Positions 1-47,011 of a stretch of DNA of 47,011 bases are shown piece after piece. The stretch comes from Marmoricola sp. (lineage in GTDB: Bacteria > Actinomycetota > Actinomycetes > Propionibacteriales > Nocardioidaceae). The translations under genes were made by a program, and so were the position numbers. Position 1 is the first letter of the stretch. Each line of letters starts with the position of its first letter. The notes beneath the pieces were generated by a model, which searched no databases, was not told the DNA's origin, and was given only the letters and a program-made list of their open reading frames with translations. Location: assembly GCA_025965315.1 (NCBI GenBank), contig JAOPXD010000166.1:1-47011 (forward strand), given 5' to 3'.

Positions 1-1
1 C

Positions 2-175
2 CTGGAGCGGTACCAGAAGCTTCTTGAGGTAGTGCGCAATCTCCCCGCACTCGCGGGATTTTGCTACACGCAGCTGACGGACACCTACCAGGAGGTCAAC
101 GGGCTGCTGACCATGGACCGGCAGCCCAAGTGCGATCCCGGCGACCTGCGCCGCGCCACCCTCGGGGAACCCTGA
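2..175 (+). CDS. C-terminal fragment of a glycoside hydrolase family 2-type protein
   Basis: An open frame enters from the left edge and ends at TGA 173-175, leaving 57 residues. It reads LERYQKLL, then GFCYTQLTD and QEVNGLLTMDR. The pattern GFCYTQLTD followed by EVNGL(L/M) and DR is typical of the C-terminal end of the TIM barrel in GH2 beta-galactosidase/beta-glucuronidase-like enzymes. The catalytic residues would lie upstream of the window, so substrate and activity cannot be judged. The call rests on the motif alone. Confidence 0.7.
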   Translation: MERYQKLLEVVRNLPALAGFCYTQLTDTYQEVNGLLTMDRQPKCDPGDLRRATLGEP

Positions 176-234
176 CCGCCGGGATCAGGGACGGATCCGG
201 GGGTCACCGGATGGTCACGCGCTCCGGCCGTCGG

Positions 235-240
235 CAGGCT
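235..240 (+). promoter_or_regulatory. Leaderless-type -10 box (CAGGCT) for the small PspC gene
   Basis: CAGGCT ends 6 nt before the ATG at 247 and there is no Shine-Dalgarno sequence. This matches the NAnnnT-N6/7-RTG arrangement seen before many genes in this window. Inferred from sequence only. Confidence 0.4.
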
Positions 241-246
241 CGTGCC

Positions 247-558
247 ATGACCAACGCATCGCCGTCCGCCGCCCCGACCGCCGTCCGTCCCGAACTCCGC
301 CGCAGCGCCACCGAGAAGATGGCCGGGGGCGTCTGCGGCGGCCTGTCCGCCTACAGCGGCATCGACGCGCTGCTGTGGCGGGTGGGCTTCGTCGGCCTGA
401 CCGTCGCCGGCGGCGCCGGCGTCCTCGTCTACCTGCTGCTGTGGGTGCTGATGCCGCCCCCGGTCGCCGCGCAGGAGCCCGCCAGCCCGCTCGACCGGGC
501 CGTCACCGGCCTGCACACCCGGCTGACCGGGAACCAGGGCACCGGCGCGCAGGCCTGA
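247..558 (+). CDS. Small PspC-domain membrane protein
   Basis: 103 residues from ATG 247; the frame is open further upstream, but the composition and the -10-like CAGGCT six bases before this ATG favour this start. A Ser/Ala/Pro-rich leader of about 22 residues is followed by LRRSATEKMAGGVCGG, the hallmark of the PspC domain, then IDALLWRVGF and a hydrophobic stretch GVLVYLLLWVLMPPP that is the membrane segment. PspC proteins are envelope-stress components in the cytoplasmic membrane. It stands alone, apart from the PspC cluster at 4.8-8.0 kb, and is followed by a hairpin terminator. Its specific partner is unknown. Confidence 0.85.
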   Translation: MTNASPSAAPTAVRPELRRSATEKMAGGVCGGLSAYSGIDALLWRVGFVGLTVAGGAGVLVYLLLWVLMPPPVAAQEPASPLDRAVTGLHTRLTGNQGTGAQA

Positions 559-573
559 CCGGCCCCGGCGGGA

Positions 574-597
574 GGACCTTTCGGCGCCGAGAGGTCC
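574..597. terminator. Hairpin terminator between convergent genes
   Basis: GGACCT (574-579) pairs with AGGTCC (592-597), and the intervening TTCGGCGCCGAG is itself nearly self-complementary. The hairpin is compact and has no U-tract. It lies between the PspC gene ending at 558 and the acyl-CoA dehydrogenase ending at 607 on the other strand, so it may serve both. Confidence 0.6.
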
Positions 598-606
598 AGG
601 GGGACG

Positions 607-1794
607 TCAGTAGCTGCGGGTGAGGCCCAGCACCTGGGTGCCGATGTGGGCCAGCACCAGCTCCTCGGAGATCGGGATGTTCTTGGCGATGCGGGCGTCC
701 CGGAACAGCCGCTCGACCGGGTACTCCTTGCTGTAGGCCATCCCGCCGAAGGTCTGGAAGGCCTGGTTGGCCGCCTCCCAGCCGACCTGCGCGCCGGTGA
801 GCTTGGCGAACGAGGTCTCCGCGCCGCACGGCAGCCCCTGGTCGAACAGCCAGGCCGCCTTGTACGTCATCAGCCGGGCCAGCTCGGTCTTCGCCTTGAT
901 CTGGGCCAGCGGGAACTGGATCGCCTGGTTGGAGCCGATCGGACGCCCGAACACCTCCCGCTCGCGGGCGTACTTCGACGCGACGTCGAGGGCGGCATCG
1001 GCCGAGCCGACACCCCCGGCGGCGGCCAGGATCCGTTCCGGGTTGAGCACGTCCCAGAGGACCCCGAAGCCCTTGTCGACCTCGCCGAGGACGTTCTCCG
1101 CGGGGACGCGTACGTCGTCGAAGAAGACCTGGCTGGAGGCCAGGATGTTGCTGCCCATCTTCGGGATCGGCGTGTAGGAGAGCGTGCCCGCGGCGAGTGC
1201 TTCCTTGACGTCGATCAGGAAGAGCGTGAAGCCGTGGGTACGGCTGCCGCTCTGCGCTGCCTCGGCTGCCGGGATCGTCCGGGTGACGGCGACCATCCAG
1301 TCCGCACGCTCGACGTTCGAGATCCAGACCTTCTGCCCCTTGATCAAGAAGTCGTCGCCGTCACGGCGAGCGGCGGTCTTGATCTCGATCGCGTTGCTGC
1401 CGGCGTCCGGCTCGGTCAGCGCGAAGCAGAACTGGATGTCGCCGGCCGCGAGGCCGGGCAGGATGCGGTGCTTCTGCTCGTCGGTGCCGTGCCGGACCAG
1501 CGTCATCGCGCCGAAGCCGGGGGTGGTCACGTAGATGAAGGTGCCCTGGGTGCCGCCCGAGGCGCAGAGGGTGTCGTTCGCGACCGCGAGCTCGAGCAGG
1601 CCCTGTCCGCCACCGCCGTACTCCTCGGGGATGCAGAGTCCGAGCCACCCGCCGTCGCCGAGGTCCTTGAAGACCTCGTCGGGGAACCGGTGCTCCTCCT
1701 CGCAGCGGGACCAGTACGCGTTGTCGTACTTCGCAGCGACCGCAGCGACTCCGTCACGGACGGCGATCGCGGACTCGGGCAGGTTGAAATCCAT
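607..1794 (-). CDS. Acyl-CoA dehydrogenase (FadE family)
   Basis: 395 residues, normal for the family. It should catalyse FAD-dependent alpha,beta-dehydrogenation of an acyl-CoA thioester and pass electrons to ETF. The N-terminal helical domain (about 1-120) is followed by the FAD-binding signature FALTEPDAGSNA near 124-135 and GQKVWISN near 153-160. The C-terminal domain has AREREVFGRPIG and FQTFGGMAYSKEYPVERLFRD. There is no YEGT motif near the C-terminus; the Glu253 in LNPERIL is at the position used as catalytic base by isovaleryl- and long-chain-type enzymes. Its ATG overlaps the TGA of the upstream MpaB-like gene by one base (TGATG), implying coupled translation as third gene of the operon. 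The substrate is not predictable. Confidence 0.93.
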   Translation of the reverse strand: MDFNLPESAIAVRDGVAAVAAKYDNAYWSRCEEEHRFPDEVFKDLGDGGWLGLCIPEEYGGGGQGLLELAVANDTLCASGGTQGTFIYVTTPGFGAMTLVRHGTDEQKHRILPGLAAGDIQFCFALTEPDAGSNAIEIKTAARRDGDDFLIKGQKVWISNVERADWMVAVTRTIPAAEAAQSGSRTHGFTLFLIDVKEALAAGTLSYTPIPKMGSNILASSQVFFDDVRVPAENVLGEVDKGFGVLWDVLNPERILAAAGGVGSADAALDVASKYAREREVFGRPIGSNQAIQFPLAQIKAKTELARLMTYKAAWLFDQGLPCGAETSFAKLTGAQVGWEAANQAFQTFGGMAYSKEYPVERLFRDARIAKNIPISEELVLAHIGTQVLGLTRSY

Positions 1795-2711
1795 CAGGCA
1801 CCCTTCTTCTGTGCTTGGTTCTCGGCGGTACGAGCCTTGTCGGGAGCGTGGGCGTGCAGCTCGTCGCTGTGGTCGCGCGGTCCGAGGTCGGACAGCACGT
1901 AGCCGAACGGGTAGGTGCGGCTCGCATCGTGGCGGTACGGGTTGGCGGCAGCCCGGGGCGGTACGAACCGCATCGCCCGGCCGCGCAGCCGCAGGCCGGT
2001 ACGGACGGCGCGCACGAACCAGGCCGGCTGCCGGTCGTACCCGAGCGCGTCGACGAGCGGTTCGTCCAGGACGGCGATCATCACCCGCCGGATCAGCGGG
2101 CGCACCGGGCGCGGGTACCAGTTCAGGACGATCTGCAGGCTGGCATCGGCGACCCGGGTGTTGCTCGGGGCAGGGCTGAAGTTCTCGGCCTCGTAGTCGT
2201 CGTGCAGCCGCTCGTACGCGTCGTACGTCGTGGGCAGGTCCTTGATCCCCATCAGCTCACCGAGCCGGCTGGTGATCCGGGCCATCGCCTCCACCTCGTG
2301 CGGGTGCAGGCTCCGGTAGCCGTACGCGTCGATGAACCGCTTGGGGCCGACCAGCGTCGTGGCCAGCACGTAGCGGAACTCGTGGTTCGGGATCCCGTAG
2401 TGGCCGTGGATGTTGTTGAGCTGCTTGACCGTCTGGTGGGCGCGGTCGGAGTCGACCCCCTCCAGAGCGATCTGCTCGGCGACCAGCACGGTGTCGTCGT
2501 ACCGCTTCTGGCCGTCGTTCGCGAACCGGCCGGTCCGGTCCAGCAGGTCGCTGATGGTCGGTACGCCGTAGTCGCGCAGGAACGCGATCGAGGTCCCCTG
2601 GAAGAACTCGAACGGGAACTCGTGCCAGCCGACGAGGTGGTAGATCTCGTCGAAGTCGACAGCCGGGTCGAGCTCCTCGATCCGGCGGAGGTTGGCGTAC
2701 CGGCTCTTCAT
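1794..2711 (-). CDS. MpaB/DUF2236-family oxygenase-like protein
   Basis: 305 residues. The sequence follows the oxygenase MpaB/DUF2236 pattern (relatives include latex-clearing Lcp proteins, which bind haem): NNIHGHYGIPNHEFRYVLAT around 140-160, then RFIDAYGYR, and the conserved GELMGIKDLP...YDAYERLHDDYE block. Several His residues in the family fold could ligate haem; I cannot assign the axial ligand. It is sandwiched between two acyl-CoA dehydrogenases, 13 nt downstream of the first and overlapping the second by one base. This suggests oxidative attack on a lipid-like substrate followed by beta-oxidation-type steps; that link is inference. Confidence 0.85.
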   Translation of the reverse strand: MKSRYANLRRIEELDPAVDFDEIYHLVGWHEFPFEFFQGTSIAFLRDYGVPTISDLLDRTGRFANDGQKRYDDTVLVAEQIALEGVDSDRAHQTVKQLNNIHGHYGIPNHEFRYVLATTLVGPKRFIDAYGYRSLHPHEVEAMARITSRLGELMGIKDLPTTYDAYERLHDDYEAENFSPAPSNTRVADASLQIVLNWYPRPVRPLIRRVMIAVLDEPLVDALGYDRQPAWFVRAVRTGLRLRGRAMRFVPPRAAANPYRHDASRTYPFGYVLSDLGPRDHSDELHAHAPDKARTAENQAQKKGA

Positions 2712-2724
2712 CGCAGCGGCCCGG

Positions 2725-3864
2725 TCACAGGCCCAGCGAACGGCCGATGATTTCCTTCTGGATCTCGGTGGTGCCGCCGTAGATGGTGGAGATCCGGCTG
2801 TCCAGGTAGGCCTTCGCGATCGGGTACTCCATCATGTAGCCGTACCCGCCGTGGATCTGGACGCCTTGGTTGACGAGCTTGTTCTGCAGCTCGGTCGCCC
2901 AGTACTTGGCCATCGACGCGTCGACGGAGCTGAGCTCGCCGGCGAGGTGCTTCTTGAGGCAGTCGTCGACGAAGACCTGGGTGATCTTCGCCTCGGTGGC
3001 CATCTCGGCGATCGTGAACCGGGTGTTCTGGAACTTGCCGATCGGCTTGCCGAACGCCTCGCGGGTCTTGGCGTAGTCCAGGCACAGGTCGACGATGTAA
3101 TTACAGGCGGCTGCCGCCTGGGCGGCGATGATCAGCCGCTCCTGGGGCAGGTTCTGCATCAGGTAGATGAAGCCCTGTCCCTCCTCGCCGAGCAGGTTGG
3201 ACTTCGGGACGACGACGTCGGTGAAGGACAGCTCGGCGGTGTCCTGGGCGTGCAGGCCGATCTTGTCCAGGTTGCGGCCGCGCTCGAAGCCCTCCATGCC
3301 CTCCTCGACGACCAGCAGGCTGAAGCCGAGGTGGCCGGCTTCCGGGTTGGTCTTCGCGACCACGATCACCAGATCGGCGTTGATGCCGTTGGAGATGAAC
3401 GTCTTCGACCCGTTGACGACGTAGTGGTCGCCCTTGTCGACGGCGGTGGTGCGGACGCCCTGAAGGTCGCTGCCGGCGCCGGGCTCGGTCATCGCGATCG
3501 CTGTGATGGTCTCGCCGGTCACGCAGCCCGGGAGCCAGCGCTTCTTCTGCTCGTCGTTCGCGATCGCGGACAGGTAGGGAACGATGATGTCGGAGTGCAC
3601 CGAGAAGCCGAGGCCGTTCGCGCCGGCGCGGGCCTGCTCCTCGGAGATGATCACGTTGTAGCGGAAGTCGTCGACGCCGGGGCCGTCGTACTCCTCGGGG
3701 ACGTCGAAGCAGAGCAGTCCGAGCTCGCCGGCCTTGGTCCAGACCTCGCGGGGGACGATGCCGTCCTTCTCCCACTGGTCGTGGAACGGGATGACCTCCT
3801 TCTCCATGAAGGAGCGGACGGACTTGCGGAAGTCCTCGTGTTCTGCGGTGAAGATGTCGCGCAT
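2725..3864 (-). CDS. Acyl-CoA dehydrogenase (long-chain/LCAD-like)
   Basis: 379 residues from the ATG at 3864 (reads MRDIFTAEHEDFR). A longer upstream frame is rejected because it runs into the promoter region. AMTEPGAGSDL (near 124-134) and GSKTFISNGINAD are the FAD/substrate signatures; AKTREAFGKPIGKFQ and QIHGGYGYMMEYPI are C-terminal domain motifs. The short/medium-chain YEGT motif is replaced by YGGTTEIQ, and Glu242 in LPQERLIIA sits where LCAD and isovaleryl-CoA dehydrogenase carry their catalytic base, so the enzyme should be active and LCAD-like. It is the first gene of the three-gene operon 3864-607, with GAAAGGGA upstream of the start. It is divergent from a MerR regulator that probably controls it. 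Confidence 0.93.
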   Translation of the reverse strand: MRDIFTAEHEDFRKSVRSFMEKEVIPFHDQWEKDGIVPREVWTKAGELGLLCFDVPEEYDGPGVDDFRYNVIISEEQARAGANGLGFSVHSDIIVPYLSAIANDEQKKRWLPGCVTGETITAIAMTEPGAGSDLQGVRTTAVDKGDHYVVNGSKTFISNGINADLVIVVAKTNPEAGHLGFSLLVVEEGMEGFERGRNLDKIGLHAQDTAELSFTDVVVPKSNLLGEEGQGFIYLMQNLPQERLIIAAQAAAACNYIVDLCLDYAKTREAFGKPIGKFQNTRFTIAEMATEAKITQVFVDDCLKKHLAGELSSVDASMAKYWATELQNKLVNQGVQIHGGYGYMMEYPIAKAYLDSRISTIYGGTTEIQKEIIGRSLGL

Positions 3865-3938
3865 GGCGCTCGGCGTCCCTTTCGATCGGCTCTGTGATCC
3901 GGGGCCTTTCGGCACGCGCGGCAGAGGATGACAAGCCA

Positions 3939-4025
3939 ACTGTTACAGCAATACTGTCACGATACAAGGCCATCGCGACGCTCACCTGGCGCCGCCCTCG
4001 AAACTGCCAGTTCTACTGTTACAGT
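3939..4025. promoter_or_regulatory. Repeated ACTGTTACAGT dyads in the fadE/merR divergent promoter
   Basis: The 213-nt divergent gap holds ACTGTTACAG at 3939-3948, a partial copy ACTGTCAC at 3953-3960 and the palindrome ACTGTTACAGT at 4015-4025. The arms ACTGT/ACAGT are perfect with one central base. The local base composition is less GC-rich than the flanks. These are the likely binding sites of the MerR-type protein encoded next door. Exact -35/-10 elements could not be assigned with confidence. Confidence 0.6.
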
Positions 4026-4077
4026 CCAACCGTGCCAGTCCTCTGGCGGGTCACGTGCCGAGCCGAAAGGGACCCTC

Positions 4078-4815
4078 GTGAGTGCGCAGCCTGAGCTCGA
4101 CCCGGTCGCCGTCGCGGACGAGCAGTTCACCGTCGACGAGCTCGCCTCGATCACCGGCATGACGGTCCGTACGACGCGTTACTACGCCGGTCTCGGTCTG
4201 CTGCCGCCACCGATCCGACGCGGCCGGATGGCCTACTACTCAGCCCAGCACCGCGCGCGGCTCGAGCTGATCAGAGCGTTGCAGGACCATGGCTTCACCC
4301 TGGCAGCGATCGAGAAGTACCTGGCCCGGATCCCGGCCGACGCCTCCGTCGAGGACCTCGCCGTCCAGCGGGCGATGCTGACGTCCTGGAAGTCCGGCGG
4401 TCACGAACGGGTCACCCGCCGCCAGCTCGAGACCCGGATCGGCCGGAAGCTCGACGACGAGATGATCCAGCGTCTCGTCGCCACCATGTCGATCCTCGAC
4501 GAGGAGGACGGCAAGTACGAGATCCTGCCGGCCTTCGACGTCGGCCTGAAGTCGCTGGACCTCGACATCCCGCTCGACTCGCTGGTCGCTGCTGGCGAGG
4601 CGATCAACCGGTACATGGATGCGCTCGCCGACGAGCTCACCGCGATCCTGAAGGACCGGGTGCTGGCGCCGTACCTGGAGGGCCCGAAGAGCGAGGCCGA
4701 CAAGGCTCACTTCGAGCAGACCATGGCCCGGCTCCGCCAGCTCACCCTGGAGGCCGTGGTCAGCGGCTTCCAGCGCGCGGCCAACCAGGTGATCACCCGT
4801 TCGCTGTCGCGCTGA
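4078..4815 (+). CDS. MerR-family transcriptional regulator
   Basis: 245 residues from GTG 4078, preceded by GAAAGGGA at good SD spacing; the open frame upstream would run through the operators and is rejected. The N-terminal winged HTH reads FTVDELASITGMTVRTTRYY, then LLPPPIRRGRMAYYS, the usual MerR wing with DNA-contacting residues, and LELIRALQDHGFTLAAIEKYL. The long C-terminal part (about 90-245) is helical and has no Cys cluster, arguing against a metal sensor and for an organic or acyl-CoA ligand. It is divergent from the acyl-CoA dehydrogenase operon, which it probably regulates. Effector unknown. Confidence 0.88.
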   Translation: MSAQPELDPVAVADEQFTVDELASITGMTVRTTRYYAGLGLLPPPIRRGRMAYYSAQHRARLELIRALQDHGFTLAAIEKYLARIPADASVEDLAVQRAMLTSWKSGGHERVTRRQLETRIGRKLDDEMIQRLVATMSILDEEDGKYEILPAFDVGLKSLDLDIPLDSLVAAGEAINRYMDALADELTAILKDRVLAPYLEGPKSEADKAHFEQTMARLRQLTLEAVVSGFQRAANQVITRSLSR

Positions 4816-4818
4816 CCG

Positions 4819-5025
4819 TCAGCTGACCGGCACGATCGCCCAGGCGACGAAGTACCCGATCACGGCGGCGGGGAACGCGATGACCAGGGCGATCACTGCT
4901 GCCACCCGGACCAGCGTCGGGTCGACCCCGAGGTAGAGCCCGAGGCCGCCGCAGACACCGCCGACCATCGTGTCGTTGCTGGTCCGGGTCAGACGCTTCG
5001 GTGTTGCGTTCGGCTGCTGGGTCAT
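4819..5025 (-). CDS. Small PspC-domain protein
   Basis: 68 residues, almost only a PspC domain: KRLTRTSNDTMVGGVCGGLG, then GVDPTLVRVAAV and a membrane segment IALVIAFPAAVIGYFVAWAIVP. It is the last gene of a three-gene minus-strand operon. Its ATG overlaps the stop of the preceding gene by ATGA (5022-5025). It ends only 3 nt from the convergent MerR gene. Likely an envelope-stress membrane component acting with the two upstream proteins. Confidence 0.88.
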   Translation of the reverse strand: MTQQPNATPKRLTRTSNDTMVGGVCGGLGLYLGVDPTLVRVAAVIALVIAFPAAVIGYFVAWAIVPVS

Positions 5026-5333
5026 GACTGCTCCTCGGTGCTGAGGACGGCGGTGTCCTCGATGTCGGCGGTCGGCTCGTGGTTGGTCGGCCCGTCCGCG
5101 GGTGCCGGGTACGCCGGGACCGCCCGGCGGCGGGATCCGACGACGCTGGCTGCGAGCCCGATCAGGCCGGCGAGGATCAGGACGGCGGGGAACCCGACCG
5201 CCGTGCTCCCCAGGTCAGCGTTGGTCGCCTGCCCGATCGCCCAGACGGCGGAGATGCCGAGGAAGATCAGGCCGAGCACCAGGTGGGCGATGCCCAGGCG
5301 GCGCGGCGCGGTGGTGGTCTGGATCTCGCTCAT
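5022..5333 (-). CDS. Small two-helix membrane protein of the PspC operon
   Basis: 103 residues. Two hydrophobic helices (about 15-34, LVLGLIFLGISAVWAIG, and 46-64) are followed by a basic patch GSRRR and an acidic, probably disordered tail. The start ATG overlaps the stop of the upstream PspC-toastrack gene (ATGA, 5330-5333), and the next PspC gene overlaps in the same way, so all three are probably made together. It resembles LiaI-type small membrane partners in size and position only; function is not established from sequence. Confidence 0.8.
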   Translation of the reverse strand: MSEIQTTTAPRRLGIAHLVLGLIFLGISAVWAIGQATNADLGSTAVGFPAVLILAGLIGLAASVVGSRRRAVPAYPAPADGPTNHEPTADIEDTAVLSTEEQS

Positions 5334-6625
5334 TGCAGCCCCTCGGGGAAGTTTCCGGTGGCGACCTGCTCCACGGTGATCTGTCCGACCGAGGCGCTGA
5401 TGTCGAGGTGTACGGGGGAGTCGTCGGTCGGCGGGAAGGTGGTCGCGGTCAGGTGTCGGCTCACGGAGTCCTGGACGCCGCCGCCGTCGTACCCGGGGAC
5501 GCTGATCCCGCCCGCGAAGCCGAACTTCGCCTTGATGTCCACGCTCATGCTGGCGGGGACGATCACCTTGATCTGACCGGCGTTGATGCGCAGGTGGATG
5601 GTGCGGCCGGCCAGCGACTCCGGGTCCGCGAGCTGGGAGAGGTCGAGCACGATCCGGCCGTTGTGGGCCGTGTACGACGACGCGACCGTCGCGGAGCTCG
5701 CGGGTGCTACGTGGATGTCGCGTCCGTCGAGGTGGAAGCCGCCGACCACGGTGGCGACCGCCAGGGCGAACGTCGCGACCATCCCGATCAGGATCAGACC
5801 ACCGGGACGGCCGGTGAACGCGCCGACCACCAGCATCACGCCGGTGATCGCGATCGCCAGCGCCGGGTAGGCGGCCGGGACGACGTGGGTGGAGCTGCTG
5901 TCGATGATCCCGAGGGCGCCGAGGCCGATCGCGATCAGGGCCAGGGTCGGGAAGAACCAGAGGATCCCGGTGCGCTTCGGCCGTGGCGGGATCAGCGGTC
6001 CGCGCGCGACCGGCGGTTGCCACGCCGGCGGGGCCGGGGGCACGTACGTCGGCACGTACGTCGGTGCGGCCGGGGCGCCGTAGGCGAGCGGGTCGCCGAC
6101 CGGAGCGGTCACGGTCGCAGTGTCGTAGCCGGGGGCGGCGGCGTAGGTCGCGACCCGCGTGCCTCTGTGCTCGTTGCGGCGGTCCCGGGCGATCAGCACG
6201 ACGCCGATCACGACCGCGATGCTGGCGATCGGCCAGCCGAGGTTGAAGCCGCTGAACGCATCGCCCATCGCGATCAGGAACGCCACCACGGCGGCGGCGA
6301 GCAGCAGGATCTTGCGGGGTTCGCTGCCGACCTGGATCGCGGCGCGCTCACTGCCGTCCTCGGGGACGAACACCCAGCAGACGGCGTACACGAGCGCACC
6401 GGCGCCGCCGAAGAGCGTCGTCACCGCGAGCAGCACCCGGACGATGGTCGGGTCGATGCCGAAGTGCCGGCCGATGCCACCGGCGACACCGGCGATGTAG
6501 CGGTCCGAGACGCTGCGACGCAGGCGGTCCAGGTCCTGGTGCGCCTGGGTCGGTGGCGGCGGCGGTGGCGGTGGCGCCGGGGCGGGGCCGGGATCCGCGC
6601 TGGGACCGGTGCTGGTTTCGCTCAT
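5330..6625 (-). CDS. PspC-domain protein with C-terminal toastrack/LiaF-like domain
   Basis: 431 residues from ATG 6625. A Pro-rich head with an eight-proline run precedes a PspC domain (about 35-92, with RYIAGVAGGIGRHFGIDP and a TM helix ending in WVFVPEDG). Two TM helices follow (about 106-146), then a Pro/Tyr-rich linker (about 170-220), three more TM helices (about 228-300) and a beta-rich C-terminal domain (about 305-431, with GRTIHLRINAGQIKVIVPA and ISASVGQITV). This is the toastrack/LiaF-C fold associated with PspC proteins. It heads the operon divergent from the histidine kinase and probably senses or regulates envelope stress. A CACGAT box lies six bases before the ATG. Confidence 0.88.
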   Translation of the reverse strand: MSETSTGPSADPGPAPAPPPPPPPPTQAHQDLDRLRRSVSDRYIAGVAGGIGRHFGIDPTIVRVLLAVTTLFGGAGALVYAVCWVFVPEDGSERAAIQVGSEPRKILLLAAAVVAFLIAMGDAFSGFNLGWPIASIAVVIGVVLIARDRRNEHRGTRVATYAAAPGYDTATVTAPVGDPLAYGAPAAPTYVPTYVPPAPPAWQPPVARGPLIPPRPKRTGILWFFPTLALIAIGLGALGIIDSSSTHVVPAAYPALAIAITGVMLVVGAFTGRPGGLILIGMVATFALAVATVVGGFHLDGRDIHVAPASSATVASSYTAHNGRIVLDLSQLADPESLAGRTIHLRINAGQIKVIVPASMSVDIKAKFGFAGGISVPGYDGGGVQDSVSRHLTATTFPPTDDSPVHLDISASVGQITVEQVATGNFPEGLQ

Positions 6626-6631
6626 GTCCTC

Positions 6632-6637
6632 ATCGTG
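6632..6637 (-). promoter_or_regulatory. Leaderless-type -10 box (CACGAT) for the PspC-toastrack operon
   Basis: CACGAT on the minus strand is exactly 6 nt from the ATG at 6625. The divergent kinase gene carries the same hexamer 7 nt from its ATG, so the two operons may share regulation. Confidence 0.4.
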
Positions 6638-6733
6638 GTCCCGAGCGGCGCTCGCGGCTATCGGGGACGTCCCTGATCCTTGGCGGTGCACACCTCGGGG
6701 TCGGACCCTGATGTCCGTGCCGGTCGCGGGTGC

Positions 6734-6739
6734 CACGAT
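6734..6739 (+). promoter_or_regulatory. Leaderless-type -10 box (CACGAT) for the sensor kinase
   Basis: CACGAT ends 7 nt before ATG 6747 and there is no convincing SD. The identical hexamer faces the other way at 6632-6637, giving a symmetric divergent promoter region of about 120 nt. Confidence 0.4.
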
Positions 6740-6746
6740 GGTCCCC

Positions 6747-8042
6747 ATGACCGCTCCCGTGCCTGCGCCGCCGTCACGGCCCGGGTACGGCCCGCGGCCG
6801 GGGCAGCCCGCCAAGGCGTACCGGAACGCGGACGAAGGAATTGTCGGCGGCGTGGCCGCCGGCCTGGCTGCCCACCTGAACCTCCCGATCACCTGGGTCC
6901 GGATCGCGTTCGTGGTCGGAACCCTGATGGGCGGGTTCGGGCTGCTGTTCTACGCGGGTCTCTGGATGGTCCTTCCGGTCCAACGGCACTTCGACGACGC
7001 AGCGCCGGGCCTCGCCGCGGCCGACCGGCACGGCAAGCGGCCGCGCCGGATGCTGGGGATGACCGACTTCGGTCCGCTGCTCGCGCTCGGTGTGATCGGT
7101 GTCGGGCTGGTCGCCCTGCTCGCGATGACCACCGGGCACGGCGGGTTCTTCTGGCCGGCGCTGCTCGCGGTGGGTGGCGTCGCCGTCCTCTGGAGGCAGG
7201 CGGACGAGGCCCAGCGCGAGCGCTGGGTCGATGCGAACGGCCGGATCAGCGTGGTCCGGGTCCTGGTCGGCGGCGGTGGCCCGGCGCCGTACCTGCGCCT
7301 GGTCGTCGGCGGCGTGATGGTGGTCGGCGCGATCACCGTCGTCTCGGTCGGTGCCGGCGGCTGGAGCGCCGTCCGCAGCGTCGGCGTCGCCACCGCGCTG
7401 GCCCTGCTCGGGGTCGCGCTGATCGTCGGCCCGTGGCTGCTCCGGCTGACCTCCGACCTCGGCGAGGAGCGGGCCGAGCGGGTCCGTTCCCAGGAACGCG
7501 CCGACGTGGCTGCGCACCTGCACGACTCGGTGCTGCAGACCCTCGCCCTGATCCAGAAGTCGGCCGACGACCCGGCCTCGGTCGTCAAGCTGGCGCGTGC
7601 GCAGGAGCGCGACCTCCGGGGCTGGCTCTTCGACTCCGCCGGCGGTGACTCGACCACGCTCGCCGCTGCTCTGCGCGCCCTTGCCGGGGAGGTCGAGGAC
7701 GCCTACGGCGTCCCGGTCGAGGTCGTCTGCGTCGGCGACCCTCCCGTCTCCGAGGACCTCCGGCCGCTGGTGCTGGCCACCCGGGAATCGGTCGTCAACG
7801 CTGCCCGGCACTCCGGTGCCGCCAGGGTCGACGTGTACGCCGAGGCCGGGGCCGCCGCGATCGAGATCTTCGTCCGCGACCGGGGTGCCGGCTTCGAGGT
7901 GGCATCGGTGGCGGCGGACCGGCACGGCGTCCGTGACAGCATCGTCGAACGGATGCGCCGGCACGGCGGTTCGGCCGAGATCCGCAGTACGCCGGGCACC
8001 GGCACCGAGGTCCACCTGAGTCAACCGATGAGGAGCACCTGA
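6747..8042 (+). CDS. PspC-domain sensor histidine kinase (LiaS-like)
   Basis: 431 residues from ATG 6747. A PspC domain (about 22-78, AYRNADEGIVGGVAAGLAAH and a TM helix) is fused to four more TM helices (about 108-127, 134-149, 185-203, 212-231). A HisKA_3 dimerisation region follows, with phosphoacceptor His259 in AAHLHDSVLQTL, then a HATPase_c domain with the N-box ESVVNAARHSGA, DRGAGF and GTGTEVHL. It should autophosphorylate and signal to the response regulator whose ATG overlaps its TGA by one base. Divergent from the PspC-toastrack operon, it forms a LiaFSR-like envelope-stress system; the inducing signal is not visible. Confidence 0.92.
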   Translation: MTAPVPAPPSRPGYGPRPGQPAKAYRNADEGIVGGVAAGLAAHLNLPITWVRIAFVVGTLMGGFGLLFYAGLWMVLPVQRHFDDAAPGLAAADRHGKRPRRMLGMTDFGPLLALGVIGVGLVALLAMTTGHGGFFWPALLAVGGVAVLWRQADEAQRERWVDANGRISVVRVLVGGGGPAPYLRLVVGGVMVVGAITVVSVGAGGWSAVRSVGVATALALLGVALIVGPWLLRLTSDLGEERAERVRSQERADVAAHLHDSVLQTLALIQKSADDPASVVKLARAQERDLRGWLFDSAGGDSTTLAAALRALAGEVEDAYGVPVEVVCVGDPPVSEDLRPLVLATRESVVNAARHSGAARVDVYAEAGAAAIEIFVRDRGAGFEVASVAADRHGVRDSIVERMRRHGGSAEIRSTPGTGTEVHLSQPMRST

Positions 8043-8704
8043 TGGCCGCCGCTGGACCGTCCCGGACCCGGCACAGCGTGGTGATCGTCGATGACCACGC
8101 GATGTTCCGGGCCGGGGTCCGCGCCGAGCTCGGCGACGGGGTCGAGGTGCTCGCCGAGGCCGCTGACGTCGACGAGGCGGTCGCAGCCGTGCTCGCCGGT
8201 CAGCCCGAGGTGGTCCTGCTCGACGTCCACCTGCCCGGCGGTGGTGGCGCCGAGGTGATCCGGCGTACGGCGGGCAAGGCGGTCGACACCCGGTTCCTCG
8301 CCCTCAGCGTCTCCGACGCGGCCGAGGACGTGATCGGCACGATCCGCTCCGGTGCCCGTGGGTACGTCACCAAGTCCATCACCGGCGAGGAGCTGCTCGC
8401 CGCGATCGACCGGGTGGCCGCCGGGGACGCGGTGTTCTCGCCGCGCCTGGCCGGGTTCGTCCTCGACGCCTTCGCCGGGACCATCGAGGTGGCGGCGGTC
8501 GACGAGGACCTCGACCGGCTCACCGAGCGCGAGCGCGAGGTGATGCGGCTGATCGCCCGGGGGTACTCCTACAAGGAGGTCGCCAGCGAGCTGTTCATCT
8601 CGATCAAGACCGTCGAGACCCACATGGGCTCGGTGCTCCGCAAGCTGCAGCTGTCGTCGCGCCACGAGCTCACGCGATGGGCGAACGAGCGCCGCCTCCT
8701 CTAG
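8042..8704 (+). CDS. NarL/LuxR-type response regulator (LiaR-like)
   Basis: 220 residues. The receiver domain has the acidic pair in IVDDH (Asp17-Asp18), the phosphorylation site Asp61 in VVLLDVHLPGG and the conserved Lys in GYVTKSITGEELL. The C-terminal LuxR HTH reads LTEREREVMRLIARGYSYKEVA, then SIKTVETHMGSVLRKL. Its ATG overlaps the kinase stop (TGATG), so it is the cognate partner. It likely activates the divergent PspC-toastrack operon and its own operon. Confidence 0.93.
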   Translation: MAAAGPSRTRHSVVIVDDHAMFRAGVRAELGDGVEVLAEAADVDEAVAAVLAGQPEVVLLDVHLPGGGGAEVIRRTAGKAVDTRFLALSVSDAAEDVIGTIRSGARGYVTKSITGEELLAAIDRVAAGDAVFSPRLAGFVLDAFAGTIEVAAVDEDLDRLTEREREVMRLIARGYSYKEVASELFISIKTVETHMGSVLRKLQLSSRHELTRWANERRLL

Positions 8705-8822
8705 CGCGCTGACCGGGCAGCTTTGTACGTCCGCAGTGCGCTGACCGGGCAGTTTTACGCGTCGCCTCTGGCGCAAAACCGCCCGCTCGGCATGGTTCGG
8801 ACGCTAGAAACCGCCCGCTCGG
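8705..8822. terminator. Repeat-built bidirectional terminator region
   Basis: Between two convergent genes lie two direct copies of GCGCTGACCGGGCAG(C/T)TTT (near 8705 and 8741) and two copies of AAACCGCCCGCTCGGC (near 8776 and 8808). The two types are inverted relative to each other: CGGGCAGTTTT pairs with AAAACCGCCCG (one G-T) around a loop of about 22 nt. Each arm ends in a T or A run, so the stem can terminate from both sides. Confidence 0.6.
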
Positions 8823-8825
8823 CGT

Positions 8826-9761
8826 TCAGACGGGGAGCAGGCTTGCCCAGGCCGGGCGCCAGGCGATCGCCCGCTGCTGCATCTCCCAGGTGAGTGCGCG
8901 CAGGGTGGGGCCGCTGCCGGTGTACCAGGCGGGCAGGCTGTCGAAGGCGCGTGCCAGCGTGATCCGGCCCTGGGCGACCCGGACCTGGGCTGCGATCCAG
9001 GCACCCGACTCCTCGCCGGCTTCGTCGCGGTGGAGCTCGCGCAGGATGTTCATCAGGCTCACCTGCAGGGCCTCGGGCAGCCACGGCGCATCCCCGAGCG
9101 CGACCAGCTCGCCCTCGTCGACGACCACGCTGTGCTCGAAGTTGATGCCTGGTTCGCTGACCCGCAGCCAGCGCGCCAGCAGGGTGGGCCGGTCCGGGAG
9201 GCCACGGTCGCGCTCCGCGGTGTCGCGCATCTGACGGTGGATCTGGCTCTTGAGGCGCTTCCGGATCGCTCCCTGGGCAGCGACGTGGGCCACGCCCTGA
9301 GCACTGCGCAGCATCTCGGAGCCGGCCTCGCCGGCGCGGGCCTGCGCCACTGCGTGCGGATCCGCGCGCAGCAGCGGGGTGATCAGGTCGATCACGCCGT
9401 CGAACATGCCCGTCGTACTGGTGTCCCAGCCGTCACGCGAGTGCCAGGCCAGGAACCCGGGTCGGGTGGCCCTGATCGAGCGCCAGACCGCGTTCGAGCT
9501 GGCCCAGTCCGGGGCCCCCTCCAGAGGGTCGAGGTGCTGGCTGATCGCGTCCCGGGTGGAGTCGCTGGCCAGTCCCCAGATCACGGCTCGGCCGCCCCCG
9601 ATCCGCTGCATGCACGCCCACGACGGACCGATCGCGTAGGAGAGGACGTGCTCCTCGGGGTCAAACTCGAAACCGGCCCCCTCGGGCAGCCGGTCGTCGT
9701 CGCCGAGGACCGCCCACGACCACCAGAGGTCGTCGGCCGAGGCGAGGTCGTCCGCTTCCAT
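8826..9761 (-). CDS. Conserved hypothetical protein, about 311 residues
   Basis: I do not recognise the family. The chosen start is ATG 9761 (MEADDLASADD), because CACAAT lies 7 nt upstream as in other leaderless genes here; an ATG three codons earlier is possible. The protein is Trp-rich (DDLWWSWAVLGDDD, WACMQRIGG, SSNAVWRSI), has no signal peptide or TM helix, and contains a basic helix with RKRLKSQIHRQMRD. It looks soluble and cytoplasmic. It lies 43 nt downstream of nei but probably has its own promoter. Confidence 0.75.
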   Translation of the reverse strand: MEADDLASADDLWWSWAVLGDDDRLPEGAGFEFDPEEHVLSYAIGPSWACMQRIGGGRAVIWGLASDSTRDAISQHLDPLEGAPDWASSNAVWRSIRATRPGFLAWHSRDGWDTSTTGMFDGVIDLITPLLRADPHAVAQARAGEAGSEMLRSAQGVAHVAAQGAIRKRLKSQIHRQMRDTAERDRGLPDRPTLLARWLRVSEPGINFEHSVVVDEGELVALGDAPWLPEALQVSLMNILRELHRDEAGEESGAWIAAQVRVAQGRITLARAFDSLPAWYTGSGPTLRALTWEMQQRAIAWRPAWASLLPV

Positions 9762-9768
9762 GGGGGTC

Positions 9769-9774
9769 ATTGTG
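9769..9774 (-). promoter_or_regulatory. Leaderless-type -10 box (CACAAT)
   Basis: CACAAT on the minus strand is 7 nt from ATG 9761. The same hexamer precedes the aldo/keto reductase at 43608. Confidence 0.35.
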
Positions 9775-9804
9775 CCGCTTGGACGGCCGTTCAAACGGGA
9801 ACGC

Positions 9805-10587
9805 TCACCCGCCGCGTGGCGGCTGGCAGGACGGGCACCACCAGGCGGTTCGCTCCTGGCCTTCCGGACCGATCTCGTCGGTCCGGATGGGCGTTCCGCA
9901 GCGCAGGCAGGGGCCCTGTCGCCGGTACACCCACAGCCGTCGTCCGGGGCGACGGTCGCCGGTGGTGATCCGGCTGGAACGGTCGCGGTGCGCGACGAGC
10001 AGCCGGTGCGCGATCGCGACCAGCTTCGGCAGGTTCGTGACCTGATCGACCCGGGTGTGCGGATCGACGCCGGCCAGGAAGCAGGTCTCGGCGCGGTAGA
10101 TGTTCCCGATCCCGGCCAGGTTGCGCTGGTCGAGCAGCGCCTCGCCGACGGGGACGTGCGGGAGCCGCCGGAGCCGTCGTACTGCTTCGTCGGCGTCCCA
10201 GTCGGGACCGAGCAGGTCGGGGCCGAGGTGGCCGACCAGGCTGTCCTCGGCCTGGGTGGCGACCAGGTCCACCAGCACCGAGAAGCCGATCGCCTCGGTG
10301 GTCTCGGTGTGCAGCACCACCCGGGCCTCGTGCTCGGGCCGCTTCCACGGGCGCCCCGCCATCTGGACGACCCACTGGCCCTCCATCTTCAGGTGCGAGT
10401 GCAGCGTCATCCCGTCCTCGAGCCGGGTCAGCAGGTGCTTGCCGCGGCTGACCGTCTCCAGCACCCGCCGGCCGGCGAGGTCGACGGTCGCCAGGCTGGG
10501 GATCCGGAAGTCGGAGCCGGTCAGCACCTGGCCGGTGAGCGCGTCGAGCCGTCGCGCGGTGCGGAAGACGCTGTCACCTTCAGGCAC
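9805..10587 (-). CDS. nei: Fpg/Nei-family DNA glycosylase (endonuclease VIII-like)
   Basis: 260 residues from GTG 10587, which places the catalytic residues at Pro2 and Glu3 (VPEGD) after Met removal, as the family requires. Lys50 in SRGKHLL is the conserved beta-hairpin lysine. The helix-two-turn-helix reads LLDQRNLAGIGNIYRAE, and the C-terminal zinc finger has CLRC and CPSC. It should excise oxidised bases and nick the abasic site by beta/delta-elimination. The start overlaps the lhr stop by 8 nt, so it is coupled to lhr; the same lhr-nei pair exists in Mycobacterium tuberculosis. Confidence 0.94.
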   Translation of the reverse strand: MPEGDSVFRTARRLDALTGQVLTGSDFRIPSLATVDLAGRRVLETVSRGKHLLTRLEDGMTLHSHLKMEGQWVVQMAGRPWKRPEHEARVVLHTETTEAIGFSVLVDLVATQAEDSLVGHLGPDLLGPDWDADEAVRRLRRLPHVPVGEALLDQRNLAGIGNIYRAETCFLAGVDPHTRVDQVTNLPKLVAIAHRLLVAHRDRSSRITTGDRRPGRRLWVYRRQGPCLRCGTPIRTDEIGPEGQERTAWWCPSCQPPRGG

Positions 10588-13500
10588 GGAGACGGAGGCC
10601 CTTGCTGGTGGCGACGAAGCCTGCGGATTCGAGGGCGGTCCGGATCGCTTCGCTGCCGGCACCGAGGATGTTCGCGCCGTCGGCCTTCTCGACCGTGAGC
10701 TTCCCCAGAGCGCCGCGGCGGACCGCGGTGCCGAGGGCGTCGATCGCTGCGGCGGTGACGTCGTCGTCCTCGGTGAAGGTGAGCAGGGTGCGACCGCCGC
10801 GCTCGACGTACAGGGCGAGGTCGCCCTCGACCAGGACCACGATCGCGCCGGCCTTGCGGCCCGGACGGTGGCCGCCTTCCTGGACGGGCCACGGGAGCGC
10901 AGCGCCGTACGGGTTGGCGGGGTCGGTCGCGGCCAGGGTGACCGCCTCGAGCTTCTCGGGAGGGGTGAGCCTGACGTGGGTGCGGAGCCGGTCGATCGCG
11001 CCCGCGGTCCCGAACTGGGCTGCGCCGAGCCCGTCGACGAAGTACCCCCGTCGTGCCCGGCCGGCGTCCTCGAAGGTCGCCAGCACCCGGTACGCCGCGG
11101 CGAAGCCGCCGGGAGTGCGCTCGCTCATGACCGCACCTCGGGTGACGACGCCGTGCCGGTCGAGCAGTCCCTCGGCGGCGGCGTGTGCGCGCCGGGTGGT
11201 GTCGGTCTCGCGCTCGGGCAGCAGGAACCAGCGCCCGGCCATGTCCGCGGGCCCGCTGCGGGTGGGCATCGGGGCTCTCGACCTGCCGCCCGTGGTGACC
11301 CGCGCCCGTGGCGGCGTACGGCGGGAGCGGTGGCTGGTGCTCCCGGACCGGGTCAGTGCCCGCAACGGCGCGAGGGTGTCGTTGCCGACGTGTCCCGACC
11401 AGACGAGCTCCCACACCAGTGCAGCCAGCGCAGCGTCATCGCTCGAGGTGACGAGCTGCCCCAGCCCGCGGAAGAAGTACGCGCCACCACCAGCGAGCGC
11501 GTCCAGCACCGCCTGGTGGTCGGGTCCGAGGTCGGTCGCGTCGACGTCGGGCAGCGTCAGGCTCGCCGCATCCGCAAGGTGCAGCGAGACCCAGCCGTCG
11601 GCTCCGGTGATGCCGCCGTGCCCGGCCCAGAGCACCTCGCCGGCAGCGGTCAGCTCGTCCAGGAAGGCCGGCTGGTAGTCGACCACCCGGCTGGGCAGCA
11701 CCAGCGACTCCAACGCCGACGCCGGGACGGCACAGCCCGCCAGCTGCTCGATCACCGCGATCACCCCGTCGGGACCACGCAGGCCGCGCGAGCCGGTCCC
11801 CGGCGAGACGACGTGCTGCCAGGCCGGCAGGAACCGGCCGAGGGCAGCGGGATCGACGGGCTCGACCTCGTGCCGCAACCGGGCCAGCGACCGGCGGCGC
11901 AGCTTGCGCAGCACCTCGGCGTCGCACCACTCGCTGCCGGTCCCCGAGGGGCGGAACTCACCTTCGAGCACCCGACCCTGGGCGCCGAGCCGGAGCAGCG
12001 TCTGCCGCGCGACGGCGGGCCCGAGACCGAGACGCGCGGCGACGTCGCCGGTGGTGAACGGGCCGTGCGTACGGGCGAAACGGCCGATCAGGTCGCCGAG
12101 CGGATCGGTCACCGGGTCGGTGAAGGCCTCGGGCGTCCCGGCCGGGATCGGGACCCCGAGCCCGTCGCGGAGCCGGCCCACGTCCTCGACGACCGCCCAG
12201 CGTTCCTCGCCGCCGATCCGGACCTGGACGACCCGGCGGGCGTCGGCGAGCAGGGCGATCGCTTCGACGACATCGGCTGTGCAGCGTTCGGCGAGCTCGG
12301 CGGTGGACAGCGGCCCGATCATCCGGATCACGTCGACCAGGCCCTCGGCGTCACGGGCGCGACGGTCGGGATGGGTCCTCTGCAGCTCGGCCTCGACCTC
12401 GGCGAGCACCTCCGGGTCGAGGAGCTCGCGCAGCTCGGCGCGGCCGAGCAGCTCGGCGAGCAGGCCTTGGTCCAGGGTCAGCGCGGCGGCCCGGCGTTCG
12501 GCGATCGGGGAGTCGCCCTCGTACATGAAGGCGGCGACGTACCCGAACAGCAGCGACTGCGCGAACGGCGAGGCCCGGGTGGTCGAGACGTCGACGAGCC
12601 GGACCCGGCGTTCGGCGATCCTGCGGTGCAGCGCGACCAGGGCCGGGACGTCGTACACGTCCTGGAGCACCTCGCGCACGGTCTCCAGCACGATCGGGAA
12701 CGACGGGTAGCGCGAGGCGACCTCGAGCAGCTGCGAGGACCGTTGCCGCTGCTGCCACAGCGGCGAGCGCCGGCCGGGGTCGCGGCGGGGGAGCAGCAGC
12801 GCCCGGGCAGCGCACTCGCGGAACCGAGCGGCGAACAGCGCCGAGCCGCCGACCTCGGTAGTGACGATCTGCTCGATCTCGTCGGGCTCGAAGGCGATCA
12901 GCTCCGCGCCGGGCGGGTCCTGGTCGGTCTCCGGGATCCGCAGCACGATGCCGTCGTCCGCCGCCATCGCCTGGGCGTCGACGCCGTACCGCTCGCGCAG
13001 CCGCGCGTTGATCGCCAGCGCCCAGGGAGCGTGCACGGGCGTCCCGTACGGCGAGTGCACCACGATCCGCCAGTCGCCGAGCTCGTCGCGGAAGCGCTCG
13101 ACGACCAGCTGCTGGTCGTGCGGAACGGCGTTGGTCGCCTCGCGCTGCTCGTTGATCAGCGCCACCAGGTTGCCGGCGGCCCAGTCGTCGAGCCCGGCGT
13201 CCCGGGCCCGGGCGAGCGCCGCTTCGGGCGGCATCACGGCGACCTCGCGGACGAACGCACCGATCGCCTCACCGAGCTCGGCCGGACGGCCCAGCGCGTC
13301 GCCGGTCCAGAACGGCAACCGGCCGGGCTGGCCCGGTGCCGGAGTGACCAGGACCCGGTCGTGGGTGATGTCCTCGATCCGCCAGGTGCTGGTGCCGAGG
13401 GTGAACAGGTCGCCGACCCGGGACTCGTAGACCATCTCCTCGTCGAGCTCGCCGACCCGGGCTCCGGTCGAGGAACCGACCAGGAAGACGCCGAACATGC

Positions 13501-15127
13501 CGCGGTCCGGGATGGTGCCGCCGCTGGTCACCGCGAGGCGTTGGGCTCCCGGGCGCCCGGTGAGCTCGCCGGTGATCCGGTCCCAGACGATCCGCGGGCG
13601 GAGCTCGGCGAACTCGTCGCTGGGGTACCTGCCGGCGAGCAGGTCGAGGGTGGCGTCGTACGCGCTCCTGGGCAGGCCCGCGAACGAGGCCGTACGCCGG
13701 ACCAGGTCGAACAGGTCGTCCGCGGTCCAGCTCTCCAGAGCTGTCATGGCCACCACCTGCTGGGCCAGCACGTCGAGTGGGTTGGTGGGGATCCGCAGCG
13801 CCTCGATCCCGCCGCTGCGCATCCGCTCGACGGTGACTGCCGTCGGGACCAGGTCGCCGCGGTGCTTGGGGAACAGCACGCCGACGGAGGTCTCGCCCAC
13901 CTGGTGGCCGGCCCGTCCGACCCGCTGGAGCGCACTCGCCACCGACGGCGGCGACTCGATCTGGATGACCAGGTCGACCGCGCCCATGTCGATGCCGAGC
14001 TCGAGGCTGCTGGTGGCGACGACGCAGGGGAGCCGGCCGCGCTTGAGGTCGTCCTCGATGATCGCGCGCTGTTCCTTCGACACCGAACCGTGGTGGGCGC
14101 GGGCGATCAGCGGGCCGGCGACACCCGGGCGGTCGAGCGTCGTCGAGACCCCGGACTGGCCCATCATCTCGGCCGGTGCCCGGCGCGGGGCCGGCCCCGG
14201 GTCCGTCCCCGGGTCCAACCCCGCACCTGCCTCGTGCCTGGCTTGGGCGATCTCGTTCAGCCGGGCGGTCAGCCGCTCGGCCAGCCTGCGGGAGTTGGCG
14301 AAGACGATCGTCGAGGTGTGCTGCTCGATCAGGTCGACGACGCGTTCCTCGACGTGCGGCCAGATCGACCCGTTGCGCGGGGAGTCGTCGTCGGTGTCCA
14401 GCTGGGTCATGTCCTCGATCGGTACGACGACCTTGAGGTCCCAGCGCTTCTCCGAAGGCGGTGCGACGATCTCGACCGGGGCCGCACCGCCGAGGAAGCG
14501 GGCGACCTCCTCGATCGGGCGGACGGTGGCCGAGAGCCCGATCCGCTGGGCCGGTTTCTCCAGCAGCGCGTCGAGCCGTTCCAGGGACAGGGCCAGGTGG
14601 GCGCCGCGCTTGGTGCCGGCAACGGCGTGCACCTCGTCGATGATCACGGTCTCGATCCCGCGCAGCGACTCCCGGGCCTGCGAGGTCAGCATCAGGAACA
14701 GTGACTCGGGCGTGGTGATCAGGATGTCCGGGGGAGAGGTCTGCAGCTTGCGACGGTCGGCGGGGGTGGTGTCTCCGGAGCGCACCCCGACGGCGATCTC
14801 GGGGATCTCGGCTCCCAAACGCTCGGCGGTGTGCCGGATCCCCGCCAGCGGTGCGCGCAGGTTGCGCTCGACGTCGACGGCGAGCGCCTTCAAGGGCGAG
14901 ACGTAGAGAACCCGGCAGCGCAGCTTCTTGTCGGCGGGCCGCGGCTGGGTCGCGATCCGGTCCAGCGACCACAGGAACGCGGCCAGCGTCTTGCCGGACC
15001 CTGTCGGGGCCACCACCAGCGCGTGCCTGCCGGCGGCGATCGCGTCCCAGGCGCCGGTCTGCGCGGGCGTGGGCGCGGCGAACGCAGCCTCGAACCACGT
15101 ACGGGTCGGTGCGCTGAACTGGTCCAC
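10580..15127 (-). CDS. lhr: Lhr-type ATP-dependent DNA helicase
   Basis: 1515 residues from GTG 15127, close to mycobacterial Lhr length. The frame is open for another 92 codons upstream, but the sequence from VDQFSAPTRTWFEAAFAAPT matches the family N-terminus, and AATGAT six bases before the GTG fits a leaderless start. The core has Walker A PTGSGKT (41-47), DEVH (164-167), TTPESLFLML and a motif VI-like LQRVGRAGHQVG. The long C-terminal half holds the WH and Lhr-CTD modules typical of this superfamily 2 repair helicase. It translocates on single-stranded DNA and unwinds RNA:DNA hybrids in known relatives. It is co-transcribed with nei. Confidence 0.95.
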   Translation of the reverse strand: MDQFSAPTRTWFEAAFAAPTPAQTGAWDAIAAGRHALVVAPTGSGKTLAAFLWSLDRIATQPRPADKKLRCRVLYVSPLKALAVDVERNLRAPLAGIRHTAERLGAEIPEIAVGVRSGDTTPADRRKLQTSPPDILITTPESLFLMLTSQARESLRGIETVIIDEVHAVAGTKRGAHLALSLERLDALLEKPAQRIGLSATVRPIEEVARFLGGAAPVEIVAPPSEKRWDLKVVVPIEDMTQLDTDDDSPRNGSIWPHVEERVVDLIEQHTSTIVFANSRRLAERLTARLNEIAQARHEAGAGLDPGTDPGPAPRRAPAEMMGQSGVSTTLDRPGVAGPLIARAHHGSVSKEQRAIIEDDLKRGRLPCVVATSSLELGIDMGAVDLVIQIESPPSVASALQRVGRAGHQVGETSVGVLFPKHRGDLVPTAVTVERMRSGGIEALRIPTNPLDVLAQQVVAMTALESWTADDLFDLVRRTASFAGLPRSAYDATLDLLAGRYPSDEFAELRPRIVWDRITGELTGRPGAQRLAVTSGGTIPDRGMFGVFLVGSSTGARVGELDEEMVYESRVGDLFTLGTSTWRIEDITHDRVLVTPAPGQPGRLPFWTGDALGRPAELGEAIGAFVREVAVMPPEAALARARDAGLDDWAAGNLVALINEQREATNAVPHDQQLVVERFRDELGDWRIVVHSPYGTPVHAPWALAINARLRERYGVDAQAMAADDGIVLRIPETDQDPPGAELIAFEPDEIEQIVTTEVGGSALFAARFRECAARALLLPRRDPGRRSPLWQQRQRSSQLLEVASRYPSFPIVLETVREVLQDVYDVPALVALHRRIAERRVRLVDVSTTRASPFAQSLLFGYVAAFMYEGDSPIAERRAAALTLDQGLLAELLGRAELRELLDPEVLAEVEAELQRTHPDRRARDAEGLVDVIRMIGPLSTAELAERCTADVVEAIALLADARRVVQVRIGGEERWAVVEDVGRLRDGLGVPIPAGTPEAFTDPVTDPLGDLIGRFARTHGPFTTGDVAARLGLGPAVARQTLLRLGAQGRVLEGEFRPSGTGSEWCDAEVLRKLRRRSLARLRHEVEPVDPAALGRFLPAWQHVVSPGTGSRGLRGPDGVIAVIEQLAGCAVPASALESLVLPSRVVDYQPAFLDELTAAGEVLWAGHGGITGADGWVSLHLADAASLTLPDVDATDLGPDHQAVLDALAGGGAYFFRGLGQLVTSSDDAALAALVWELVWSGHVGNDTLAPLRALTRSGSTSHRSRRTPPRARVTTGGRSRAPMPTRSGPADMAGRWFLLPERETDTTRRAHAAAEGLLDRHGVVTRGAVMSERTPGGFAAAYRVLATFEDAGRARRGYFVDGLGAAQFGTAGAIDRLRTHVRLTPPEKLEAVTLAATDPANPYGAALPWPVQEGGHRPGRKAGAIVVLVEGDLALYVERGGRTLLTFTEDDDVTAAAIDALGTAVRRGALGKLTVEKADGANILGAGSEAIRTALESAGFVATSKGLRLRA

Positions 15128-15133
15128 CGGGCC

Positions 15134-15139
15134 ATCATT
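15134..15139 (-). promoter_or_regulatory. Leaderless-type -10 box (AATGAT) for lhr
   Basis: AATGAT is six bases upstream of the GTG at 15127 on the minus strand. This supports that start over the more upstream GTG at 15145. Confidence 0.35.
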
Positions 15140-15304
15140 CCCCACGGGACCGACAGGGCGCCGAATCGCTGGGCGGGGCCTGTTGGCTCGCTCAGCTCTG
15201 CCCGTTGGTTCGTAGGGGATCGGTCTGTTTGCTGTCTGGATCCCACCGGCACCCTCGCCCGACGGTGTGATGATCACCCTCCGCAGATCACTACATTTCC
15301 GATC

Positions 15305-15335
15305 AAACCCACTAAGTCGAGTAGTTGTGTATAGT
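15305..15335 (+). promoter_or_regulatory. Putative activator-dependent promoter of the pst operon
   Basis: In the 288-nt gap before pstC an AT-richer patch holds AAACCCACTAAGTCGA (15305-15320) and the -10-like TATAGT (15330-15335). No good -35 hexamer is present. A similar AAACnnAnTAAGTnGA block followed by TATAAA precedes the third PstS-like gene at 22957. The matched arrangement suggests a shared activator, plausibly a phosphate-response regulator. The rest of the gap shows nothing else clear. Confidence 0.4.
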
Positions 15336-15415
15336 TGATGGTCGGAACAGTTCGGGCTGGTCCGGGCCCTGCGCAGCGATGACCGACGCCGCGCATCGAC
15401 CACAAAGGACCATCC

Positions 15416-16462
15416 ATGGCAGGATTGTCGAACGTGCCTGCGCGCACGTCGCTACGAGTTCCCGACGACGGTGAAGAGGACGTCCCGCGGCGGATCGTGG
15501 CGAAGCAGTCGACCCAGGACCTGGTCTTCACGCACGGCGTCCGGTCGATCGGCATGCTGGTGCTGGTGATCGTCGGCTCGATCGGTGTCTTCCTGGGCGT
15601 CCAGGCCAGGCCGACCTTCCGGCACTACGGCTGGAGCTTCTTCACCGAGTACCGCTGGCTGCCTGCGCAGGACATCGTCGGCATCGCCGCAGCCATGGTC
15701 GGCACGATCGAGGTCGCCATGGTCGCTCTGGTGATCGCGTTCCCGCTCTCGTTGCTGACCGCGCTCTTCATCTCCGACTGGGCGCCGGCCTGGCTGAAGC
15801 CGCTGATGGTCCGGCTGATCGACATGATGGCCGCGGTGCCGGGCATCGTCTTCGGCCTCTGGGTGCTGGTGTTCATGCAGCCGCACGCTACCCACGTCGC
15901 GCACTGGATCAGCAAGTACTTCGGCTGGATCCCGATCTTCAAGGTGCACACCGACGTCAACTACCCGATCTGGAACCAGGCGCCCGGCTACCCGTCGTAC
16001 GAGGGCTCTGCGTTCATCGCCGGCATCGCCGTCTCGATGATGATCTTCCCGATGGCCACGGCCGTGATGCGCGAGGTGTTCTCCGAGGCCCCGGCCGGCG
16101 AGAAGGAAGCCGCGCTCGCCCTCGGCGCCACCCGGTGGTCGATGGTCCGCACCGTGGTGATCCCGTTCGGCCGCAGCGGCATCATCGGCGGCACGATGCT
16201 CGCCCTGGGCCGCGCGCTCGGCGAGACCATCTCCGTACTCCTGATCATCTCCGAGGCATTCAAGATCAAGTGGAACGTGCTCGAGTCGGGCACCGCGACG
16301 ATTGCCGAGGTGATCGCGTCCAAGTCCAAGGAAGCCACCCCGGCCCAGCTGTCCGCGCTACTCACCGCCGGCTTCGTGCTTTTCCTGATGACGCTGCTGA
16401 CCAACGTGATCGCAGCGTCGATCGTCTCGCGCGGCCGTAGCGGAGCGGGGACAGAGATATGA
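15416..16462 (+). CDS. pstC: Phosphate-type ABC transporter permease PstC
   Basis: 348 residues, preceded by AAAGGA. After a hydrophilic N-terminus of about 35 residues come six predicted TM helices, including SIGMLVLVIVGSIGVF, and the BPD_transp_1 EAA-type loop EKEAALALGATRWSMVRTVVIP with GRALGETISVLL. With PstA it forms the membrane channel of a Pst importer. It is the first gene of an operon whose next four genes overlap by 1-4 bases. The EAA loop is intact, so it should couple to PstB. Confidence 0.93.
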   Translation: MAGLSNVPARTSLRVPDDGEEDVPRRIVAKQSTQDLVFTHGVRSIGMLVLVIVGSIGVFLGVQARPTFRHYGWSFFTEYRWLPAQDIVGIAAAMVGTIEVAMVALVIAFPLSLLTALFISDWAPAWLKPLMVRLIDMMAAVPGIVFGLWVLVFMQPHATHVAHWISKYFGWIPIFKVHTDVNYPIWNQAPGYPSYEGSAFIAGIAVSMMIFPMATAVMREVFSEAPAGEKEAALALGATRWSMVRTVVIPFGRSGIIGGTMLALGRALGETISVLLIISEAFKIKWNVLESGTATIAEVIASKSKEATPAQLSALLTAGFVLFLMTLLTNVIAASIVSRGRSGAGTEI

Positions 16463-17571
16463 GCATCATGACCGCCCGGCACGCAGCCCCGCCGGCGCCG
16501 GAGCCGGAGTCACCGATCCGGACCGACGACGACGTCGAGGTCATCCGGCGAACCCGCCCCCGTACCAGCGACGACGACCTGATCCTGGTCGGCGCGGTGC
16601 TGGGCTCGCTCGGCACCACCTGGCTGCTCTACGAGCAGGTGCTCCCGTTCTCCGGCTCGCTCGGCTTCTTCGTCTCCTGGTACCTGGTCTTCCTGGTCTT
16701 CTACGCCGGGCTGACTGCGATCACCCGCCCCCGGGCGGTCGTGGTCGACCGGGTGATGACCTCGCTGGTCGTCGCCGCACCGTGCGTGGTGGGTCTTGCC
16801 CTGGGCAGCACCGTGGTCGTCACCCTGGCCAAGGGCATGGGCGCCCTGGTGCACGTGAACTTCTTCACCCACGACATGTCCGGGGTCCGGCCGAGTGACG
16901 CCTACAGCGCGGGCGGTGCGCTCGCTGCCATGGTCGGCACCGTGATCGAGGTGTCCATCGCCGTCGCCATCGCGCTGCCGCTCGGCGTGATCACCGCGGT
17001 CTACATGTCCGAGGTGGGTGGTCGCGGTGCCCGGGTGGTGCGCACCATCGTCGAGGCCATGACTGCGCTTCCCTCGATCGTGGCCGGTCTGTTCATCTAC
17101 ACGATCTTCATCGTCAACCTGCAGATGCAACGCTGCGGCCTGCTGGCCGCGCTGGCGCTCGCGGTGATGGGCCTGCCGATCATGGCCCGCGCCAGCGACG
17201 TGGTGCTGCGGGTGGTCCCGGGAGGCCTGCGCGAGGCGTCGTACGCCCTCGGCGCCGGCAAGCTCCAGACGGTCTGGCGCGTGGTGCTGCCGACGGCCCG
17301 TCCGGGCTTGGCCACCGCACTGATCCTCGGTGTCGCGCGGATGGTGGGGGAGACCTCGCCACTGATCCTGACCTCGGGAGCGTCGACGTTCCTGAACTGG
17401 GACCCGCTGCACAACCCGATGAACTCGCTCCCGCTCTACATCTACAACGCCGTCAGCTCGGGCGAGCCGCGCTTCGAGGTGCGCGGCTACGCCGCGGCCG
17501 TCGTGCTGCTGGCGATCGTGCTGACGTTGTTCCTGCTCGCCCGACTCGTTGCCCGTGGAAGGACCCGCTGA
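16459..17571 (+). CDS. pstA: Phosphate-type ABC transporter permease PstA
   Basis: 370 residues, starting within ATGA shared with the pstC stop. It is longer than usual because of a charged cytoplasmic head of about 40 residues. The permease core shows VGTVIEVSIAVAIALPLGV, AVYMSEVGG, MTALPSIVAGLF and the EAA loop REASYALGAGKLQTVWRVVLP, then GVARMVGETSPLILT. It pairs with PstC. Its TGA overlaps the ATG of the downstream PstS-like gene by one base, tying the permease to a binding protein. Confidence 0.93.
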   Translation: MSIMTARHAAPPAPEPESPIRTDDDVEVIRRTRPRTSDDDLILVGAVLGSLGTTWLLYEQVLPFSGSLGFFVSWYLVFLVFYAGLTAITRPRAVVVDRVMTSLVVAAPCVVGLALGSTVVVTLAKGMGALVHVNFFTHDMSGVRPSDAYSAGGALAAMVGTVIEVSIAVAIALPLGVITAVYMSEVGGRGARVVRTIVEAMTALPSIVAGLFIYTIFIVNLQMQRCGLLAALALAVMGLPIMARASDVVLRVVPGGLREASYALGAGKLQTVWRVVLPTARPGLATALILGVARMVGETSPLILTSGASTFLNWDPLHNPMNSLPLYIYNAVSSGEPRFEVRGYAAAVVLLAIVLTLFLLARLVARGRTR

Positions 17572-19238
17572 TGAGGACCCATCTGGCCCGGAGGTCCGCC
17601 GTCGCGCTCGCGCTGCTGGTGGTCGCACTGATGAGCCCCGCGGCGTACGGCGCTGCCGAGAGCGTTGACGTGTCGGCCAAAGCCAGCCATGCGCTGATCC
17701 AGGGCTCCGGCTCGAGCTGGGCCGCGAACGCGATCAACCAATGGGTCGCCGACGTCGCCAACCAGGGCGAGCAGGTGGTCTTCACCGCGAACGGTGCCGC
17801 CCAGGGCCGGAAGGACTTCGCCAACAACGCCAACGACTTCGGTGTCTCCGACGTGCCGTTCCTCGGTAAGGACCCGACCACGGGCCAGGCCGACACCGCC
17901 CAGGGCCGAGGCTTCGCCTACCTTCCGATCGCCGCCGGCGGTACGTCGTTCCCGTACCACGTCGAGGTGGCCGGCAAGCTGGTCCGCAACATCCGGCTCT
18001 CCGGCGAGACCGTCGCGAAGATCTTCACCAGCAAGATCACCAACTGGAACGACCCGGCCATCACCAAGGACAACGACGGGCACGCGCTGCCCTCGATCCC
18101 GATCATCCCGGTGGTGCACTCCGAGGGCGCTGGCGTCACCAACCAGTTCACCCGGTGGCTGTCCAAGGAGTACCCGTCGATCTGGGCGCCCTGCAACGGC
18201 GGCATCAACGCGCAGACCCAGTACTACCCGCTGAACTGCGGCAAGTCCTCGGGCAACGAGAAGGCCCAGTCCGGCTCGGACGGCGTCATGAACTTCATCA
18301 AGAGCGCCGGCGCGAACGGCTCGATCGGCATGGAGGAGTACTCCTACCCGCTGCTCTCGAACTTCCCCGCCGCCAAGCTGCTCAACAAGGCCGGCTACTA
18401 CACGCTCCCGACCCAGTACAACGTCGCGGTGGCACTCACCAAGGCGGTCATCAACAACGACCCGACCTCGCCGAACTATCTGACCCAGAACCTGGACAAC
18501 GTCTACACGAATCCCGACAAGCGCACCTACGCGCTCTCGTCCTACGTCTACGCGATCATCCCGACCGATGCGAACGACAGCCGGATGACCACGACGAAGC
18601 GGCAGACCGTCGCCGACTTCCTGTACTACTCGATCTGCCAGGGGCAGTCCGAGATCGGCCCGATCGGCTACTCCTCGCTTCCGGTGAACCTGGTCTCCGC
18701 CGGCTTCACCCAGATCGGCAAGCTGAAGAAGGCCGACAGCAAGGTGGACCTGACCAGCCGCAACGTGAGCACCTGCCACAACCCGACGTTCATCGCCGGG
18801 CACCCCAACGAGAACCACCTCGCCCAGATCGCTCCGGAGCCCCCTGCCTGCGACAAGATCGGCGCGGAGCCGTGCGCGGCCGGCGTGGGCGCGTTCAACG
18901 CCAACTCGAGCAACCCCACCAAGGACGGCGCCTCGTCGAACGCGGCCGGCTCGGGGGCGGGCACCGGGACCGGCACGGGAACAGGAGCCGGGACCGGGAC
19001 CGGGTCGGCAGCCGATCCGGGGTCGGCCGCGGCCGGGAACGACCTCGGCCTCGGCACGACGGGCACTGGCGACACCGCCACTGCCGGCGCCGCGGTCGCG
19101 ACCACCGTCGACCCGGATGCGAACTCCGGCCCGTCGTCGATCCTGACCATCCTGCTGGTGCTGCTGTTCCTGCTGGTGATCGCGGTGCCTGCGGGCATCG
19201 GGCACTGGGTCGTACGCCGAGGAGGGCCGGTCTCGTGA
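17571..19238 (+). CDS. Membrane-anchored PstS-like substrate-binding protein
   Basis: 555 residues, longer than ordinary PstS. Signal peptide at 1-28 (ALALLVVALMSPAAYGA). The PstS fold is clear: IQGSGSSW (44-50), FGVSDVPF (90-97, Asp94 as in the phosphate loop), RLSGETVAKIFTSKITNWND (142-161) and GSIGMEEYSY. However, the loop that in PstS reads RxDGSGT is HSEGAGV (183-189), so the Arg, Ser and Thr that bind phosphate in E. coli PstS are replaced. A Gly/Thr/Ala linker (about 440-515) leads to a C-terminal TM helix (about 523-543) and a basic end, so it is tethered outside the membrane rather than lipidated. Ligand specificity may differ from phosphate. Confidence 0.88.
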   Translation: MRTHLARRSAVALALLVVALMSPAAYGAAESVDVSAKASHALIQGSGSSWAANAINQWVADVANQGEQVVFTANGAAQGRKDFANNANDFGVSDVPFLGKDPTTGQADTAQGRGFAYLPIAAGGTSFPYHVEVAGKLVRNIRLSGETVAKIFTSKITNWNDPAITKDNDGHALPSIPIIPVVHSEGAGVTNQFTRWLSKEYPSIWAPCNGGINAQTQYYPLNCGKSSGNEKAQSGSDGVMNFIKSAGANGSIGMEEYSYPLLSNFPAAKLLNKAGYYTLPTQYNVAVALTKAVINNDPTSPNYLTQNLDNVYTNPDKRTYALSSYVYAIIPTDANDSRMTTTKRQTVADFLYYSICQGQSEIGPIGYSSLPVNLVSAGFTQIGKLKKADSKVDLTSRNVSTCHNPTFIAGHPNENHLAQIAPEPPACDKIGAEPCAAGVGAFNANSSNPTKDGASSNAAGSGAGTGTGTGTGAGTGTGSAADPGSAAAGNDLGLGTTGTGDTATAGAAVATTVDPDANSGPSSILTILLVLLFLLVIAVPAGIGHWVVRRGGPVS

Positions 19239-22003
19239 CGCGCCTGCGCAGGGCTGGCTACGCGGTGGCCGCGATCGGCGTGGCGATGAGCGGGATCGGG
19301 TTCTCCTCGCCCGCCCCGGCCGTGACCCGGCCGGTGGCGACCGCTTCGGTCGCCACCCGGGCCGGCACCACTGCGGTGTCGAAGACCGAGACCGTTGTTC
19401 GCGAGGACATCGCCGCCGACGGCTCGACCACCTCGGTCGACCGGCGCACCATCGGCCTCAAGGTGTCCGACACCACGAACCTGCGGGGGCGCCAGGAGCT
19501 CGACGTCAGCTGGACCGGGGCGCACCCGACGGGTGGGCTGGTCAGCGACGTGAACTCGGCTGCCGGCGTCAACGAGGAGTACCCGTTCGTGCTTCTGGAG
19601 TGCCGCGGTGTGGACTCCACCAGCGTGCCCGCCTCCCAGCGGATCAGCCCGGAGACGTGCTGGACCCAGACCTCGGTCGAGCGCTTCAACAGCAACCTGA
19701 ACACCCAGTACCCGGCCTGGCGCTCGGACGCCCACGAGACCGACGCGCACCGGCAGCGGGTCGTGGACGCGCCGAGCCCGCGGCCGTCCGGTTGCACCCG
19801 GGCCGCGTCGGCCGAGCGCTGGATCCCGATGGTCGGCGTCGACGGCACCGTCTACCCGGGCGGCCCGCTGGGCTGCGGAGGACAGGCGCCCGAGGCCTCC
19901 AACATCGGCGGCACCGGGCTGCCCAGCAACGCGACGTACGGGATCACCGGCACCGACGGCAAGGGCAGCGCCCAGTTCAGCGCGTGGACCGAGGACGAGA
20001 ACGCCACCCTGGGCTGCAGCAGCTCGGTGAAGTGCTCGCTGGTCGCCATCCCGGTGAACGGGATCAGCTGCGACGGCTACGGCACCAAGCTGCCCGCCGC
20101 CGACCAGCCGGACCCGGACACCGGTGCCGACGCGCAGAGCACCTGCGAGGCGCCGGACGTCTACCGCGCGGGCCAGTTCGCTATCTCCGGGACCCAGCCG
20201 AACCTGGCCACCTCGGGCGCGCTGTGGTGGTCGGCGTCGAACTGGCGCAACCGGATCACCGTGCCGCTGTCCTTCGCGGTCTCGGCCAACGTGTGCTCGG
20301 TGGTCTCCAAGGACAAGCCGCTGGAGATCTACGGCTCGACCCTGATGAGCCAGGCCACCGCGCAGTGGCAGCCGAAGTTCTGCACCGACAAGAGCCTGTA
20401 CCCGTTCGTGCACGTCCAGACCTCCGACTCCAGCGCCCGCACCTTGCTCCAGGTCGGCAACATCAACGCCGCGTTCAGCAGCCGCAGTCCGGACGGCGGG
20501 TTCACCCGGCCGACGGTCCAGGCGCCGGTGGCGGTGACCGGGTTCGCGATCAGCTTCGTCGTCGACGGCTCCGACGGGCAGCCGGTCGCGAACCTCAAGC
20601 TGGACCCGCGGCTGCTGGCCAAGCTGCTCTCCGAGTCCTACCCGGCGAACGCGATCGGAAAGGGCGCCGACCCGGCGCTCGCCGACAACCCGGTCAACAT
20701 CACCGAGGACCCGGAGTTCCAGGCGCTCAACCCCGGCCTGCCGCAGTACACCGCCAAGGAGTCCGCCGCGGCCCTGCTGACGCTGTCCTCGGACGCCGAC
20801 ATGGTCTACGCGCTGACCAGCTACATCAACGACGACGCGGACGCCCGCGCCTTCCTGGACGGGAAGGCGGACCCGTGGGGGATGGTGGTCAACCCGGCGT
20901 ACAAGAACGTCTCGCTGCCGACCTACTCCTGGCCGCTGCAGGACACCAACAACGCGGACGCGGCCTACATCGACGGCGGCAACAACCCCTGCTACAGCCA
21001 CAGCCCGAGCGCCTACCTGCCGCTGATCTCCAACCCGACCGCGGTGATCTCGACGATCGTGCTGAACATGCAGTACGGCATCTCGAACGTGAACACCGAG
21101 TGTCCCAACGGCGACCCCACCGACGTCTCCACCCTCAAGCTGCAGATCCAGGGACGGCAGCAGCCGGGCTCGCGGTTCCTGCTGGGCGTGGTCCCGCTGA
21201 GCTCGGTGGCTCGCTACAGCCTGTCCGCGGCCTCGCTGCAGGCAGGTCGGGCGGATTCGACGGTCGGCGACCAGAAGGCCGACGCGGCCAGCGCCGTCAA
21301 GGCCCGGAGCTACGTGGCCAGCAACAATGCCGGGCTGAAGGCAGCGGCCGCGCTGTTCACCGCGGACAAGGCCGCCAAGACCTGGACGGTCGACTACGAC
21401 AAGCTGGCCACCGACGCCGGCAAGACCGCCTATCCGGGGACGTTGCCGGTCTACACCCAGATCCCGACCAAGGGGCTGGACAAGGCCGACGCGAAGAACC
21501 TGGCGGGCTTCCTGTCCTACGTGATCGGGACCGGGCAGGTCCCCGGGCTCGAGAACGGCCAGCTGCCGCCGGGCTACCTCCCGCTGACCAAGGCCAACGG
21601 ACTGGCTGCCGAGGCCGGCTACACCACCCGGGCCATCGCCGCGGTCGAGCAGCAGAAGGGCTTCGTGCCGTCCCTGGACGCCGCTGACGACGCGTCGGCG
21701 CCGAACAACCCCAGCGGGACCAGCCCAACCGGCCCCGGCATCACCTCGCCGTCCCTGCCGGGGACCGGGTCCGACCCAGGTCGCACCCAGACCGGGCCGA
21801 AGGCGGAGGTGACGCCGGAGACGACCACGGCGTTCCGGACCGTCGGCGCGCACTCGGCGCTCAGCCGGTTCGCGCTGCCGATGGTGCTGCTGCTCTGCCT
21901 GCTGCTGGGCTCCGTCGGCGTAGTGATGCGGTGGTTCCCGGTGCTGATCAAGGTGGCCACGGACGGGACCGGGTCCCTGCGGAGCTGGCGGGGCAGGTCG
22001 TGA
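19235..22003 (+). CDS. Giant membrane-anchored PstS-like surface protein (922 aa)
   Basis: GTG 19235 overlaps the previous stop (GTGA). A signal peptide (about 1-33) is followed by about 840 extracellular residues and a C-terminal TM helix (about 879-898) with a short basic tail. An N-terminal Cys-containing beta-rich region of about 300 residues has no family I recognise. The second half has degenerate PstS features: IYGSTLMSQATAQWQP, then VTGFAISFVVDG, LKLDPRLLAKLLSESYP and GFLSYVIGTGQ. The phosphate loops are not conserved. Paired Cys residues suggest disulfides. It probably works with the neighbouring anchored binding protein and sortase-like protein; the role is inferred from position. 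Confidence 0.82.
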   Translation: MTRLRRAGYAVAAIGVAMSGIGFSSPAPAVTRPVATASVATRAGTTAVSKTETVVREDIAADGSTTSVDRRTIGLKVSDTTNLRGRQELDVSWTGAHPTGGLVSDVNSAAGVNEEYPFVLLECRGVDSTSVPASQRISPETCWTQTSVERFNSNLNTQYPAWRSDAHETDAHRQRVVDAPSPRPSGCTRAASAERWIPMVGVDGTVYPGGPLGCGGQAPEASNIGGTGLPSNATYGITGTDGKGSAQFSAWTEDENATLGCSSSVKCSLVAIPVNGISCDGYGTKLPAADQPDPDTGADAQSTCEAPDVYRAGQFAISGTQPNLATSGALWWSASNWRNRITVPLSFAVSANVCSVVSKDKPLEIYGSTLMSQATAQWQPKFCTDKSLYPFVHVQTSDSSARTLLQVGNINAAFSSRSPDGGFTRPTVQAPVAVTGFAISFVVDGSDGQPVANLKLDPRLLAKLLSESYPANAIGKGADPALADNPVNITEDPEFQALNPGLPQYTAKESAAALLTLSSDADMVYALTSYINDDADARAFLDGKADPWGMVVNPAYKNVSLPTYSWPLQDTNNADAAYIDGGNNPCYSHSPSAYLPLISNPTAVISTIVLNMQYGISNVNTECPNGDPTDVSTLKLQIQGRQQPGSRFLLGVVPLSSVARYSLSAASLQAGRADSTVGDQKADAASAVKARSYVASNNAGLKAAAALFTADKAAKTWTVDYDKLATDAGKTAYPGTLPVYTQIPTKGLDKADAKNLAGFLSYVIGTGQVPGLENGQLPPGYLPLTKANGLAAEAGYTTRAIAAVEQQKGFVPSLDAADDASAPNNPSGTSPTGPGITSPSLPGTGSDPGRTQTGPKAEVTPETTTAFRTVGAHSALSRFALPMVLLLCLLLGSVGVVMRWFPVLIKVATDGTGSLRSWRGRS

Positions 22004-22917
22004 CCACCACGATCCACGAGCCGCGGACCGTCGTACGGCAGGAGCCGCCGAGATCCGACGGTCCGCCGCACCGGTCGCTGACCGGCATCAGGGTCGTGGT
22101 CTCCCAGCTGCTGATCGTGATCGCGCTGATCACTGGATGGGTGCTGCTCTACCTGGTCGTGTTCAGCGGCTTCGAGCAGAGCCATGCCCAGCACCGGCTC
22201 TACAGCCAGCTCCGTACCGAGCTCGCCCTGGGCGAGGCTCCGACCGGGGCGCCGATCGACACCGGCGCGCCGGTGGCACTCGTATCGATCCCGCGGGCCG
22301 GGGTGAAGAACCTGGTCGTTGTCGAGGGCACCGCGGCCAAGCAGCTCCAGCAGGGACCTGGCCACCTGCGCGGCTCGGTGCTGCCGGGCCAGCACGGCGT
22401 CAGTGTGCTGCTCGGTCGGGCGCTCTCCTTCGGTGCTCCCTTCGGCTCGCTGGACAAGCTCCGTGCCGGCGACACCATCAAGGTCATCACCGGTCAGGGC
22501 AAGTTCACGTACGTCGTCACCGACGCCCGGCGCAAGGGCGATCCGGTGCCGCCGGCGCCCGCGGACAAGGACGGCCGGCTGACCCTGATCACCGCGCGCG
22601 GGTCCGGCCCGTTCGGACGGTTGGCGCCCGACAACGCGTTCTACGTGGACGCGACCCTGTCCGCCAAGGCGGTGGGGGCGGGCCCGGTGACCGGCACGGT
22701 CGCGGACGAGCAGGCGCTTACCACGCACGTCAGCACCGGCACCCTGGCGCTGCTGGCACTGGCCCTGCAGCTGCTGATCCTGGCGATGGTCCTGACCAGC
22801 TGGGCCCGGGTCCGCTGGTCCTCGCTGGCCGCCTGGATCGTCGGTACGCCGATGGTCCTGGGCTGCCTCTGGGTCGTCTCGTCGCTGGCGAGCCAGCTTC
22901 TTCCGAACCTGGTCTGA
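22000..22917 (+). CDS. Catalytically dead sortase-fold membrane protein
   Basis: 305 residues from GTG 22000 (GTGA overlap). TM helix at about 33-55, sortase domain at about 90-222, then two C-terminal TM helices (about 247-267 and 276-300). The domain follows sortases closely: GPGHLRGSVLPG, GAPFGSLDKLRAGD, FTYVV, RLTLIT. The catalytic His of AGHR is Arg140 (LLGRALS), the Cys of TLxTC is Ala199 (LITAR), and the C-terminal Arg position reads PDNAF. All three active-site residues are missing, so it cannot transpeptidate; a scaffolding or binding role is inferred. No LPxTG-like substrate is encoded nearby. It is the last gene of the pstCA operon. Confidence 0.85.
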   Translation: MTTTIHEPRTVVRQEPPRSDGPPHRSLTGIRVVVSQLLIVIALITGWVLLYLVVFSGFEQSHAQHRLYSQLRTELALGEAPTGAPIDTGAPVALVSIPRAGVKNLVVVEGTAAKQLQQGPGHLRGSVLPGQHGVSVLLGRALSFGAPFGSLDKLRAGDTIKVITGQGKFTYVVTDARRKGDPVPPAPADKDGRLTLITARGSGPFGRLAPDNAFYVDATLSAKAVGAGPVTGTVADEQALTTHVSTGTLALLALALQLLILAMVLTSWARVRWSSLAAWIVGTPMVLGCLWVVSSLASQLLPNLV

Positions 22918-22940
22918 GCCGTGTCGTACACGTGGCTCAG
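22914..22940 (+). terminator. Hairpin overlapping the stop of the pseudo-sortase gene
   Basis: CTGAGCC (22914-22920) pairs with GGCTCAG (22934-22940), and the interior GTGT...CACG can add pairs. The stem includes the TGA stop and lies before the AT-rich promoter-like patch, so it probably ends the pstC-to-pseudo-sortase transcript. Confidence 0.55.
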
Positions 22941-22956
22941 GACACGAAACACAATT

Positions 22957-22986
22957 AAACGGATTAAGTTGACAGTCCCTATAAAC
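22957..22986 (+). promoter_or_regulatory. Putative promoter of the second surface operon
   Basis: The 273-nt gap before the third PstS-like gene has a strikingly AT-rich patch (about 22941-22995) holding AAACGGATTAAGTTGACAG and TATAAA (22980-22985). The AAACnnAnTAAGTnGA block matches that before pstC. TTGACA here is too close to TATAAA to act as its -35; it may instead serve a -10 further down. About 200 nt of 5' leader without an obvious ORF would precede the gene. Confidence 0.4.
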
Positions 22987-23190
22987 AATGATGAGATTCA
23001 GGCTGCAGTGCGAGCTAGGCAGTGGGGCGGATCGGGCCGCCGCGTCGCTTCGTGGGCAGCCCTCGTGGGCGCCCTGGTCCTGTGCCGCCCGTACCTGCAC
23101 CCGCACAGTTCCTGACCAGACCTGCAGCACCCCGACCACCGCCGCCATGTCCGCGTGACGGCAGCTCTCCACCCACGAAAGGCAGAACCC

Positions 23191-24426
23191 ATGTCGAACA
23201 GACGACTCGCCGTCGGCGCCTCGTTGCTCGCAGCCGTCATCGCCGGCGGTCTCGCGGCCGGCCAGCTCCCCGCCAACGCCGATGCTGCTCCGCAGCCTCA
23301 GGACGTCGTCGGTGTGGGCTCGGACGTCATGCAGAACGCGCTGAACTTCCTTTCCGACGGCTTCGGGGTGGACCCGGGCTACAACAGCGCGGGCAACAAG
23401 AACCGGCTCTTCAGCTTCGACGCCACCGGCGACGCCAACGGCCGCAAGGCCGGTACCGACCCGGCCCTGAGCCCCGACGGCCACACCTCGGGTGCCCTGA
23501 ACCCGACGATCATCCTGCGCGCAGGTACCAGCCCGGTGCAGCGTCCCAACGGTGGCTCCGTCGGCCTCGCGGCCCTTCTGGCCGACGGCCACACCAACAA
23601 CGCCGACGACGAGATCAACTTCGCCCGGAGCCCCAACCTGCCGACGGCCACCCAGCAGACCAACGCGCAGAAGACGGTCGCCAACGGCGGCCTGGGCAGC
23701 GCCCTGCACTCGGTGCAGATCGCGTCCGACGTTGACTACATCGCTACCGCCACGACCACCAACGCCCCGTCGCACCTGACCGGTACCGACCTGGTCAACA
23801 TCTACAACGGCACCTACACCACCTGGAGCCAGGTCCCGGGCTACGACGGTTCGGACGGCACGGCGACCATCAAGCCGCTGATCCCGCTGACCGGTGCCGG
23901 CATGCGGACGATCTTCCTGAACGGCCTCAAGCAGTTCAACGGCGGCAACGCCGTGACCGTCGCGGCCTCGGTGACCCAGGTCCAGCAGAACGACCCGACC
24001 GCTATCACCGGCCTGACCTCGGCCGCTGACAAGCTCAACGCGATCGTTCCGTTCCCGCTCGGTCGCTACACCGAGCTCGGCAACGGCTACTTCCTGAACC
24101 CGGACACGGCCTACAACGCGAACCCGACGCTGGCGGAGACGCCCCTGACGACCGCAGGGATCAAGCTGATCACCAACGGCACCACCGGCGCGACGCCGAC
24201 GGCCTGGTCGGTGACCTTTCCGTACTACATCATCTTCCGGGACACCGCCCTGAACGATGCTCCCTGGCAGCCCGGCGGGACCCTGAACTGGGCCCAGACG
24301 CTGTTCGCCAGCGCCGGCGGCAGCCCGGCACCGTTCGTGAACACCGCCCCCGGTAAGGCGCTGCTGAACGACGCCGGTGTGACCCCGACGTACAACGATC
24401 TGGGTCTGACCACCTCCGGGTCGTGA
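23191..24426 (+). CDS. Secreted PstS-like substrate-binding protein
   Basis: 411 residues from ATG 23191, preceded by GAAAGG. Signal peptide at 1-30 (GASLLAAVIAGGLAAG...ANADA), with no lipobox and no C-terminal anchor, so it should be released or held by other proteins. PBP features: VGVGSDVMQNALNFL, INFARSPN, LTGTDLVNIYNGTYTTWSQ and GTLNWAQTLF. The loop that is usually SDGSGTRTIF reads LTGAGMRTIF (233-242). This is the PstS-like extracytoplasmic binding fold with an altered ligand loop. It begins the second block of the cluster and is followed by a hairpin. Confidence 0.85.
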   Translation: MSNRRLAVGASLLAAVIAGGLAAGQLPANADAAPQPQDVVGVGSDVMQNALNFLSDGFGVDPGYNSAGNKNRLFSFDATGDANGRKAGTDPALSPDGHTSGALNPTIILRAGTSPVQRPNGGSVGLAALLADGHTNNADDEINFARSPNLPTATQQTNAQKTVANGGLGSALHSVQIASDVDYIATATTTNAPSHLTGTDLVNIYNGTYTTWSQVPGYDGSDGTATIKPLIPLTGAGMRTIFLNGLKQFNGGNAVTVAASVTQVQQNDPTAITGLTSAADKLNAIVPFPLGRYTELGNGYFLNPDTAYNANPTLAETPLTTAGIKLITNGTTGATPTAWSVTFPYYIIFRDTALNDAPWQPGGTLNWAQTLFASAGGSPAPFVNTAPGKALLNDAGVTPTYNDLGLTTSGS

Positions 24427-24439
24427 CCCCAAGACCTGC

Positions 24440-24465
24440 CCGGGGCGGACCTGCCACCGCCCCGG
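24440..24465 (+). terminator. GC-rich hairpin after the secreted PstS-like gene
   Basis: A 9-bp perfect stem, CCGGGGCGG/CCGCCCCGG, with loop ACCTGCCA and no U-tract. It can act as a terminator or attenuator, leaving the two downstream genes at lower expression. Confidence 0.6.
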
Positions 24466-24523
24466 AGCAGGGCTTGACCGCCGTGCCCTCCCGACCTGAC
24501 CGCACCGACCCGAGGAACCAGTC

Positions 24524-25189
24524 ATGAGCAGCTCCACCATCGCGACGCCCGCCACCGGGCCGAGCTCCCCGGCACCCGCCTCGCGCGGGCGCCAGGTGCT
24601 CATCGGTGTGGTCGTGCTGGTGATCCTCGCGATAGTCGCGGCGGTGCTGCACCTGCGCTCGGGCGGGGACAGCAAGGTCCCGTACAGCGATGTCCGGTCC
24701 TCCGGTGCCCTCACCCTGTGCGGCACGAACGGGAAGCCGGTCACGTCGGGCTCCACCAAGGCCGCGCCGTTCATCGGCCGGGCCGTGGGCGCCACCGCTG
24801 CCCAGGGCTCGGCCGCCGGTGCCGGTCGGATCGCCACTCTGTACGCCTTCCAGCCCCGGCAGGGAGCCGAGACCGAGGAGTGGAGCGGCCAGTTGCTCAC
24901 AGCGGCGTCGACGTACACCAACGTCAAGCACCCGATGGCGCAGGCGACCAAGGCCGACACCGCTCTGCGGGCGTTCCTGATCGCCTTCCCGCCCCGGTGG
25001 GACGGGTTCGTCCAGCTCCGGCTCTACCTGGCGGCACCGGGCGCCGGGATCGCGGCGACCTACGACACCGCGAACATCCAGATCCACGGCGACACCTGGA
25101 AGCTCGTCGGTGCCGCCGGCACCGCGAGCTGCACCGATGGTGACGCGACGTCGAACGAGACCACTGCCGGCAACGGCCCCACCCCCTGA
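24524..25189 (+). CDS. Membrane-tethered surface protein, domain shared with the next gene
   Basis: 221 residues. A Ser/Thr/Pro-rich cytoplasmic head of about 25 residues and one TM helix (about 27-44, VLIGVVVLVILAIVAAVLHL) precede an extracellular domain. The start has GAGGAA upstream. The domain (about 52-205) has VTSGSTKAAPF, WSGQLLTAASTY, FPPRWDGFVQLRLY and IQIHGDTWKLV. The next protein has matching VTSGST/ITSGST, WSG..TAAS.Y and VITGNTWSLY motifs in the same order, so the two carry one homologous domain. I know no family for it. A membrane receptor or base for a surface structure is possible. Confidence 0.78.
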   Translation: MSSSTIATPATGPSSPAPASRGRQVLIGVVVLVILAIVAAVLHLRSGGDSKVPYSDVRSSGALTLCGTNGKPVTSGSTKAAPFIGRAVGATAAQGSAAGAGRIATLYAFQPRQGAETEEWSGQLLTAASTYTNVKHPMAQATKADTALRAFLIAFPPRWDGFVQLRLYLAAPGAGIAATYDTANIQIHGDTWKLVGAAGTASCTDGDATSNETTAGNGPTP

Positions 25190-25220
25190 CACATCAGATG
25201 CGCAGATGAGAGGCAACACC

Positions 25221-26732
25221 GTGACCAGCTACCGACCCAGAACCCTCCTGGCGGCGACCGCAGCCTTCGTGGCGGCCGCGGCCGTCACCACAGGCCTGGT
25301 CGTCACCTCGGGCGCCACCGCTGACCCGTCGACGACGCCGCCGTGGCAGACCGCCGCCGCGAAGGACCCGCACCAGGTCGGCACGCTGTCGTTCTACGAC
25401 GCGTCCGGCAACCCGATCACTTCGGGCAGCACCACGACGGCGCCGTTCGCGGCGTACGCCGTGGCCTCGAACGCGGTCCGCTCCGGTGACGACCACGCGG
25501 TCCTCTACGGGTACGCCGCGAACTCCGAGGACGTCACCACCGACCCCACGCCGGTCGTCAAGGTCGGCGACTGGTCCGGTGCCGAGATCACCGCAGCCTC
25601 CGCGTACCCCGCCGCGGGCGCACCGGCCGGGATCAGCGCGACGCTCCCGGTCGCCAAGGGCAGCAGCAGCGACCTGAAGCTCTCCGACCTGAAGGCCGAC
25701 TTCCCGAACACCTCGTCGGTCACCGCCTACCAGGGCGTCTACGAGATCCGGATGCGCACCGCCAAGGCGGGTGTCAGTGCCCCGTCCTCAGCCGACTACG
25801 CCGTCGCTGACATCGTGATCACCGGCAACACCTGGAGCCTGTACGGCTCCGGCACGGTGAAGACCGACACGACCACGACGGCCACGATCCCGACGACCGG
25901 CACCTACGGCACCGGGTTCGACATCCCGGTCACCGTGACCGGCGCTGGTGTCGAGCCGACCAGCACGGTGACGCTGAAGGACGGTACGACGTCGATCGGC
26001 GCTTCCGAGGTCCTCGACAGCACCGGCCACGCGACCCTCCACGTCGGTGCGACTGCGCTGGCAGCCGGCACGCACACGCTGCACGTCCTCTACAACGGGG
26101 ACACGGCGTACAACTCCAGCAGCTCCACGAGCACCGTGGTCACGATCGCCAAGGCCGGGAGCTCCGTCACCCCGACGGTGCCGACCAAGGCGACCTACGG
26201 GACGTCGTTCCACGTCTCGGCGCACGTGGCCGGACCGGCAGGGTCGACCGCGACCGGGAGCGCTTCCCTCAAGCAGGGAAGCACGACGCTGTACACCGCC
26301 AACCTGGTTGGCGGAACCGCGACGTTCACCGTGGGCGGCACGAAGCTGGGCGTCGGCTCGCACGCGCTGACGGTGTCCTACGCCGGATCGACGTCGCTCA
26401 ACGCGAGCTCGTCGACACCGAAGTCGGTCGTGGTCGGCAAGGCGGTCGGCCACGTCGCGAACGGGCTGAGCCCGAAGTCGATCAAGCACACCAAGAAGGC
26501 CAAGCTGACCGTCACGGTCACCGCAACGGGTGTGACCCCGACCGGCACCGTGACGATCTACGACGGCACCAAGGTGATCGGCAAGGTGAGCCTGACCGCA
26601 GCCAAGAAGGGCAAGTTCACCTTCACGCTGCCGAAGCTGAAGAAGGGCTCGCACAAGATCCACGCGGTCTACGGCGGCTCGTCGACGGTCGGTTCTGCGA
26701 AGGGCGCGACCGTCACCCTGAAATCCACGTAG
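25221..26732 (+). CDS. Secreted protein with three bacterial Ig-like domains
   Basis: 503 residues from GTG 25221, chosen because GAGAGG lies at SD spacing; ATG 25206 in frame is the alternative. Signal peptide at about 1-35. Residues about 40-210 form the domain shared with the previous gene (ITSGSTTTAPF, WSGAEITAASAYP, VITGNTWSLYG). Three Ig-like repeats follow (about 220-312, 313-408, 409-503), each with a TYGT/KSIK opening, a G(T/S)ATLKDG-type strand, G(T/S)H(T/A/K) near the end and (L/V)xYxG. The last repeat is Lys-rich. There is no anchor motif, so it is probably an extracellular stalk or adhesive component. Confidence 0.85.
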   Translation: MTSYRPRTLLAATAAFVAAAAVTTGLVVTSGATADPSTTPPWQTAAAKDPHQVGTLSFYDASGNPITSGSTTTAPFAAYAVASNAVRSGDDHAVLYGYAANSEDVTTDPTPVVKVGDWSGAEITAASAYPAAGAPAGISATLPVAKGSSSDLKLSDLKADFPNTSSVTAYQGVYEIRMRTAKAGVSAPSSADYAVADIVITGNTWSLYGSGTVKTDTTTTATIPTTGTYGTGFDIPVTVTGAGVEPTSTVTLKDGTTSIGASEVLDSTGHATLHVGATALAAGTHTLHVLYNGDTAYNSSSSTSTVVTIAKAGSSVTPTVPTKATYGTSFHVSAHVAGPAGSTATGSASLKQGSTTLYTANLVGGTATFTVGGTKLGVGSHALTVSYAGSTSLNASSSTPKSVVVGKAVGHVANGLSPKSIKHTKKAKLTVTVTATGVTPTGTVTIYDGTKVIGKVSLTAAKKGKFTFTLPKLKKGSHKIHAVYGGSSTVGSAKGATVTLKST

Positions 26733-26740
26733 TACCCCAG

Positions 26741-26774
26741 GTGTCGGGGGACGGCCCAGGCCGTCCCCCGACAC
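26741..26774 (+). terminator. Perfect 16-bp hairpin upstream of pstB
   Basis: GTGTCGGGGGACGGCC (26741-26756) pairs perfectly with 26759-26774, with only CA between. It is very stable and lacks a U-tract. It separates the surface-protein genes from pstB, so pstB is either transcribed by read-through at reduced level or from its own promoter. Confidence 0.75.
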
Positions 26775-26805
26775 GTAGGCCCCCTTGGCAGGAGGAGACC
26801 CACCC

Positions 26806-27642
26806 ATGACTGAAGTTCTCGAATCCCCGATCGGCGCGGACACCATCGCCGTGCCGGAGCACGTCGGCCCAGCCGGGCTGGAGGCTCACAAGATCTCCGC
26901 GTGGTTTGGCCAGCGCAAGGTGCTCGACCGGGTGTCGCTCGACATGGCGCCAGGTCAGGTCACAGCGCTGATCGGCCCGTCGGGCTGTGGCAAGTCGACG
27001 TTCCTGCGGATCCTCAACCGGATGCACGAGCTGGTCCCGTCGGCGTCGCTCGCTGGTGGGGTCCTGCTCGACGGCGTGGACATCTACGACCCGGAGCGGA
27101 AGCTCACCGACGCCCGTCGGCAGATCGGCATGGTCTTCCAGAAGCCGAACCCGTTCCCGGCGATGTCGATCGGGGACAACGTCCTGGCCGGGATGAAGCT
27201 CACCGGCACCCAGGTGGCGAAGTCCGACCGGGAGGCCCTGATCGAGGAGAGCCTGACCCGGGCCGGCCTCTGGACCGAGGTCCGCGACCGCCTCAAGACC
27301 CCCGGCTCCACGCTCTCGGGTGGTCAGCAGCAACGGCTCTGCATCGCTCGCTCGCTCGCCGTACGGCCGCGGGTCCTGCTGATGGACGAGCCGTGCTCGG
27401 CGCTGGACCCGACCTCGACGCGGGTGGTCGAGGAGACCATCGCCGAGATCTCCTCCGACGTGACGATCGTGATCGTCACCCACAACATGCAGCAGGCGGC
27501 GCGGGTCTCCGACCAGTGCGCCTTCTTCCTCGCAGCGCACGGAACGCCCGGCGTGATCGTCGAGCACGGCCCGACCGATGCGATGTTCGGTGAGCCGCAG
27601 GACAGCCGCACGGCGGACTACGTCAACGGACGGTTCGGCTGA
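26806..27642 (+). CDS. pstB: Phosphate-type ABC transporter ATP-binding protein PstB
   Basis: 278 residues from ATG 26806, with a strong GGCAGGAGGAG ribosome site; the earlier in-frame start overlaps that site. Walker A is GPSGCGKS (57-64), Q-loop GMVFQKPNPFPAMSI, signature LSGGQQQRLCIARSLA, Walker B VLLMDEPCSALDPTS and switch His in VTHNMQQAARVSD. The motifs NRMHELVP and QKPNPFP are specific for PstB. The long N-terminal extension (about 25 residues) is unusual. It should energise PstC-PstA encoded 9 kb upstream. No phoU follows. Confidence 0.95.
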   Translation: MTEVLESPIGADTIAVPEHVGPAGLEAHKISAWFGQRKVLDRVSLDMAPGQVTALIGPSGCGKSTFLRILNRMHELVPSASLAGGVLLDGVDIYDPERKLTDARRQIGMVFQKPNPFPAMSIGDNVLAGMKLTGTQVAKSDREALIEESLTRAGLWTEVRDRLKTPGSTLSGGQQQRLCIARSLAVRPRVLLMDEPCSALDPTSTRVVEETIAEISSDVTIVIVTHNMQQAARVSDQCAFFLAAHGTPGVIVEHGPTDAMFGEPQDSRTADYVNGRFG

Positions 27643-27656
27643 GCCGACACAAACTC

Positions 27657-27702
27657 CTCACGGCCGGCGGGGGACACTGGTCAAGAACCCGCCGGTCGTG
27701 AG
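27657..27702 (+). terminator. Long hairpin terminator after pstB
   Basis: CTCACGGCCGGCGGG (27657-27671) pairs with CCCGCCGGTCGTGAG (27688-27702) with one mismatch and a 16-nt loop. It closes the pst locus. Confidence 0.7.
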
Positions 27703-27748
27703 GGCTACTCGTGACGAGAACCCCGCAGCCGGTGTCCCCGGCCGCGGC

Positions 27749-27754
27749 TAGGGT
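27749..27754 (+). promoter_or_regulatory. Leaderless-type -10 box (TAGGGT) for the ABC-2 operon
   Basis: TAGGGT ends 7 nt before GTG 27762, supporting that start. The upstream frame from 27711 lies in this promoter. Confidence 0.45.
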
Positions 27755-27761
27755 CGGTGCC

Positions 27762-28700
27762 GTGAGTGACGCGATGATCCATGCTTCAGGGCTGCGGAAG
27801 TCGTTCGAGGCCGGTGGCACGACGGTCGAGGCCGTGAAGGGCATCGACGTCGAGGTCCGCCCCGGGGAGGCCTTCGGGTTCCTGGGGCCGAACGGTGCCG
27901 GCAAGTCCTCGACGATGCGGATGATCGCCGCCGTCTCACCGGTCTCGGCGGGGACGCTGCGGATCCTCGGGATGGATCCGGCCGTGGACGGCCCGAAGAT
28001 CCGGGCCCGGATCGGGGTCTGTCCCCAGGAGGACACCCTCGACACCGAGCTCAACGTCCGCGACAACCTCTACATCTACGGGCGCTACTTCGGCCTGCCA
28101 CGGGCAGAGGTCCGCCAGCGCGCCGAGGAGCTGCTCGAGTTCGTGCAGCTGACCGAGAAGGCGTCCGCCAAGGTCGAGGACCTCTCCGGCGGCATGAAGC
28201 GGCGGCTCACGATCGCGCGGTCGCTGATCAACAAGCCAGACCTGCTGCTGCTCGACGAGCCGACCACCGGACTCGACCCGCAGGCCCGGCACGTGGTCTG
28301 GGACCGGCTGTTCCGGCTCAAGCAGCAGGGCGTGACCCTGGTGCTCACCACGCACTACATGGACGAGGCCGAGCAGCTCTGCGACCGGCTCGTGGTGATG
28401 GACAAGGGGCTGATCGTCGCCGAGGGCTCGCCGGCCAGCCTGATCACCCAGTACTCCACCCGCGAGGTGACCGAGCTGCGGTTCGCGCTGGGCGAGAACG
28501 AGGCGATCGCGGCCCAGGTCGAGGATCTCGCCGAGCGGGTCGAAGTGCTGCCCGACCGGCTGCTGCTCTACAGCGCGGACGGCGAGGAGACGATCGCCAA
28601 GGTGCACGAACGCGGTCTGCGGCCGGTCATGTCGCTGGTACGCCGATCCACCCTCGAGGACGTCTTCCTGCGTCTGACCGGCCGGACCCTGGTCGACTGA
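27762..28700 (+). CDS. ABC-2 type exporter ATP-binding protein (DrrA/NodI-like)
   Basis: 312 residues from GTG 27762. Walker A GPNGAGKS (42-49), Q-loop GVCPQEDTLDTELNV, signature LSGGMKRRLTIARSLI, Walker B LLLLDEPTTGLDPQ, and switch His in TTHYMDEAEQLCDRL. The C-terminal RRSTLEDVFLRLTGRTL is typical of DrrA-type exporters of drugs, polysaccharide or lipids. Its TGA overlaps the ATG of the first permease by one base. The substrate cannot be read from sequence. Confidence 0.92.
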   Translation: MSDAMIHASGLRKSFEAGGTTVEAVKGIDVEVRPGEAFGFLGPNGAGKSSTMRMIAAVSPVSAGTLRILGMDPAVDGPKIRARIGVCPQEDTLDTELNVRDNLYIYGRYFGLPRAEVRQRAEELLEFVQLTEKASAKVEDLSGGMKRRLTIARSLINKPDLLLLDEPTTGLDPQARHVVWDRLFRLKQQGVTLVLTTHYMDEAEQLCDRLVVMDKGLIVAEGSPASLITQYSTREVTELRFALGENEAIAAQVEDLAERVEVLPDRLLLYSADGEETIAKVHERGLRPVMSLVRRSTLEDVFLRLTGRTLVD

Positions 28701-29491
28701 TGACCAGCCGACTGGACCTGCGCCGCGCAGCCCGGATGACCGACTACTGGGCGGTGGTCTACCGGCGGACCTGGAAGGGGACGGCGATCTCCTCGTTCGT
28801 GGTGCCGCTGCTCTACATCCTCGCGATGGGCGTCTTGCTCGGCGGCTTCATCAAGGGTGACCCGAGCAAGCTCGAGGGCGCGACGTCGTACCTGGCCTTC
28901 GTGGCGCCGGGGATGGTCGCGGCGCAGTCCATGACGACCGTCTTCGGCGAGGTCACCTACCCGGTGATGGGGATGATCAAGTGGCACCGCACCTACTACG
29001 GGATGATCGCGACCCCGCTCGGCGTCCCGGACGTCGTGTTCGCACACCTGGCCTTCGTGGTCTTCCGGGTCGCGACGGTGGCCGCGGTCTTCATGGCGGT
29101 GATGGCGTCGTTCGGCGTCTTCGGATCGGTCTGGGGCGTGCTGGTCGCCTACCTGGTCCAGCTCCTGATCGGGCTGGCGTTCGCGGCTCCGTTGTACGCC
29201 CTGACGGCCGCGATGAAGGACGAGAGCGCCTTCGCGCTGGTCTTCCGGCTGGGGATGATCCCGATGTTCCTGTTCTCGGGCGCCTTCTTCCCGGTCTCCA
29301 ACCTGTCGCCACCGCTCGAGGCGCTCGCGAAGATCACCCCGCTCTGGCACGGCGTCGACCTGACCCGGATGCTCGTGCTCGGTCACGTCGACGGGTCGAT
29401 GGTGCTGATCCACGTCGTCTACCTCTCGGTGCTCGCGCTCGGAGGCTGGTACGGCGCGACCAGGTTGCTCGAGCGCAGGTTGATCACGTGA
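28700..29491 (+). CDS. ABC-2 type permease (first of two)
   Basis: 263 residues with about six TM helices. Typical ABC2_membrane features are FVVPLLYILAMGVLLGGFI, YLAFVAPGMVAAQSM, FLFSGAFFPVSNL near the fifth helix and ITPLWHGVDLTRML. It pairs with the second permease as a heterodimer driven by the upstream ATPase. It starts in TGATG and ends in GTGA overlap with the next gene. Confidence 0.9.
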   Translation: MTSRLDLRRAARMTDYWAVVYRRTWKGTAISSFVVPLLYILAMGVLLGGFIKGDPSKLEGATSYLAFVAPGMVAAQSMTTVFGEVTYPVMGMIKWHRTYYGMIATPLGVPDVVFAHLAFVVFRVATVAAVFMAVMASFGVFGSVWGVLVAYLVQLLIGLAFAAPLYALTAAMKDESAFALVFRLGMIPMFLFSGAFFPVSNLSPPLEALAKITPLWHGVDLTRMLVLGHVDGSMVLIHVVYLSVLALGGWYGATRLLERRLIT

Positions 29492-30267
29492 TCGCGGTCC
29501 TCGGCGCGCGGGAGGCGATCGGGCTGCTGGTCCAGCGCAACCTGATCGCGTACCGCTCGGCCTGGTGGATCTTCGTCTCGGGCTTCCTCGAGCCGGTGTT
29601 CTACCTGTTCTCCATCGGCGTCGGGGTCGGCCACCTCGTCCACGGGTTCGAGTTTCACGGCCACGAGATCCGGTACGCCGAGTTCGTCGCCCCCGGGATG
29701 ATGGCGGCCTCGGCGATGAACGGTGCCCTGCTCGACTCGACGTACAACTTCTTCTTCAAGCTGAAGTACAACAAGCTCTTCGACCAGATGCTCGCGACGC
29801 CGCTGACGACCAACGACATCGCCCGAGGCGAGCTCTCCTGGTCGCTGCTGCGCGGTGGGATCTACTCGGCAGTCTTCCTGCTCGTGATGACCGCGATGGG
29901 CCTGGTGCACTCCTGGTGGGCGTTGCTCGCCGTACCGGCTGCCCTGTTGATCGGTGCCGCCTTCGGCGGCGTGTGCATGGCGCTGACGACGTACATGCGG
30001 TCGTGGCAGGACTTCGACTACGTCACGCTCGGACAGCTGCCGCTGTTCCTGTTCTCGGCGACGTTCTTCCCGCTGAGCGCCTTCCCGGAGTGGCTGCGCT
30101 GGGTGGTCGAGTGCACCCCGCTGTACCGGTCCGTCGTGCTGATCCGGGAGCTCACCACCGGGTCGGTCACGATCGCGTCCGGGATCTCCGTGCTCTACCT
30201 GGTGGCCATGGGTCTGATCGGTCTGGCGATCGTCGGACGCCGCCTGGACCGGCTGCTGCTCTCGTGA
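29488..30267 (+). CDS. ABC-2 type permease (second of two)
   Basis: 259 residues from GTG 29488, overlapping the preceding stop by GTGA. Six TM helices with FLEPVFYLFSIGVGVG, EFVAPGMMAASAMNGAL, FLFSATFFPLSAFPEWL and CTPLYRSVVLIRELT. The two permeases are clear paralogues with equal topology. It is the last gene of the three-gene exporter operon. Confidence 0.9.
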   Translation: MIAVLGAREAIGLLVQRNLIAYRSAWWIFVSGFLEPVFYLFSIGVGVGHLVHGFEFHGHEIRYAEFVAPGMMAASAMNGALLDSTYNFFFKLKYNKLFDQMLATPLTTNDIARGELSWSLLRGGIYSAVFLLVMTAMGLVHSWWALLAVPAALLIGAAFGGVCMALTTYMRSWQDFDYVTLGQLPLFLFSATFFPLSAFPEWLRWVVECTPLYRSVVLIRELTTGSVTIASGISVLYLVAMGLIGLAIVGRRLDRLLLS

Positions 30268-30278
30268 CGCGCGTTCAC

Positions 30279-30284
30279 TAGGCT
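30279..30284 (+). promoter_or_regulatory. Leaderless-type -10 box (TAGGCT)
   Basis: TAGGCT is six bases before GTG 30291. The gene therefore probably has its own promoter only 23 nt after the exporter operon. Confidence 0.45.
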
Positions 30285-30290
30285 CGTCGG

Positions 30291-31328
30291 GTGAAGACCT
30301 GGTTGTCGGAGCTGGAGGGTTGGCGCCGCCAGTTCGCCATCGCTGCCGTCGTCGGGGTCTCGACGATCCTGCTGGGCGCCCTGATCGGCACGATCCTGGG
30401 TACGGCGGGGTCCGGCTCGTCGTCGCACTCCGGGGGCATCACCGCTCGGCTCCCCGAGCTCGACCCGGGGACGCTGATGGTCGTCCCGAAGGCCGATCCG
30501 AGCGCACTCCACGAACCTCGCGGGATGGGGTCGAAGAAGGCCGGGATCGCGCTGCTGGCGATGTCGACCGACGACTCCGTGATCACCTCCAAGGGGGAGC
30601 GGCGCGCACCCGACGGTGGCAGCCTGGTGATCTTCAAGGTCGGTGACTGGGCCTGCGAGGACACTCCGTGCGACCCCTGGAGCACCCTCAAGCCGCAGGT
30701 CGTGGTCGACGGGCAGGCGACGCCGCTGCCCGACGGCGGCACCACCTTCGTGCTGGTCCTCTCGCCCGGGACCGCCACGGTCAACCTGACGATCAACGAC
30801 GCCGGGTACGCCCAGTCGCTCTCGCTCGTCAACGACGGCGTGGGCAAGGACAACATCACCCTCCTCGCGCACAAGCACACCGAGACCAAGGTCGAGATCA
30901 ACAAGACCTACCAGCTGGCCGAGCGGACCAGCATCCCGCTCCAGGACAGCAGCGGGAGCACCACGAACCAGTTCGTGCGCAACACGACGATCACCTACGC
31001 CCAGCGGCACTTCTTCCTCGACGGGCAGGAGCCGAGCAAGCCCGACAAGGCGTTCCTGGTGATCAACGCGTACTACGCCTACGGCGGCAGCACCCAGACC
31101 TACGTCTTCGGGGCCGGTGAGGCGACCTTCGTGGCCCGCAACGGCACCAGCTACCAGGCCAAGGACCTGGACCCGTCGACCGGCGTCGGCCTGCTGGGCT
31201 TCGAGGTCCCCGCATCGGTACGCTCCGGCACCCTGGTCATCGGCGGGACGATCCCGAAGGTCTCCACGACCGGGACGGCGTACACGTCGAACCTCGCCCA
31301 GGTCCGGGTGCCGATCAAGCTGGGCTGA
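30291..31328 (+). CDS. Membrane-anchored extracellular protein of unknown function
   Basis: 345 residues from GTG 30291. A short cytoplasmic head is followed by one TM helix (about 15-38, FAIAAVVGVSTILLGALIG), a Gly/Ser linker and an extracellular beta-rich region of about 300 residues. That region is Thr/Val-rich, has one close Cys pair (WACEDTPCDPW) and contains TYAQRHFFLDGQEPSKPDK and YYAYGGSTQTYVFG. I recognise no domain. Its end overlaps the convergent GNAT gene by 14 nt. It may be linked to the exporter by position only. Confidence 0.78.
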   Translation: MKTWLSELEGWRRQFAIAAVVGVSTILLGALIGTILGTAGSGSSSHSGGITARLPELDPGTLMVVPKADPSALHEPRGMGSKKAGIALLAMSTDDSVITSKGERRAPDGGSLVIFKVGDWACEDTPCDPWSTLKPQVVVDGQATPLPDGGTTFVLVLSPGTATVNLTINDAGYAQSLSLVNDGVGKDNITLLAHKHTETKVEINKTYQLAERTSIPLQDSSGSTTNQFVRNTTITYAQRHFFLDGQEPSKPDKAFLVINAYYAYGGSTQTYVFGAGEATFVARNGTSYQAKDLDPSTGVGLLGFEVPASVRSGTLVIGGTIPKVSTTGTAYTSNLAQVRVPIKLG

Positions 31329-31854
31329 GGCCCGTGCCGGGGTTAGGGCCGGGGTCCTGCAGCATCCGCTGGTAGATCGCCACGTCGATCATCCGGTCCT
31401 GCTTGTCACCGACCTCGCGCATCGTCCCCGCCAGCTCGAAGCCGTACTGCTCGTGCAACCGGACGCTGCCCTTGTTGGGGAGCGCGATCAGCGCGAGTGC
31501 GGTGTGGAAGCCGGCGCCGAGGAGCTGGTCCATCAGCTCGTCGTACAGCCGGGTTCCGAGGCCCTCGCGCCGGGCTGCGCGATGCAGGTAGACCGAGACC
31601 TCCCGGGTCCGGTGGTACGCCGGTCGCTCCCGGAACGGCGAGGCGAACGCGAACCCCAGCACCTGGCCGCCGTCGTCCGCGACCACGAACGGATCGCCGA
31701 TGGTCAGCTTGTGCTCCCAGTCGGCCAGCGGACGTTCGGCGGTCTCGAACGTCGAGTACGCGTAGAGCGACTCGTGGGTGTAGATCTCAGCGACGTACGG
31801 GAGATCGCCGGGTACGGCGTCCCGGATGGTGACGGTCCTCTTCGCTGCGCCCAT
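31315..31854 (-). CDS. GNAT-family N-acetyltransferase (phosphinothricin acetyltransferase-like)
   Basis: 179 residues. IRDAVPGDLPYVAEIYTHESL, then VSVYLHRAARREGLGTRLYDELM is the acetyl-CoA-binding motif A (RxxGxG/A), and NKGSVRLHEQYGFELAGTM is motif B. This arrangement resembles the PAT/YncA subgroup that acetylates small amines such as phosphinothricin or methionine sulfone. GATTAT lies 7 nt before the ATG on the minus strand. It is divergent from the DinB-like gene. Confidence 0.88.
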   Translation of the reverse strand: MGAAKRTVTIRDAVPGDLPYVAEIYTHESLYAYSTFETAERPLADWEHKLTIGDPFVVADDGGQVLGFAFASPFRERPAYHRTREVSVYLHRAARREGLGTRLYDELMDQLLGAGFHTALALIALPNKGSVRLHEQYGFELAGTMREVGDKQDRMIDVAIYQRMLQDPGPNPGTGLSPA

Positions 31855-31892
31855 GGGACGAATAATCCCATCGACCGGTCCAGCGGGTGCGG

Positions 31893-31898
31893 CAGACT
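31893..31898 (+). promoter_or_regulatory. Leaderless-type -10 box (CAGACT) for the DinB-like gene
   Basis: CAGACT ends six bases before GTG 31905. The same hexamer and spacing precede miaA. Confidence 0.45.
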
Positions 31899-31904
31899 GG
31901 CGCC

Positions 31905-32453
31905 GTGGCCATCGGCGAACCTCTCCAACCCGACACCAAGGACTGGACCTGGGTCCTCGAGCAGCCGTGCCCGGAGTGCGGGTTCGACCCGGCCGCGATC
32001 GATGTCACCGAGCTGCCTGCGCTGATCCACCAGAACACCCGCGGCTGGTACGACGCCCTCGACGGCGCAGATGCCGGCATCCGCCCGGACAGCAGAACCT
32101 GGTCGCGCCTCGAGTACGCCTGCCACGTCCGCGACGTGCACCGGATCTTCGGCGGCCGGGTACGTCTGATGCTGGAGAACGACGACCCGCTGTTCGCGAA
32201 CTGGGACCAGGACGTCACCGCGATCGAGGACCGGTACGACGAGCAGGACCCGAGCGTCGTCGCCGTCGAGCTGGTCGAGGCCGCCGCTGACACTGCGGGG
32301 CTGTTCGCCGTCGTCCGCGAGGACCAGTGGGCACGGACCGGGCGGCGCAGCAACGGGTCGTTCTTCACGGTGGACAGCATCGGGCGCTACTACCTGCACG
32401 ACGTCGTGCACCACCTGCACGACATCGCTCCCGAGAGCACCGGGACGCCGTGA
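31905..32453 (+). CDS. DinB/MDMPI-family protein
   Basis: 182 residues from GTG 31905. The four-helix DinB-type pattern shows His residues that can bind a divalent metal in LIHQNTRGWYDAL, YACHVRDVHRIF and YYLHDVVHHLHDI. Actinobacterial relatives include mycothiol- or bacillithiol-dependent S-transferases. A short Cys-containing start (EQPCPECGFDP) is frequent in this subgroup. Its stop overlaps the DUF3046 start (GTGA). Confidence 0.82.
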   Translation: MAIGEPLQPDTKDWTWVLEQPCPECGFDPAAIDVTELPALIHQNTRGWYDALDGADAGIRPDSRTWSRLEYACHVRDVHRIFGGRVRLMLENDDPLFANWDQDVTAIEDRYDEQDPSVVAVELVEAAADTAGLFAVVREDQWARTGRRSNGSFFTVDSIGRYYLHDVVHHLHDIAPESTGTP

Positions 32454-32644
32454 GGCACACCGAGTTCTGGGAGCGGATGGAGCTGGCGCTCGGCAGCGCC
32501 TATGCCCGGTCCTGGGCGCGGATGCACGTGATGGCCGAGCTCGGCGGCCGTACCGCGCACGAGGCGCTGCAAGCAGGGGTTCCGCCGAAGGAGGTCTGGC
32601 GCGCGGTCTGGGCCACGCTGGAGCTCCCGGCACGCGACCGGTGA
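32450..32644 (+). CDS. DUF3046 protein
   Basis: 64 residues from GTG 32450: RHTEFWERMELALG, then ARSWARMHVMAELGGRTAHEAL and GVPPKEVWRAVWATLELP. This is the DUF3046 family, found close to recA-recX in many actinobacteria. It overlaps both neighbours by GTGA. Function is unknown. Confidence 0.88.
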   Translation: MRHTEFWERMELALGSAYARSWARMHVMAELGGRTAHEALQAGVPPKEVWRAVWATLELPARDR

Positions 32645-33906
32645 CGGTCCCGCTCCGGGACCCGGTCGCTGCCCAGCGCCGGACGGTCGCGACCCTGGTC
32701 GGCGCGCAGGCGTTCGGTGCTCTGGGCATCACCATCGGTGTCGCGACCGCGTCGTTGCTGGCCAAGGACCTGTCCAGGTCCGAGGCGCTGGCCGGGACGG
32801 CGCAGACCGCGCAGGTCCTGGGCGCTGCGGTGGCCTCCTGGCTGCTCGCCCGGTTGATGTCCGCCCGCGGTCGTCGGGTCGGCCTGGTCACCGGCTACCT
32901 GCTGGGCGCGAGCGGTGCCGGGCTCGCCGTCCTGGCAGGGGTCACGCGGTCGATGCCGTTGCTCCTGGTCGGCGCGGCGCTGATCGGCTCGACCAGCTCG
33001 GCGAACTATGCGTCCCGGTACGCCGCCACCGACCTCGCGCCGACCGAGAGCCGCGGGCGGGCGCTGTCGATCGTGGTCTGGGCGACGACGATCGGCGCGG
33101 TCGCCGGCCCCAACCTGACCGGGCCTTCGGCACAGCTCGCGCGCCGGCTCGACATCCCGACGCTGACCGGACCGTTCGCGATCGGGGCGGTGGGGATGCT
33201 GGTCGCCGCGCTGGTGGTCGCGATCCGGCTCCGCCCCGATCCGCTGCTGCTCGCCCGGGAGCTGCACGCGGATGCTGCGGATGTGCGTGCACCAGTGCTG
33301 CCGTCCCCGGGGATCGTTGCCGTCCTGCGCGAGCGGCCGGGGATCGCGGCGGCGATGGCGGGCCTGGCGGCTGCGCACGCGGTGATGGTCTCGGTGATGG
33401 TGATGACCCCGCTGCACATGGAGCACGGGGGCTCGTCGCTGAGGATCATCGGCGTCGTGATCAGCGTGCACGTGCTCGGGATGTACGGGTTCGCGCCGCT
33501 GGTCGGGATGGCGGCGGACCGGCTCGGACGCCCGCGGGTGCTCGCGTTCGGTGGTGCCGTGCTGCTGGTCTCGCTGCTGCTCTGCGCAATGTCCCCGACG
33601 GGCACCTCCGACCAGATCTTCGGCGGGCTGTTCTTCCTGGGCGTCGGCTGGTCGATCTGCACGGTGTCCGCCTCGACGCTGATCGCCGAGCAGGCTCCGC
33701 TGGAGGCGCTGACCGATGTCCAGGGAACCGCGGACCTGGTGATGAGCCTGGCCGCCGCGATCGGTGGAGCCGCCTCGGGCGTGATCGTGGGGGAGTACGG
33801 CTTCTCGGTGCTGTCCGGGTACGCCTCGATCTTCGCCCTGGTCGTGCTGGCGGCGGCGGGGTACGTCGGCGTGCTGGCGCGGCGGACGCCGACCCCGGCA
33901 CTCTGA
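32641..33906 (+). CDS. Major facilitator superfamily transporter
   Basis: 421 residues from GTG 32641 (GTGA overlap). Twelve predicted TM helices; the first is interrupted by the start region GAQAFGALGITIGVA. The loop between helices 2 and 3 has RLMSARGRRVGLVTGY, the MFS motif A. A charged central loop (about 200-225) divides two halves. It is an efflux-type carrier of unknown substrate, inserted between DUF3046 and recA. Confidence 0.88.
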   Translation: MTVPLRDPVAAQRRTVATLVGAQAFGALGITIGVATASLLAKDLSRSEALAGTAQTAQVLGAAVASWLLARLMSARGRRVGLVTGYLLGASGAGLAVLAGVTRSMPLLLVGAALIGSTSSANYASRYAATDLAPTESRGRALSIVVWATTIGAVAGPNLTGPSAQLARRLDIPTLTGPFAIGAVGMLVAALVVAIRLRPDPLLLARELHADAADVRAPVLPSPGIVAVLRERPGIAAAMAGLAAAHAVMVSVMVMTPLHMEHGGSSLRIIGVVISVHVLGMYGFAPLVGMAADRLGRPRVLAFGGAVLLVSLLLCAMSPTGTSDQIFGGLFFLGVGWSICTVSASTLIAEQAPLEALTDVQGTADLVMSLAAAIGGAASGVIVGEYGFSVLSGYASIFALVVLAAAGYVGVLARRTPTPAL

Positions 33907-34050
33907 GTCGTTTGTCCGGTACGCCGCCCGGGTACGGGATATCCGGCGGGGCGTCCCCTCCCTCCCCTCATGTGGGGCGCCTCGCCCCCGCCCGTTCGCA
34001 CTGCCCGTTCGTCCGGCCTGTCGCGACACGCGCACCAGAATGCTGTGATC

Positions 34051-34062
34051 GAACACCTGTTC
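34051..34062. promoter_or_regulatory. LexA (SOS) box upstream of recA
   Basis: GAACACCTGTTC, a perfect GAAC-N4-GTTC dyad in the extended context CGAACACCTGTTCG. It lies 135 nt before the recA ATG, as in other actinobacteria, so recA should be LexA-repressed and DNA-damage-inducible. The rest of the 291-nt gap shows no gene. Confidence 0.9.
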
Positions 34063-34197
34063 GTACTACGGTTGCGTCCACAGGCAGGGGTCGACCAGCC
34101 GTTCTCCACAGGTCTGCAGGGCCGGGAGCGAGTGTCGGTGGCCGCATCTAGCGTCTGGCGAGACACAGAGCGCAGGACATCGAGACAGGACGAGAAC

Positions 34198-35262
34198 ATG
34201 GCTGGACCGGGCAAGGACAACAAGGACAAGGCGCTGGAGATGGCGCTCGCGACCATCGAGAAGAACTACGGCAAGGGCTCGGTGATGCGCCTCGGTGACG
34301 AGGTGCGTGCGCCGCTCGAAGTCATTCCGACCGGCTCGATCTCCCTCGACATCGCCCTGGGCCTCGGTGGCCTCCCGCGGGGCCGGGTCGTGGAGATCTA
34401 CGGTCCGGAGTCCTCCGGCAAGACGACCGTGGCGCTGCACGCGGTCGCCAACGCCCAGGCCGCCGGCGGCATCGTCGCCTTCATCGACGCCGAGCACGCG
34501 CTCGACCCCGACTACGCCAAGGCGCTCGGTGTCGACACCGACGCGCTGCTGGTCTCCCAGCCCGACAGCGGTGAGCAGGCGCTGGAGATCGCGGACATGC
34601 TGGTCCGCTCCGGCGCGCTCGACCTCATCGTGATCGACTCGGTCGCGGCGCTGGTGCCCCGCGCCGAGATCGAGGGCGAGATGGGCGACAGCCACGTCGG
34701 CCTGCAGGCCCGGCTGATGAGCCAGGCGCTGCGCAAGATGACCGGTGCCCTGAGCAACACCAACACCACGATGATCTTCATCAACCAGCTCCGCGAGAAG
34801 ATCGGTGTCATGTTCGGCTCCCCGGAGACGACCACCGGTGGCAAGGCGCTCAAGTTCTACTCCTCGGTCCGCCTCGACGTCCGTCGCATCGAGACCCTCA
34901 AGGACGGCACCGACATGGTCGGCAACCGGACCAGGGTCAAGGTCGTGAAGAACAAGGTCGCGCCGCCGTTCAAGCAGGCCGAGTTCGACATCATGTACGG
35001 CAAGGGCATCTCCCGCGAGGGCGGCCTGATCGACGTCGGCGTCGACCAGGGCATCGTCCGCAAGGCCGGCGCCTGGTACACCTACGAAGGTGACCAGCTC
35101 GGCCAGGGCAAGGAGAACTCGAGGGCCTTCCTCAAGGACAACCCCGACCTCGCCAACGAGATCGAGAAGCGGATCCTCGAGAAGCTCGGCATCGGCCCCA
35201 ACGTCGCAGCCCCGGCAGACATCGCCCCGAAGGTGGTCGACCCCGACGGCATCGACTTCTGA
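34198..35262 (+). CDS. recA: Recombinase RecA
   Basis: 354 residues from ATG 34198, preceded by AGGACGA. Walker A is GPESSGKT, Walker [14 protein letters not shown] motif [16 protein letters not shown]1/L2 regions [21 protein letters not shown] and [20 protein letters not shown]. No intein. The C-terminus ends in the usual acidic VDPDGIDF. It forms ATP-dependent filaments on single-stranded DNA and triggers LexA cleavage. RecX follows. Confidence 0.98.
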
Positions 35263-35272
35263 CCGGGTGATG

Positions 35273-35329
35273 GAGGTGCCGGCGCGGCCCTGGTGATTGA
35301 GGTGCCGGCGCGCTAGCGCCGGCCTCGAA
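35273..35329 (+). repeat. Dispersed hairpin repeat, copy 1 with truncated direct repeat
   Basis: GAGGTGCCGGCGCG occurs at 35273-35286 and again at 35299-35312. The second copy continues into CCGGCGC-GCTA-GCGCCGG and closes with CCTCGAA, giving a hairpin TTGAGG...CCTCGAA (35297-35329). Confidence 0.7.
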
Positions 35330-35358
35330 ATCCGGTGACCGACCCCCAGACCTCACCA

Positions 35359-35395
35359 GGTTTCGAGGTGAGCGCAGCACGCTCACACCTCAACC
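35359..35395 (+). repeat. Dispersed hairpin repeat, copy 2 (inverted orientation)
   Basis: GGTTTCGAGGTGAGCG, then CAGCA, then CGCTCACACCTCAACC. It has the same TTGAGG/CCTCGAA-type ends as copy 1, in opposite orientation. Together the two copies fill most of the recA-recX gap. Confidence 0.7.
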
Positions 35396-35412
35396 AACAA
35401 GGGGTTGACCTG

Positions 35413-35955
35413 ATGACAGATCGAAACCGCGAAGGACCCACCGACTCCGACCTCGGCCCTGAGGCCGACCCGGAGTCGGTGGGGCGCAAGATCCTGCTGG
35501 ACCAGCTGACCGGTCGGGCGCGCAGTCGCTCCGACCTGGCCACCAAGCTGGCTGAGAAGAACGTACCGGTCGAGGTGGCCACGCGGTTGCTGGACCGCTT
35601 CGAAGAGGTCGGCCTCATCGATGACGCTGCGTTCGCCCGCGAGTGGGTGGCGCAGCGTCAGGAGGGCCGAGGTCTGGCCCGGCGTGCGCTGGCCCAGGAG
35701 CTCCGGCGCAAGGGCATCGACGACGAGCTCGCCCGGGAAGCGCTCGACACGGTCGACACCGAGGACGAGGTGGAGGCGGCACGACTGCTCGTGCAGCGCA
35801 AGCTCCGGTCGATGCAGGGGCTCGACCAGCAGGTCGCGATCCGCAGGCTGGTCGGCATGCTAGCGCGCAAGGGCTACTCCAGCGGTATCTCGTTCCGCGT
35901 CGTCCGTGAAGAGCTCGACGCGGACATCAACGACCCCGAGCACTCGGGGCTGTAG
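35413..35955 (+). CDS. recX: RecA regulator RecX
   Basis: 180 residues from ATG 35413 with AAGGGG upstream. The frame is open upstream through the hairpin repeat, but the family starts here. Three-helix RecX repeats are visible: ILLDQLTGRARSRSDLATKL, VATRLLDRFEEVGLIDDAAFARE, and GLARRALAQELRRKGIDDELAREAL, then LVGMLARKGYSSGISFRVVREEL. It modulates RecA filaments. Confidence 0.94.
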   Translation: MTDRNREGPTDSDLGPEADPESVGRKILLDQLTGRARSRSDLATKLAEKNVPVEVATRLLDRFEEVGLIDDAAFAREWVAQRQEGRGLARRALAQELRRKGIDDELAREALDTVDTEDEVEAARLLVQRKLRSMQGLDQQVAIRRLVGMLARKGYSSGISFRVVREELDADINDPEHSGL

Positions 35956-35958
35956 GAC

Positions 35959-36375
35959 TCAGCTGGCGGCCGCGACCCGGTCGGCGAGCGCCCGCTCGAC
36001 CTTCTCGCGGATACCCGGGGCATCCTCGAGCAGGCGCAGGAACGCGTGGCCCTCGATGACCAGGACGCGCAGGGTCGACGTGGCTACGACGCTCGCCATC
36101 CGGGGGCGCCCGGTCAGCAGGGCGATCTCTCCGAAGAAGTCTCCGGCGCTGAGCTCGGCGACCACGGCGTTGCCGCGCATGACCTGAGCGGTCCCTCGGG
36201 CGATGACCACGAACTCGCGGCCGGTGGCGTTCTCGGTGGCCAGGATCCGTCCGGCCGGCACGTTCAGCTCGTCGGCGATGAACGCGACCTGGGTGATCTC
36301 GCGAGCATTGCATTCTGCGAAGAGCGGCAGCGACCGGATCAGTGCGGCCTTCCCGTTTCTCGGCATCAGTTTCAT
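35959..36375 (-). CDS. Standalone cyclic nucleotide-binding-domain protein
   Basis: 138 residues from ATG 36375. One Crp-type sensor domain: LPLFAECNAREITQVAFIADELNVPAGRIL, EFVVIARGTAQVM and the phosphate-binding cassette GDFFGEIALLTGRPRMASVVA (FGEIALL then R). There is no HTH and no other output domain, so any effect must be by interaction. TAGCGT lies 7 nt before the ATG. Confidence 0.88.
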   Translation of the reverse strand: MKLMPRNGKAALIRSLPLFAECNAREITQVAFIADELNVPAGRILATENATGREFVVIARGTAQVMRGNAVVAELSAGDFFGEIALLTGRPRMASVVATSTLRVLVIEGHAFLRLLEDAPGIREKVERALADRVAAAS

Positions 36376-36423
36376 GATGAAAACGCTACGGCGCGCAGCC
36401 TCAGATGTCTGTGGTCCAGGTCT

Positions 36424-36445
36424 CATTTGATCAGTTGAACAAATG
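36424..36445. promoter_or_regulatory. AT-rich palindrome upstream of the cNMP-binding gene
   Basis: CATTTG (36424-36429) and CAAATG (36440-36445) are perfect inverted arms around ATCAGTTGAA. The region is clearly less GC-rich than its surroundings. It lies between two minus-strand genes and could be an operator or part of a terminator. Confidence 0.4.
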
Positions 36446-36478
36446 TTAATTCCTGGTTACCACGAGGCGTCGGAACTG

Positions 36479-36970
36479 CTAACCGCCGAGCGCGGCCAGC
36501 ATCCTCTTGCCGACATCGCTGAGCGTCCCGTGCGCGTCGGCGACGCGGCACCACTCCCGGGTCATGTCCGCGAACTTCTGCGGGTTGTAGAAGTCTTCCT
36601 CGCGGAGGAGGTTCCCGGCCTCGTCGTAGGTGAGGATGGTGATGTTCGATTCCTCGTGGACCGAGCCGTCGCCCGGGTCGCGCATGACGTTGCGGATGTC
36701 GCAGATGACGCGGTTGGTCGGCGGGTCCAGCACGTACCACTTGGGCGGGAAGCCGGTCATCTCGCTGCCCGGGAAGGCCGTCATGGTCTTGACGATCCAC
36801 TCCCGGATCTCCTCGCGACCGGTGAAGTCGCCGTACACGTGCTCGCAGTAGGTGGCGTCCTCGGAGAACATGTCCGCGAAGCCGGACCAGTTACCCGACG
36901 CGATCACCGCCTCGACCTCGCCCAGGTAGCGATCGAAGGCAGACTGCAACATGTTCTCGTTTTGGCTCAC
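36479..36970 (-). CDS. SnoaL-like/NTF2-fold protein
   Basis: 163 residues from GTG 36970; ATG 36952 is an alternative. AFDRYLGEVEAVIASGNWSGFADMFSEDATY, HVYGDFTGREEIREWIVKTM and the later beta strands fit the SnoaL/NTF2-like cone fold used by hydrolases, isomerases and cyclases. No catalytic set can be assigned. The 34-nt gap to the divergent GNAT gene holds both promoters. Confidence 0.82.
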   Translation of the reverse strand: MSQNENMLQSAFDRYLGEVEAVIASGNWSGFADMFSEDATYCEHVYGDFTGREEIREWIVKTMTAFPGSEMTGFPPKWYVLDPPTNRVICDIRNVMRDPGDGSVHEESNITILTYDEAGNLLREEDFYNPQKFADMTREWCRVADAHGTLSDVGKRMLAALGG

Positions 36971-36992
36971 TGCGTCATCAAACCATTCGCGG

Positions 36993-36998
36993 CAGAAT
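36993..36998 (+). promoter_or_regulatory. Leaderless-type -10 box (CAGAAT) for the GNAT gene
   Basis: CAGAAT is six bases before ATG 37005. It fits the window-wide pattern. Confidence 0.4.
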
Positions 36999-37004
36999 CA
37001 GGGA

Positions 37005-37709
37005 ATGCACTTCGAGGTAATGCGGGCGCAGGTGCGTCCCGACGAGTCCTGGGCAGAGTCCGCGGATCGATCCCTCCCCGGGCCCGGGCCGGCGCTCGCG
37101 GTCGACCTGTCGGCGGATCCGCTGCGCTTCCAGATCGACAGCGACCACCGGTTCTCCGTGCGCCCGATGACGCTCGGAGACTTCCCGGACGTCTCCCGCT
37201 GGGTCAACGAACCGCACGTCGCGAAGTGGTGGGACGAGCACCGGACGCCCGACCAGGTGGCGGCGTACTACGGCCCGGCGCTCCGCGGCGAGGACCCCAC
37301 CCGGCTCTGGATCTGGGAGGTCAACGGTCGCTCGATCGGGTTCAGCCAGGACTACCGGATCTCCGATCACCCCGACTGGGCCCTGCTGTGCGCGCACCCG
37401 GAGGCGATCGGGTTCGACTACGCGATCGGCGAGCCGGCCTTCGTCGGCCGGGGGATCGGCACCAGCCTGCTGTGGGTCTTCCTGCGCGACATCGTCTGGC
37501 CGGCGTACCCGGGAGCCCGCGAGTTCTTCGCCGCCCCCGATCACCGCAACGCCGGGTCGTTGCGGCTGCTGGAGAAGCTGGGACTGAAGCAGGGCGTCTG
37601 GTTCGACGAGCCCGCCGCAGGCGACGACGTCGACACCGTGATCGGCTGCTCGCTCGATGTGGCGCAGGTCATGGGGCTGTCGGGGTCGACCTCGGGAGTT
37701 ACTGAGTAG
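37005..37709 (+). CDS. GNAT-family acetyltransferase (aminoglycoside 6'-N-acetyltransferase/IucB-like)
   Basis: 234 residues from ATG 37005. The first 60 residues are variable; the GNAT core is FSVRPMTLGDFPDVSRWVNEPHVAKWWDE, LWIWEVNGRSIGFSQDYRI, IGEPAFVGRGIGTSLLWVFL (acetyl-CoA loop GRGIGT) and DHRNAGSLRLLEKLG. The WvnephVakWW opening is typical for the Acetyltransf_8/AAC(6') group that also includes siderophore acetyltransferases. Substrate is not certain. Confidence 0.88.
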   Translation: MHFEVMRAQVRPDESWAESADRSLPGPGPALAVDLSADPLRFQIDSDHRFSVRPMTLGDFPDVSRWVNEPHVAKWWDEHRTPDQVAAYYGPALRGEDPTRLWIWEVNGRSIGFSQDYRISDHPDWALLCAHPEAIGFDYAIGEPAFVGRGIGTSLLWVFLRDIVWPAYPGAREFFAAPDHRNAGSLRLLEKLGLKQGVWFDEPAAGDDVDTVIGCSLDVAQVMGLSGSTSGVTE

Positions 37710-37715
37710 TAACAT
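37710..37715 (+). promoter_or_regulatory. Leaderless-type -10 box (TAACAT) for the hotdog-fold gene
   Basis: TAACAT ends six bases before ATG 37722. Confidence 0.45.
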
Positions 37716-37721
37716 CGGCTC

Positions 37722-38192
37722 ATGGCCAACGTCGCTGATCTGTACAAGATGTCCTCGGCAGTCCCGATCGTCGGCGAGCGGTTGTTCTCGTTCGCGTTCG
37801 CGCAGAAGGCCCCGTACTTCGCGAGCATCCACCCGCGCTTCACGGTGGTCGAGGCGAACCATGCCGAGCTGGTCATCCCCAAGCGTCGCGCCGTCCAGAA
37901 CCACATCGGCACCGTCCACGCCATCGCTCTGTGCAACGGCCTCGAGGCCGCCATGGGCGCGCTCGCCGAGTCCACGGTCCCGTCGAACAAGCGCTGGATC
38001 CCCAAGGGCATGGACATCAGCTACACCGCCAAGGCGACCACTGACATCACCTGCATCGCCGAGACCGACCCCGAGCAGTGGACCGGCGACAACCCGGACC
38101 TGCACGTGCGGGTCAAGGGCATCCGCACCGACGGCACCGTCGTCATCGAAGGCGTCATCAAGCTCTGGGTGACCGAGAAGCCCGGAGCGTAG
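37722..38192 (+). CDS. DUF4442 hotdog-fold thioesterase-like protein
   Basis: 156 residues. GERLFSFAFAQKAPYFASIHPRFT, then NHIGTVHAIALCNGLEAAMGAL is the hotdog central helix with a His-Asn/Gly-containing loop typical of DUF4442/PaaI-like proteins. KGMDISYTAKATTDITC and VRVKGIRTDGTVVIEGVIKLWV are the later strands. It probably hydrolyses an acyl-CoA. Its stop codon lies within a hairpin. Confidence 0.85.
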   Translation: MANVADLYKMSSAVPIVGERLFSFAFAQKAPYFASIHPRFTVVEANHAELVIPKRRAVQNHIGTVHAIALCNGLEAAMGALAESTVPSNKRWIPKGMDISYTAKATTDITCIAETDPEQWTGDNPDLHVRVKGIRTDGTVVIEGVIKLWVTEKPGA

Positions 38193-38203
38193 CGACGGGC
38201 TTC
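38177..38203 (+). terminator. Hairpin terminator enclosing the hotdog gene stop
   Basis: GAAGCCCG (38177-38184) pairs with CGGGCTTC (38196-38203); the TAG stop is in the 11-nt loop. Confidence 0.55.
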
Positions 38204-38214
38204 GACGTCCAGAG

Positions 38215-38238
38215 TTCGACTGAGCCTGCGAAGTCGAA
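38215..38238. repeat. Small hairpin (TTCGACT...AGTCGAA)
   Basis: TTCGACT (38215-38221) and AGTCGAA (38232-38238) enclose GAGCCTGCGA. It belongs with the dispersed hairpins in this and the recA-recX gap. Confidence 0.55.
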
Positions 38239-38260
38239 ACCGACCGAGAAGCCTGCCCAC

Positions 38261-38297
38261 GCTGGTTGAGGAAAGCCCGCGGCCCTCCTCAACCAGC
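38261..38297. repeat. Dispersed hairpin repeat, copy 3 (12-bp perfect stem)
   Basis: GCTGGTTGAGGA (38261-38272) pairs perfectly with TCCTCAACCAGC (38286-38297) over a 13-nt loop. The GGTTGAGG end resembles the CCTCAACC end of the recX-proximal repeat. It lies between convergent genes and may also terminate both. Confidence 0.7.
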
Positions 38298-38306
38298 GGA
38301 GGTTGG

Positions 38307-39221
38307 TCAGCCGGCGGTCGTGACCGTCCTCGTGCCGAAGTCGACGCCATTCTTCTTCACGTTGATGACCTGCGGGCCGATGTTCTTCGCGAACCTCTGC
38401 TGCCAGTTCGCGTAGCTGCCCCAGCTCACGTACGCCGAGTAGCGCAGCTGGCCGTTGAGGTAGATCTCCCAGTGGACCTTCGTGCCCTTGCCGGTGTCGT
38501 TGCCCGGGATGGTGGGGGTCCGCATCAGGAACCGGCCGAGCCGGGTCCCGTTGTCCCAGGTGCCGCTCGAGGTCACCGGATTGGTGGTCGGGGGCACCGG
38601 CACCACGACGGGAGCTTCGTCGGTGAAGACGTAGCGGTCCGGGCCGTAGGTCAGCGAGCGCAGGACGCCGTCACCCTTCACGCCCGAGCCCAGCGAGAAG
38701 CCGCCGTCCAGGATCTGGGCGTTCGGGTACATGGCCGACCACTGGGCCAGGGTGCCGTGGTTGGCGCTGCCGGAACCGCCCGTGTTGCTGGGGGCGCCGG
38801 CTCCCTTGTAGGCGTCCTTCGAGCCGTTGCTCAGCCAGACGTCCTGGCCGCCGTAGACGTTCTCGCCGACGAGGATGCCGTCGGGGGTGCCGTCGTTGTC
38901 GAAGTCCATCACGTACTGCTGGCCCGGGGACGGGTCGGTGCCGTACCACTCGTAACCGATGTCGGTGATCCCGGCGAGCGGCTTGTTGACCGCGAAGTAC
39001 TCGGCAACCTTGTCGTTGCTGGTGTTGCTGTCGGTCGAGACGTGGATCCCCTCCTTCAGGAACGCTTCGTGCCCGCCGGACCGGGTGTCGGTCAGCCCCG
39101 GTATGAAGTCACTGGCCCGGATGTCGTGGTCGGTGGTCGTCGGCGTGGCCGACGAGGGCCCGATGGCGATGAAGGCGACCGTGGCCATGGCTACGGGCAG
39201 GGCGAAGCGTTTCAGATTCAT
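38307..39221 (-). CDS. Secreted protein with an FG-GAP-like calcium motif
   Basis: 304 residues from ATG 39221, preceded by GGAGAA. Signal peptide at 1-26 (FALPVAMATVAFIAIGPSSATP). The secreted part has VMDFDNDGTPDGILVGENVYG, which matches the DxDxDGxxD calcium loop of FG-GAP/VCBS repeats, then a Gly/Ser-rich stretch and a region with many Trp/Tyr (WGSYANWQQRFAKNIG). I recognise no enzyme. It may be a wall-associated or polysaccharide-related protein. Confidence 0.78.
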   Translation of the reverse strand: MNLKRFALPVAMATVAFIAIGPSSATPTTTDHDIRASDFIPGLTDTRSGGHEAFLKEGIHVSTDSNTSNDKVAEYFAVNKPLAGITDIGYEWYGTDPSPGQQYVMDFDNDGTPDGILVGENVYGGQDVWLSNGSKDAYKGAGAPSNTGGSGSANHGTLAQWSAMYPNAQILDGGFSLGSGVKGDGVLRSLTYGPDRYVFTDEAPVVVPVPPTTNPVTSSGTWDNGTRLGRFLMRTPTIPGNDTGKGTKVHWEIYLNGQLRYSAYVSWGSYANWQQRFAKNIGPQVINVKKNGVDFGTRTVTTAG

Positions 39222-39340
39222 GATTCTCCGGGAGGGTGAGGGAATATCAGAACTCCACATACCCAGATTTGACCCGGGCAAACTCACCGTGCTCGGCGGC
39301 TATCAGCAGCACAACCGCCTACCTGCGGCCCGCCGTTGCT

Positions 39341-40000
39341 CTACAGCTGGAAGTCGCCGTGCACCGTTCCGAAGCTGGAGCCCGTCCGGCCGACGCTCAG
39401 CACCGCATGTCGGAGCGACCGCGGTGCCACGTCGAAGACGACCTGGAACTTGACCGTGCCGCCAGGACGGGTCGCGGTGGGCCAGTGCGCGTAGACGGCG
39501 GGCGGTGAGGTGCCGGCGGCAGGGATGGTCTGGTGGCGGGTCGTGAGCTGCCAGGCGAGGTCGTCCTCGACGTCCGCCGAGGCGTGGGTGCCGGTGTAGG
39601 TAGCCTCGAAGCTGATCAGTACGTACTGGAACTGCGGTGTGGTCACGAACCCGCCGCTGGCCCTGATGACCGCCGCCGTCGCGTGCCGGTCGATCCCGGT
39701 CACCTTCACCTTCCAGCCTGGAACGGTGACCGTGCTTCCTAACGGGACCGGATGCGTCGTCAGCGGGCTCGCGGCACCGGATGGCACCGTCGTCGGTCCA
39801 GCGGGCGTCGTCGATGAGGACGCGACCGAGGGTGTCGACGTCAACGGGGATGCCGAGACGCCCTCGGTCGCCGACGGCGGCGCCGATGGCGTGGCCGACG
39901 GGGACGAACCACCACACGCTTGCGCGGACAACGCGATCACCGCGCCCAGGACGACGGCACCGATGGCGCGCGCGCGGACGACCGACAGAGGTGAGGTCAT
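39341..40000 (-). CDS. Putative exported lipoprotein with DUF4352-like domain
   Basis: 219 residues from ATG 40000 with GATGAT six bases upstream. A signal peptide (GAVVLGAVIALSAQACGGSS) ends at a Cys in LSAQAC; Gln at -2 makes the lipobox weak. A Ser/Thr/Pro-rich linker of about 60 residues follows, then a beta-sandwich resembling DUF4352: TVPGWKVKVTGI, FQYVLISFEATYTG, then VKFQVVFDVAP. No partner is evident. Confidence 0.72.
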   Translation of the reverse strand: MTSPLSVVRARAIGAVVLGAVIALSAQACGGSSPSATPSAPPSATEGVSASPLTSTPSVASSSTTPAGPTTVPSGAASPLTTHPVPLGSTVTVPGWKVKVTGIDRHATAAVIRASGGFVTTPQFQYVLISFEATYTGTHASADVEDDLAWQLTTRHQTIPAAGTSPPAVYAHWPTATRPGGTVKFQVVFDVAPRSLRHAVLSVGRTGSSFGTVHGDFQL

Positions 40001-40077
40001 GGATGCATCATCGCGCACCGCACGTTTGGCGCCGTCGACAACGGGAACGGGAGAGGGATCCCAACACGAGAGGCATC

Positions 40078-40539
40078 ATGAAGACGTCACCTCTGGTCGG
40101 AACCGTGACCCGTGCAGCGACTCACCCGGTATCGACGACAGCGTTCGTCGCCGGCGTCGTACGAGGCGCGGCCGCGTCGATCATCCGAACGTTCGCCGGC
40201 AACGACGACAAGGCCGACACGAAGGTCCGCAGCGAGCTTCCGCACCAGGCGCTGGCAGTGGGACCGGTGACCGAGGCTGCTCCGCAACGCCTGCCCGGGC
40301 CGGTCGGGGAACCGTTCACGACCGAGCCGTCAGCGGTGACCCGTACGTCGGCCCACGGAGGCCACGGCGACGACGCCCTGATCGACGACTGGGAGGGCGA
40401 CATCGAGGAGAGCCCCGCCGCGGGCAGCGTGGTCGAGGCCCTGGAGCTGGGCGACGGGGTCGGCGACCTGGTCGACCACGACGCCATCCGTGCCGTCGTC
40501 ACCGAGAGTGCCACCCTGCGCCGGGATGCTGAGCGCTGA
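40078..40539 (+). CDS. Hypothetical acidic protein
   Basis: 153 residues from ATG 40078, with GAGAGG upstream; the longer upstream frame is not credible because it is antisense to the lipoprotein gene. Residues 1-45 are mildly basic with a hydrophobic piece STTAFVAGVVRGAAASIIR; the rest is acidic and probably disordered (DDWEGDIEESPA). I recognise no family. Confidence 0.6.
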   Translation: MKTSPLVGTVTRAATHPVSTTAFVAGVVRGAAASIIRTFAGNDDKADTKVRSELPHQALAVGPVTEAAPQRLPGPVGEPFTTEPSAVTRTSAHGGHGDDALIDDWEGDIEESPAAGSVVEALELGDGVGDLVDHDAIRAVVTESATLRRDAER

Positions 40540-40577
40540 TCGGACGGGGGTTTCGCTCCGCGTACCCTTGACCGGTC

Positions 40578-42071
40578 ATGCCAGAAGAAGTCGGCGCCCC
40601 GCGCACCTATCTCGTCCGCACCCACGGGTGCCAGATGAACGTCCACGACTCCGAGCGACTCTCCGGTCTGCTCGAGGACGCCGGGTACGTCGCCGTGCCT
40701 GCGGACGCCCAGGCTGACGTCGTCGTCTTCAACACCTGCGCCGTCCGGGAGAACGCGGACAACAAGCTGTACGGCAACCTCGGTCAGCTCGCCGAGGTGA
40801 AGCGCGCGCACCCGGGGATGCAGATCGCGGTCGGTGGCTGCCTGGCGCAGAAGGACCGCACCACGATCACCGACAGGGCCCCCTGGGTCGACGTCGTGTT
40901 CGGGACGCACAACATCGGCTCGCTGCCGGTGCTCCTGGAACGTGCCCGCTCGCTCGAGGAGGCGCAGGTCGAGATCCTCGAGTCCCTCGACGTCTTCCCC
41001 TCGACATTGCCCACCAAGCGCGAGTCGGCGTACGCGGCGTGGGTCTCGATCTCGGTCGGCTGCAACAACACCTGCACGTTCTGCATCGTGCCGTCGCTGC
41101 GCGGGACCGAGAAGGACCGCCGCCCGGGCGAGATCCTCGCCGAGATCGAGGCGCTTGTTGCCGAGGGCGTCACCGAGGTGACGCTGCTGGGCCAGAACGT
41201 GAACACCTACGGCGTCGAGTTCGGCGACAAGCTGGCCTTTGGGAAGCTGCTCCGGTCCTGCGGCCAGATCGAGGGCCTGGAGCGGGTTCGGTTCACCTCA
41301 CCGCACCCGGCAGCGTTCACCGACGACGTGATCGAGGCGATGGCGCAGACCCCGAACGTGATGCCGCAGCTGCACATGCCGCTGCAGTCCGGGTCGGACA
41401 AGGTCCTCAAGGACATGCGCCGCTCGTACCGGCAGGAGCGCTACCTCGGCATCATCGAGCGGGTCCGCGCCGCGATGCCGCACGCCGCGATCAGCACCGA
41501 CATCATCGTCGGCTTCCCCGGCGAGACCGAGGAGGACTTCCAGGCCACCCTGGACGTCGTCCGGAAGGCGCGGTTCGCGAACGCGTACACGTTCCAGTAC
41601 TCCAAGCGCCCCGGTACGCCGGCCGCGGACCTGCCCGACCAGGTCGACCCGGCTGTCGTGACCGAGCGCTTCGTGCGGCTCGCCGACCTCGTCACCGAGG
41701 TCGCGTGGGCCGAGAACAAGGCGTTCGAGGGTCAGGTCGTCGAGCTGATGGTGGCCGAGGGCCAGGGTCGCAAGGACACCGAGACGCTGCGGCTCTCGGG
41801 CCGTGCTCCCGACTACCGGCTGGTGCACTTCACCCCGGTGGCCGCCGACGGTTCGCCGGTCGACGCACGGCCCGGCGACATGGTCGAGGTGAGGATCACC
41901 TACGCCGCCCCGCACCACCTGGTCGCGGACGGCCCGGTGCTCTCGGTACGCCGGACCCGCGCCGGGGACGCGTGGGAGAACCGCACCGCCACCAAGGCAC
42001 CTGGGGTCTCGCTGGGCCTGCCGACCGTCGGCGTACCGGCTCCGCTCGCCGACGCACCCGCCTGCAGCTGA
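40578..42071 (+). CDS. miaB: tRNA-2-methylthio-N6-isopentenyladenosine37 synthase MiaB
   Basis: 497 residues. The N-terminal cluster Cys are Cys18 (THGCQMN), Cys54 (NTCAVRE) and Cys88 (GGCLAQ). The radical-SAM CxxxCxxC is at Cys162, Cys166, Cys169 ([13 protein letters not shown]). The C-terminal TRAM domain follows at about 400-460. It adds the methylthio group to i6A37, the product of MiaA encoded downstream. TACCCT lies 9 nt before the ATG. Confidence 0.97.
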
Positions 42072-42083
42072 TCCGTACGACGC

Positions 42084-42320
42084 CTAACCGGAAGGCTCGC
42101 TGCTCGGATCGTCGAGGTTGGCCTCGCGGTCAGGCCCTTCGGGTTCCTTGAGCTCGTCCGGGACGTCGTCGTCGTTCATCTGCGCCGACCGCGGGACGTC
42201 CGGGGTCAGTGGCGGGATGGTGGTGTCCCCCGCGATCGCGTCGGTACCCCCGACCTCGTTCCCGGGGTCGGGATCTTCGTCGATCTGGGGCACGGGCTGG
42301 GCGCCCGGAGACGTGGTCAT
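42084..42320 (-). CDS. Small acidic hypothetical protein
   Basis: 78 residues from ATG 42320 (GGGAGA upstream). Very rich in Asp, Glu and Pro ([31 protein letters not shown]), probably disordered, with no signal peptide or known domain. It follows the antitoxin gene in the same direction. Confidence 0.55.
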
Positions 42321-42374
42321 GGTCTCCCAGTGCCCGCGTAGCCGAGTTTCAATCAAGGAGCCGAGTCGCACGCC

Positions 42375-42578
42375 TCAGGCGATGTCGTCGTTCTTGCCGT
42401 CGAGCTTGTCCAGCCCGTCCTTGGCCTTGCCGATGCCGGTGTGGATCTTGTCGGTGTACTTGCCCTTGGTCTTCTTGTCGACCAGCTGGCCGGCCTTGTC
42501 GAGGCCGGAGGCGATCTGGCCGCCGTGGTCGTCCACGGCCTTGGTCAGCTTGGACTTGGCGTCGTCGAGAAATCCCAT
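42375..42578 (-). CDS. MT0933-like antitoxin (orphan)
   Basis: 67 residues with GGAGGA upstream. [20 protein letters not shown], then [17 protein letters not shown] and [16 protein letters not shown] fit the MT0933-like (Rv0909) antitoxin family. In M. tuberculosis its toxin partner is the adjacent START-like Rv0910. Here the neighbours are miaA and an acidic protein, so no partner is next to it. Confidence 0.82.
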
Positions 42579-42636
42579 GTCGTCCTCCGATCAGGCGGGT
42601 GCTGCCACCCGGGCTCTCATGCTCGCACGACCTTGG

Positions 42637-42642
42637 CAGACT
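42637..42642 (+). promoter_or_regulatory. Leaderless-type -10 box (CAGACT) for miaA
   Basis: CAGACT is exactly six bases before ATG 42649, as at 31893. Confidence 0.45.
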
Positions 42643-42648
42643 GACCCC

Positions 42649-43566
42649 ATGTCCCCGTTGCCGATCGTTGCCGTCGTCGGCTCGACCGCAGCCGGCAAGT
42701 CGGAGCTCGCGCTCGACCTCGCGGAGCGCCTCGGCGGTGAGATCGTGAACACCGACGCGATGCAGGTCTACCGCGGCATGGACATCGGTACGGCGAAGAT
42801 GCCGGTCTCCGAGCGCCGCGGGATCACCCACCACCTGATGGACGTGCTCGACGTGACCGAGACGGCGTCCGTGGCCGATTTCCAGGGCTGGGCGCGGGCC
42901 GTGATCGCCGACTGTCGCGCCCGCGAGGTCGTTCCCGTCCTGGTCGGTGGCTCCGCGCTCTACACCCGCGCGATCATCGACGTCTTCGACTTCCCAGGCA
43001 CCGATCCGGTGGTGCGGGCCCGCTACGAGGCCAGGCTCGCCGAGGTCGGCCCCGAAGCCCTGCACGCCGAGCTGGCGACGGTGGACCCGGTCGCAGCCAG
43101 CGGGATGTCGCCGGCGAACGGCCGTCGTACGGTGCGGGCGCTCGAGGTCGTCGCGCTCACCGGCGGCCCCTTCACGGCATCGCTCCCGGACCCGACGTAC
43201 GTCGATCGGCACACGGTCCAGGTGGGCGTCGACGTCGACCGGGTCACCCTGGACCACAGGATCGAGCAGCGCGTCGACGCGATGTGGGCGGCCGGGCTGG
43301 TCGAGGAGGTGCGCGAGCTCGCGGTCCACGGGCTGCGCGAAGGGGTCACGGCATCCCGGGCGCTCGGCTACCGCCAGGTGCTGCTGTTCCTCGACGGTCA
43401 GATCACCGAGTCCGAGGCCCGCGACCAGACCGTCTTCGGCACCCGTCGGTTCGCCCGCAGGCAGGACGGCTGGTTCCGGAAGGACCCGCGCGTCACCTGG
43501 GTCACGTACGACGACCCGGCCCGGCTCGCGCTGGCACTCTCCGCGGTGGAGGCCGCCACCCGCTGA
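42649..43566 (+). CDS. miaA: tRNA dimethylallyltransferase MiaA
   Basis: 305 residues from ATG 42649. The P-loop is GSTAAGKS (family usually GPTASGKT), then [17 protein letters not shown] with the substrate-contacting DxxQVYx[24 protein letters not shown] and [11 protein letters not shown] with [12 protein letters not shown]. It transfers dimethylallyl to A37 of tRNA. Together with miaB it makes ms2i6A37. Confidence 0.96.
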
Positions 43567-43595
43567 GCGGCTGCCGCGGGTCTTGATCCGCCGTG

Positions 43596-43601
43596 CACAA
43601 T
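43596..43601 (+). promoter_or_regulatory. Leaderless-type -10 box (CACAAT) for the aldo/keto reductase
   Basis: CACAAT ends six bases before ATG 43608. Confidence 0.4.
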
Positions 43602-43607
43602 CAGGGT

Positions 43608-44618
43608 ATGGACTTCCGATACCTCGGCAACAGCGGCCTGAAGATCTCCGAGATCACCTACGGGAACTGGATCACCCACGGATCCCAGGTCGAGAACGAC
43701 GTCGCCGGACAGTGCGTCCGGGCTGCCCTCGACGCCGGCATCACTACCTTCGACACCGCCGACGTCTATGCGAACACTGCCGCCGAGACCGTCCTCGGCG
43801 ATGCGCTGGTCGGCGAGCGTCGGGAGTCGTTGGAGATCTTCACCAAGGTCTACTGGCCGACCGGGCCCGGCGGCCCGAACGACAGCGGGCTGTCCCGCAA
43901 GCACATCCTCGAGTCGATCAACGGCTCGCTGCGACGACTCCGCACCGACTACGTCGACCTCTACCAGGCGCACCGCTACGACACCGAGACCCCGCTCGAG
44001 GAGACGATGCAGGCCTTCGCCGACGTCGTCCGGCAGGGCAAGGCGCTCTACATCGGCGTCAGTGAGTGGACCGCCGACCAGATCAAGGCCGGCGTCGCGC
44101 TGGCCGAGGACCTCAACATCCAGCTGATCTCGAGCCAGCCGCAGTACTCGATGCTGTGGCGGGTCATCGAGGGCGAGGTCGTCCCGGCGTGCGAGGAGGT
44201 CGGTGTCTCCCAGATCGTCTGGTCGCCGATCGCCCAAGGCGTTCTGACCGGCAAGTACCTGCCCGGTCAGCCGCCGCCCGCCGGCTCCCGCGCCACCGAC
44301 GAGAACGGTGGCTCGACCTTCATCCAGCGACTGATGACCGAGCCGATCCTCGAAGCGGTCCAGCGGCTCAAGCCGATCGCGGCCGAGGTCGACCTGACCC
44401 TGGCCCAGCTCGCTGTCGCGTGGGTGCTGCAGAATCCCAACGTCGCCTCCGCCCTGGTCGGTGCCTCGCGTCCCGAACAGGTCGCCGAGAACGTTAAGGC
44501 TGCCGGCGTGACCCTGCCCGAGGCGACGATGAAGCAGATCGACGAGGCTCTCGGCGACGTCGTCGTACGGGACCCGTCGCTGACGGCGCGCAGCGCCCCC
44601 GCCGGCCGCCCCAGCTGA
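43608..44618 (+). CDS. Aldo/keto reductase (voltage-gated K+ channel beta-like)
   Basis: 336 residues. MDFRYLGNSGLKIS and DAGITTFDTADVYANT carry the catalytic Asp and Tyr; Lys is in EIFTKVYW and His in YQAHRYD, so the tetrad is complete. SPIAQGVLTGKYLPG and GASRPEQVAENVKA bind NADP. It resembles the AKR6/7-type Kv-beta/YghZ group. The downstream reductase begins 5 nt after its stop, so they are an operon. Confidence 0.92.
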   Translation: MDFRYLGNSGLKISEITYGNWITHGSQVENDVAGQCVRAALDAGITTFDTADVYANTAAETVLGDALVGERRESLEIFTKVYWPTGPGGPNDSGLSRKHILESINGSLRRLRTDYVDLYQAHRYDTETPLEETMQAFADVVRQGKALYIGVSEWTADQIKAGVALAEDLNIQLISSQPQYSMLWRVIEGEVVPACEEVGVSQIVWSPIAQGVLTGKYLPGQPPPAGSRATDENGGSTFIQRLMTEPILEAVQRLKPIAAEVDLTLAQLAVAWVLQNPNVASALVGASRPEQVAENVKAAGVTLPEATMKQIDEALGDVVVRDPSLTARSAPAGRPS

Positions 44619-44623
44619 GCCCG

Positions 44624-45148
44624 GTGCTGACCCAGTACTTCACTGCGTGCAGCCTCGACGGCTTCATCGCGTCCGACCCCGAGGACGGCCTGACCTGGCT
44701 GGAGGTCTGTGACGGCGACCCCGACGGTCCGCAGGGGTACAACGCCTTCATCGCCGAGGTCGGGGCGCTGGTGATGGGCGCCACCACCTACCAGTGGGTG
44801 CTGGACCACCAAGACGGACCGTGGCCCTACGAGATCCCGGTCTGGGTCGTGACCCACCGGACGTTCCCGCAGCCGACCGGCGACGTTCGCTTCAGCAGTG
44901 CTCCGATCCCCGAGATCCATACGGCGCTGGTCGAAGCAGCTCGCGGCAGGAACGTCTGGTTGGCCGGGGGAGGGGACCTTGTCGGCCAGTTCCACGACCA
45001 CGGGCTGCTGGATGAGATCTGGGTCCAGCAGGCGCCGGTGATGCTCGGAGCTGGTGCGCCGCTGCTGCCACGCAGGATCGAGCTCGAGCAGATCGAGCTG
45101 GTCGAGAACGGCGACTTCGCCTGTCGGCGCTTGCGGGTCAAGCGCTAG
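44624..45148 (+). CDS. Dihydrofolate reductase-like (RibD C-terminal) protein
   Basis: 174 residues from GTG 44624. TQYFTACSLDGFIASDPEDGLTWL, VGALVMGATTYQWVL, VWVVTHRTFP and VWLAGGGDLVGQFHDHGLLDE are the NADPH-binding RibD_C/DHFR signatures. Actual substrate is likely a pterin or other small oxo-compound, not certain. Confidence 0.9.
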   Translation: MLTQYFTACSLDGFIASDPEDGLTWLEVCDGDPDGPQGYNAFIAEVGALVMGATTYQWVLDHQDGPWPYEIPVWVVTHRTFPQPTGDVRFSSAPIPEIHTALVEAARGRNVWLAGGGDLVGQFHDHGLLDEIWVQQAPVMLGAGAPLLPRRIELEQIELVENGDFACRRLRVKR

Positions 45149-45189
45149 AGCCGTCCGGGGGGACCAAGCGCTGGCTGGTCCTCGCGGGC

Positions 45190-45564
45190 TCAGCTTGCCT
45201 CGGGCAGGCGGCGGAGGATCTCGGCGAGTGCAGCGCCATGTTCGCTCAAGGTCTGGTCGACCGAGGCCAACGTCTGGTCGACCTGGTCGAACCTCTGCCG
45301 GACCTGGTCGAACTTCTGGTTGACCTGGTCGAACTTCTGGTTGACCTGGTCGAACCTCTGGTTGACCTGGTCGAACTTCTGGTTGACCTGGTCGAACCTC
45401 TGGTTGACCTGGTCGAACCTCTGCCGGACCTGGTCGAACCTCTGGTCGACCTGGTCGAACCTCTGCCGGACCTCGGCCGCTCGCTCCTCGATGAGGTCGT
45501 AGATGTGCACGGTCTCATTCTCCACGTGGGTGACTCTGCGGTCGAGCCCTGAGGTGACGTCCAT
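45190..45564 (-). CDS. Heptad-repeat coiled-coil protein
   Basis: 124 residues from ATG 45564; TAGCCT lies 7 nt upstream, and the frame upstream of this ATG overlaps dapF. The centre (about residues 33-95) is nine near-perfect heptads of the type (R/K)FDQV(N/R/D)Q, with the hydrophobic Phe and Val at a/d-type positions, so a long coiled coil is expected. A short head binds nothing recognisable, and the tail LSEHGAALAEILRRL is also helical. The function is unknown; a structural or oligomerisation role is likely. Confidence 0.8.
   Translation of the reverse strand: MDVTSGLDRRVTHVENETVHIYDLIEERAAEVRQRFDQVDQRFDQVRQRFDQVNQRFDQVNQKFDQVNQRFDQVNQKFDQVNQKFDQVRQRFDQVDQTLASVDQTLSEHGAALAEILRRLPEAS
45280..45468. 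repeat. Nine tandem 21-bp repeats encoding heptads
   Basis: Nine copies of GACCTGGTCGAAC(C/T)TCTG(GTT/CCG/GTC) without gaps. The first 13 bases are identical in all copies. Copies vary only at a C/T site and the last three bases. The period preserves the reading frame. Confidence 0.95.
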
Positions 45565-45645
45565 GCTGATGAGGCTAGAGAGGTCATCTCGGGGCTGCCA
45601 GAGTACGAACGACATCTGTGGAAAAGTCGCCCATCCGGCGAGCCC

Positions 45646-45651
45646 TAGACT
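45646..45651 (+). promoter_or_regulatory. Leaderless-type -10 box (TAGACT) for dapF
   Basis: TAGACT is six bases before GTG 45658. Confidence 0.45.
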
Positions 45652-45657
45652 GGGTCG

Positions 45658-46497
45658 GTGGACTACACCTTCGTCAAGGGACACGGCACCGAGAACGACT
45701 TCGTGCTGATCCCCGATGCCAACGGCAAGCACGACCTCACGACCGAACAGGCGGCGCGGCTGTGTGACCGGCGTACCGGCATCGGCGCCGACGGCGTGAT
45801 CCGGGTGGTCCGCACCGACGCGACCGAGGACCCGGCAGCGGTTGCTGCTCGTGGCGAGGCGCGCTGGTTCATGGACTACCGCAACCACGACGGGTCGCTC
45901 TCGGAGATGTGCGGCAACGGCATCCGCGTTCTTGGGCTGTACCTCGCGACCCATGCCGACGTCGACCCGCGGCTTCCGCTGAAGATCGCGACCCGTGCCG
46001 GGATCAAGGAGGTCACCTTCGACCTGCCCGAGTCAGGTGCCCCCCGGATCACTGTCGACATGGGTGCCCCGGAGGTTCTCGGCGAGACCAAGGTCAACGT
46101 GGACGCCGGCGCCTGGACGGCGACCCGGATCAGCATGGGCAACCCGCACGCGGTCGCGTTCGTAGACAACCTCGACGACGCAGGCTCGCTGGCCGTCGAG
46201 CCCGGCTACGACCACGGGCACTTCCCCGACGGCGTCAACGTCGAGTTCGTCGTACGGCGCGGTGATCAGCACGTCGCCATGCGGGTGCACGAGCGCGGTT
46301 CGGGGGAGACCCGCTCCTGCGGTACCGGTGCCTGCGCGGTGATGGTCGCCACGGCGCTGGTCGACGGTGCCGACCGCGGGACGCCGTACGTCGTGGACGT
46401 GCCCGGTGGCTCCCTGGAGATCGTCTGGACCGAGGGCAATCGGATCCTGATGACCGGCCCGGCCGTCCTCGTCGCCGAGGGTGTCACCGACCTCTGA
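45658..46497 (+). CDS. dapF: Diaminopimelate epimerase DapF
   Basis: 279 residues from GTG 45658. The two catalytic cysteines are Cys85 (SEMCGNGIRV) and Cys221 (GETRSCGTGACA). FVKGHGTENDFVLIPD is the actinobacterial form of the N-terminal signature. It converts LL- to meso-diaminopimelate for lysine and peptidoglycan synthesis. The following gene starts on its stop (TGATG). Confidence 0.96.
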   Translation: MDYTFVKGHGTENDFVLIPDANGKHDLTTEQAARLCDRRTGIGADGVIRVVRTDATEDPAAVAARGEARWFMDYRNHDGSLSEMCGNGIRVLGLYLATHADVDPRLPLKIATRAGIKEVTFDLPESGAPRITVDMGAPEVLGETKVNVDAGAWTATRISMGNPHAVAFVDNLDDAGSLAVEPGYDHGHFPDGVNVEFVVRRGDQHVAMRVHERGSGETRSCGTGACAVMVATALVDGADRGTPYVVDVPGGSLEIVWTEGNRILMTGPAVLVAEGVTDL

Positions 46498-47011
46498 TGA
46501 GGGCCGCGATCGAGGTCACCGAGGCCGAGCGATCCGCTCCGCGTCCCGGTGACGAGGTCGTTGCTCCCGCTGACGCCGTGATGGATCGCGGAGTCAGCCT
46601 CGACGCAGCGCCCGAGGTGGTCTGGCCATGGCTGGTGCAGCTCGGCAAGCGGCGTTCGGGCTGGTACCTGACCCGCAACGTCGAAAGGTTCGTGCCGGCG
46701 AAGAACCGCGCCATCCGGGTCATCGACCCGCAGTGGCAGGCCCTCAAGGTCGGAGACGTCGTCCCCGACTGGGGCGGCAAGCACGAGACCTTCGAGGTGC
46801 TCGCCATCGAACCCGGTCGCTCGATCGTCTACGGCTCCCAGCGGGGCAGGACCAAGCTGACCTGGACAATCGCCCTCGAACCCGAGGGAGTCGGCACCCG
46901 GATCTTCTTCCGGCTGCGGCTCGCGCCGATCAAGCGGAAGTGGGTCGCGACCTCGATCGGCGAGTTCCTGGATGCCTGGACGATCGCCTGGATGGCCGAC
47001 GGCCTCCGCGA
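46497..47011 (+). CDS. SRPBCC/START-like protein, truncated by the window edge
   Basis: 171 residues are visible, with no stop before the edge. ATG 46497 overlaps the dapF stop. DRGVSLDAAPEVVWPWLVQLG, then RSGWYLTRN, VGDVVPDWGG, FEVLAIEPGRSIVYGS and a beta-strand region GVGTRIFFRLRLA fit the SRPBCC (polyketide cyclase/START-like) fold. Ligand unknown. Confidence 0.72.
   Translation, partial: MRAAIEVTEAERSAPRPGDEVVAPADAVMDRGVSLDAAPEVVWPWLVQLGKRRSGWYLTRNVERFVPAKNRAIRVIDPQWQALKVGDVVPDWGGKHETFEVLAIEPGRSIVYGSQRGRTKLTWTIALEPEGVGTRIFFRLRLAPIKRKWVATSIGEFLDAWTIAWMADGLR

Follow-up and report, generated by a model that had tools for sequence, protein, structure and literature searches.

LAXTG is the sorting signal of class E sortases, and the PstSCAB phosphate importer is built from PstC, PstA, PstB and PstS-type components. 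Among the open-licence PMC papers searched, we found no earlier description of a sortase pseudoenzyme. Five sortase candidates of Actinoplanes missouriensis are treated in PMC13251363, and the part of that article available to us contains no word starting with "catalytic" or "phosphate". We analyzed a 47,011-nucleotide stretch of Marmoricola sp. DNA (henceforth the window) that encodes a sortase-related protein devoid of the catalytic triad, here called the pseudosortase. On balance, we lean toward the reading that this protein lost its triad long ago and now serves a second ABC importer, of the Pst type, as an accessory subunit.

The pseudosortase gene (22000..22917, forward strand) is an unbroken frame encoding 305 amino acids. 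Its probable GTG start at 22000 overlaps the stop of the gene upstream; the mechanically called open reading frame opens at 21931. We assessed the relationships of the protein with family models and structural databases. The Pfam sortase model PF04203 matched at 54.1 bits (cut-off 26.6, E 1.7e-14), and it matched all nine family members scanned. The best NCBIfam model was the class E model NF033747 (SrtE type), with 72.1 bits, under its cut-off of 160; this model also matched nine of nine relatives scanned. The top PDB matches were 5go6 (E 2.6e-12) and 5go5 (E 4e-12), whose titles are "Putative secreted protein" and "sortase". Judged from its sequence, the window protein is by descent a member of the sortase superfamily (PF04203). 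Its predicted layout comprises an N-terminal transmembrane (TM) helix (residues 28-76), an extracytoplasmic sortase domain (approximately 83-225), two C-terminal TM helices (246-272 and 275-304) and the C-terminus LLPNLV. The helix positions come from an AlphaFold2 prediction with a mean pLDDT of only 61, and the confidence of the two runs (61 and 59) was modest. The initial annotation had described a domain that aligns with actinobacterial sortases, flanked by one N-terminal and two C-terminal TM helices; the database matches bear out the domain, and the predicted helices agree with the rest.

In the alignment, the catalytic His of the window protein is replaced by Arg140, the Cys by Ala199 and the Arg column by Ala213 (within PDNAF), as had been read from the sequence initially. 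The substitutions are common to the pseudosortase family and are therefore not a matter of chance. None of the 65 aligned members (the window counted) keeps the catalytic His, Cys or Arg, and the His site is occupied by Arg in 61 and by Lys in 4. In contrast, H, C and R are all present in 31 of the 31 class E-type sortases compared, which is expected because most of these rows are the top matches to the class E model. The initial annotation had left room for orthologues that mostly carry the triad; we found instead that the loss of the triad extends throughout the 65 members. Position 140 is R or K in 69 of the 71 aligned first-round matches, and the two matches with a triad are ordinary sortases outside the operon. 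The only Cys among the 305 residues of the window protein, Cys289, lies inside the last predicted TM helix. We considered and ruled out a shifted catalytic Cys as a replacement, because the sortase domain contains no Cys in 65 of 65 members. The initial annotation had also named, as a possible contradiction, a structure model with another Cys and His in the active site; the Cys-free domain speaks to the Cys part of this. An alignment slip of the His against the neighboring Arg was likewise ruled out, because G-H-R in the active proteins and G-R-x in the pseudosortases are equally spaced from the G.PF anchor. Further residues are conserved specifically in the pseudosortases, namely R72 (63/65), R124 (55/65), R177 (57/65) and R193 (60/65), along with G165 (56/65), Q166 (62/65) and G167 (63/65). 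The conservation of the basic residue at the His site is an observation that the initial annotation did not make. The 65-member counts and the 65-row tree exclude the fragments L018, L109, L110 and L111, and the active rows leave out L002, L003 and L009, which do not resemble class E, L150 and L136, which duplicate L001 and L108, and L126's second weak match.

On quick trees the pseudosortases form one group on a one-sided branch, with SH-aLRT values of 99 (65 pseudosortase rows) and 96 (71 rows). The nearest active rows to this group are two triad-bearing sortases from outside the class (L185 and L187), which have the same layout as the pseudosortase and do not sit in a pst operon. Their matches to the family profile begin at position 24 or 28 and run to 295 or 294 of its 297 positions, and both retain H, C and an Arg-containing site. 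In the stretches fetched around them, no match to PstC, PstA, PstS-like or Big923 proteins was found. A C-terminal LPN occurs in 55 of the 65 members that are complete at the C-terminus, a set that differs from the 65 members counted for the triad. We considered this motif as a built-in mimic of a sorting signal and dropped the idea because L185 and L187 also have LLP close to the C-terminus; the C-terminal end therefore seems to predate the loss of catalysis. A plasmid search returned one partial match; it falls in an 11.85-Mb Nonomuraea record, at a place where no gene is listed.

By its gene arrangement, the pseudosortase belongs with the components of a second ABC importer, of the Pst type (phosphate family), in an operon whose genes all lie on the forward strand. 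The PstC-type permease (15416..16462; TIGR02138, 229.6 bits) and the PstA-type permease (16459..17571; TIGR00974, 214.4 bits) both score above the curated cut-offs (196.45 and 193.45, respectively). The PstS-like binding protein (17571..19238), which we label PstS1 and which is not the M. tuberculosis namesake, matched PF12849 at 108.5 bits, above the cut-off of 27, and TIGR00975 at 158.3 bits, below the cut-off of 205; it has a long linker and a C-terminal TM anchor. The next gene (19235..22003, its start inferred from the overlap with PstS1) encodes a large membrane-anchored protein of 922 amino acids, labeled Big923, with an N-terminal part of unknown family, a PstS-like C-terminal half, a C-terminal TM helix and a basic tail. 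Big923 has no Pfam match by sequence or by profile, and its profile matches PstS-type chains, with E values of 0.001 or better confined to the C-terminal half. Overlaps of 4, 1, 4 and 4 bases, two of them at inferred starts, chain PstC, PstA, PstS1, Big923 and the pseudosortase. Downstream are a PBP-like protein labeled PBP3 (23191..24426; PF12849 weak at 23.5 bits, under the cut-off of 27), with a signal-peptide-like N-terminus, no C-terminal TM helix and a probable start alongside a GTG at 23155; a 221-amino-acid protein with an N-terminal TM-like stretch (24524..25189), whose profile finds a match in 9 of the 69 loci, the window counted; a bacterial Ig-like repeat protein with a signal-peptide-like N-terminus and a probable start (25206..26732; PF16640, 132 bits); and a PstB-type ATPase (26785..27642; TIGR00972, 331 bits, just under the cut-off of 343.2). 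The genome also carries another operon of this type (L019) and, on C129, a separate Pst set. The initial annotation had not recognized the gene cluster as an operon for a Pst-type importer.

We examined whether this arrangement recurs. Among the 69 loci, 29 are well flanked (≥8 kb of sequence upstream and ≥6 kb downstream); Big923, PstC, PstA and PstS-like genes are present in all 29, of which 12 were extended upstream. Two findings in this set count against a subunit: PstB was not found in the stretches covered for 2 of the 29 loci, and in L106 the pst genes are oppositely oriented and the Big923 match is weak at 51 bits. The presence of the pseudosortase tracks that of Big923 among 394 genomes: both occur in 49, the pseudosortase alone in 3 and Big923 alone in 4 (Fisher p = 5.7e-54, kinship ignored). 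Not counted here are G311 and G022, whose matches are ordinary sortases. Contig ends or a divergent partner explain five of the seven one-partner genomes; in G069 and G067, which have Big923 alone, the contigs extend 2.3 and 5.1 kb beyond Big923 with no pseudosortase gene.

Operon linkage and co-occurrence fit both a stoichiometric subunit and an assembly factor. The latter would be a chaperone that binds the sorting signals or linkers of the Ig/PBP surface proteins, delivers them to the importer itself or to some active sortase and takes no part in the working transporter. At five related loci (L055, L057, L058, L064 and L077), the pseudosortase is preceded, within approximately 4 kb upstream, by an Ig-type gene whose product ends in LAQTG or LASTG followed by a TM helix and basic residues, and the window's own genome contains sortases that retain H and C (L001-L003, L007 and L008); both observations favor the chaperone. 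However, these Ig-type neighbors occur in only 5 of 71 loci, four of them from one family, the window's own Ig protein is not among the matches, and a sorting signal was found in 0 of 45 PstS-like proteins and 0 of the 51 Big923 proteins with a C-terminal TM helix (of 55). We consider the chaperone unlikely. The initial annotation had stated that the neighboring proteins have no LPxTG-like signal, which holds for the C-terminally anchored proteins of the window and does not extend to the five related loci. Less likely again is an anion sensor or gate, in which the former active site would form a putative pocket whose conserved basic residue would bind phosphate or a phosphoester and signal to or gate the importer. 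The R or K at position 140 in 65 of 65 rows, the newly conserved arginines and the linkage to a phosphate-family importer are consistent with it.

Retained catalysis with other residues, such as a Ser at the Cys site, appears very improbable. Site 199 is Ser in 11 of the 65 rows, Arg140 is combined with Ser199 in L183, L184 and L186, and L184, an outlying relative, apparently keeps the catalytic Arg; set against this, site 199 is Ala or Gly in 52 rows, position 140 is never His and the domain is free of Cys. The loss of the triad would also suit a decaying sortase gene carried passively in the operon, which we reject on dN/dS. This ratio was 0.05-0.41, well below 1, in 18 of 18 pairs tried, which were hand-picked among close relatives and share members. 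New motifs are conserved, no inner stops are listed in the family matches, and the pseudosortases occur in many families of the class and also outside it. Among the strains that have the gene are Kitasatospora purpeofusca NRRL B-1817 and Nocardioides marmorisolisilvae KIS18-7 (L013 and L016). The initial annotation had proposed the dN/dS measurement, and the values agree with its conclusion, drawn from the intact fold, TM helices and frame, that the gene is not decayed.

Our preferred reading, an accessory subunit, is drawn from the triad loss, the conserved Arg/Lys, the low dN/dS, the single tree group, the operon linkage and the active relatives without the operon. The absence of the triad in all 65 members and the low dN/dS also support the retained pseudoenzyme of the initial annotation, for which it had suggested a structural or binding role; which role this is we infer as follows. 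With slightly less assurance, near an even chance but short of it, we propose a multi-binding-protein Pst-type importer in which an Actinomycetota-wide pseudosortase is a structural subunit, its groove a non-cutting clasp that carries a basic residue in place of the catalytic His and either holds binding proteins or steers anionic cargo toward the permease. In the preferred reading, the extracytoplasmic domain would lie beside the permease, and the former substrate groove would grip, uncut, a segment of the membrane-anchored binding proteins, PstS-like and Big923, or of their PBP/Ig partners, so that a single permease would keep several binding proteins docked. An acidic or phosphate-like contact, or a passing cargo of that nature, is suggested by the Arg/Lys that replaces the His and by four other conserved arginines. 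The binding-protein residues count against this reading. At the positions aligned with 135, 139 and 140 of E. coli PstS, which we take to be phosphate contacts, the PstS-like proteins have Arg (34/45), Ser (42/45) and Gly (45/45), and the window's own PstS-like protein, with His, Ala and Gly, has lost some of them.

If this reading is true, some proteins that score above the Pfam sortase cut-off, and would hence be labeled sortases, are not sortases at all, and phosphate-family ABC importers can bear an extra extracytoplasmic subunit of transpeptidase origin. Taken together, the active sisters, a likely intermediate in which His and Cys are gone and the Arg is apparently retained, and the full pseudoenzymes would then let one follow, stage by stage, how a pseudoenzyme arises.

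We compared the pseudosortase and its operon to the known systems. Class E sortases share the domain, whereas the pseudosortase lacks His, Cys and Arg, has two extra C-terminal TM helices, scores 72 bits against the class E cut-off of 160 and is set in a Pst-type operon. The active sortases L185 and L187 resemble it in profile span and LLP end and differ in their intact H, C and Arg-containing site and in their surroundings, where pst-gene and Big923 neighbors were not found in the stretches fetched. PstC, PstA, PstB and PstS-type components are common to PstSCAB and the window operon, but the binding proteins of the latter are several and TM-anchored, and it has Big923 and the pseudosortase in addition. 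Relative to E. coli PstS, the position aligned with Phe11 is Trp in 42 of the 45 PstS-like proteins of pseudosortase loci (3 gaps).

The gene at 22000-22917 (+) encodes a 305-aa protein, here called the pseudosortase, whose residues 96-198 match the Pfam Sortase domain (PF04203, E 1.7e-14, hmmscan). It reached 72 bits against the NCBIfam class E sortase model, under the cut-off of 160, and matched the PDB entries 5go6 (E 2.6e-12) and 5go5 (E 4e-12) in phmmer searches. The initial annotation held that all three catalytic residues are replaced, and the alignments agree: G139-R140 lies opposite the GH of the active enzyme in the PDB-match alignment, and alignment with class E sortases puts A199 in the Cys position and A213 in the Arg position. 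The one N-terminal and two C-terminal helices claimed at the same time were recovered at residues 28-76, 246-272 and 275-304 of a full-length AlphaFold2 model (mean pLDDT 61, pTM 0.47), with eight strands of at least three residues each between the helices. Modelled alone in AlphaFold2, the sortase domain gave pLDDT 59 and pTM 0.63. A sortase-like domain between transmembrane (TM) helices is compatible with both models, which alone are no strong evidence.

A scan of named genomes recovered nine relatives, from Actinosynnema, Rhodococcus rhodnii, Kibdelosporangium, Kitasatospora (three), Streptomyces (two) and Nocardioides. The pseudosortase in the record titled Rhodococcus rhodnii (JOAA01000016.1) shares 96% identity with the one of Kibdelosporangium aridum, and the record is possibly mislabelled. 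Within the class Actinomycetes, a ten-member profile matched 54 of 394 genomes (28 of 137 genera); in two of the 54, G311 and G022, the match is an ordinary sortase. The profile also matched 12 of 396 genomes in a sample of the phylum, eight of these outside the class. Position 140 is Arg in 65, Lys in four and His in two of 71 aligned sequences, the window's included. The two sequences with His (L107, L108) have the Cys and Arg as well; they match most weakly and lie outside the operon.

We compared 65 triad-less sequences with 31 active sortases, having dropped four fragments, some sequences of other sortase types and duplicates. Relatives indeed keep the substitutions: the His site is Arg in 61 and Lys in four of the 65, and the Cys site is Ala (46), Ser (11), Gly (six), Val (one) or Thr (one). 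None of the 65 has Arg at the catalytic Arg site or Cys anywhere in the domain. His, Cys and Arg are all present in the 31 active sequences, which were mostly chosen by the class E model. Outside the class, six of the eight genomes have Arg or Lys at 140, Ser, Ala or Thr at 199, and adjoining pst genes; the other two (L185, L187) have an intact triad and no adjoining pst genes. Judged from these alignments, triad loss is a family trait and no accident.

The genome of the window also encodes a sortase-like domain (G000:C13:8165-8368, +) whose His site reads GK and whose Cys site reads IGL. It scores 22 bits, under the cut-off, and may be a second, unrelated type of inactive sortase.

A tree from alignment columns other than the catalytic ones placed all 65 triad-less sequences on one side of a single branch (SH-aLRT 99). 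In a tree with the eight sequences from outside the class added, 71 triad-less sequences again grouped on one side (SH-aLRT 96). Both are quick trees with no bootstrap values, and the branch of L186 is long. The nearest active branches are L185 and L187 (joint branch SH-aLRT 98). The first-branching triad-less sequence, L184 (G394:C20), comes from outside the class, lies beside pst genes and has R140, S199 and, seemingly, the catalytic Arg (ASERLVV); it is likely an intermediate in the loss of catalysis. The view that the gene is not decayed is borne out by dN/dS values of 0.05 to 0.41 (NG86) for 18 hand-picked pairs of close relatives.

In the window, the genes for PstC, PstA, a PstS-like TM-anchored binding protein (17571-19238, +), the large membrane-anchored protein Big923 (19235-22003, +; 922 aa, PstS-like C-terminal half) and the pseudosortase overlap successively by 4, 1, 4 and 4 bases, figures that depend on inferred starts for the last two. 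Downstream lie a PBP-like protein, a small TM protein, a protein with bacterial Ig-like repeats and then PstB (26785-27642, +). We surveyed 69 loci, counting the window and its own-genome paralogue L019 but not L107 or L108. Of these, 67 contain one or more of PstC, PstA, PstS-like, Big923 and PstB; in the remaining two, only 24 bases and 4.0 kb of upstream sequence are known. The 29 well-flanked loci (flanks of 8 kb or more upstream and 6 kb or more downstream) all have Big923, weakly in L106, and within 9 kb PstB is found in 27, PstS-like in 26 and PstC with PstA in 17. For all 12 loci without PstC and PstA, including the three without PstS-like, the missing genes were found farther upstream. 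Two layouts recur: the pseudosortase follows Big923 directly, as in the window, or stands between PBP/Ig genes and PstB, as in L019. The latter (G000:C202:1-13962, gene 11482-12513) belongs to a second operon of the same genome, comprising PstC, PstA, PstS-like, Big923, a PBP/Ig fusion, the pseudosortase and PstB. Three Kitasatospora loci and L015 have the order Big923-PstC-PstA-PstS-like-pseudosortase-PstB, and the pst genes are directed away from the pseudosortase in L106 and L183.

Big923 matched no Pfam family and apparently represents an undescribed one. We found no description of the pseudosortase family among the papers listed from open-licence PMC full text under pseudo-, inactive, degenerate or non-catalytic sortase, or sortase with Pst or phosphate transport. 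The Big923 profile matched 53 of the 394 class genomes and the pseudosortase is present in 52 (the two ordinary-sortase genomes removed), with both in 49. Three genomes have the pseudosortase without Big923: the contigs of G015 and G060 are only ~3.5 kb, and in G137 Big923 matches weakly (51 bits). Four have Big923 alone. G229 has a pseudosortase start at the contig edge (36 bits); in G351 the contig stops 0.3 kb past Big923, inside an overlapping frame whose N-terminal TM-like stretch is consistent with a pseudosortase start but which scores only 3.4 bits. No pseudosortase was found in the 2.3 and 5.1 kb between Big923 and the contig end in G069 and G067, which is no firm absence because the second layout can place the gene that far off. 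The Fisher p-value for the co-occurrence (5.7e-54) is not corrected for relatedness among the genomes. Of the 34 Nocardioidaceae genomes listed, 13 combine the two genes, 21 (G311 among them) lack both, and in no genome does one occur without the other; such patchy joint presence in one family would be expected of a unit gained and lost together.

C-terminal TM anchors occur in 45 of 45 PstS-like proteins and 51 of 55 Big923 proteins. The claim that neighbouring proteins have no LPxTG-like signal holds for these TM-anchored proteins, with no LPxTG- or LAxTG-like signal before the anchor (shuffled segments give up to 2.5 by chance), and fails in five related loci (L055, L057, L058, L064, L077), where the product of an Ig-type gene upstream of the pseudosortase has a C-terminus made up of LAQTG or LASTG, a TM segment and a basic tail. 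A sixth match, MPMTG in L060, lies 7.5 kb from the pseudosortase. Features conserved in the triad-less group and not in the active group include R72, R124, R140, R177, R193 and GQG at 165-167, and PN[LVIM] stands at the C-terminus of 61 of the 65 members complete at that end. We infer that an ancestral sortase may once have acted on an Ig-type surface protein with such a signal, then have been recruited into the importer and have lost catalysis afterwards. The present pseudosortase would bind partners, and we considered both a peptide and an anion as ligand of a basic pocket.

PstC-type matches over the cut-off occur at three loci of the window's genome: the window, C202 and C129. On C129, PstS (228.8 bits, over the cut-off), PstC, PstA and PstB lie together; this set looks ordinary, and the pseudosortase systems are therefore additional to it. 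We took Phe11, Asp56, Arg135, Ser139 and Gly140 of E. coli PstS to be the phosphate-contact positions. Across 45 PstS-like proteins three of these are mostly retained: the Arg135 site is Arg in 34, His in nine and Gln in two, Ser139 is Ser in 42 and Ala in three, and Gly140 is Gly in all 45. The Phe11 site, by contrast, is Trp in 42 (three gaps), and Asp56 is Glu in 23, Asp in 18 and Ser in two (two gaps). Most of these proteins probably have an oxyanion-like cargo; for the window's protein this is least certain. There, positions 135, 139, 140 and 141 are His, Ala, Gly and Val, and the cargo may therefore differ from phosphate: E. coli PstS has Arg135, Ser139 and Thr141, and in its His, Ala and Val the window protein is unlike most of its relatives.
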